Of a DNA stretch of 33,660 nt, positions 1 to 33,660 are shown one piece after another. The stretch spans positions 1 through 33,660 of the forward strand of contig JALFIB010000259.1 of assembly GCA_022776305.1 (NCBI GenBank). Reading direction: 5' to 3'. The notes under the pieces were generated by a model. The model was not told the DNA's origin and ran no database searches. It worked only from the letters and a program-made list of their open reading frames with translations. How positions within the stretch are numbered: position 1 is the stretch's first letter; the number at the start of each line of letters is the position of its first letter. The stretch is from Lachnospiraceae bacterium. Lineage in GTDB: Bacteria; Bacillota; Clostridia; Lachnospirales; Lachnospiraceae. The translations under genes and the position numbers were made by a program.

Positions 1-1
1 G

Positions 2-43
2 GAGATAGTACAGTGGCAAAAACGTATTTGGCGCATATACTGA
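2..43 (+). CDS. Possible 3' end of an upstream gene (partial)
   Basis: Reading from base 2, an open frame of 13 codons ends with TGA at 41–43, just before the MurA gene. Position and spacing fit the tail of a co-transcribed cell-wall or division gene cut by the window edge. The stretch is too short to identify. A second frame stays open to about 273 but runs through the MurA coding region and is probably a shadow. Confidence 0.3.
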   Translation, partial: EIVQWQKRIWRIY

Positions 44-95
44 GGTATATGATGCTTTGCAGGCACGAGGGCTTTGCAGGGCAGAAAGCCGGGGG

Positions 96-1382
96 ATGTT
101 CTTGGGTTATCTGGAAATCACTGGCGGGATACCGCTTCACGGAGAAATCGAGGTGCAGGGATCCAAAAATGCGGTACTTCCCATACTGGCTTCGTGTATG
201 CTCGGGGAAGGAGCCTGTACCATCGAAAATTGTCCCTCTATCGGAGACGTGGATGATACCTTGGAAATACTGAAATTACTTGGATGCCGGGTGGAGCGGG
301 AAGGACGGACTGTTTGCATTGACGCTTCTTCAGCAGGAAAAAATGAGATCGAAAGCATGGAAGCTGCCAGAATCCGCTCTTCTGTCTTGTTTTTGGGAGC
401 ACTTCTTGGTAGAATGAAAAGAGCAGTGCTACCTCTTCCGGGAGGCTGTGCCATTGGACGGCGTCCTATTGATATCCACATAAAGGCTTTGGAAAAGCTG
501 GGAGCATGCTTTGCGGAGGATGATAAAGTGGTTGCCACGGCAAGGCAGCTTTTGGGAGATACGGTAGTTCTTCCATTCCCAAGTGTGGGTGCTACAGAAA
601 ATACAATTCTGGCAGCGGCAACAGCACATGGCATTACGTGGATCAAAAATGCGGCGAGAGAGCCGGAGATCGATGAGTTATGCGAGTTTTTAAACTGCCG
701 TGGCGCTGATATTGAAAGAACAAAAAACGGGGATATCCGTGTCTGCGGTGTGGAAAGGCTGCGCGGGACCACATACCGTGTGAAAGCGGACCGGATCGTG
801 ACGGGTACGTACCTTTTGGCTGCAGCTGCCACCGGAGGAGAGATCCTTATTACAAACGATAACGGATCTTGTCTTCGTGCTTTCCTTCAGGTTCTGGAAA
901 AAATGGGGGCAGGGGTCATCAGAAGTCCCCGGGGAGGAAAGCAGGAAGGGATTAGGATTTCTTCGCCTGAAAGGTTGTTGGGGGCGGGGGATCTGGAGAC
1001 GGCTCCCTATCCCGGTTTTCCTACGGATCTTCAGTCACCTTTGATGGCAGTGCTCTGCCGTGCATCGGGAAAGAGCTGCATCCGGGAAAAAATCTTTGAA
1101 AACCGGTTTAAGACAGCAGATGAGCTGGTAAAAATGGGAGCAGAGATAGAAATAGACGGTGACTGTGCAAGGATCAGTGGGGTGCCACAGCTGTATGGGG
1201 CAGTTTTAGAGGCTCCGGACTTGCGGGGAGGTGCGGCTCTTGTACTTGGGGCGCTTCAGGCAAAAGGGTGCACGAAAATAGGGAATATAGGTTATATAGA
1301 CCGTGGATATGAAAACATCGAAAGAGATCTGAGGCTGCTGGGGGCTGATATCCGGCGGGTGGACGGAAACAGGGACTGCTGA
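96..1382 (+). CDS. murA: UDP-N-acetylglucosamine 1-carboxyvinyltransferase (MurA family)
   Basis: Cytoplasmic enzyme of the first committed step of peptidoglycan synthesis: it transfers enolpyruvyl from PEP to UDP-GlcNAc. The 428-aa length matches the family. The N-terminus carries the expected GSKNA motif. The catalytic loop PGGCAIGRRPID places the nucleophile at about Cys118, so fosfomycin sensitivity would be expected from family knowledge. The C-terminal half has the DLRGGAALVLGAL motif of the fold. The start is uncertain. ATG 96 lacks a spaced ribosome binding site; TTG 102 lies 6–7 bases after GGGGGA, and TTG 57 lies after GAGGT. The gene is followed 60 bp later by ftsQ, consistent with a division/cell-wall operon. 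Many Firmicutes carry two MurA paralogues; which one this is cannot be told from the window. Confidence 0.93.
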   Translation: MFLGYLEITGGIPLHGEIEVQGSKNAVLPILASCMLGEGACTIENCPSIGDVDDTLEILKLLGCRVEREGRTVCIDASSAGKNEIESMEAARIRSSVLFLGALLGRMKRAVLPLPGGCAIGRRPIDIHIKALEKLGACFAEDDKVVATARQLLGDTVVLPFPSVGATENTILAAATAHGITWIKNAAREPEIDELCEFLNCRGADIERTKNGDIRVCGVERLRGTTYRVKADRIVTGTYLLAAAATGGEILITNDNGSCLRAFLQVLEKMGAGVIRSPRGGKQEGIRISSPERLLGAGDLETAPYPGFPTDLQSPLMAVLCRASGKSCIREKIFENRFKTADELVKMGAEIEIDGDCARISGVPQLYGAVLEAPDLRGGAALVLGALQAKGCTKIGNIGYIDRGYENIERDLRLLGADIRRVDGNRDC

Positions 1383-1442
1383 AAAGATCTTTGTAACAGT
1401 GGGGCTCTTTCACAGATAAATATAGAAGGTACAGGTGAAAAG

Positions 1443-2507
1443 ATGGGCAGGATGAGCAAAAGAAAAAGAAGACTGGCGAAAGTGATCGCGGTGCTGCTTT
1501 TGGTGGCGGCCGCACTTGCAGCCGTATTTTTATTTCAAATAAGGAAGATGGATGTATACGGAAACTCGACCCATTCTTCTGAAGAGATAAAGTCATCTCT
1601 TTTACAGGAGAGCGTCATGGATAACGCGCTGTACCTGATGTGGGTGTGCAGAAAAGGGAATATACCGGATACGCTTCCTTATCTGAATTCCCTGAACCTG
1701 CAGCTGAAATCCCCGTTTCACATGGAAGTGCACGTGACGGAGAAAGAAGCAGTGGGATATGTGGACCAAGGATCTTACGTGTATTTTGACAAAGATGGGC
1801 TGGTTTTGAATATTGCAGATGAACTGTATGGCGAAGTGCCCATCATCACGGGAGCCAGTGTGGGGGAGGCAGTCCTTTACCAAAAGCTTCCTACGGAGAG
1901 CAGCGCGCAGCTGCGGACGATCCTGAGCTTGACCCAGCTCCTTGCTTATCAGGATCTCCATGCGTCAGAGATCCGTTTCGGTGAAAATATGGAGATCACT
2001 GTTTTTATTGAGGGTGTCGAGGTACAGATGGGGCAGGATGAGTATCTGGAAGAAAAAGTAGCCAACCTCAATAAGATCCTGCCGCAGCTGGATGGCCAGA
2101 AGGGCACGCTCCATCTGGAGAGCTTCACAGGAAGAAATGAGACGGTTTCCTTCACGCCTTTTGATGAACCGGTGGATACGACTGGAGATGAAGCCGCAGG
2201 TGGCGGAGCAGGAGCAGAAGGCGGGGATACAGTAGCAGGCGATGGCACGGCGGATGATGCTGCTTCAGCTGGAGAAGGGGCAGAAGATACAGCCCAGGAA
2301 CCTGAGGAAGAGGATACGGGGGTTATATTCCCCATGGTATTTAATTCATCCGGTACTTTAGTCTACAATGTCCATATTTCCAATGGGACGGTTGTTGATG
2401 AATACGGGAATCCGGTGCCGGGCGTGACCGTCAATGAGGACGGAAATGTTGTGGATGCTTATATGAATGTGTTTGATTCTGCTACAGGAGAACTGATACA
2501 GCAGTAA
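1443..2507 (+). CDS. ftsQ: Cell division protein FtsQ/DivIB with unusual C-terminal tail
   Basis: Bitopic division protein of the FtsQ/DivIB family, which works with FtsL/DivIC and FtsB at the septum. The 354-aa protein has a basic N-terminus (KRKRR), one membrane segment at about residues 11–33, a POTRA-like region starting at IRKMDVYGN and a following beta domain to about residue 240. Residues 245–291 are a low-complexity Gly/Ala/Asp/Glu linker. About 60 further residues follow, including VVDEYGNPVPGVTVNEDG. That tail is not part of the usual DivIB core and would lie outside the membrane. ATG 1443 follows AGGTGA at good distance. Family assignment rests on architecture and on its position between murA and (after an inserted operon) ftsZ. 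Confidence 0.82.
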   Translation: MGRMSKRKRRLAKVIAVLLLVAAALAAVFLFQIRKMDVYGNSTHSSEEIKSSLLQESVMDNALYLMWVCRKGNIPDTLPYLNSLNLQLKSPFHMEVHVTEKEAVGYVDQGSYVYFDKDGLVLNIADELYGEVPIITGASVGEAVLYQKLPTESSAQLRTILSLTQLLAYQDLHASEIRFGENMEITVFIEGVEVQMGQDEYLEEKVANLNKILPQLDGQKGTLHLESFTGRNETVSFTPFDEPVDTTGDEAAGGGAGAEGGDTVAGDGTADDAASAGEGAEDTAQEPEEEDTGVIFPMVFNSSGTLVYNVHISNGTVVDEYGNPVPGVTVNEDGNVVDAYMNVFDSATGELIQQ

Positions 2508-2573
2508 AACAGAGAAAGGCTGAAAAATAGTTCTCTGTCGTGGACAAAAACGAATAAAATACGGATTATAGGG

Positions 2574-2620
2574 GCTGTTGCGGAATATTACCTTAAAAAT
2601 CACGCCGCAACAGCTTTTTT
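2574..2620 (+). terminator. Rho-independent terminator after ftsQ
   Basis: The 10-bp perfect stem GCTGTTGCGG/CCGCAACAGC (2574–2583 and 2605–2614) is followed by six T. It separates the division genes from the sugar-uptake operon. Confidence 0.9.
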
Positions 2621-2696
2621 GTGCAAAATTTAACAATGCTGACAAAAATATGACTAATAAAAAGATAAAATGGACAAAAAAATATAAGAAAATCTG

Positions 2697-2725
2697 TTGA
2701 CGATTGTGCATTGTGGTGATACTAT
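2697..2725 (+). promoter_or_regulatory. Sigma-A promoter of the binding-protein gene
   Basis: TTGACG, a 17-bp spacer, then TACTAT with a TGn extension just upstream. The start of transcription would be near 2732, about 57 bases before the start codon. This is the main candidate promoter for the transport operon. Confidence 0.7.
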
Positions 2726-2751
2726 ATCAATAGTTCCAAAACAGTGATCAA

Positions 2752-2764
2752 AGGGGATTCCCCT
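2752..2764. promoter_or_regulatory. Small palindrome in the operon leader
   Basis: AGGGG-ATT-CCCCT lies about 20 bases into the predicted transcript, upstream of the ribosome binding site AAAGGAGA. It could be an operator or a short leader hairpin. No regulator gene is nearby, so its role is open. Confidence 0.35.
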
Positions 2765-2788
2765 AAAAAGGTAAAGGAGAGATAAGAC

Positions 2789-3787
2789 ATGAAAAAAAGA
2801 GGTATCAGTATTGCATTATGCGGAGCTATGGTTGCATCTTTGATGGGAAGCATGAGCGCATCTGCTGCGGACGGTTATACGATCGCAGTAGTACCGAAGC
2901 TGACCAGTATTGCATGGTTCCAGCGTATGGAAGTAGGCGTTAATGAGTGGAACGATGCACACGAGGACGTAGATGCATTCTATACAGGTCCGTCAGAGGG
3001 TGATGGCGCATTACAGGCACAGGCAATCGAAGACTTGATCTCACAGGGCGTTGACGCTATCTGCGTAGTTCCGTTCTCTACAGAGGCTCTGGAGCCGGTT
3101 CTCAAGAAAGCGAGAGAAGCAGGAATCGTTGTTATCTCACACGAGGCATCAGGCATGACAAATATTGATTACGATATCGAAGCATTCAATAATGAAGCAT
3201 ACGGCGAGCACTTTATGGAGCATCTCGGTGAGGCTGTAGGAGGAGAAGGCGAGTATATCTTCGAAGTTGGTTCTCTTACATCTGAGTCCCATAACCAGTG
3301 GGTAGATGCAGCAAAGGCTCTTCAGGAAGAGAAATTCCCGAACATGTCCCAGTACGGCGACAAGATCGAGACAGCTGATGACCAGTCACAGTCTTATGAC
3401 AAGGTAAAAGAAGTCCTGACAGCTAACCCGAACATCGTAGCTATTCAGGGTTCTGCTATGCCGGACGTTGCCGGTGCAGCTCTTGCAGTAGAAGAACTTG
3501 GCCTTGCAGGCAAAGTGAAGATCGCAGGAACATCCCTTGTATCTGTAGCTGGTAAATACGTAGAAGACGGAACGATCGACATGATCTCCTTCTGGGATCC
3601 GGCACTTGCAGGACAGGCTATGATCGAACTGGCTGTTAAGGTTCTTGACGGCGAAGAGATCACAGATGGTCTTGATCTTGGTGTAGAAGGTTACACAGGA
3701 CTTTCTCTGGTTGACAAGGTTCTTTACGGACAGGCTTGGATCGATGTTACAGCTGAAAACGTTGATGATCCGGCATACGATTTCTAA
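2789..3787 (+). CDS. Sugar ABC transporter substrate-binding protein, LsrB/RhaS-like
   Basis: Extracytoplasmic binding protein (332 aa, type I periplasmic-binding fold) that delivers a small carbohydrate to the permeases encoded downstream. The signal peptide has basic MKKRG, a hydrophobic core and a likely cut after SASA near residue 26. The mature part starts with YTIAVVPKLTSIAWF, close to the LsrB start, and has NQWV and the C-terminal YDF ending also seen in LsrB. The residues I recall as contacting AI-2 in LsrB (an Asp-Gln pair just before NQWV and a WDSD motif) are not conserved by eye, so AI-2 is not the obvious ligand. There is no convincing lipobox: the only early Cys lies in IALCG. 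That is unusual for a Gram-positive binding protein. Strong ribosome binding site; followed by a terminator, which would make it the most abundant product of the operon. Confidence 0.9.
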   Translation: MKKRGISIALCGAMVASLMGSMSASAADGYTIAVVPKLTSIAWFQRMEVGVNEWNDAHEDVDAFYTGPSEGDGALQAQAIEDLISQGVDAICVVPFSTEALEPVLKKAREAGIVVISHEASGMTNIDYDIEAFNNEAYGEHFMEHLGEAVGGEGEYIFEVGSLTSESHNQWVDAAKALQEEKFPNMSQYGDKIETADDQSQSYDKVKEVLTANPNIVAIQGSAMPDVAGAALAVEELGLAGKVKIAGTSLVSVAGKYVEDGTIDMISFWDPALAGQAMIELAVKVLDGEEITDGLDLGVEGYTGLSLVDKVLYGQAWIDVTAENVDDPAYDF

Positions 3788-3856
3788 ATAGTTTTTCGAT
3801 CAAAGAGAAACGCATATTGAGGCAGACATTTAGCAAGTAAAAGAAATTGACAACAT

Positions 3857-3913
3857 GTGCGAACCTCATGATGATGCCGTAAAAGAGGTATCGTTGGGGT
3901 TCGCACTTTGTTA
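3857..3913 (+). terminator. Intra-operon terminator/attenuator after the binding-protein gene
   Basis: GTGCGAACC (3857–3865) pairs with GGTTCGCAC (3898–3906), followed by TTTGTTATG. An inner stem GATGCC/GGTATC adds stability. The T-run is weak, which fits partial read-through into the transporter genes. Confidence 0.65.
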
Positions 3914-3925
3914 TGTGATGAAAAG

Positions 3926-4121
3926 GTAACTATTCAGAACCCCTTAGAATAAGTAAGCAGATTCGTCATGCTTGCATGTAAGAAGATGCTTATCTTATTC
4001 GTAAGGTGGCTCGAATAGAGTCACCACCCCAAACATGAGCAAAATTAGTTGCGCAGTAACGGGAAAGCACGACTTGTCGTGCGGTTTTGCGAATGTTTGA
4101 GGTGGAGTTCTGAATAGTTAC
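3926..4121. mobile_element. MITE-like element with IS66-style ends (196 bp, complete copy)
   Basis: Non-coding element bounded by 18-bp terminal inverted repeats (3926–3943 and 4104–4121, 17 of 18 matching) that begin GTAACTATTCAGAAC. A GTAA start and 8-bp target duplications are features I know from the IS66 family. The flanking octamers ATGAAAAG (3918–3925) and AGGAATAG (4122–4129) match at 6 of 8 positions, suggesting an old duplication. The interior is highly structured: CATGC-TT-GCATG, TATTCG/CGAATA, GCACGAC-TT-GTCGTGC, and a long imperfect stem between about 4023–4046 and 4084–4105. It lies between binding-protein and ATPase genes and has no coding capacity of note, so mobilisation would need a transposase supplied from elsewhere. 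Confidence 0.75.
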
Positions 4122-4157
4122 AGGAATAGAATTCTCAGAAAGAATAGGTTGATGTAG

Positions 4158-5657
4158 ATGGGTGAAGTATTTCTGAAATTAGAGGGAATCAAAAAGTCCT
4201 TTGGCGGTGTCCAGGCACTGAAAGGTGTAGATCTTGAAGTGCGCAGCGGAGAGATCCACTGTCTCGCCGGTGAAAACGGATGTGGAAAATCTACACTGAT
4301 AAAAGTTATATCCGGTGCACATGATGCCACAGAGGGCTCTATTTATATTGAAGGACAAAAGATCGACAAGCTGACGCCGATCAGCGCTATCCATAAAGGA
4401 ATTCAGGTGATCTATCAGGATTTCGCGGTTTTCCCAAATCTGACTGTGGCGGAAAACATTGCCATGAACCGCGCTCTTTTGACCAATGCAAAGAGGATGG
4501 ATTGGGGGAAAGCGAGAAAGCTTGCGATAGAAGCCATGGAACAGATCGGCGCACATATGGATCCTGATATTCAGGTGGAGCGGCTTTCCATAGCTAACAA
4601 ACAGATGGTAGCTATTTGCCGTGCCATCATCAATGATGCAAAGCTTTTGATCCTTGATGAGCCGACAACGGCACTGACGGCAAAAGAAGTTGAAAAATTG
4701 AATACGATTATCCGCCGCCTGAAGGACAAAGGCATTGCTATTGTAATCGTAAACCACAAATTAAACGAGATTTATGAGATTGCGGACAGGCTTACTATTA
4801 TCCGGAACGGTGAGTACGTTGCAAGCGGTCCTATTGAAGAATTTGATCAGGCGCGTTTCGTAAAATGTATGACGGGGCGTGAACTGGATAATACTACGTA
4901 TCGGCCGAAAGAATCGGATGAAGTGATCATGAAGGTAGAGCACCTGACCAGAAAGAATGCATTTGAAGATGTTTCTTTTGAACTGAAAAAGGGAGATGTC
5001 TTTGGCGTGACAGGACTTCTGGGATCCGGACGAGGAGAATTGGGAGATGCCCTTTTTGGGATCGCTCCTGCCGAGAGTGGGAAGATCATCCTCCATGGCA
5101 AGGAGATCCACATCAAGTCCATTCAGGATGCTATGGAAAACAGGATCGGCTACGTGCCGGAAGACCGTCTTACTCAGGGCCTCTTTTTGGAGCGTTCCAT
5201 TCAGGATAATACGGTGGCTGCTTCCATCAAGAAGTATTTCCATGGCCTGAAGCTGGACCAGAAAGAGATGTATGATGACACAGTAGACTGGATCAAAAAG
5301 ATCGGATGCGTGGCACCGGGACCGGAACCAAAGATTCGGACGCTCTCCGGAGGAAATGCCCAGAAGATGGTAATAGCCAAATGGCTGAACACAGATCCTG
5401 CAGTTTTGATCTTAAACGGCCCGACCGTTGGTGTTGATATCGGTTCTAAAGCAGATATCCATAAGATCCTCCATGAATTGGCGGAAAAAGGAGTGGGCGT
5501 TATCATTATTTCCGATGACCTTAGCGAGTTGCTTCAGAACTGCAACAAGATCATGGTTATGAAAAACGGTAAATCTTCAGGTTATGTGGATTCTGCCGAG
5601 CTGGATGAGAAATCGCTGGCTACTATGCTGAGCGGTGAGAAAGGAGGAGAAGCATAA
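4158..5657 (+). CDS. Sugar ABC transporter, double ATPase subunit (RbsA/MglA/LsrA type)
   Basis: Cytoplasmic energy-coupling subunit with two fused nucleotide-binding domains (499 aa, normal for carbohydrate transporters of this class). Domain 1: Walker A GENGCGKST, signature region LSIANKQ, Walker B LLILDEPTTAL, switch His in VNHK. Domain 2: degenerate Walker A GLLGSGRGE, good signature LSGGNAQK, but Walker B reads LILNGPTVGVDIG. Thus the usual Asp-Glu of LILDEPT is replaced by Asn-Gly, and this site is probably not catalytic. Asymmetric ATP sites are common in the class, but losing both acidic residues is notable. The stop codon overlaps the start of the first permease by one base (TAATG), showing tight coupling. 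Confidence 0.92.
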   Translation: MGEVFLKLEGIKKSFGGVQALKGVDLEVRSGEIHCLAGENGCGKSTLIKVISGAHDATEGSIYIEGQKIDKLTPISAIHKGIQVIYQDFAVFPNLTVAENIAMNRALLTNAKRMDWGKARKLAIEAMEQIGAHMDPDIQVERLSIANKQMVAICRAIINDAKLLILDEPTTALTAKEVEKLNTIIRRLKDKGIAIVIVNHKLNEIYEIADRLTIIRNGEYVASGPIEEFDQARFVKCMTGRELDNTTYRPKESDEVIMKVEHLTRKNAFEDVSFELKKGDVFGVTGLLGSGRGELGDALFGIAPAESGKIILHGKEIHIKSIQDAMENRIGYVPEDRLTQGLFLERSIQDNTVAASIKKYFHGLKLDQKEMYDDTVDWIKKIGCVAPGPEPKIRTLSGGNAQKMVIAKWLNTDPAVLILNGPTVGVDIGSKADIHKILHELAEKGVGVIIISDDLSELLQNCNKIMVMKNGKSSGYVDSAELDEKSLATMLSGEKGGEA

Positions 5658-6655
5658 TGAATGCAAAAACAAAACAGATACTCACATCAAATGAAGCAAT
5701 CGTAGTTTACGTCATTATTGCTCTTTCTGCTTTGATTTCATTCGTCAATCCGGCCTTTTTCGGGTTGTCTACCGTGATAACTCTGTCACGTTCCATGCTG
5801 GTAACACTGATCTTCGCGATCTTTGAGATGGTGGTGATCATTTCCGGCGGTATTGACGTATCATTCCCGGCGATCGCCTGTCTTGCAGGATACGGCACAC
5901 TGCGGTTTTTCATTGCCCATGACCTTGAGAATCCGATCCTTGCTTATCTCATGGCAATGGTCATCGGCCTTGCGATTGGATTTGTAAACGCAGTCTTGAT
6001 CGCTAAGCTGAACATCCCTCCGCTGATCGCAACTTTGGGCGTGAGCAGTGTGGTAAACGGTGGTACGCTGGCATTCCTCGGGACTCAGGAGCTTTCCAAT
6101 ATCCCGGACGGGATCGATGCCCTTTCCAAGATATTTATTTATACGTATGAGAATGCACAGGGGATCAAGTACCAGCTCACGGTGATGATCTTAATTCCCA
6201 TTGTGCTGATCGTGGTAGTATGGTACATATTAAAGCATACGATGCTGGGGCGCGGCATATATGCCATCGGCGGTGACAAAAATGCAGCCCGTATTGCCGG
6301 CTTCAATGTTACGAAGATACAGTTCATTATCTATATGGCCTCCGGAGCATTTGCCGGAGTAGGAGGACTGACCTACATGGTACTGCTGCGCCATGCCAGC
6401 CCGCAGGCTGTTATGGGAAGTGAGATGATGGTAATCGCCGCTGTAGTTATGGGCGGAACGCGTATTACCGGAGGGCACGGTACGATGGCAGGTACGGTCT
6501 TCGGTGTGATCTTGATCGCACTGGTACAGAACAATCTGGTTATGCTGGGAGTTCCCACACATTTCCAGACATTTGTGGTAGGTCTTATCATCGTAATCGG
6601 TACATCCATTACATCATTGAGGGCAAAGAAGATTGCCAATAGTGCGAAAGTGTAG
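5657..6655 (+). CDS. Sugar ABC transporter permease (RbsC/LsrC-like)
   Basis: Integral membrane subunit, 332 aa, with about nine to ten hydrophobic segments and the family loop GGIDVSFPAIACLAGYG near residues 55–75. It also has AIGGDKNAARIAGFNV and the late motif GGTRITGGHGTMAGTVFG, which contact the ATPase in this permease family (BPD_transp_2). It overlaps the ATPase gene by one base and is followed 11 bases later by a second permease gene. The two probably form a heterodimeric channel as in Lsr and rhamnose-type transporters. Confidence 0.92.
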   Translation: MNAKTKQILTSNEAIVVYVIIALSALISFVNPAFFGLSTVITLSRSMLVTLIFAIFEMVVIISGGIDVSFPAIACLAGYGTLRFFIAHDLENPILAYLMAMVIGLAIGFVNAVLIAKLNIPPLIATLGVSSVVNGGTLAFLGTQELSNIPDGIDALSKIFIYTYENAQGIKYQLTVMILIPIVLIVVVWYILKHTMLGRGIYAIGGDKNAARIAGFNVTKIQFIIYMASGAFAGVGGLTYMVLLRHASPQAVMGSEMMVIAAVVMGGTRITGGHGTMAGTVFGVILIALVQNNLVMLGVPTHFQTFVVGLIIVIGTSITSLRAKKIANSAKV

Positions 6656-6666
6656 GAGGGCTGGTT

Positions 6667-7629
6667 ATGAAAAAATTAAAAAATGTAGATAAAAACACGT
6701 CGCTGCTGTTTGTACTTGTAATTCTCATTTTTGCAGTTATGGCAGTCCTTCAGCCATCCGCATTTTTAGGACTGGCTAATATCCAGGGTATGTGTATCCA
6801 GTTCCCGGAATTTGGTATTATGGCCCTTGGCATGATGCTGGCAATGATCGCAGGAGGAATTGACCTGTCATTGGTGGGAATCGCCAATTTCGCAAGTATT
6901 GTTGGTGCTACGATCATGGTCAAGATGGGAGGCACCAATGGGTCAATCGTCCTTGGCATCATAGCTGCAATTATAATTGGACTTTTATGTGGCACTTTTA
7001 ATGGATTTATGATAGGATATCTTCAGATACCGCCGATGCTGGTTACCCTGTGCGGACTTCAGCTTTATACCGGACTGGGACTTGCTATCACAAAAGGCCC
7101 TGCACTGACCGGGCTTCCGGAAAGCTTCAGCGCTATTGCCAATGGAGTGATCGGTATAGTGCCCATCGCGACGATCATTTTCCTGATCTGTGCTCTGGTG
7201 GTGGCATTTATGCTGAGATCCACTGTTTATGGGCAGCAGGTCTGCTTTATGGGTACGAACAATACGGCATCCCGCTATTCCGGAATCAACAATCTTAAGA
7301 TCACTATCATGACTTATGGAACGTCCGGTATTTTGGGAGGTATTGCAGGAGTTATCATGGCATCCCATTACAATTCCGCAAAATCGGATTATGGTTCTTC
7401 TTACACGCTGCTGACACTTCTTATTGTAGTGTTAGGAGGCACCAACCCGGATGGTGGAAAGGGAAGCGTGCTGGGAGTTTCTCTGGCTGTACTTGTACTC
7501 CAGCTTGTGTCCAGTGCGTTCAATATTATGAGGATCAACTCATTCTTAAAGACCTTCGTATGGGGATTGATCCTGCTGGTTATTATTGTTTTCACGAAAG
7601 TAACGGAAAACAAAAAGGCGAGCAGATAA
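6667..7629 (+). CDS. Sugar ABC transporter permease (LsrD-like)
   Basis: Second channel subunit (320 aa), same family as the preceding gene but divergent in sequence. GGIDLSLVGIANFASI marks the conserved early loop, FMGTNNTASRYSGI the middle region, and GGTNPDGGKGSVLGV the late ATPase-contact region. Ribosome binding site GGAGG precedes ATG 6667. It ends just before a 17-bp tandem array that leads into dhaK, so the transport genes and kinase genes are likely one transcript. Confidence 0.9.
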   Translation: MKKLKNVDKNTSLLFVLVILIFAVMAVLQPSAFLGLANIQGMCIQFPEFGIMALGMMLAMIAGGIDLSLVGIANFASIVGATIMVKMGGTNGSIVLGIIAAIIIGLLCGTFNGFMIGYLQIPPMLVTLCGLQLYTGLGLAITKGPALTGLPESFSAIANGVIGIVPIATIIFLICALVVAFMLRSTVYGQQVCFMGTNNTASRYSGINNLKITIMTYGTSGILGGIAGVIMASHYNSAKSDYGSSYTLLTLLIVVLGGTNPDGGKGSVLGVSLAVLVLQLVSSAFNIMRINSFLKTFVWGLILLVIIVFTKVTENKKASR

Positions 7630-7649
7630 AGGAATGGGTGCAGGAAAAC

Positions 7650-7717
7650 GATTGCACGAAAAAAGCGATTGCATGAAAAAAGCGATTGCATGAAAAGAAT
7701 GATTGCACGAAAAAGGG
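7650..7717 (+). repeat. Four tandem 17-bp units between the permease and dhaK genes
   Basis: Units start at 7650, 7667, 7684 and 7701, each opening GATTGCAYGAAAA. The last unit runs into the dhaK ribosome binding site GGGAGG. Units vary at only a few positions. The junction at 7643–7657 (GGAAAACGATTGCA) matches the catabolite-response cre consensus at all but one fixed position. Roles as operator array, mRNA element or slippage product cannot be separated from sequence alone. Confidence 0.85.
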
Positions 7718-7729
7718 AGGATTATTCAC

Positions 7730-8722
7730 ATGAAAAAGATTATGAATCAGGCTGAGAATTATACAGACGATATGCTGAAAGGCATTTATGCCGTACATGG
7801 CGATATGGTAAAATGTGCAGCCGGTGATCTGAGATGTTATTGTACTGCAAAGAAGGTTCCGGGCAAGGTTGCCATCATTACAGGCGGCGGCAACGGACAT
7901 CTTCCGTTGTTCCTGGGTTATGTTGGAGACGGTATGCTGGATGGCTGCGGTGTCGGCGGCGTGTTCCAGTCTCCTTCCGGAAAGCAGATCTATAATATTA
8001 CAAAAGAAGTAGAAGCAGGCGCAGGCGTTCTGTATCTTTACGGAAATTATACAGGAGATATCATGGTATTTGATGATGCTTCTGAGCGTTGTGAGATGGA
8101 TGACATCGAGACACGCAGCATCGTTGGCGCTGATGATGTAAACAGCAGTGCGGATGTAAATGTACGTCGTGGTGTAGCAGGTATTTTCTTCATGTATAAA
8201 GCAGCCGGCGCAAAGGCTCGTGCAATGGGCACTCTGGATGAAGTGTATGCAGCAGCACAGAAAGCAAAAGACAACACACGTACCGTAGGCTTTGCATTGA
8301 CACCGTGTATCATTCCGGAAAAAGGTGTTGCAAACTTCGAACTTGGGGAAAACGAGATGGCTATGGGCATGGGTATACATGGCGAACCGGGTATCTGGAA
8401 TGGTCCAATCAAGACATCAGCAGAGATCGTAAAAGAGAGCTGCGATACCATTCTGAAAGATATGCCATTGGAAGAGGGAAGCGAAGTAGCTCTCCTGATC
8501 AACGGCCTTGGAAGCACTCCACTTGACGAGCAGTATATTATGGCTAACGATGCCATCAACTACCTGAAAGAAAAAGGTATCAAAGTATACCGCAGCTGGG
8601 TAGGCGAGTATGCTACAAGTATGGAGATGGCAGGTGCATCTATTTCTATCTGTAAAGTAGATGATGAATTAAAGGGTTGGTTTGACGAGCCGGTACATAC
8701 ACCGTTTTATACACAGGCGTAA
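7730..8722 (+). CDS. dhaK: Dihydroxyacetone-kinase-like subunit DhaK
   Basis: Substrate-binding subunit of a DhaK/DhaL ketose kinase (330 aa). The His that holds the substrate covalently in DhaK is present in GMGIHGEPG (His217), as are the Asp of NYTGDIMVF (Asp111) and His57 in GGGNGHLP. In classical DhaK that last motif reads GGGSGHEPxH. Here Glu and His are replaced by Leu and Phe, so the pocket differs and the substrate may not be dihydroxyacetone; erythrulose or another small ketose is possible. ATG 7730 has GGGAGG 9 bases upstream. The longer frame from TTG 7703 would start inside the repeats and is less likely. The gene is coupled to dhaL (24-base gap) and lies downstream of an ABC sugar importer. 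No DhaM phosphotransfer partner is nearby. Confidence 0.9.
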   Translation: MKKIMNQAENYTDDMLKGIYAVHGDMVKCAAGDLRCYCTAKKVPGKVAIITGGGNGHLPLFLGYVGDGMLDGCGVGGVFQSPSGKQIYNITKEVEAGAGVLYLYGNYTGDIMVFDDASERCEMDDIETRSIVGADDVNSSADVNVRRGVAGIFFMYKAAGAKARAMGTLDEVYAAAQKAKDNTRTVGFALTPCIIPEKGVANFELGENEMAMGMGIHGEPGIWNGPIKTSAEIVKESCDTILKDMPLEEGSEVALLINGLGSTPLDEQYIMANDAINYLKEKGIKVYRSWVGEYATSMEMAGASISICKVDDELKGWFDEPVHTPFYTQA

Positions 8723-8746
8723 AGCTAAGAAAGGAATGGAGTTATT

Positions 8747-9388
8747 ATGGAAAAAGTGACAATGGAACAGCTTCCTGAGCTGTTTGAAGCAATAGCAGCA
8801 CAGTTTGCAGACAATGCAGACCTGTTGTGCCAGATGGACAGTAAAATGGGGGATGGCGATCTGGGGCTTACGATGAAAAAAGGTTTCGGAGGCCTTCCGG
8901 AAGTGATCCGTACCATGGATGAACCGGATTTTTCAAAGAAGATCCGCAAGGCAGGAATGGAAATGACAGACCTTGTTCCTTCTACTATGGGTATGCTGAT
9001 GGGCACAGGAGTTTCTTTTGGCGGCAAAGCGCTGGCAGGCAAGACTGAGCTGGATGCAGAAGGGCTTGCACTGTTCCTTGAAGGATTTGCAGCCGGGATC
9101 GTAAAGCGCGGCAAATGCAGCAGAGGTGATCGTACGGTACTTGACTGTATCGGCCAGGCAGCAGATGACGCAAAAGCAGTATTAGCAGCTAATGCAGGTG
9201 CATCTTTGGAAGAAGTTTGCCGGGCTGCACTGGAAGGTGCTAAAAAAGGCGTTGAGGCAACCAAGGATATGGTCCCGAAATTTGGAAAAGCAGCAGTACA
9301 TGCCAATGTATCACAGGGCGTTGCAGATCAGGGAGCCACAGCAGGGCTTGTGATGGTTCAGGGAATAGCAGATTACATTTTGGCATAG
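8747..9388 (+). CDS. dhaL: Dihydroxyacetone-kinase-like subunit DhaL (nucleotide-binding)
   Basis: Partner of DhaK that binds ADP/ATP and Mg2+ (213 aa). The metal-binding Asp cluster is in DSKMGDGDLG, where the usual GDGDHG His is Leu. Phosphate-binding Ser-Thr-Met-Gly lies in PSTMGMLMGTGV, with GDRTVLD and DQGATAG further on. In E. coli-type systems DhaL is recharged by DhaM from the PTS. No dhaM is present here, so either a distant DhaM or direct ATP use is implied. Ribosome binding site AAAGGAATGGAG precedes ATG 8747. It is the last gene of the transport/kinase operon; no strong terminator is visible before ftsZ. Confidence 0.9.
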   Translation: MEKVTMEQLPELFEAIAAQFADNADLLCQMDSKMGDGDLGLTMKKGFGGLPEVIRTMDEPDFSKKIRKAGMEMTDLVPSTMGMLMGTGVSFGGKALAGKTELDAEGLALFLEGFAAGIVKRGKCSRGDRTVLDCIGQAADDAKAVLAANAGASLEEVCRAALEGAKKGVEATKDMVPKFGKAAVHANVSQGVADQGATAGLVMVQGIADYILA

Positions 9389-9445
9389 AAATTCCCGTGT
9401 TATGCAGTAATGATTCCGGAATTGCACATTTTTTGAAAAATCCTC

Positions 9446-9474
9446 TTGATAAATTTCCGAATTGCTTATATTAT
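9446..9474 (+). promoter_or_regulatory. Sigma-A promoter of ftsZ
   Basis: TTGATA, exactly 17 bases, then TATTAT. The start would be near 9481, giving a leader of about 130 bases. It lets ftsZ be expressed independently of the sugar operon upstream. Confidence 0.75.
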
Positions 9475-9483
9475 AAGAGATAG

Positions 9484-9520
9484 TACGGCAGCAAAGGAGA
9501 AAGTGCGCGATTCTGCCGTA
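9484..9520 (+). promoter_or_regulatory. Hairpin in the ftsZ leader
   Basis: TACGGCAG (9484–9491) and CTGCCGTA (9513–9520) form a perfect 8-bp stem close to the predicted 5' end. It could stabilise the message or respond to a regulator. There is no T-run, so it is not a terminator. Confidence 0.5.
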
Positions 9521-9610
9521 ATTATGGGATATAAAATCAGTAAGGGGAACACCTCGGCGGCGCTGAAAAGGATTCGGAGCGGGCGCCTGCTACAAAAAGG
9601 AGGAAATACA

Positions 9611-10771
9611 GTGTTAGAGATTATGTCAAATGAAACGGAATCTGCTGCAAAGATTATTGTGATCGGTGTAGGCGGAGCCGGTAATAATGCAGTAAATAGA
9701 ATGGTTGAAGATACAATCGGAGGCGTTGAGTTTATCGGAGTGAATACAGATAAACAGGCACTGCTTCTGTGCAAGGCACCGACTACGATCCAGATCGGTG
9801 AGAAAGTGACAAAGGGACTTGGCGCTGGTGCAAAGCCGGAAGTTGGACAGCAGGCAGCTGAAGAGAGCGCTGAGGAGATCCGTCAGGCGATTCAGGGAGC
9901 AGATATGGTATTTGTTACCTGCGGCATGGGCGGCGGTACAGGAACGGGAGCAGCTCCTGTAGTTGCCGGTATTGCAAAAGAGATGGGTATCCTGACAGTC
10001 GGCGTTGTGACAAAGCCGTTCCGCTTCGAAGGAAAGACTCGTATGAATAATGCACTTTCAGGTATTGAAAGACTGAAAGCAAATGTAGATACCTTGATCG
10101 TGATTCCAAACGACAAGCTTCTTGAGATCGTAGATCGCAGGACTACGATGCCTGAGTCATTGAAGAAAGCTGATGAAGTACTCCAGCAGGCAGTACAGGG
10201 TATTACAGACCTGATCAACCTGCCGGCACTGATCAATCTTGACTTTGCTGATGTACAGACTGTCATGATCGACAAGGGTATTGCACACATCGGTATCGGT
10301 CAGGCGAAGGGCGATGACAAGGCTTTGGAAGCTGTAAAACAGGCTGTATCCAGTCCGCTGCTTGAGACTACCATCGAGGGCGCTACCCACGTTATTATCA
10401 ATATTTCCGGAGATATTTCTCTTATCGACGCAAATGAAGCAGCAAGCTACGTTCAGGAGTTGGCTGGAGAAGACGCGAATATCATCTTTGGTGCTCTGTT
10501 TGATGATACATACGCTGACGAAGCTAGCGTTACAGTCATCGCAACAGGCCTTGATGATAAGAACAATATAAAAGAGCAGCCGAAGAGCAAGAGTTCTGCA
10601 CCGGATTTCAGCTTCATGAGAAGAGAAAGCTCTGCATCACAGCAGTCTTCCTCATTCCAGAAGGCGCCTACGACACCGCTTCGTGCACCGCAGCTGAATA
10701 CGATGCGTATGCCGGAGAGCAAGGTACAGGAAAAAGATATCCAGATTCCGGATTTCTTAAAAAGAAACTAA
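9611..10771 (+). CDS. ftsZ: Cell division GTPase FtsZ
   Basis: Tubulin-like GTPase that forms the cytokinetic Z ring (386 aa). The GTP-binding signature GGGTGTG is at residues 107–113 and the N-terminal loop is [15 protein letters not shown]. The synergy loop [11 protein letters not shown] supplies catalytic Asp residues to the next subunit. After a variable linker (about residues 325–375), the C-terminal peptide [10 protein letters not shown] is the docking site for partners such as FtsA and SepF. Start GTG 9611 is chosen because AAAGGAGGAAATACA precedes it and the frame upstream has no family similarity. It is separated from ftsQ by an inserted 7-kb sugar operon, has its own promoter, and ends in a strong terminator. 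Confidence 0.98.
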
Positions 10772-10799
10772 GCTTAAAGTAAATAGAAAAGCGTAAGAA

Positions 10800-10836
10800 A
10801 GCGCTGTGTGGCATAACTGCCGCATAGCGCTTTTTT
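10800..10836 (+). terminator. Terminator after ftsZ
   Basis: Stem of about 14 bp between AGCGCTGTGTGGCA and TGCCGCATAGCGCT with a TAAC loop and six T. It lies between convergent ftsZ and aroE and may also slow aroE transcripts from the other side, where the T-run is poorer. Confidence 0.9.
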
Positions 10837-10847
10837 CAGCTTCCTGC

Positions 10848-11714
10848 TTATTGGAAAAATTTTTGCCGTATCTCTTCCACAGGCATTTCCTTTCCTGTCC
10901 AGATCTGAAAAGCTGCGGCCCCCTGATAAAGAAGCATGTACATGCCATTGGAGATCCTGCAGCCGGCATCCTGTGCTTCCAAAAGAAGCTTTGTACGGCG
11001 TGGATTATAAATGATATCAGAGACCAGCAGGTCAGGATGGAAACAGGAAGTATCCTGCACGGGGGAAGCGTCTGTATTTGGCGCCATGCCTATGGAGGTG
11101 GCGTTTGTCAAAAGAAGGCTGTCCTTGATGCATGCTTTCACGGCCACTCCTTTTGCCATATCAGTCACATCAGCTTTGCAGCTTGTGTTTTCATTGATCA
11201 GGTCAGCAAGGCGGAGGGCGTTATCCCAGGAACGTCCCCTGCGGTTTACAATATGTAAAACGGGAACTCCGTCGAGGGCTGCCTGGATGGCGATGGAGGA
11301 AGCAGCACCCCCTGCGCCCAACAAAGTCATAGGGCCTGTAGTGGCATCATATCCCGTATCCTTTACAGACTGCATATATCCGATCCCGTCTGTGTTGTGC
11401 CCGATCAACCGTCCATCTTCATTTTTAACGGTGTTGACAGCTCCGATCATCCGGGCAGCGGGAGAGAGTTCATCTAGATAGGGAAGGATCCGTTCTTTAT
11501 CCGGCATGGTGAGATTAAAACCATAGACATTCATTTCTTTTAAGGTCTGGACCATTGTCTTTAAATCTGCATTTTTCGTATCGAAGCAAAGATAGACACA
11601 ATCAAGGCCAAGAATCCGAAATGCTTCATTATGCATCATCGGTGAAATACTGTGTGAGACGGGTGTGCCCAGCAGGCAGCCCAGTCGCGTGTGTCCTGTG
11701 ATCTGGTAAGCCAT
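10848..11714 (-). CDS. aroE: Shikimate dehydrogenase
   Basis: NADPH-dependent enzyme of aromatic amino acid and chorismate synthesis (3-dehydroshikimate to shikimate), 288 aa, cytosolic. Substrate domain: GTPVSHSISPMMHN, the catalytic Lys in NLTMPDKE, GAVNT, and GHNTDG with the partner Asp. NADP domain: LLGAGGAASSIA, followed by NRRGRS, a usual sign of NADP preference. C-terminal GMYMLLYQGAAAFQIWTG is typical. AGAGGAGG sits 9 bases before ATG. It is the only minus-strand gene in this stretch. The partner gene aroD lies 1.5 kb away on the other strand, so the two are not one operon. A partial MITE copy lies in its upstream region and could affect its promoter. Confidence 0.95.
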   Translation of the reverse strand: MAYQITGHTRLGCLLGTPVSHSISPMMHNEAFRILGLDCVYLCFDTKNADLKTMVQTLKEMNVYGFNLTMPDKERILPYLDELSPAARMIGAVNTVKNEDGRLIGHNTDGIGYMQSVKDTGYDATTGPMTLLGAGGAASSIAIQAALDGVPVLHIVNRRGRSWDNALRLADLINENTSCKADVTDMAKGVAVKACIKDSLLLTNATSIGMAPNTDASPVQDTSCFHPDLLVSDIIYNPRRTKLLLEAQDAGCRISNGMYMLLYQGAAAFQIWTGKEMPVEEIRQKFFQ

Positions 11715-11768
11715 TTTGAAACCTCCTCTATTTGCATGGCATCTTATGAGCCAATATCATGATTAAAA

Positions 11769-11866
11769 CTATTCGAGCCATCTTACGAATAAGATAAGCA
11801 TCTTCTTACATGCAAGCATGACGAATCTGCTTAATTATTCTAAGGGGTTCTGAATAGTTACCTTTT
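11769..11866 (-). mobile_element. Partial, inverted copy of the MITE-like element
   Basis: Matches 3921–4018 in reverse orientation at 96 of 98 positions, including the complete left terminal repeat (11844–11861). Identity stops abruptly at 11769, in the middle of the element, so the right half is missing. The match also extends 5 bases outside the terminal repeat. The copy lies in the 309-bp gap between aroE and the rsmH paralogue. Confidence 0.85.
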
Positions 11867-11937
11867 AACTATAAGATGATTTTTTCAAAGAGTCAACGGC
11901 AAAGTTGGGACTGGCGGTTCCTATTTCAGGCTGTTTA

Positions 11938-11946
11938 TGTTATAAT
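11938..11946 (+). promoter_or_regulatory. Extended -10 promoter for the rsmH paralogue
   Basis: TGTTATAAT is a perfect extended -10. The -35 at 17-bp spacing (TTCCTA) is poor. The predicted leader is about 70 bases. Confidence 0.55.
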
Positions 11947-12023
11947 GGGCCGATAAGAAATCAGCAGGGAAATAATTAGGTAATAACGAAACGGTATTAT
12001 GTGATACGGAAAGGAATCCAACT

Positions 12024-13154
12024 GTGAAAGACGAAAAGAAGCTTATTACAGCAATGGGAGAAAGGGGAAAAGAATCCCGGCAGGCAGCCTCTGGAGGCAG
12101 TGAGGCTATACAGGAAACAGCAGTTCATAAAAGGCGGGTCCATTACAGCGGAACCCATCCGAAGACGTTCCGGGAAAAATATAAAGAGCAGAATCCGGAT
12201 AAGTACGGCGATACCATTGAGAAGGTGATCCGCAAGGGCAGTACCCCTGCAGGCATGCATCTTTCCATTTGTGTAAAAGAGATCCTTGATTTTTTACAGA
12301 TCCAGCCGGGACAGAAGGGGCTGGACGCCACCCTTGGATATGGCGGGCATACCACAGAAATGCTCAAATGCCTGAAGGGGCAGGGGCATATTTATGCCCT
12401 TGATGTGGATCCCATTGAAATAAAAAAGACGAAGCAGAGGCTGGAACAAAGGGGATTCGGGGAAGATATCCTGAGCATCCGCCAGATCAATTTTGCAGAT
12501 GTGGATAAAGTGGCAGAGGAAGCAGGGCTGTTTGATTTTGTCCTTGCGGATCTTGGAGTTTCATCGATGCAGATCGATAATCCGGAGCGGGGATTTACTT
12601 ATAAATTTGAAGGTCCTCTTGACCTGCGGCTCAATCCTGAAAAGGGCGTATCGGCAGCAGAGCGTCTGGATGGAATTTCCTTAGAAGAGCTGGCAGGTAT
12701 GTTTGAAGAAAATTCTGATGAACCGTATGCTTATGAAATCGCAAAAGAGATCGTAGAGCGGAACAGGAGGCGTGAAAAGATCACGACTACCACGCAGCTA
12801 AAAGATGCCATAGCGTGCGCTCTTTCTTTTATTCCGGAAAAAGAGCGGAAAGAGACTGTGAAAAAATCGTGCCAGCGGTGTTTTCAGGCGCTGCGCATTG
12901 ATGTGAACAATGAATTTGAAGTATTGTACCGTTTTTTGGAAAAACTTCCCGATGTGCTGGCATCAGGCGGAAGGGTGGCGATCCTGACGTTCCATTCCGG
13001 TGAAGACCGGCTTGTGAAGAAGTTTTTTAAAGAGGGTAAAAAATCAGGTTTGTATCGTGAAGTGGCGGAGGATGTGATCCGTCCCTCTGCAGAAGAATGT
13101 GCAAGGAACCCAAGAGCCCGTTCTACGAAAATGCGCTGGGCAATAAGGGCTTGA
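12024..13154 (+). CDS. RsmH/MraW-type SAM methyltransferase with N-terminal extension
   Basis: Class I methyltransferase related to RsmH, which makes N4-methylcytidine at 16S rRNA position 1402. The 376-aa protein is longer than typical RsmH (about 310). The first 75 residues are a charged extension with HYSGTHPKTFREKY. The RsmH core follows: LDATLGYGGHTTEML (SAM loop), LADLGVSSMQID and NPERGFTYKFEGPLDLR (active site), FQALRIDVNNE, and LTFHSGEDRLVK. Classical RsmH has a GGGGHS loop and starts with HKPVLL, and its gene sits at the head of the division cluster. This gene does not, so it is probably a second RsmH-like paralogue with possibly different target. Start GTG 12024 follows AAAGGA; ATG 12054 is an alternative. 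Confidence 0.85.
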   Translation: MKDEKKLITAMGERGKESRQAASGGSEAIQETAVHKRRVHYSGTHPKTFREKYKEQNPDKYGDTIEKVIRKGSTPAGMHLSICVKEILDFLQIQPGQKGLDATLGYGGHTTEMLKCLKGQGHIYALDVDPIEIKKTKQRLEQRGFGEDILSIRQINFADVDKVAEEAGLFDFVLADLGVSSMQIDNPERGFTYKFEGPLDLRLNPEKGVSAAERLDGISLEELAGMFEENSDEPYAYEIAKEIVERNRRREKITTTTQLKDAIACALSFIPEKERKETVKKSCQRCFQALRIDVNNEFEVLYRFLEKLPDVLASGGRVAILTFHSGEDRLVKKFFKEGKKSGLYREVAEDVIRPSAEECARNPRARSTKMRWAIRA

Positions 13155-13157
13155 TCT

Positions 13158-13265
13158 GCCGGAAAGAGAATAAGTGAGCATGTAGAGGAAGCCGGTAGAG
13201 AAAAGTAATGAGAGAGCAAGCAGAGAAAGACGGTAGGAAAAGAAATAAGAGAACAGATGGAGAAA
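13158..13265 (+). repeat. Degenerate purine-rich tandem repeat between rsmH-like gene and aroD
   Basis: Three loose units of 33–38 bases begin with GCCGG or GACGG (13158, 13191, 13229) and continue as A/G-rich DNA. The array starts 4 bases after the stop of the upstream gene and runs over the aroD start codon. Confidence 0.5.
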
Positions 13266-14084
13266 GAGAAGATGGAAAAGAATAACTACGTGGACGAAAA
13301 AAAAGCCGGTTCGGGCCGGAAAATCATCGAGGTACGAAGCATTACCTTAGGAGACGGTGTGCCGAAGATCTGTATACCGGTGACGGCTCATGACGAACGG
13401 GAATTAAGGACACAGATTGAAAAGATTTTAGAGGCACCCTGCGATATGGTGGAATGGCGGGCAGATTTCTTTGAGGATTACTGTACGCCCGGATGGCTTC
13501 CGGAAATGCTGGGGATACTGAGAAATGCCCTTGGAGAGATTCCCCTTTTATTTACCTTCCGGACCAAGGCCGAAGGAGGAGAGCGTGAAGTGACTCTGGA
13601 GGAATACGAACAGATCAATCTGGAAGCGGCATCTACGGGAATCCCGGATCTTTTGGACCTTGAGTTAAACCGAGGAGAAAGGTTTTTCTGTGATATAATA
13701 CGGAAGTTACATGCGTCTGGGATGAAAGTGATTGGCTCTTTCCATGATTTTGATCAGACACCGGGAAAGGAAGAAATCATAGAGATCTTGTGTACCATGC
13801 AAAAATGCGGGGCAGACATTACGAAAGCGGCTGTCATGCCTCGAAAAGAAGAAGATGTGCTTGCGCTTTTGGAGGCCAGCCTTGAGATGAAGCGGTATAA
13901 AAGTGACAGGCCCTTTATCACTATGTCTATGGGCAGTCTTGGGGCAGTCAGCCGTCTGGCAGGCTCCTTGACCGGTTCCGCCCTTACCTTTGCTACGGCC
14001 GGCAGGGCTTCCGCCCCGGGCCAGATGGGGGCAGAGCTCCTTGCCCGTCTTCTCCCATCCATGATAGTCGAAAAAAGTCGGTGA
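13257..14084 (+). CDS. aroD: 3-dehydroquinate dehydratase, type I
   Basis: Shikimate-pathway enzyme converting 3-dehydroquinate to 3-dehydroshikimate through a Schiff base (275 aa). Motifs: MVEWRADFFE, FTFRTKAEGGE, catalytic His163 in GSFHDFDQ, Schiff-base Lys190 in TKAAVMP, substrate Arg in GAVSRLAGS, and SAPGQM near the end. The N-terminal 30 residues are an acidic/basic extension lying over the purine-rich repeat. ATG 13272 is an equally possible start, since neither has a strong ribosome binding site. Its 3' end carries two Spo0A-box-like sites belonging to the next gene's promoter, and the hairpin after its stop overlaps that promoter. Confidence 0.95.
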   Translation: MEKEKMEKNNYVDEKKAGSGRKIIEVRSITLGDGVPKICIPVTAHDERELRTQIEKILEAPCDMVEWRADFFEDYCTPGWLPEMLGILRNALGEIPLLFTFRTKAEGGEREVTLEEYEQINLEAASTGIPDLLDLELNRGERFFCDIIRKLHASGMKVIGSFHDFDQTPGKEEIIEILCTMQKCGADITKAAVMPRKEEDVLALLEASLEMKRYKSDRPFITMSMGSLGAVSRLAGSLTGSALTFATAGRASAPGQMGAELLARLLPSMIVEKSR

Positions 14085-14142
14085 AAATAGGGAAAACAGT
14101 CCCTGATTTTGACAAAAAAGAGCACCCCCTGTGGAGTATACT
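14066..14142 (+). promoter_or_regulatory. spoIIG-type promoter: Spo0A-like boxes and TTGACA-N22-TATACT
   Basis: TTGACA (14109–14114) and TATACT (14137–14142) are separated by 22 bases. This is the exceptional spacing known for the Bacillus subtilis spoIIG promoter, which sigma-A polymerase uses only with phosphorylated Spo0A. Upstream, AGTCGAA (14066) and AGTCGGT (14076) lie exactly 10 bases apart and resemble tandem 0A boxes (TGTCGAA). TTTGACA overlaps the -35 as a further near-match on the other strand. The start would be near 14149, giving a short leader of about 24 bases before spoIIGA. Confidence 0.8.
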
Positions 14143-14168
14143 GAAGACAGTTGCTTCCACAGGGGGTG
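14123..14168 (+). terminator. Terminator-like hairpin after aroD, covering the spoIIGA ribosome binding site
   Basis: A perfect 13-bp stem CACCCCCTGTGGA/TCCACAGGGGGTG with a 20-base loop, followed by TTTTG. The 3' arm contains AGGGGG, the ribosome binding site of spoIIGA. Transcripts coming from aroD would stop here or have the site buried. Transcripts from the spoIIGA promoter begin within the loop and lack the 5' arm. Confidence 0.8.
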
Positions 14169-14172
14169 TTTT

Positions 14173-14949
14173 GTGTATTACGAGTTTTACATAGACCAGT
14201 TTTTTGTGGAGCATTTGCTGACCGGATATCTTCTGCTTCGCATGACGGCAAAAAGACAGAGGGCTGATGTAAAGGCTTTACGTATTTTGGCAGGCAGTTT
14301 TGCCGATACAATCATTATGACACTCTGTATATGTACAGGCATTTTTTGGTGCCGCTTCCTTGGGATGTTTTTTGCGGGAACCATATTATTTGCCGGAAAA
14401 GGGAAAAGGCAGTACATAAGCGGGATAACATCACTGGCGCTGGTGAGCGTTACATTCGGAGGAGCCCTGCAGATCCTCACCCGTATTTGGGGGATACCGC
14501 TGCTTCTGGGAGTCTTGCTCACGGTCCTGTTATTGGAACGTGCAGGGACATACTGGGATAAGCAGAAATGGGAAATACTTAACAGGACAGAAGTGCAAAT
14601 TGCTTTAGGCGGAAAAACGGTGGCAATAACAGGGATGGTGGACACTGGAAACCAGCTTCGGGAACCCCTCACAGGGAGGCCGGTCAGTATTGTGGAGGAA
14701 ACTGCAGTGGAAACACTGCTGGAGAAGGACTGGGAGAGGAAGATCGGGTTTTGCCTGATCCCCTATCATAGCCTTGGAAAGGACAAAGGATGGATGCGCG
14801 GTGTGACAATGGACCGCATGATCGTGGGACGGGGAGATGGGAGGATCATAATATCGGATCCGGTGCTTGCGCTTTATACAGGAAAAGTCAGCGCCGGGGA
14901 GAATTACCAGATCATCCTGCATCCGCAGCATGCCGTGACAGAAAAATAG
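14173..14949 (+). CDS. spoIIGA: Sigma-E processing protease SpoIIGA
   Basis: Membrane aspartic protease that removes the pro-sequence of sigma-E in the mother cell after asymmetric division (258 aa). The N-terminal half has about five hydrophobic segments (residues about 8–135). The cytoplasmic C-terminal domain has the active-site motif GMVDTGNQLREP with Asp157. Start GTG 14173 gives an N-terminus VYYEFYIDQFFVEHLL, as in the family, and follows AGGGGG by 6 bases. An upstream ATA/ATG-free frame to 14131 would begin inside the hairpin and is rejected. The gene is 15 bases from sigE, forming the conserved spoIIG operon. In Bacillus, activation also needs a forespore signal protein (SpoIIR), which is not in this window. 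Confidence 0.95.
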   Translation: MYYEFYIDQFFVEHLLTGYLLLRMTAKRQRADVKALRILAGSFADTIIMTLCICTGIFWCRFLGMFFAGTILFAGKGKRQYISGITSLALVSVTFGGALQILTRIWGIPLLLGVLLTVLLLERAGTYWDKQKWEILNRTEVQIALGGKTVAITGMVDTGNQLREPLTGRPVSIVEETAVETLLEKDWERKIGFCLIPYHSLGKDKGWMRGVTMDRMIVGRGDGRIIISDPVLALYTGKVSAGENYQIILHPQHAVTEK

Positions 14950-14964
14950 AAGGAGGAACACAAA

Positions 14965-15705
14965 ATGATTGTAAAAATTGCTGTGCCGCAGCGCTTTCAA
15001 TTTAAGATGGCGGCAGGATTCGGAGATATTTTTTTCAGAAAACCGGGTGATACCCATTACATAGGAGGAACAGAAGTACTGCCTGCACCTTTATCACCGG
15101 AGCAGGAGCAGGAGTTTCTCGGAATGCTGGGAAAAGAAGGGGAGGCAAAAGCCAAAAGCCAATTGATCGAGCACAACCTCAGGCTGGTGGTATACATAGC
15201 GAAAAAATTTGATAATACGGGTGTGGGAGTGGAAGACTTGATTTCCATAGGGACCATCGGGTTGATCAAAGCCATCAATACCTTTAACCCGGATAAAAAG
15301 ATCAAGCTGGCTACTTATGCATCCAGATGTATTGAAAATGAGATTCTGATGTACCTGAGGCGCAACAGCAAAACAAAAATGGAAGTCTCCATCGACGAAC
15401 CGCTGAACGTCGACTGGGATGGAAACGAACTCCTTTTATCGGACATACTGGGAACAGACGAGGATGTGATCTACAAAGATATGGAATCGGAGGCGGAACA
15501 TAAATTGCTGCAAAAAGCAATAGAGCGTTTATCCGACCGGGAAAAGACCATTGTGCAGCTGAGGTTTGGTATTGATACGAACGACGGGGAAGAGAAGACG
15601 CAAAAAGAAGTGGCAGACCTGCTGGGAATTTCCCAGTCCTATATTTCCCGTCTGGAGAAAAGGATCATAAAGCGTCTGCGCAGAGAGATCGTACGGTTTG
15701 AATAA
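14965..15705 (+). CDS. sigE: Mother-cell sigma factor sigma-E (pro-form)
   Basis: Early mother-cell sigma factor of sporulation, made as an inactive precursor (246 aa). The first about 32 residues are the membrane-associated pro-sequence. The cut is expected near DTHYIGG, by comparison with the YYIGG site of Bacillus. Region 2 ([26 protein letters not shown]) contacts core and the -10. Region 4 ends with the helix-turn-helix [29 protein letters not shown] precedes ATG 14965. It is co-transcribed with its protease gene. The sigma-E-like promoter found upstream of the YlmC/YmxH gene at 16.98 kb is a probable local target. Confidence 0.98.
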
Positions 15706-15765
15706 TATTGTCAAGGTCTAATAATTTTTATATTTTTTTGGAAGCCGAATAATCGGGAGCCATTG

Positions 15766-15810
15766 TGAGAATCATTTTACCAGAAGATACTTTCAGGAGG
15801 ATGATTCTCA
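15766..15810 (+). promoter_or_regulatory. Leader hairpin around the sigG ribosome binding site
   Basis: TGAGAATCAT (15766–15775) and ATGATTCTCA (15801–15810) are perfect 10-bp complements. The loop holds the ribosome binding site AGGAGG, and the last stem base is the A of the start codon. Such a structure should dampen translation. A leader stem that tunes sigG expression is known in Bacillus subtilis, so this may be the functional equivalent. Confidence 0.7.
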
Positions 15811-16589
15811 TGGCACTGAATAAAGTAGAGATATGCGGTGTGAACACGTCAAAGCTGCCCATCTTGACGGGAGAAGAAAAGGAATTCCTGTTTGAACGGA
15901 TCAAGGCAGGTGATGAAAATGCACGCGAGCTGTACATTAAAGGAAACCTACGGTTGGTTTTAAGTGTGATCAAACGCTTTTCCGGCAGCAATGAGAATGT
16001 GGACGATCTATTCCAGATCGGCTGCATCGGCCTTATGAAGGCGATTGATAATTTTGATACCAGCCTGAATGTAAAATTTTCCACATATGCGGTTCCCATG
16101 ATCATAGGGGAGATACGCAGGTACCTGCGGGACAACAATGCCATCCGTGTAAGCCGGTCACTGAGGGATACGGCATACAAGGCGATATACGCAAAAGAAA
16201 ATTATACAAAAAAGTATTTAAAAGAACCTACCATACATGAGATTGCAGCAGAGATCGGAATACCGAAGGAGGAGATCGTATATGCCATGGATGCCATCCA
16301 GAGCCCGGTCAGCCTTTACGATCCCATTTATACAGAGGGCGGCGATGCCTTATATGTTATGGACCAGATCAGCGATAAGAAGAATAAAGAAGAAAACTGG
16401 GTAGAGGTTATTTCGCTGAAAGAGGCCATGAAACGTCTGGATGAGAGAGAAAGGCATATCATAGAGCTGCGGTTTTACGAGGGAAAGACCCAGATGGAAG
16501 TGGCTTCGGAGATCGGGATCTCGCAGGCCCAGGTGAGCCGTCTGGAGAAAAATGCATTAAAATGTATGAAAAATTATCTGCGCGCATAA
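15810..16589 (+). CDS. sigG: Late forespore sigma factor sigma-G
   Basis: Directs late forespore genes (spore coat peptides, germination, DNA protection). 259 aa, like the Bacillus protein. It opens with MALNKVEICGVNTSKLP, the hallmark VEICGV start of sigma-G. Region 2 has DDLFQIGCIGLMKAIDNF and KFSTYAVPMIIGEIRRYL; region 4 ends with ISQAQVSRLEKNAL. ATG 15810 is supported by AGGAGG nine bases upstream; the longer frame to 15765 begins in the leader stem. It lies 104 bases after sigE in the conserved order. No clear sigma-F/G promoter could be recognised in that gap, so read-through from spoIIG limited by the leader hairpin may matter. Confidence 0.98.
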   Translation: MALNKVEICGVNTSKLPILTGEEKEFLFERIKAGDENARELYIKGNLRLVLSVIKRFSGSNENVDDLFQIGCIGLMKAIDNFDTSLNVKFSTYAVPMIIGEIRRYLRDNNAIRVSRSLRDTAYKAIYAKENYTKKYLKEPTIHEIAAEIGIPKEEIVYAMDAIQSPVSLYDPIYTEGGDALYVMDQISDKKNKEENWVEVISLKEAMKRLDERERHIIELRFYEGKTQMEVASEIGISQAQVSRLEKNALKCMKNYLRA

Positions 16590-16624
16590 AGGAAGCGCTT
16601 CATAGGGAACGTACCATTAACCCA

Positions 16625-16670
16625 ATAAAAAAGATTTGCCGTACAGCCGGGATCTTCCGCTGTGCGGCAA
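16625..16670 (-). terminator. Terminator of the YlmC/YmxH gene (minus strand)
   Basis: A 12-bp stem TTGCCGTACAGC/GCTGTGCGGCAA (16636–16647, 16659–16670). On the minus strand it is followed by a T-rich run (16625–16632), and on the plus strand it also lies after sigG, where T are lacking. Confidence 0.75.
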
Positions 16671-16688
16671 AAGTGCGTTTGGGGACAG

Positions 16689-16946
16689 TCAGCCGCATTT
16701 TTTACGATGGTCCTCTTCCTTGATATCTACTAAAATGATATCAGCCCCGATCTGCACGATACATTTCCAAGGAATAAAAAATTCGAAATCACGTCCGAAA
16801 AAACTACAGAATTTTCCGGGTCCGGGAACGATCAGGGCAAGAATACAGCCGGTCTTGCAGTCAATATCCAGATCACTGATACAGCCCAGAGACCGGCAAG
16901 TCTGGATGTTGATCACTTCTTTTTGCTTCAGGTCATAATAGCGCAT
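16689..16946 (-). CDS. YlmC/YmxH-family PRC-barrel sporulation protein
   Basis: Small cytoplasmic beta-barrel protein (85 aa) of the YlmC/YmxH family, found in endospore formers; its biochemical role is unknown. It starts MRYYDLKQKEVINI and contains GCISDLDIDCKTGCILALIV and FFIPWKCIVQIGADIILVD, the two halves of the PRC-barrel fold. Start ATG at 16944–16946 is chosen for TTGGAGG just upstream; the longer open frame to 17027 includes promoter DNA. It lies convergent to sigG and divergent from nrdR, with a sigma-E-like promoter 31–58 bases upstream, which supports mother-cell expression. Confidence 0.88.
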   Translation of the reverse strand: MRYYDLKQKEVINIQTCRSLGCISDLDIDCKTGCILALIVPGPGKFCSFFGRDFEFFIPWKCIVQIGADIILVDIKEEDHRKKCG

Positions 16947-16976
16947 ATTACCTCCAAAGGCCAATCTTTCGTATTT

Positions 16977-17004
16977 ATTATATGATTCCCGATTGACAGT
17001 ATTT
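16977..17004 (-). promoter_or_regulatory. Sigma-E-like promoter of the YlmC/YmxH gene
   Basis: On the minus strand AAATACT, 13 bases, then CATATAAT, which fits the sigma-E -10 (CATANANT) fully and the -35 at most positions. It overlaps the nrdR promoter on the other strand. Confidence 0.55.
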
Positions 17005-17021
17005 CCGGCATCCTTTATACT
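16993..17021 (+). promoter_or_regulatory. Sigma-A promoter of nrdR
   Basis: TTGACA, exactly 17 bases, TATACT: nearly consensus. The predicted leader is about 93 bases. No NrdR-box pair (ACACwATATwGT-like) was seen near it. Confidence 0.75.
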
Positions 17022-17120
17022 CAACATAGAATCATTTGAACGGAACCATCGTTATATTTTGCAGAGAGGCTTTGCTGTACCGAAGGGCTAGGCAGCCGTA
17101 AGATTTAGGAGGAAAAATTC

Positions 17121-17570
17121 ATGAAATGCCCGTTCTGTAATCAGGATAATACGCGTGTGGTAGATTCCAGACCAGCAGATGACAACAATTCCATCAGGAG
17201 GAGACGCCTTTGTGATGAATGCGGCAAACGGTTCACTACATACGAAAAAGTAGAGACCATTCCGTTGATCGTGATAAAAAAGGATCAGACGAGAGAGCAG
17301 TACGACCGAAGCAAGATTGAAGCAGGTGTGATGCGTGCCTGCTACAAACGCCCGATCCCCATCCAGAAGATCAAAGAGATGATCGATGCAGTGGAGATGG
17401 AGATTTTCAACCGGGAAGAAAAAGAGATCGAGAGCAAAGTGATCGGCGAGATCGTAATGGACAAACTGAAAGATCTGGAAGCAGTTGCGTATGTCAGGTT
17501 TGCATCGGTGTACCGTGAATTTAAAGATGTCAACACCTTTATGGATGAATTAAAAAAGATTTTAGAGTAA
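17121..17570 (+). CDS. nrdR: Ribonucleotide reductase regulator NrdR
   Basis: Nucleotide-sensing repressor of ribonucleotide reductase genes (149 aa). N-terminal zinc ribbon: Cys3-Cys6 in MKCPFC and Cys31-Cys34 in LCDECG, with the basic stretch SIRRRR for DNA contact. The ATP-cone follows (VIKKDQTREQYDRSKIEAGV to about residue 140). Length and motifs are standard. TAGGAGG precedes ATG 17121. It is a single-gene unit bracketed by its own promoter and a strong terminator. Its targets (nrd genes) are not in this window. Confidence 0.98.
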   Translation: MKCPFCNQDNTRVVDSRPADDNNSIRRRRLCDECGKRFTTYEKVETIPLIVIKKDQTREQYDRSKIEAGVMRACYKRPIPIQKIKEMIDAVEMEIFNREEKEIESKVIGEIVMDKLKDLEAVAYVRFASVYREFKDVNTFMDELKKILE

Positions 17571-17575
17571 TAGAC

Positions 17576-17610
17576 AAGGATGTGGGATGAATGGATTCCC
17601 GCATCCTTTT
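17576..17610 (+). terminator. Terminator after nrdR
   Basis: AAGGATGTGGGA and TCCCGCATCCTT form a 12-bp stem (one G-T pair) with a 9-base loop, then TT. Confidence 0.85.
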
Positions 17611-17668
17611 GCATAAACTTAAAGTTTCATGAATATCGGAAGAAAGGTTGCACCAAAAGGGTGGTCAG

Positions 17669-17677
17669 TGTTATACT
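17669..17677 (+). promoter_or_regulatory. Extended -10 promoter of the three-gene unknown cluster
   Basis: TGTTATACT is an extended -10; the -35 is weak. The start would be about 20 bases before ATG 17704, so the leader is short. Confidence 0.5.
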
Positions 17678-17703
17678 TTGAATGGTATTTTTGGGACAGG
17701 TGA

Positions 17704-20700
17704 ATGGAATTGAAAAGAAGAATTGAACAATTATTAAACGGAATATTTGAATATGAACAGCCTCATCTTGTGGCAGAACCGCAGGAGATCTTCCTCACGG
17801 CAAGGCCCGGGGAGGCAGCCCACGGAAGTTTCCGTTTGGAAAGCGAAGACCAGAGGAAAATAAAAGGTTTCCTGTACACTTCCAGCCCACGGATGATCTG
17901 TGAGCCGATGGAATTTCAAGGACTTGTAAGCGAGATCCATTACCAGATGGACTGCAGCGGTCTGGAAGAAGGGGCAAAAGAGGATGGGACGATCACGGTC
18001 TGCAGCGATATCGGCGAATATGAGATCCCTTTTCATGTCAGTGTAAAGGGAGGAGAGCATAGCCGGGAACCCATCATGCTGGAGGAGTTTTCAGAGTTTG
18101 TGAAATTGGCGCGTGAGGATTACCAGAGAGCTTACCGCGTCTTTTTGTCAACGGGATTCCACAGCTTTCTTGCAGAGAAGGAGCCGGAGCTTCTGGGATT
18201 GTATGAGAGCTTGATGGCAGGGGAGAAGAGCTACCACTGTATGGAAGAGTTCCTGACAGGATCGGGTAGGAAGGAACCGATTGAGCTTGCTGTGGAGCGG
18301 GATTCTTATGTGCACAAGGATCTTGCGGAGCCTATTCAGGAGACGATCCGGATCGGAAAAAATACATGGGGCTTCCAGAAGATAGAGATCAGCTCTGATG
18401 CACGTTTCCTGCGCCCGGAAAAAAGGATTTTGGGGACAGATGAATTTGCCGGCAGCACTTATGATCTGAATTTTATTTTAGATACAAATTTGATGCATGC
18501 AGGAAATAATTATGCCCGCCTCACGATTTCTACGGGGATCCAGACCTTGGCTATTGAGATAAAGGCACAAAGGGCAGGCAAGGCAGCATCTGCCAAAGGA
18601 TACCATATTTGTAAGATTATGCGTAAAGAGCTGGAAAGCTTGTATGTGAGCTTCCGGCTGAAAAAGATAGATCTGACCACGTGGGTAGAGCGTTCTGTCA
18701 GCGTGATCAACAGCTACCGCAGGGCCGGAGGGGATGACCCCTTTGCGGAGCTGTTCCTTGTACAGCTTTATTTTGCTGACGGGAAAAAACAAAAAGCTTA
18801 TAAAATACTGGAGTCTATGGAATCGCAGAAGTATCGTCTGAATACACCGGAGCGATACGGTTTTTATCTGTATATGTCCACCTTTTTCTACCATGAGGTT
18901 TCTTATGTGGACCGGGTGGAGGAAGAGATCACGAAAATGTTCTACCGGGATAAGACAAATTGGAAGCTCCAGTGGATCCTGTTATATTTGAAAGAATCAC
19001 TGTTAAATGATGAAAATGCAAAGTACGAGGCTATCGCGGAACAGTTCCGGTATGGCTGCCGCAGCCGCATCATGTACCTTGAGGCCTATCAGATTTTAAA
19101 GGACAACCCCTATTTGATGAGGCGTATCGGAGCTTTTGAGCTGCAGCTTCTCCGTTTTGCGGCACAGGAGGGTGTCCTGACTGCAGAGGTGGTACGTCAG
19201 GCTGCAGGGCTGGCACTCCATCAGGACAACTTTGACCAGCGTTTGTATGAGGTGCTCACTGCCGGATACCAGCTGTATCCGTCTTCCGAGCTTGTGAAAG
19301 CCATCTGTGTGCTGCTGATGCAGGGAGATAAGAAGGACAGCGGCTGCTTTAAGTGGTATGCCAAGGGCGTGGAAGAAGGGCTGCGCATCACGGGCCTTTA
19401 CGAATACTATATGGAAACCATGGATAATCTGGACATGCAGGAAATGCCTCAGGTGATACGGATGTACTTTGCTTACGATAATACCTTAGACTACCGGAAG
19501 CGTGCCGCTATCTACCGAAATATTATAGAAAAGCGTGATAAAGATGCACAGACGTACCATCATTACCGGGCGGCGATTGAAAAGTTTGCGGTAGACCAGC
19601 TGGAAGCAGGCCATATTTCTGACGATCTGGCAGTTATTTACAGCACATTCCTGCGGAAGAATATGCTCACAAAGCCTACTGCAGAAAAATTGGTCCGGCT
19701 GCTGTTTACCTGCGAAGTGACATGCACCAGCCCGGATGCCCAAAAGCTGATCCTCTATACCAACAGGCTTTTGCAGGAGCAGACTGCAGTATTCGTAGAG
19801 GGGACTGCGTATATCCCTATCTACGATCAGGACAGCGTGCTGCTGGTGGAGGATTCCAAGGGGCATCGCTATCAGGCTTCTTTCTCCTGTAGGAGCAGAA
19901 GGATATTTGAGTCGGAAGAAATGCTGGCCTGGTGTGCACAGAAAGCGCCGGATTGCACAGGGCTTCTGCTATACCTGTGCTCCCAGTGCCTGGAAGCAAA
20001 ATTGGTCAACAAAAATACACTGGCCTTTTTCAGAAGGGCAGCACAGCGGAAAGAGTTTTCGGATACCTTCCGCAACGAGATCCGCAAAATACTCCTTCAG
20101 TATTATGCGGAGCATACCCGTGACGAATCATTGCCGGAATTTCTGGAAGAGATCCCATATCTGGAATATGTGCAGGTAGACAAAACTGCCTTGATCACCA
20201 TGCTGGCGGAAGAAGGAAAATGCTCCGACGCATTCTCACTGCTGGATGCTTACGGTGCAGAAGGCATTCCTCTGCTGCAGCTGGTGCGTATCTGCAGCCG
20301 CATGGTGCTGGAACTGGAGTTCGAAGAAAATACAATGCTTGTGTCTTTGTGCCATTACTGTTTCAGCAGCGGGAAATACGACGATAAACTGCTACGCTAC
20401 CTGCTGTTATACTATGAAGGGCCTGTGCGGGAAATGAAGCTTTTATGGCAGGCAGCAGTAAAATTTGACCTTGATACCATGCTGTTAGAAGAAAAGATCA
20501 TGATGATGATCCTTTTCACAAGAAGCGGTACGAAAGGGTCAGAGCCGGTCTTTGAATCCTATGTGAGCAAAATGGGCCGCAAAAGGATATGCAAGGCCTA
20601 TGTGAATTTGAAGTCTTATGAATACTTTGTGAAAGGGATCCCAGTGGCTGCTTCTGTGTTCCAGTATATTGAACGGGAATACAAGTATCTGGAGCCAAAG

Positions 20701-21267
20701 GGAAGGCTGGATGAACAGGAACAGGTGTGCCGTCTTGCCCTGCTGCAGAACTATGCAAAAAAGGTGGAGCTGAACCGTGAGCAGAGACAGCTGGTTTCAG
20801 CGATGCTGGAGGAGTTCGGGGCAAAGGGAATGCGGTTTGCGTTCTGGCAGAGTTTTGATAAAGAGCTATTGATGCCTTACCAGATGGATGGAAAGGTTTT
20901 TGCAGAGTATGTGTGCAGCCCGGAAAGCAAAGTGAGCATTTACTACCGTATGCGCGGAAAAGAAGAATCCTACACAAAAGAAGATGTGAAGAATTATTTT
21001 GAGGGCATTTTTGTGCGGGAATTCACGCTTTTTTCCGGAGAAGAACTGGAATGCTATATTGAAGAAGAACTCGGAGGGGAAGTAAAGCGCTCCGGTATCC
21101 GCGTGCTGCGTGCATCGGATCCGTCGGAAGAAGGAAGTTCCAAGTATGCATACCTGAACAGGATATCAAAAGCGCAGCACTCAGGTGACGAAGCACTGCT
21201 GCAGTCTGAATTGGAATCCTACCTTACCATGGAATATCTGACGCAGGAAGTGTTTACACTGGTATAA
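17704..21267 (+). CDS. Giant conserved protein of unknown function (DUF5717-like)
   Basis: 1187-aa cytoplasmic protein with no signal peptide or membrane segment. I recall this family as DUF5717, common in Lachnospiraceae; function unknown. By eye there are two beta-sandwich-like parts. The first is at about residues 20–118 (EIFLTARPGEAAHGSFRLES … GEYEIPFHVSVKG). The second is at about 195–300 (IELAVERDSYVHKDL … TLAIEIKAQR). A long helical-repeat region with TPR/HAT-like spacing then starts near residue 305 with YHICKIMRKELESLY. Short beta inserts occur near 702–723 (AYIPIYDQDSVLLVEDSKG) and 1076–1130 (KVSIYYRMRG … FEGIFVREFTLFSGEEL). The shape suggests a scaffold. It is followed by genes for an Hsp70/actin-like protein and a TPR-like protein in the same direction. 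Confidence 0.85.
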   Translation: MELKRRIEQLLNGIFEYEQPHLVAEPQEIFLTARPGEAAHGSFRLESEDQRKIKGFLYTSSPRMICEPMEFQGLVSEIHYQMDCSGLEEGAKEDGTITVCSDIGEYEIPFHVSVKGGEHSREPIMLEEFSEFVKLAREDYQRAYRVFLSTGFHSFLAEKEPELLGLYESLMAGEKSYHCMEEFLTGSGRKEPIELAVERDSYVHKDLAEPIQETIRIGKNTWGFQKIEISSDARFLRPEKRILGTDEFAGSTYDLNFILDTNLMHAGNNYARLTISTGIQTLAIEIKAQRAGKAASAKGYHICKIMRKELESLYVSFRLKKIDLTTWVERSVSVINSYRRAGGDDPFAELFLVQLYFADGKKQKAYKILESMESQKYRLNTPERYGFYLYMSTFFYHEVSYVDRVEEEITKMFYRDKTNWKLQWILLYLKESLLNDENAKYEAIAEQFRYGCRSRIMYLEAYQILKDNPYLMRRIGAFELQLLRFAAQEGVLTAEVVRQAAGLALHQDNFDQRLYEVLTAGYQLYPSSELVKAICVLLMQGDKKDSGCFKWYAKGVEEGLRITGLYEYYMETMDNLDMQEMPQVIRMYFAYDNTLDYRKRAAIYRNIIEKRDKDAQTYHHYRAAIEKFAVDQLEAGHISDDLAVIYSTFLRKNMLTKPTAEKLVRLLFTCEVTCTSPDAQKLILYTNRLLQEQTAVFVEGTAYIPIYDQDSVLLVEDSKGHRYQASFSCRSRRIFESEEMLAWCAQKAPDCTGLLLYLCSQCLEAKLVNKNTLAFFRRAAQRKEFSDTFRNEIRKILLQYYAEHTRDESLPEFLEEIPYLEYVQVDKTALITMLAEEGKCSDAFSLLDAYGAEGIPLLQLVRICSRMVLELEFEENTMLVSLCHYCFSSGKYDDKLLRYLLLYYEGPVREMKLLWQAAVKFDLDTMLLEEKIMMMILFTRSGTKGSEPVFESYVSKMGRKRICKAYVNLKSYEYFVKGIPVAASVFQYIEREYKYLEPKGRLDEQEQVCRLALLQNYAKKVELNREQRQLVSAMLEEFGAKGMRFAFWQSFDKELLMPYQMDGKVFAEYVCSPESKVSIYYRMRGKEESYTKEDVKNYFEGIFVREFTLFSGEELECYIEEELGGEVKRSGIRVLRASDPSEEGSSKYAYLNRISKAQHSGDEALLQSELESYLTMEYLTQEVFTLV

Positions 21268-21328
21268 AAACAGGGATGATCTCTTTTTGAAAAGAAAAAG
21301 GGTACGGTCTCATAGTGGAGTAAAACAT

Positions 21329-22603
21329 ATGATACAAGCAACAAATGAACTGATCCTCGGGATCGAATTAAACAAAAATTTTGCCCAGATCACATATTTC
21401 CATCAGTCAGTCAAGGAGCCTGTGACCCTTGGCATGGCAGGAAGCGGGGATCAGATGATGATCCCTCCGGCGCTGCGCCAGAATGCGAAGGGACAATGGA
21501 TGATCTGGAACGGAGAGCCTGTGAAAGATGAGGAAGAGCCTGACCTGTTCAGGATCTCAGACCTGTTTGGCAAGCTGGAACGTCAGGAGGTTCTGGGAGA
21601 CGGTGAAAGGTCTTTTGAACCGGCAGAGCTTTTGACTATTTATTTTAAAGTGTGCATGTCCGGATTAAAGCTGCTGACCCATAATACAAAAGTCCATGTT
21701 ATGGTGACAGTGAAAGAGCTGACGGAGCGCTGGAGCAGTCTGATCGTCGAGGCGCTGGAGCGGAATAATATAGACCGGAAGCAGATTTATCTTCAGGATT
21801 ACTTATCGTCCTTTTATTATTATACGGTCAACCAAAAAAAAGAGTTATGGTATCAGGATGTGGCTCTTTTGGATTATGAGGAAGAGAGCATTGTGGGATA
21901 CGTGCTCCATATTGACAGGAGTACGCGGCCTGCCATTGCCAGAGCTCAGGAAGTAGCCAGACAGCCCATGGGAGACGCGGTGCGTGACGGACGGAGCGAC
22001 CAGGAGTGGAAAAAAGAAAAAGACAGGCTGTTTTTTGAGCTTCTGAAGAAAGTCTTTGAGCGGCGGACCATTTCTGTCAGTTATCTGATCGGTGATTATT
22101 TTAATAAGAGCTGGGCAGAGCGCTCTATTCAGTATCTCTGCTATAAACGCCACGCGTTTCAGGGGAAAAACCTTTATTCAAAAGGAGCGTGCTACGCGGC
22201 GATGGAGCGGGCAGGACTGATCCCGGGCCGGGACATCCTATTCGGCGGCCGTGATATGATCCAGCGCAATATCGGCATGGAGATGCGTATCCGCGGAAAG
22301 GACACTTTTTATCCCATGATCAGTGCGGGGATCAACTGGTATGAAGCCCATCATGTCTGCGAATTTATTTTAAACCATGAGCGGGAGATCAGGATCATCT
22401 CTTCTCCCATGGAGCCGGGAGAGAGCATTATACATGGGATGCGCCTGCCCGGGCTGCCGCCAAGGCCGAACAGGAGCACAAGGATCCGCCTTACGCTTTA
22501 TTTCTCTTCACCCACTACCTGTGTGGTTGAGGCGGAAGACTTAGGGTTCGGTGGATTTTACAGGTCATCCGGATTGAGCTGGAGCCGGACGATCAAGTTT
22601 TAG
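21329..22603 (+). CDS. Conserved protein with weak Hsp70/actin-fold resemblance (DUF5716-like)
   Basis: 424 aa, no signal or membrane segment. I recall the family as DUF5716. Residues 8–25 (ILGIELNKNFAQITYFH) resemble the phosphate-1 loop of the Hsp70/actin ATPases. Residues about 178–197 (VALLDYEEESIVGYVLHID) resemble the phosphate-2 strand pair. TVKELTERWSSLIVEALE and YLQDYLSSFYYY fit the helix and strand between them. The end (TRIRLTLYFSSPTTCVVEAE) resembles the start of an Hsp70 substrate-binding beta domain. The usual GGGTFD-type glycines are absent, so ATP hydrolysis is doubtful. ATG 21329 (GTGGAG upstream) is preferred over TTG 21287. It lies close behind the giant gene and 26 bases before the TPR-like gene, so the three are likely one operon. 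Confidence 0.78.
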   Translation: MIQATNELILGIELNKNFAQITYFHQSVKEPVTLGMAGSGDQMMIPPALRQNAKGQWMIWNGEPVKDEEEPDLFRISDLFGKLERQEVLGDGERSFEPAELLTIYFKVCMSGLKLLTHNTKVHVMVTVKELTERWSSLIVEALERNNIDRKQIYLQDYLSSFYYYTVNQKKELWYQDVALLDYEEESIVGYVLHIDRSTRPAIARAQEVARQPMGDAVRDGRSDQEWKKEKDRLFFELLKKVFERRTISVSYLIGDYFNKSWAERSIQYLCYKRHAFQGKNLYSKGACYAAMERAGLIPGRDILFGGRDMIQRNIGMEMRIRGKDTFYPMISAGINWYEAHHVCEFILNHEREIRIISSPMEPGESIIHGMRLPGLPPRPNRSTRIRLTLYFSSPTTCVVEAEDLGFGGFYRSSGLSWSRTIKF

Positions 22604-22629
22604 GTTCAAAAAACGGAAAGGATTCAAGT

Positions 22630-23424
22630 ATGAGTTATGATCTGTGCCTGCTGGGGCAGGCGGAGAAACCGTATTATATTGAAAATATCCGCACAGGGAT
22701 CTATTCTTTGGAGGAACTGTGCTTTTACCTTTACAACAACATCTGTTTGATCGACGATTCCATCATGAATGAAGGACTGTGCGACTGGATCCGGGATGAG
22801 CTGAAGCTGTCAAAATTATATAGGCAGTTGTATGAACAGCTGGAAAAGAGAGAAGGGGCAGCTTTTTTTGTCCTTCCCATCTTTCGGGAGGCCGGCTACC
22901 TGTCCCATCAGGAAATGAGGGAGTTTCAGGAACGGCTCACAAAGCTGGAGGTACAGTCGGAAGACATGAAACAGAAGCTGCGCGGCGACTATCTTGTGAA
23001 AGAAAAAATGTTTGGCCGGGCGATCTGGGAATACAGGCAGATTTTAAACAGAAAAAATCCGGGGAAGCTTGGCACGCAGTTTTATGCGGCTGTCTGGAAT
23101 AATCTTGGGGCCGCATATGCAGGGCTTTTCCAATTTAAAGAAGCCTCCCAGTGTTTTTGGGAGTCTTACGGGCTGATGAAAACGAAAGAGACCTTCCGGA
23201 AATACATCAGTACGCTGCCTCTGTTTTTGACGGAGGAGGAATACCAGAAAAAGCTGAAGGAGCTTCAGGCGGATGCGTATCTCGTCCAAAAGATCCAGGA
23301 ATACAATGCCAAGATCTGTACGCAGAAGTCCTTTTCCGATGAGCTTGAGCGGATGAAAAAACGGGATTCTGCTGAGATCGTGGAAGAATTAAAGGAAGAA
23401 TACTGTAGAAGTACGAAAATCTGA
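22630..23424 (+). CDS. TPR-like protein of unknown function
   Basis: 264-aa soluble, mostly helical protein. Residues 1–60 form a conserved-looking start (YDLCLLGQAEKPYYIENIRT and GIYSLEELCFYLYNNICL). Residues about 85–115 are likely coiled coil (EMREFQERLTKLEVQSEDMK). Residues about 118–190 hold two TPR-like hairpins: MFGRAIWEYRQILNRKN, then FYAAVWNNLGAAYAGLFQFKEASQCFWESY. The tail is charged and helical. ATG 22630 follows GGAAAGGATT. It is the last gene before the purF promoter. With its two upstream neighbours it makes a scaffold, ATPase-like and TPR set, which suggests a chaperone-type or assembly role, but that is inference. Confidence 0.82.
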   Translation: MSYDLCLLGQAEKPYYIENIRTGIYSLEELCFYLYNNICLIDDSIMNEGLCDWIRDELKLSKLYRQLYEQLEKREGAAFFVLPIFREAGYLSHQEMREFQERLTKLEVQSEDMKQKLRGDYLVKEKMFGRAIWEYRQILNRKNPGKLGTQFYAAVWNNLGAAYAGLFQFKEASQCFWESYGLMKTKETFRKYISTLPLFLTEEEYQKKLKELQADAYLVQKIQEYNAKICTQKSFSDELERMKKRDSAEIVEELKEEYCRSTKI

Positions 23425-23426
23425 AC

Positions 23427-23455
23427 TTGCTTTATTGTTTTAGATAAGCTATACT
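23427..23455 (+). promoter_or_regulatory. Sigma-A promoter of purF
   Basis: TTGCTT, 17 bases, TATACT. The leader is about 125 bases. No purine riboswitch core or PurR-box pair was recognised in it. Confidence 0.55.
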
Positions 23456-23587
23456 ATGGAATTGCATGATAAACTTAAAATGGATGTATTCGTTTGAAAA
23501 GCAGGCCGGGTACTTTTTTATTCACGACAGCATCTGGAAGTTTCGGGCGGATACGAATAGACTTGCTAAGAGACAGGAGAGGTGCAG

Positions 23588-25048
23588 ATGGATTGCAGAA
23601 TTCATGAGCAGATGGAACCTACGGATAAGCTCAAAGAGGAGTGCGGCGTTTTCGGGATTTACGATTTTTCCGGAGAAGATGTAGCGTCTACGATTTATTA
23701 TGGGCTGTTCGCGTTGCAGCACCGCGGTCAGGAGAGCTGTGGTATTGCAGTCAGCGACACACATGGTCCGAAAGGAAAGGTTCTGTCGCATAAGGGCATG
23801 GGGCTAGTTAATGAGGTGTTTACCAGTGAGCATCTTGCGCAGATGAAAGGAGACATCGGGGTAGGCCATGTCAGGTATTCCACAGCCGGAGGCAGTACCC
23901 GGGAGAATGCACAGCCGCTGGTACTCAATTATGTAAAGGGTACGTTGGGACTGGCGCATAATGGCAACTTGATCAACGCACCGGAGCTTCGCAGGGAGTT
24001 GGAGCTGGGTGGCGCTATTTTCCAGACAACGATCGACACAGAAGTCATGGCTTATCATATTGCCAGAGAGCGAGTCAGAACAAAAAATGTAGAGGGTGCG
24101 GTAGCCAATGCCATGAAAAAGATGAAGGGTGCCTACTCTCTTATTGTCATGTCACCGCGTAAGCTGATCGGCGCACGGGATCCTTACGGATTCCGCCCGT
24201 TATGTATCGGAAAACGTGACAATGCTTATATTCTTGCTTCCGAGACGTGTGCCCTTGACACCATCGGGGCAGAGTTTATCCGGGATGTAGAGCCGGGTGA
24301 GATCGTTACCATCACGCCTACAGAGGGCATCGTATCAGACAAGAGCATGTGCCTAAAGCCGGATTCAAAAGAAACCACAGGAAGATGTATTTTTGAATAT
24401 ATTTATTTCGGAAGGCCGGACAGCCATTTAGACGGTATCAGCGTTTACAATTCCCGTCTCAAGGCCGGAAGGTTTCTGGCCATGGATTCGCCGGTAGAGG
24501 CTGATCTGGTAGTAGGCGTGCCGGAATCAGGAAATGTGGCGGCACTTGGCTATTCCATGGAATCAGGGATCCCATACGGTATGGCATTTTTTAAAAACAG
24601 TTATGTGGGACGTACTTTCATCAAACCGAAGCAGAGCAACCGGGAATCCAGCGTGCGCGTAAAGCTGAATGTGATGAGGGAAGCGGTAGAGGGAAAAAGG
24701 GTCATTATGATCGATGACTCCATCGTCCGTGGAACCACCAGCGACAGGATCGTGCGGATGCTCCGGGAGGCAGGTGCAAAGGAAGTACATATGCGCGTCA
24801 GTTCACCGCCATTTTTGTATCCCTGTTATTTCGGGACAGATGTACCGGCACGGGAACAGCTGATCGCATACAACCGGAGCGTTGAGGAGATTCGGCAGAT
24901 CATCGGGGCAGATTCCCTTGGCTATCTGCGTCTGGAACGCCTTCCGGAACTGGTAGACGGACGGCTGCCCATCTGTCAGGGATGCTTTACAGGCAAATAC
25001 CCGCTGGATCCTCCCAAAGAGGATATCCGCGGTGAGTATGATGCGTAG
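23588..25048 (+). CDS. purF: Amidophosphoribosyltransferase (glutamine PRPP amidotransferase)
   Basis: First committed enzyme of purine synthesis: it makes phosphoribosylamine from PRPP and glutamine (486 aa). It is of the Bacillus type, with a propeptide that is cut off to expose the catalytic Cys in EECGVFGIYD (about residue 20). The four Cys that hold an oxygen-sensitive 4Fe-4S cluster in that type are present in GRCIFEY, YPCYFG and ICQGCF. The PRPP loop is VIMIDDSIVRGTTS. ATG 23588 is 8 bases after AGGAGA; GTG 23582 is too close to it. The next genes are purB and purA, giving a partial purine block. The last codons are duplicated just downstream (see repeat at 25036). Confidence 0.97.
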   Translation: MDCRIHEQMEPTDKLKEECGVFGIYDFSGEDVASTIYYGLFALQHRGQESCGIAVSDTHGPKGKVLSHKGMGLVNEVFTSEHLAQMKGDIGVGHVRYSTAGGSTRENAQPLVLNYVKGTLGLAHNGNLINAPELRRELELGGAIFQTTIDTEVMAYHIARERVRTKNVEGAVANAMKKMKGAYSLIVMSPRKLIGARDPYGFRPLCIGKRDNAYILASETCALDTIGAEFIRDVEPGEIVTITPTEGIVSDKSMCLKPDSKETTGRCIFEYIYFGRPDSHLDGISVYNSRLKAGRFLAMDSPVEADLVVGVPESGNVAALGYSMESGIPYGMAFFKNSYVGRTFIKPKQSNRESSVRVKLNVMREAVEGKRVIMIDDSIVRGTTSDRIVRMLREAGAKEVHMRVSSPPFLYPCYFGTDVPAREQLIAYNRSVEEIRQIIGADSLGYLRLERLPELVDGRLPICQGCFTGKYPLDPPKEDIRGEYDA

Positions 25049-25092
25049 GTACCATATTCAGCGATGGGTATGATGCATAGGTGTCATATTCA
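25036..25092 (+). repeat. Tandem duplication of the purF 3' end (32-bp period)
   Basis: The 25-base stretch 25036–25060 recurs at 25068–25092 with 3 mismatches. The first copy includes the last codons and stop of purF, and the second lies wholly in the intergenic region. The remainder of the gap to purB (to 25208) holds A/T-rich DNA and a GAGGG/CCCTC mini-stem; no clear promoter hexamers were seen. Confidence 0.8.
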
Positions 25093-25208
25093 TTAAGAGG
25101 CATCAAGAAAAGGGTAACACTTAAATTTTATATAAATTGGGAGAGGGTACATACCGTTCCCTCATCCACAGATTATGGCGCAGCATATGCGTCACAGGAG
25201 GAAAACAT

Positions 25209-26642
25209 ATGAGCACAGACAGGTATCAAAGCCCGCTGTCAGAGCGTTATGCCAGCAAAGAGATGCAGTATATTTTTTCACCGGATATGAAGTTCCGGAC
25301 CTGGAGAAAGCTTTGGATCGCGCTGGCTGAGACGGAAAAGGAACTTGGACTTGATATTACGGACGAACAGATTGCGGAGCTGAAAGCATTTCAGGATGAC
25401 ATCAATTATGATGTGGCAAAGGAGCGCGAAAAAATCGTACGCCATGATGTTATGTCACACGTATATGCATACGGCGTACAGTGTCCGAAAGCCAAGCCAA
25501 TCATTCACTTGGGCGCGACTTCCTGCTACGTGGGAGACAATACAGATATTATCGTCATGACAGAGGCACTTCGCCTTGTTAAAAAGAAATTAGTCAATGT
25601 GATCGCACAGCTGGCAGACTTTGCACAGCAGTATAAATCACTTCCGACATTAGCATTTACCCATTTCCAGCCGGCACAGCCCACTACCGTGGGAAAAAGG
25701 GCAACTCTTTGGGCTCAGGAATTTTTGATGGATCTGGAAGACCTTGACTACGTTCTTTCATCCATGAAGCTTTTGGGATCCAAGGGGACTACGGGAACGC
25801 AGGCAAGCTTTTTAGAGCTTTTTGACGGAGATCAGGAAAAGATCGATAAGATCGACCCGATGATCGCGGAAAAAATGGGCTTTACTTCCTGTGTGGCAGT
25901 TTCCGGCCAGACGTATTCCAGAAAGACAGATACGAGAGTGTTGAATGTATTGGCAGGTATTGCGGCAAGTGCCCATAAGATGTCAAATGATATCCGCCTG
26001 CTGCAGCACTTAAAAGAAGTTGAAGAACCGTTCGAGAAGACACAGATAGGTTCCTCTGCTATGGCTTACAAGCGCAATCCTATGAGGAGCGAGAGAATCG
26101 CATCTCTTTCCCGTTATGTACTCTGCGACGCGTTGAACCCGGCGATCACTTCATCTTGTCAGTGGTTTGAGCGTACTTTGGATGATTCTGCCAACAAACG
26201 TCTTTCCATTCCGGAAGGCTTTTTGGCAGTGGACGGTATTCTGGATCTTTGCCTTAACGTTACTGACGGACTTAAAGTATATCCAAAGGTGATCGAAAAG
26301 AGGCTGATGGCTGAGCTTCCGTTTATGGCTACAGAAAACATTATGATGGATGCAGTAAAAGCAGGCGGTGACCGTCAGGAACTCCATGAGAAGATCCGTA
26401 CACTTTCCATGGAAGCGGCGCGGAACGTAAAAGAAGAAGGAAAAGAAAACAACCTTCTGGAACTGATCGCAGAAGATCCGTCTTTCAATATGTCACTGGA
26501 AGATCTGAAGAAATCAATGGATCCGTCCCGTTATATCGGACGTTCTAAAGAACAGGTAGAGCGCTTTGTAGAGACCGTTGTAAATCCGGTACTTGAGGCG
26601 AACAAAGAACTTCTCGGCGTAAAAGCAGAGATCAATGTCTAA
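25209..26642 (+). CDS. purB: Adenylosuccinate lyase
   Basis: Cleaves SAICAR to AICAR and adenylosuccinate to AMP, in each case releasing fumarate (477 aa). Superfamily signature GSSAMAYKRNPMRSE marks the flexible catalytic loop. HDVMSHVYAYG and HLGATSCYVGDN are other conserved regions, and FTHFQPAQPTTVGKR contains the acid/base His region. The sequence is of the longer, eukaryote-like type rather than the short Bacillus type. ATG 25209 with CAGGAGGAAAACAT upstream is preferred over the longer open frame from 25137. It is 18 bases from purA, so the two AMP-branch genes are co-transcribed. Confidence 0.97.
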   Translation: MSTDRYQSPLSERYASKEMQYIFSPDMKFRTWRKLWIALAETEKELGLDITDEQIAELKAFQDDINYDVAKEREKIVRHDVMSHVYAYGVQCPKAKPIIHLGATSCYVGDNTDIIVMTEALRLVKKKLVNVIAQLADFAQQYKSLPTLAFTHFQPAQPTTVGKRATLWAQEFLMDLEDLDYVLSSMKLLGSKGTTGTQASFLELFDGDQEKIDKIDPMIAEKMGFTSCVAVSGQTYSRKTDTRVLNVLAGIAASAHKMSNDIRLLQHLKEVEEPFEKTQIGSSAMAYKRNPMRSERIASLSRYVLCDALNPAITSSCQWFERTLDDSANKRLSIPEGFLAVDGILDLCLNVTDGLKVYPKVIEKRLMAELPFMATENIMMDAVKAGGDRQELHEKIRTLSMEAARNVKEEGKENNLLELIAEDPSFNMSLEDLKKSMDPSRYIGRSKEQVERFVETVVNPVLEANKELLGVKAEINV

Positions 26643-26660
26643 CAGGCAGGAGGAAATAAT

Positions 26661-27935
26661 ATGGTACAAGCAGTAGTTGGAGCCAATTGGGGAGACGAAG
26701 GAAAGGGTAAGATCACGGATATGCTCGCTGAAAAAGCGGACATTATCGTAAGATTCCAAGGAGGAGCAAACGCAGGACATACCATCGTAAATGATTACGG
26801 TAAATTTGCGCTGCATACACTTCCTTCCGGTGTATTTTATGGACATACCACGAGTATTATCGGAAATGGTGTAGCACTGAACATTCCGGTTCTTTTTAAT
26901 GAGGTAAAGAGCATTGTGGACCGCGGGGTTCCCGCGCCGAAGATTCTGGTGTCTGACCGTGCACAGATCGTAATGTCCTACCACATTCTTTTTGACCAGT
27001 ATGAGGAAGAACGTCTTGGCGGAAAATCATTCGGTTCCACAAAATCAGGAATCGCACCGTTTTATTCTGATAAATTCTCAAAAGTCGGTTTTCAGGTCAG
27101 CGAATTGTTTGACGATGCATTGCTGGAAGAGAAAGTACAGCGCATCTGCGATTTAAAGAATCCGCTCCTTGAGTACCTTTACCACAAACCGCTGCTTACT
27201 CCGGAAGGCCTTTTAAAGGAGCTTCATGAGTATAAGACAATGGTAGAGCCTTTCGTATGTGATACATCTGCATATTTGTATCAGGCGCTGAAGGAAGGAA
27301 AGAATATCCTGCTGGAGGGCCAGCTGGGCTCCCTGAAGGATCCGGACCACGGAATTTATCCAATGGTTACTTCTTCTTCCACATTGGCAGGTTACGGTGC
27401 GGTAGGCGCAGGTATCCCGCCTTATGAGATCAAGAAGATCGTTACCGTCTGCAAGGCTTATTCCAGTGCAGTAGGGGCAGGCGCATTCGTAAGTGAGATC
27501 TTTGGTGAGGAAGCAGATGAACTGCGCAGACGCGGCGGCGACGGCGGTGAGTTTGGTGCCACTACAGGACGTCCCAGAAGAATGGGATGGTTCGACTGCG
27601 TTGCTTCAAAATACGGCTGCAGGCTGCAGGGCACCACAGATGTAGCATTTACAGTACTTGATGTACTGGGATATCTGGATGAGATCCCGGTATGTGTGGG
27701 CTATGACATTGACGGAGAGGTGACCACAGACTTCCCGACCACAGCCCTTCTTGAAAAGGCAAAACCAGTCCTGAAAAAACTTCCGGGATGGAAATGCGAT
27801 ATCCGCGGTATCCGAAAATACGAAGACCTTCCGGAAAACTGCAGGAACTACATCGAATTTGTTGAAGAGCAGATCGGATTCCCGATTACCATGGTATCAA
27901 ACGGACCGGGAAGAAATGATATTATCTACAGATAA
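26661..27935 (+). CDS. purA: Adenylosuccinate synthetase
   Basis: Joins IMP and aspartate using GTP to make adenylosuccinate, the step before the second PurB reaction (424 aa). N-terminal GANWGDEGKGK holds the catalytic Asp and GTP loop, followed by RFQGGANAGHT. EGQLGSLKDPDHGIYPMVTSS replaces the usual EGAQG-type motif of the family's central loop, a small departure. GATTGRPRRMGWFD contains the Arg that closes on IMP. AGGAGGAAATAAT precedes ATG 26661. Its last 11 codons are tandemly duplicated after the stop codon. Confidence 0.97.
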   Translation: MVQAVVGANWGDEGKGKITDMLAEKADIIVRFQGGANAGHTIVNDYGKFALHTLPSGVFYGHTTSIIGNGVALNIPVLFNEVKSIVDRGVPAPKILVSDRAQIVMSYHILFDQYEEERLGGKSFGSTKSGIAPFYSDKFSKVGFQVSELFDDALLEEKVQRICDLKNPLLEYLYHKPLLTPEGLLKELHEYKTMVEPFVCDTSAYLYQALKEGKNILLEGQLGSLKDPDHGIYPMVTSSSTLAGYGAVGAGIPPYEIKKIVTVCKAYSSAVGAGAFVSEIFGEEADELRRRGGDGGEFGATTGRPRRMGWFDCVASKYGCRLQGTTDVAFTVLDVLGYLDEIPVCVGYDIDGEVTTDFPTTALLEKAKPVLKKLPGWKCDIRGIRKYEDLPENCRNYIEFVEEQIGFPITMVSNGPGRNDIIYR

Positions 27936-27992
27936 GTATAGCGGTACGGATCGGGAAGGAACGATATTATTTACAGAAAAGTATAGCGGTAA
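27903..27992 (+). repeat. Tandem duplication of the purA 3' end (45-bp period)
   Basis: 27903–27947 and 27948–27992 match at 39 of 45 positions. The first copy contains the last 10 codons and TAA; in the second the TAA has become AAA. The period is a multiple of three. This looks like a post-stop slippage or unequal-crossing product. Confidence 0.85.
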
Positions 27993-28063
27993 GGATGCCT
28001 GAGCTTTGTAAATCAAGATCAGAAAGCGAAGATCAAGCAGAATAGATAATAAAAGAGAAAATG

Positions 28064-28104
28064 CGGCGGTACAGGCCTTTGATAGGAGAAGGCTTGTACC
28101 GCCG
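28064..28104. terminator. Long hairpin between convergent purA and HAD genes
   Basis: A 15-bp stem CGGCGGTACAGGCCT/AGGCTTGTACCGCCG with one G-T pair. T-rich sequence is present only on the minus side (TTTTCTCTTTT), so it probably serves the HAD gene best, but it can act on both transcripts. Confidence 0.75.
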
Positions 28105-28111
28105 TGTTCTG

Positions 28112-28717
28112 TCATGAATGTAATAATGTTTCCAGTTCTGCGCAGGCTTGTTCGTAGCTTTGAAATACGATGCCATGGAAGCCAAGACTTTTCGCCGTTT
28201 CCACATTCGCAGGGCTGTCATCCAGAAAAACAGACTCTTCCGGAGTGATCTGTGGGTAATGCTCCATCAAAGTGCGGTAGATATCTGCATCCGGTTTGAT
28301 CTGGCGGACATCACAAGAAAAGATCCCGCCTTCCAGCACAGGCAGGAAATCCAGCGCCTGCTTTGTCTCTTCAATCATCCACTGAGAATAATTGGATAAA
28401 AAGTAAGTGTGGAATCCACGGCTTTGCAAAGATTTTATCCAGGGAATGGCGTATTCCTGACGATAAATACATGCCCCGGAATTTAAGAAGACCTTCAGCA
28501 CGTCCTCCCGGTACTGGGGAGCAAGGGAGGCGAAACCTTCCAGAAGCTGATCCATAGTCCAGACGCCGCGGTCCAGCTCCTTCCACACAGGGCCATAGAT
28601 CAAGGCCCGTGAGATAGCTTCAGCTTTTTCAGGCTCAAAACCATATTTTTTTATGTAACTCGGCCAGTCAAAGCCTACGAGAACTCCTCCGATATCAAAA
28701 ACCACATTGCGAATCAT
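28112..28717 (-). CDS. HAD-superfamily sugar-phosphatase-like hydrolase
   Basis: Cytoplasmic HAD subfamily IA hydrolase (201 aa), resembling YihX-type phosphatases. Motif I is VVFDIGGVL with nucleophile Asp8. The usual second Asp is Gly, as in this branch. Motif II is FLSNYS, motif III the Lys in QIKPDADIY, motif IV VFLDDSPANVETA. A helical cap lies at about residues 15–80. ATG at 28715–28717 is preferred; an upstream ATG at 28736 would overlap the preceding gene. The substrate cannot be told. It is co-transcribed with the small membrane protein gene, whose stop lies 4 bases upstream. Confidence 0.88.
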   Translation of the reverse strand: MIRNVVFDIGGVLVGFDWPSYIKKYGFEPEKAEAISRALIYGPVWKELDRGVWTMDQLLEGFASLAPQYREDVLKVFLNSGACIYRQEYAIPWIKSLQSRGFHTYFLSNYSQWMIEETKQALDFLPVLEGGIFSCDVRQIKPDADIYRTLMEHYPQITPEESVFLDDSPANVETAKSLGFHGIVFQSYEQACAELETLLHS

Positions 28718-28721
28718 AGGA

Positions 28722-28946
28722 TCATTTCTCCTTCTCATTTTTGGAATCCTGCCGGTTGTCCAATACTCGTGCGATCAGCATGAAAGCGTAGAGCAGGCAG
28801 GGGATGATAATGGTACATGCAATGGATGCCATGAGCATGTTTTTGCTGTTGGGATTAGAGGACAGTGCGAAAACTAAGGTGATGACGTACATGCCCACCA
28901 ACAGGATCGCGCCGATCAGCGCTAAAATGCGTTTTATTTTTTGCAT
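28722..28946 (-). CDS. Small two-pass membrane protein
   Basis: 74 aa with two hydrophobic segments (about residues 6–28 and 39–61), a short polar loop SSNPNSKN, and a charged cytoplasmic tail DNRQDSKNEKEK. Coding is supported by the clean open frame, AGAGGTATTACT just upstream of ATG, and tight coupling to the HAD gene. No family recognised. Confidence 0.7.
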   Translation of the reverse strand: MQKIKRILALIGAILLVGMYVITLVFALSSNPNSKNMLMASIACTIIIPCLLYAFMLIARVLDNRQDSKNEKEK

Positions 28947-29065
28947 AGTAATACCTCTTTTGTCTCTTTGGCCAGATCTGATGCGTCGGCCAGAATCTTA
29001 CTTTCTATGGTTTATCTCATGCCATTCTATCAGAAATGGAAGTAAAAAGGAAGAGCACAATTTTC

Positions 29066-29094
29066 TTGACATGCTTTTTGCCAGGAATTATAGT
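29066..29094 (+). promoter_or_regulatory. Sigma-A promoter of the rRNA methyltransferase gene
   Basis: TTGACA, exactly 17 bases, TATAGT. The leader of about 115 bases is A-rich with loose 16–18-base repeats beginning GTAAG/GTATAG. It lies in the 271-base gap between divergent genes. Confidence 0.75.
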
Positions 29095-29217
29095 GACAAT
29101 GTGGTAAAAAGAAAAGCCTGTAAAAGGCAGTAAGGAATAAGAAAAGTAAGAATAGGAACAAAAGTATAGAGGCAGAAAAAACATAGATAGAAATAAATAC
29201 AGAATGCGGAGGTAATG

Positions 29218-30420
29218 ATGGGCGAGACAGTGGCAACCTTAAAAAAAGGGGAAGGCAGGATGCTGAAATCAGGCGGTCTGTGGGTTTTTGACAATGAAAT
29301 AGAAAGCGTAGGCGGAACATTTGAAAACGGTGATATCGTATGTGTGCAGGACTTTGACGGCTACGGAATGGGAAAGGGCTTTATCAATGAAAATTCCAAG
29401 ATCCGGATCCGCATGCTCACAAGAAATCCGGATCAGGAAATTGATGAGGAATTTTTGCGTATGCGGGTGAAGAACGCATGGGATTACCGGAAACGAGTGT
29501 CAGATACGGGAAGTTGCCGTGTGATCTTTGGGGAGGCGGATTTTTTGCCCGGCATTGTTGTGGATAAGTTTTCAGATGTGCTGGTAGTACAATCTCTAGC
29601 CCTCGGTATTGACCGATTAAAGGAAAGGATCATAAGCCTTCTGAAAGAAGTGATGGCAGAAGACGGTATCACGATCCGGGGCGTCTATGAGAGAAGCGAT
29701 GCAAAGGTGCGCCGTCAGGAAGGAATGGAATTATACAAAGGATTTTTAGGAGCCCCCTTTGATACAAAAGTAGAGATAGAAGAAAACGGTGTCCGTTACA
29801 TGGTGGACGTGTGCGATGGGCAGAAAACAGGATTCTTTCTTGACCAGAAGTATAATCGTCTCGCTGTGCAGAGACTCTGTCAGGGTGCAAAAGTATTGGA
29901 CTGCTTTACCCATACGGGATCTTTTGCTCTAAATGCAGGACTGGGAGGAGCAAAAAACGTACTCGGCGTAGATGCCTCTGAGCTTGGAGTGGAACAGGCA
30001 CGGGAAAATGCCCGTTTAAACCATATGGAGGACCGGGTGGAATTCCTCTGCGCCGATGTGTTTGATTTATTGCCGGAGCTTGAGCGAAAAGGGGAGCAAT
30101 ATGATGTGGTCATCCTCGATCCCCCTGCATTTACAAAATCCAGAAATTCAGTAAAGAATGCCATCAAGGGATACCGAGAGATCAATATGAGAGGACTGAA
30201 GCTTGTAAAAGACGGCGGCTTTCTGGCCACCTGTTCCTGTTCTCATTTTATGACATACGAATTATTCACTCAGACGATCCAGCAGGCTGCAAAGAGCGCC
30301 CATAAACGCCTCCGTCAGGTGGAATACAGGACACAGGCTCCGGATCATCCGATCTTGTGGGCGGCAGATGAATCCTATTACCTGAAATTTTATATTTTTC
30401 AAGTGGTAGACGAGAAGTAA
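29218..30420 (+). CDS. 23S rRNA m5C methyltransferase, RlmI family
   Basis: Class I SAM methyltransferase of the RlmI type (400 aa), which in E. coli methylates C1962 of 23S rRNA. An N-terminal PUA-like RNA-binding domain covers about residues 1–75 (GGLWVFDNEIESVGG). The central beta region has YMVDVCDGQKTGFFLDQKYN. The SAM-binding domain has VLDCFTHTGSFALNAG, GVDASELGVEQA and DPPAFTKSR. TCSCSHFM carries the catalytic Cys. GGAGG is 5 bases before ATG 29218 and only 2 before ATG 29215, so the later start is chosen. The target position in this organism is inferred from the family. Confidence 0.93.
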   Translation: MGETVATLKKGEGRMLKSGGLWVFDNEIESVGGTFENGDIVCVQDFDGYGMGKGFINENSKIRIRMLTRNPDQEIDEEFLRMRVKNAWDYRKRVSDTGSCRVIFGEADFLPGIVVDKFSDVLVVQSLALGIDRLKERIISLLKEVMAEDGITIRGVYERSDAKVRRQEGMELYKGFLGAPFDTKVEIEENGVRYMVDVCDGQKTGFFLDQKYNRLAVQRLCQGAKVLDCFTHTGSFALNAGLGGAKNVLGVDASELGVEQARENARLNHMEDRVEFLCADVFDLLPELERKGEQYDVVILDPPAFTKSRNSVKNAIKGYREINMRGLKLVKDGGFLATCSCSHFMTYELFTQTIQQAAKSAHKRLRQVEYRTQAPDHPILWAADESYYLKFYIFQVVDEK

Positions 30421-30436
30421 GAAAGGAAGGGTACCC

Positions 30437-30691
30437 ATGCGCCTATTGCAGGTTCAAGAAGCATTAAAAGAAAAAAACATTACATACCAGTATACAGAGG
30501 AGGACGGATGCGGCAGTCTGGACTTCTTATTCAGAGGCCTTTCGTTCCATGTTTGGGAGTATTTTGACCAGATATGGGGAGCAGAAACCAATGTGTTCAA
30601 TGTGGGGCACAGTCAGGATCTGGAAGGAGATTACGAAGAAGTAATTGCAAAAGAAATATTGTCCTGGCCCGATATGCTTCCGGGGTCGTGA
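30437..30691 (+). CDS. Small conserved-looking protein, unknown function
   Basis: 84 aa, soluble, acidic, with several aromatic residues (GLSFHVWEYFDQIWG). AAGGAAGGG precedes ATG 30437, and the gene begins 16 bases after the rRNA methyltransferase stop, so they are likely co-transcribed. I do not recognise a family. Its stop is followed by a 20-bp tandem array. Confidence 0.7.
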   Translation: MRLLQVQEALKEKNITYQYTEEDGCGSLDFLFRGLSFHVWEYFDQIWGAETNVFNVGHSQDLEGDYEEVIAKEILSWPDMLPGS

Positions 30692-30737
30692 GAAAGAGTC
30701 ATCTACTTCCGAACCATAGAAAACTATAGAAAAATTA

Positions 30738-30797
30738 AGAAGACGTGGAAAAACCGTAGAAGACGTAGAAAAATCATAGAAGACGTAGAAAAATCAT
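30738..30797 (+). repeat. Three tandem 20-bp units
   Basis: Units at 30738, 30758 and 30778. The last two are identical (AGAAGACGTAGAAAAATCAT) and the first differs at 4 positions. Partial units flank them (ATAGAAAACT before, AGAAAAATATAGG after). Confidence 0.85.
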
Positions 30798-30812
30798 AGA
30801 AAAATATAGGAT

Positions 30813-30856
30813 GCAACCGTTCGTTGCGCACTTGCAAAGTGCACTTTCTTGTTTTG
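30813..30856 (+). terminator. Two short hairpins followed by T-rich DNA
   Basis: GCAAC-CGTTC-GTTGC, then GCACTT-GCA-AAGTGC, then ACTTTCTTGTTTT. It could terminate the 84-aa gene. Stems are short. Confidence 0.45.
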
Positions 30857-30942
30857 GCATACAAAAAATGGTATGGTTGGGATACTTGATGAGGCGAAAT
30901 AGAGCCTTAAAATATTATGTGGCAATATGAAAGGAGCATACA

Positions 30943-31962
30943 ATGGTTTTAGGTGACAAAATCATAAGACTGCGCAGGCAGAATGGCTGGTCGCAGGAGG
31001 AATTGGCCGAACAGCTTGGCATTTCACGCCAGTCCGTATCAAAATGGGAAAGCGGTACCTCGGTGCCGGATCTGGACAAGATCATTAAATTAAGCGGAAT
31101 CTTCAGAGTAAGTACCGATTATTTATTGAAAGAGGAATCCGAGGAGGCAGAAAGATCAATACCTCCTTATACGGAACCGGATACAGCAATCCAAAAGGCA
31201 GAGCGGAAAGTATCATTGGAAGAAGTCAGGGAGTATCTTGATCTGACGTCCGGATTGGCCGGGAAAATAGCTATTGGAGTGGCTTTATGTATCCTTGGAC
31301 CGGCAGTGTTGCTTGTATTGCTGAGTCTATCTCTTCCAAATGGTGCTGTTTCGGCTATTTTCAGTGAGGAGGCGGCCACTAGCTTAGGGGTGGTTCTTTT
31401 GCTCTTGCTTTGTGCTGCCGGTGTAGCTATTCTTATTACAAATGGTATGAAAACCGGTAAATATGAATTCTTTGAAAAAGAAGAATTAAGCCTTGAACCT
31501 GAAACAAAAGAGATGATAGAACAACAGAAAGCAGAGTTTGAACCTACATTTCGAAAATGTATCACCTGTGGCGTAACAATCTGCATATTATCGGTGGTTC
31601 CTCTTTTGCTTGCAGGTGGATTTGGCGCATCGGATCAGGTCTGCCTTTTATGTACAGTACTCTTGCTGCTTCTGATTGCAGCAGCCGTATATTTATTTGT
31701 CTGGTCCGGCATGATCCATGGAAGCTATGAAAAGGCATTGCAAGTAGGGGATTATACCCCTGAAAATAAGAGGTTAAGTAAAAAAACAGCGTGGTTTTCC
31801 GGTACTTATTGGTGTGTCATGGTAGCCATTTACTTATTTATCAGTTTTACTTATGTGGGCTGGCAGCGTTCATGGATCCTCTGGCCGGTGGCAGGAGTAC
31901 TGTTTGCCGCACTGTACCAGATCGTGAAAAACCATGCCCAAAAAGAATTGGAGAAATCATGA
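30943..31962 (+). CDS. XRE-family transcriptional regulator with membrane domain
   Basis: 339 aa. Residues 1–62 are a Cro/CI helix-turn-helix (IIRLRRQNGWSQEELAEQLG, then ISRQSVSKWESGTSVPD), followed by a polar linker. About six hydrophobic segments follow (near residues 105–128, 146–168, 207–226, 229–252, 279–300 and 306–325). Such membrane-tethered regulators are common in Clostridia; they probably sense an envelope signal, but none is known here. AAAGGAGC precedes ATG 30943. Its operator may be in the about 85 bases upstream, where AGGC/GCCT is the only small inverted repeat seen. It is followed by the metallopeptidase gene 10 bases later. Confidence 0.88.
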   Translation: MVLGDKIIRLRRQNGWSQEELAEQLGISRQSVSKWESGTSVPDLDKIIKLSGIFRVSTDYLLKEESEEAERSIPPYTEPDTAIQKAERKVSLEEVREYLDLTSGLAGKIAIGVALCILGPAVLLVLLSLSLPNGAVSAIFSEEAATSLGVVLLLLLCAAGVAILITNGMKTGKYEFFEKEELSLEPETKEMIEQQKAEFEPTFRKCITCGVTICILSVVPLLLAGGFGASDQVCLLCTVLLLLLIAAAVYLFVWSGMIHGSYEKALQVGDYTPENKRLSKKTAWFSGTYWCVMVAIYLFISFTYVGWQRSWILWPVAGVLFAALYQIVKNHAQKELEKS

Positions 31963-31972
31963 GGTTCATTGA

Positions 31973-32503
31973 ATGGAAGCATATACATTAGTCCGCTCGA
32001 AAAGAAAGACCCTTTCTGTCTCCCTTGACAAGAACGGAGCTGTCATTGTCCGTGCGCCTCTGAGGCTTCCTTTATACAGGATCGAGGAATTTGTGGAGAA
32101 GAGCCAGCCGTGGATTGAACGCAGACGAAAAGAAATGGAGATAAGAATACAAAAGAGGCGTGTCATAACGGAAAAGGAGCGGTCAGAGGGGATTGAGGCG
32201 GCGAAAGAGTATATTCCCCAGCGCGTGTCTTATTATGCTTCCCGCATGGGTGTGACCTATGGTAGAATTACCATCCGGGAGCAAAAAACGAGGTGGGGAA
32301 GCTGTAGCAGCAAAGGAAACCTAAATTTTAACTGGAAGCTGATGCTGATGCCGCAAGAAGTATTGGACTACGTAATTGTACATGAGCTTGCCCATCGTCT
32401 GGAAATGAACCATTCTGCGGGATTCTGGAAAATCGTGGAGAGAGAATTGCCGGATTATAAAGAACGGCGCAGCTTGCTCCGTAAATACGGGGAGACTTTG
32501 TAA
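31973..32503 (+). CDS. YgjP-like (M48-type, DUF45) zinc metallopeptidase
   Basis: 176-aa cytoplasmic protein of the YgjP/WLM-like family. The zinc motif is HELAH (residues 137–141) with a further His at about 147 in EMNHSAGFW. Upstream, TRWGSCSSKGNLNFNWKL is the family's other conserved block, and WIERRRKEM lies near residue 40. Physiological substrate is unknown. ATG 31973 begins 10 bases after the XRE regulator's stop, so both are probably one transcript. Confidence 0.9.
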   Translation: MEAYTLVRSKRKTLSVSLDKNGAVIVRAPLRLPLYRIEEFVEKSQPWIERRRKEMEIRIQKRRVITEKERSEGIEAAKEYIPQRVSYYASRMGVTYGRITIREQKTRWGSCSSKGNLNFNWKLMLMPQEVLDYVIVHELAHRLEMNHSAGFWKIVERELPDYKERRSLLRKYGETL

Positions 32504-32563
32504 AAAGTACCAAATAAAACTTAAAACAGCTCATAAGTTTGTTTATCTTTTATAATGAATGGG

Positions 32564-32572
32564 TGTTATAAT
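32564..32572 (+). promoter_or_regulatory. Extended -10 promoter of the L25 gene
   Basis: TGTTATAAT is a perfect extended -10. A second TATAAT lies at 32551. Neither has a strong -35. The leader is about 88 bases. Confidence 0.6.
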
Positions 32573-32598
32573 ACACATGTAACAAAGAGGAGATACTT

Positions 32599-32652
32599 AA
32601 CTGACCTGATAAGATTAAATATGGAAAAGGCCGCTAAGCAATCAGTTTTTTT
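32599..32652 (+). promoter_or_regulatory. Possible attenuator in the L25 leader
   Basis: AACTGA (32599–32604) can pair with TCAGTT (32642–32647), followed by TTTTT just before the ribosome binding site GGAGG. CTGAT (32606–32610) can pair with the same 3' arm (ATCAG 32641–32645), so two folds compete. Stems are short and the long loop lowers stability. Confidence 0.35.
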
Positions 32653-32666
32653 GGAGGAAAAGATAA

Positions 32667-33257
32667 ATGAATACTTTAAAAGCTGAAAGAAGAAACATGC
32701 AGACAAAGGCAAAAAGGCTTAGACGGGAAGGATTTGTTACCGGAAATGTATTTGGCAGGGAGATAAAAGAATCCATTCCGGTCCAGATGCAAAAAGCAGA
32801 TGTGGAACGTCTTTTGAAGACAAAGAACAAAGGAAGCCAGATCATGCTGGAGCTGGAAGGAGAACAGATCGATGTCCTCATTAAGGAAGTTGACTTTAAT
32901 CCATTGAAGGGTGCCGTAGATGAGATTGATTTTCAGGCATTAGTAAAGGGAGAAAAAGTCCACTCCGTTGCAGAGGTTGTTTTACTGAACCATGAAAAAG
33001 TGATCACAGGCGTACTCCAGCAACTGCTGGAAGAGATTGCATACAAGGCTGTTCCGGATGCATTGGTTGAAAAGGTTGAGATTGATGTGGGAAGCTTGCG
33101 TGTGGGCGATAGGATCAAGGTAAAAGACCTGCCCATCGCAGAGGATAAGGATATTGATTTGATCACAGATCCGGAAGCCACAGTAGTTGTAGTTTCAGAA
33201 GTACACAATAAAGCTGCTGATGATGCTGAAGAGGCAGAGGGTACAACAGAGGCATAG
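32667..33257 (+). CDS. rplY: Ribosomal protein L25, long CTC/TL5 form
   Basis: 5S-rRNA-binding protein of the large subunit (196 aa), called Ctc in Bacillus, where it is a general stress protein. Residues 1–92 are the L25 domain (LKAERRNMQTKAKRLRREG, then DFNPLKGAVDEIDFQ). Residues 93–185 are the TL5 C-terminal beta domain (EVVLLNHEKVITGVLQQLLE, VPDALVEKVEIDV, LITDPEATVVVV). The tail is acidic (AADDAEEAEG). TTTGGAGG precedes ATG 32667. It is followed by a tandem 52-bp repeat array and a terminator. Confidence 0.96.
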   Translation: MNTLKAERRNMQTKAKRLRREGFVTGNVFGREIKESIPVQMQKADVERLLKTKNKGSQIMLELEGEQIDVLIKEVDFNPLKGAVDEIDFQALVKGEKVHSVAEVVLLNHEKVITGVLQQLLEEIAYKAVPDALVEKVEIDVGSLRVGDRIKVKDLPIAEDKDIDLITDPEATVVVVSEVHNKAADDAEEAEGTTEA

Positions 33258-33312
33258 TTTTTACAGGATAGGATTACGTGGGCCCTGCTCTTTTCGTTAC
33301 TGTAGGCAAAAG

Positions 33313-33560
33313 CTACGTGCTAGATAGAGGAAAATGGGAGCTTCCACGTAGAAAATAGCATGAATTACATGTCAGATATAGGAGAACAGGATCTTACATG
33401 TAGAAAATGGCATGAATTACATGTCAGATATAAGAGAATAGGATTCTCCATGTAGAAAATCCATAAAACTACATGTCAGATAGCGGGGGATAGGGTACAC
33501 CACGTAGTGAGATCCAAAAACTACACGTCAGATAGGAAAAAAGTGTTTCTCGTATAAGGA
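33313..33560 (+). repeat. Tandem 52-bp repeat array, hairpin-forming
   Basis: Anchor YTACRYG starts at 33313, 33365, 33417, 33469 and 33521: an exact 52-base period over five units. In the first four units a matching arm, CACGTAG or CATGTAG, lies exactly 32 bases after the first (33345, 33397, 33449, 33501), giving 7-bp stems. Unit 1 pairs CTACGTG with CACGTAG; units 2 and 3 pair TTACATG with CATGTAG. A weaker partial unit may precede (about 33274–33304). No spacers unique to each unit and no cas genes, so it is not CRISPR. Confidence 0.85.
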
Positions 33561-33609
33561 ACCGTAACAAGTTTTGAATAACTGTAAATAAAGTAATTAT
33601 CCTATGTAA

Positions 33610-33660
33610 AAAGGCATTGCAAAATAGATGAGTAATCATTTATGGAGCGGTGCTTTTTTT
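33610..33660 (+). terminator. Terminator at the window end
   Basis: AAGGCATTGC pairs (with G-T pairs) with GCGGTGCTT and runs into at least seven T. An inner GATGA/TCATT stem helps. It probably ends the L25 transcript after the repeat array. Confidence 0.6.

Follow-up and report, generated by a model that had tools for sequence, protein, structure and literature searches.

The three neighbouring genes described here encode a giant protein (P1), a catalytically dead Hsp70 (P2) and a TPR-like protein (P3), and together they are apparently the reduced remnant, in the Lachnospiraceae, of a larger Hsp70 machine. In its predicted structure P2 is an Hsp70 by fold, with both domains, and the residues needed to hydrolyse ATP are missing, as are the helical lid and subdomain IIB. 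We lean modestly towards the view that the three proteins form a cytoplasmic holdase or scaffold assembly around this dead Hsp70. Two Pfam families of unknown function, DUF5717 and DUF5716, thereby gain a structural identity and a history.

Genetic organization of the locus

The locus lies in a stretch of 33,660 nucleotides from a Lachnospiraceae bacterium (hereafter, the window). As described in an initial annotation made from the DNA alone, the three genes run in the same direction, all on the forward strand, with short gaps: P1 (DUF5717) is an ORF of 1187 aa at 17704..21267, P2 (DUF5716) occupies 21329..22603 (424 aa from an ATG) and P3 (TPR-like) is an ORF of 264 aa at 22630..23424, the gaps being 61 bases between P1 and P2 and 26 bases between P2 and P3. 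The longest frame of P2 would give 438 aa from a TTG at 21287, and close relatives begin at the ATG (424 aa). A simple hydropathy scan found zero membrane-like stretches in P1, P2 and P3, in agreement with the earlier claim that all are soluble, and an NCBIfam search gave no usable match to any of them. Upstream in the window are spoIIGA, sigE and the gene for another sigma factor.

The trio had also been placed behind one promoter. A probable promoter, proposed from its sequence, lies on the forward strand at 17648..17677, with TTGCAC (17648-17653), 18 bases and TATACT (17672-17677); TATACT with a TTGC-type hexamer 5' of P1 is common to eight of 18 aligned relatives, and in the remaining 10 the end of the nrdR frame was seen, by eye, close upstream of P1. 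The claim of one promoter is weaker than the rest of the earlier description: a consensus promoter scan gave 8 sites against a shuffle mean of 7.7, and none lies on the forward strand from nrdR to 17704. A terminator scan likewise did not rise above shuffles.

Domain architecture of P1 and P3

The family identities given in the initial annotation were confirmed, as P1 matches PF18984 (DUF5717_N) with 863 bits and PF18983 with 300 bits (Pfam cut-offs 25 and 25), and P2 matches PF18980 (DUF5716_C) with 321 bits (cut-off 34.7). The beta-sandwich and long helical repeats that had been read from the P1 sequence are also seen in its model. The predicted structure comprises an MSP/PapD-like beta-sandwich (residues about 22-114), a small helical bundle (129-186), a second beta-sandwich (195-290), an alpha-solenoid (294-667), a beta domain (669-733), a second alpha-solenoid (738-1059) and another beta domain (1064-1136) followed by terminal helices. 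Foldseek returned domain-type matches only for P1, with TM-scores of 0.06-0.16 normalised to the query, and a repeat Foldseek examination mainly spans residues 17-291, so that the rest of P1 may resemble further families.

The TPR-like nature of P3 holds for its family better than for the window's own copy, in which a weak TPR_1 match (19.7 bits, E 7e-4) falls under the cut-off of 27.8. TPR_2 was matched by 27 of the 49 aligned members and TPR_1 by 26 (E 0.01), TPR-family E-values in other members reach down to 7.5e-7, and the N-terminal region of the family is conserved. Besides the window, alignments A3, A4 and A5 drew on 66, 53 and 48 relatives out of the 70, 72 and 67, respectively, that were eligible.

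P2 has the predicted fold of an Hsp70 and a dead ATP site

An Hsp70/actin fold had been suggested for the 424-aa protein, and its AlphaFold2 model (pLDDT 90) is Hsp70-like rather than devoid of that fold: it contains an Hsp70 nucleotide-binding domain and a substrate-binding beta-sandwich (about 303-423), without the helical lid. P2 itself has no match to PF00012 in the Pfam scan; its full-cluster relative L107 matches PF00012 with 79 bits, and the relative from L032 does not. The two-domain fold is common to P2 and DnaK or canonical Hsp70 (PF00012), but the catalytic residues, subdomain IIB and lid of the latter are missing from P2.

The glycine-rich phosphate-2 motif is absent, as the initial annotation had noted in calling the ATPase degenerate: P2 has DYEEES in place of DLGGGT in DnaK. 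At the ATP-site positions of DnaK it carries E8, K11, N12, F13, F70, Y171, E196, E197, S199 and D342, and D194 and G341 are retained. Lys70 and Glu171 are missing from all 88 Lachnospiraceae-type DUF5716 proteins, a set of non-identical rows of 370-470 aa in which near-copies are counted and which includes L099, whose genome is assigned to a different family. Across 106 DUF5716 proteins the DnaK residue is retained at K70 in none, at E171 in four and at T11 in five; 44 of 45 intact Hsp70s from the longer cluster described below retain it, the 45th having a gap. Some positions survive in part among the 88 Lachnospiraceae-type proteins (D8 in 63, D194 in 27, T199 in 11 and the first Gly of the adenosine motif in 85), so that P2 may, judging from these residues, bind nucleotide without hydrolysing it.

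Subdomain IIB of P2 comprises 11 residues, compared with 82 in the DnaK of the same species. It measures 1-16 residues (median 11) in 88/88 Lachnospiraceae-type DUF5716 proteins and 75-81 residues in 18/18 full-cluster ones. After the beta-domain of P2 there are about 10 residues, that is, no helical lid.

These features bear on two other readings of P2. One is that it is an Hsp110-like exchange factor or regulator of ordinary DnaK, with P1 and P3 as its targeting subunits. However, Hsp110 retains ATP binding and the helical domain, whereas most ATP-site residues are gone from P2 and its chain ends shortly after the beta-domain, and we regard this reading as unlikely. The other, which we hold to be less likely still, is that P2 is a purely structural, fold-only block of the P1-P3 assembly, with no client and no nucleotide. 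Such a block would fit with an ATP site and a subdomain IIB that were lost in steps, alongside strong conservation elsewhere (18 invariant columns in an alignment of 67 P2 sequences), but the substrate-binding beta-domain of DUF5716 has kept its length (106-123 residues), which is more than a mere spacer needs.

A longer Hsp70 cluster in other families of the order

In other families of the order the corresponding genes form part of a longer cluster of DUF5717, DUF5716, intact Hsp70s, a GrpE-tailed protein and a TPR protein. The Lachnospiraceae lack the GrpE-tailed gene and have no cluster-type Hsp70 at the locus, while P1, the dead P2 and P3 have been retained. The GrpE-tailed gene was found in 0/48 Lachnospiraceae genomes compared with 90/97 other DUF5717-positive genomes, a count that sets aside weak matches in five Lachnospiraceae and 11 non-Lachnospiraceae genomes (most of the latter are short and cover the C-terminal part; that in G235 covers a middle stretch). 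At the 80 named loci, taken in order of their likeness to the window, the trio has no cluster-type Hsp70 beside it, nor any GrpE-tailed or other tagged gene.

In a tree of 70 rows, a quick search with long branches, DUF5716 groups with the intact cluster Hsp70b at 100, and the Lachnospiraceae type groups, also at 100, with L032, from a longer-cluster genome. This tree took in 15 of the 88 Lachnospiraceae-type rows and 10 of the 20 Hsp70a; both it and a second tree are quick searches in which long branches may attract. The second tree concerned 30 further Lachnospiraceae Hsp70 genes, picked among the matches listed (60 genomes), mainly below about 470 bits, with other high-scoring DnaK types and fragments set aside. 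All 30 score best on the DnaK profile, and none of the 27 long enough to place joins a cluster group. Because two of the 30 genes are themselves DnaK types, the DnaK outgroup does not make up one side of a branch in this tree.

A fuller history strikes us as evenly balanced between true and false. On the branch to the Lachnospiraceae, a dedicated Hsp70 machine would have dropped its GrpE-type factor along with the Hsp70s that burn ATP. The pseudo-Hsp70 that stayed behind would have shed the very lobe on which GrpE acts, and what was left would have become fixed as a core complex, a nucleotide-independent clamp for whose lasting function the ATP cycle would be dispensable. In DnaK, according to PMC4753570, GrpE rotates subdomain IIB to open the protein.

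A possible nucleotide-independent holdase or scaffold

That the chaperone in this apparent remnant of a machine has lost its ATP-burning site points to holding or scaffolding other proteins as its lasting task, and by analogy P2 is best read as a nucleotide-independent, Ssz1-like holdase or scaffold. As described in PMC7083937, Ssz1 has no lid and does not hydrolyse ATP, and its beta-domain binds chains and a motif of Zuo1. The lid and the catalytic residues are absent from the P2 sequence, which may place it near this type. P2 differs from Ssz1, a component of the ribosome-associated complex, in being bacterial and in having no subdomain IIB; furthermore, Ssz1 has a J-protein partner, whereas no J-domain family turned up when the trio and the scanned cluster proteins were compared with Pfam.

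We infer a chaperone or assembly role for the trio, as the initial annotation had also proposed. P1, P2 and P3 would bind one another, as their gene order suggests, with P1 as the scaffold and P3 as a TPR adaptor. The lidless beta-sandwich of P2, if it does bind clients, would hold a peptide independently of nucleotide, much as Ssz1 does with Zuo1, and that peptide could come from a client or from within P1 or P3. Any ATP-driven steps in the Lachnospiraceae would fall to ordinary DnaK. If P2 is indeed nucleotide-independent, it would be a bacterial counterpart to Ssz1, and the progression from intact Hsp70b through dead, IIB-bearing proteins to dead, IIB-less ones would form a comparison series with which one can ask what an Hsp70 does after its ATP cycle has been lost.

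Distribution of the trio

DUF5717_N occurs in all 48 Lachnospiraceae genomes (33 with and 15 without a match in the P4 search described below; the family label is inferred from named relatives), at a single place in 47 and as two adjoining pieces in G298, which gives it the appearance of a core gene. Across the order, 145 of 295 genomes match, 143 of them above the cut-off. The three genes also stay together, with P2 at 80/80 named loci, P1 at 79/80 and P3 at 78/80, the missing copies lying at contig ends; no separation of the kind that would count against the earlier proposal of conserved co-occurrence was seen, and its suggestion that the trio is lineage-specific is supported by the genome surveys. 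Given this distribution, the trio is a candidate for taking part in some important process that has yet to be described in these bacteria, a major family of the gut. Searches of the open-licence literature listed nothing on DUF5717, one paper for DUF5716 that is unrelated by its title and the start of its abstract, and nothing on the trio beyond PMC7159879; none of the listings showed DUF5716 described as an Hsp70, or an account of the longer cluster.

The GAP1-N2 GTPase systems, as described in PMC7159879, comprise an HSP70, GrpE, a second Hsp70 without a peptide-binding domain and FNIII-DnaJ/TPR proteins. The longer cluster resembles them in its Hsp70, GrpE, reduced (and degenerate) second Hsp70 and beta-sandwich and TPR parts, and the trio could accordingly belong to a related conflict (defence) system. 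We nevertheless consider this quite improbable. The GAP1-N2 domain (PF20013) was found in 0/8 genomes with the cluster or trio, with a control match in Corynebacterium glutamicum, and the cluster proteins scanned against Pfam matched no GTPase family. PADLOC had no match for P1, P2, P3 or P4, and only partial, weak matches for two cluster Hsp70s. Furthermore, P2 keeps the beta-domain that the published second Hsp70, as portrayed there, lacks, and the occurrence of DUF5717_N in every Lachnospiraceae genome is core-gene-like.

The spore-related role that had been offered as one option, for which the nearby spoIIGA and sigma-factor genes would speak, is very improbable and unsupported, because only 22 of the 48 Lachnospiraceae genomes have SpoIVA, against all 48 for DUF5717_N, because the two are not associated across the order's remaining 247 genomes (74/23/115/35, odds ratio 0.98, p = 1), and because the neighbours of the trio vary among loci. 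The SpoIVA counts leave out the weak matches of G228 (E 6e-4) and G291 (E 4e-4).

Variation around the trio

The three-gene cluster of the initial annotation is real, but it is an incomplete picture and a reduced form, since other families have the longer cluster and a fourth gene, P4, lies 3' of the trio in 45 of 64 Lachnospiraceae loci. P4 is coiled-coil-like with hydrophobic stretches, and no Pfam family matches more than three of 20 members at E 0.01. It is present in 33 of the 80 named loci and, as far as their sequence extends, missing from 47, and the window's genome has no P4 match. Across the order, homologues occur in 151 of 295 genomes, including some that lack DUF5717. P4 was therefore rejected as an obligate part. 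In many other Lachnospiraceae it may anchor the assembly at the membrane, but with no copy in the window's genome or at those 47 loci such a tether cannot be general.

In the other families, the P3 family profile found P3-like genes at six of 23 loci (E 6e-58 to 4e-19), many of these loci being incomplete at their ends. An aminotransferase-like gene, recognized by eye, neighbours the longer cluster at eight of the 23 loci and another family at seven. Finally, a set of proteins of about 900 aa, probably missed by the single-sequence search, occupies the place of the DUF5717 C-parts in four longer-cluster loci.

Results and discussion

The three genes lie on the forward strand of the window. P1 (17704-21267, 1187 aa) matches DUF5717 across almost its entire length, P2 (21329-22603, 424 aa) matches DUF5716_C at residues 137-437 of a 438-aa frame, and P3 (22630-23424, 264 aa) gave TPR matches below threshold only; the initial annotation had thus named the first two families correctly. 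Genes for spoIIGA, sigE and a further sigma factor (14131-16589), together with nrdR, lie 5' of the trio, and genes of purF, purB and purA type lie 3'. When bacterial and archaeal genomes were scanned for relatives of P2, 546 coding stretches were obtained. Among the best 80 of these 546, mostly titled Lachnospiraceae, P2 was present in 80/80, P1 in 79/80 and P3 in 78/80, and the absences fell at contig ends, which also cut some P1 genes. The three genes therefore do stay together in these loci. DUF5717_N was found in all 48 genomes of the window's family, the Lachnospiraceae, and in 145 of the 295 genomes of the order (143 above cut-off); class-wide it occurred in 11/291 genomes (10 from the same family, one below cut-off) and phylum-wide in 5/398, all from that family. 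One Lachnospiraceae-type trio (L099, genome G185) sits in a genome assigned to another family, through transfer or contamination.

In other families of the order, the 23 loci read typically follow a longer order: DUF5717 N-part (approximately 400 aa), DUF5717 C-part (approximately 900 aa), Hsp70a, a GrpE-tailed gene, DUF5716, Hsp70b and Hsp70-vWA, with the two DUF5717 parts fused in some loci and a P3-like gene in six. After a length filter these loci yielded 20 Hsp70a, 18 DUF5716, 15 Hsp70b and 10 Hsp70-vWA proteins; some clusters are incomplete, in several cases where the contig or the fetched stretch stops. Two loci (L108 and L116) have both DUF5717 parts but no Hsp70 genes, and another (L035) lacks DUF5717 while carrying the GrpE-tailed gene and DUF5716. 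The longer cluster can therefore be split; in the one family to which these loci belong, it is apparently spread over separate places. In locus L107, Hsp70a (9710-11386) and Hsp70b (14979-16619) have hardly any residues past the beta-domain, and the intact cluster Hsp70a and Hsp70b thus seem to be without a lid too.

We aligned 45 intact cluster Hsp70s, 18 full-cluster DUF5716 proteins and 88 of the Lachnospiraceae type with the DnaK of the window's own species. The intact Hsp70s keep the checked active-site residues, in 44/45 at most positions (the remaining one being a gap). Lys70 is kept in 0/18 full-cluster and 0/88 Lachnospiraceae-type DUF5716, Glu171 in 4/18 and 0/88, Thr11 in 5/18 and 0/88, and Thr199 in 0/18 and 11/88. 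Judged by these residues, P2 is dead as an ATPase, and the loss of catalytic Lys70 and Glu171 from every Lachnospiraceae-type protein bears out the earlier suggestion of a degenerate ATPase. At the adenosine site, 17/18 full-cluster proteins retain the second glycine, against 0/88 of the Lachnospiraceae type, so the ATP site seems to have decayed in two steps. However, Asp8 (63/88) and Asp194 (27/88) survive in the latter, which weighs against nucleotide contact having gone completely.

A quick maximum-likelihood search on 70 proteins, which drew a long-branch warning from the program, unites DUF5716 with Hsp70b, recovers all DUF5716 proteins as a single group and places the DUF5716 of locus L032 beside the Lachnospiraceae type (branch support 100 for each). 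Besides Hsp70a and Hsp70b, the L032 genome has a GrpE-tailed gene; its Hsp70-vWA gene (L032:4340-6396) is split into two overlapping frames, reflecting a real break or a sequencing error. The simplest reading of these sequences is that an intact Hsp70 was duplicated, one copy died and the intact copies were later lost. Alternatively, the other cluster genes may have been gained elsewhere instead of lost in Lachnospiraceae.

Of the 97 genomes outside Lachnospiraceae that have DUF5717_N, 90 also have a GrpE-tailed gene, and three genomes lacking DUF5717_N carry one too; the 48 Lachnospiraceae genomes gave nothing beyond a short GrpE-end match (five genomes). Subdomain IIB, which we take to be residues 203-285 of the window species' DnaK via E. 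coli numbering, has counterparts of 75-81 residues in 18/18 full-cluster DUF5716 (75 in L032) and of 1-16 residues in 88/88 of the Lachnospiraceae type. Both the subdomain and the GrpE-tailed gene were there before, and gone after, the same branch. This is a coincidence on a single branch and, for that reason, we claim no statistical association. In DnaK, GrpE opens the pocket through rotation of subdomain IIB (excerpt of a review, PMC4753570).

The genome of the window encodes two Hsp70s of DnaK type and gave one further, weak match of MreB-like size; the second DnaK-like gene (G000:C224:7994-9709) scored 717 bits, against 813 bits for the other. Among the matches listed for 60 Lachnospiraceae genomes, there were often several extra Hsp70 genes of approximately 560-620 aa. 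Thirty were scored against profiles, and 27 were long enough for a tree. All 30 scored highest with the DnaK profile; none exceeded 303 on the Hsp70a, Hsp70b and Hsp70-vWA profiles, where members score at least 850. None of the 27 placed proteins fell among the 35 cluster Hsp70s, which group together (support 99). No cluster-type Hsp70 was found among the 30 by profile, or among the 27 by tree, and on these measures they are other, distinct Hsp70s. Lachnospiraceae would thus have ATP-using Hsp70s, only the cluster types being missing. Twenty-two of the 27 (L202-L223) form a group apart from DnaK and the cluster types; these are of lidded length (560-610 aa) and occur in many Lachnospiraceae.

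The best-supported reading of the trio is a holdase or scaffold assembly, in which P2 would act as a lidless, nucleotide-independent Hsp70 clamp seated on a giant scaffold protein, a TPR protein serving as adaptor. The complex itself, its clients and any connection with DnaK are inferred here. The nearest working analogue of such a clamp is Ssz1, the non-canonical Hsp70 of the ribosome-associated complex, which, in the excerpt of PMC7083937, has no lid, binds ATP without hydrolysing it, and binds chains and its partner's motif through the beta-domain. The most similar published gene set, going by the excerpt of PMC7159879, is the GAP1-N2 theme (HSP70 and GrpE, plus a reduced second Hsp70), although its defining domain was not found in the genomes searched here.

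A spore-related role, also put forward initially, was rejected on the distribution of SpoIVA: it occurs in only 22/48 Lachnospiraceae genomes, and the other 247 genomes of the order comprise 74 with DUF5717 and SpoIVA, 23 with DUF5717 only, 115 with SpoIVA only and 35 with neither. The window's genome (89% complete) gave no SpoIVA match despite sigE and spoIIGA, which may reflect an asporogenous strain or an incomplete assembly. The trio is probably not a defence system, and PADLOC and GAP1-N2 searches gave no support for one.

A fourth gene often accompanies the trio. Its product, P4 (approximately 395 aa), gave no convincing Pfam family (L082:13812-14990 and relatives, alignment A6) and no match in the window's genome. 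It occurs in 151/295 genomes of the order, 33/48 of Lachnospiraceae, and 33 of the best 80 loci, as far as those stretches reach. The members scanned have two adjoining hydrophobic stretches. A relative is present in L032; by coordinates, another lies immediately 3' of a P3-like gene in genome G024, and a third close to the cluster end in G047. Among the 64 Lachnospiraceae loci with a gene directly after P3, that gene is P4 in 45.
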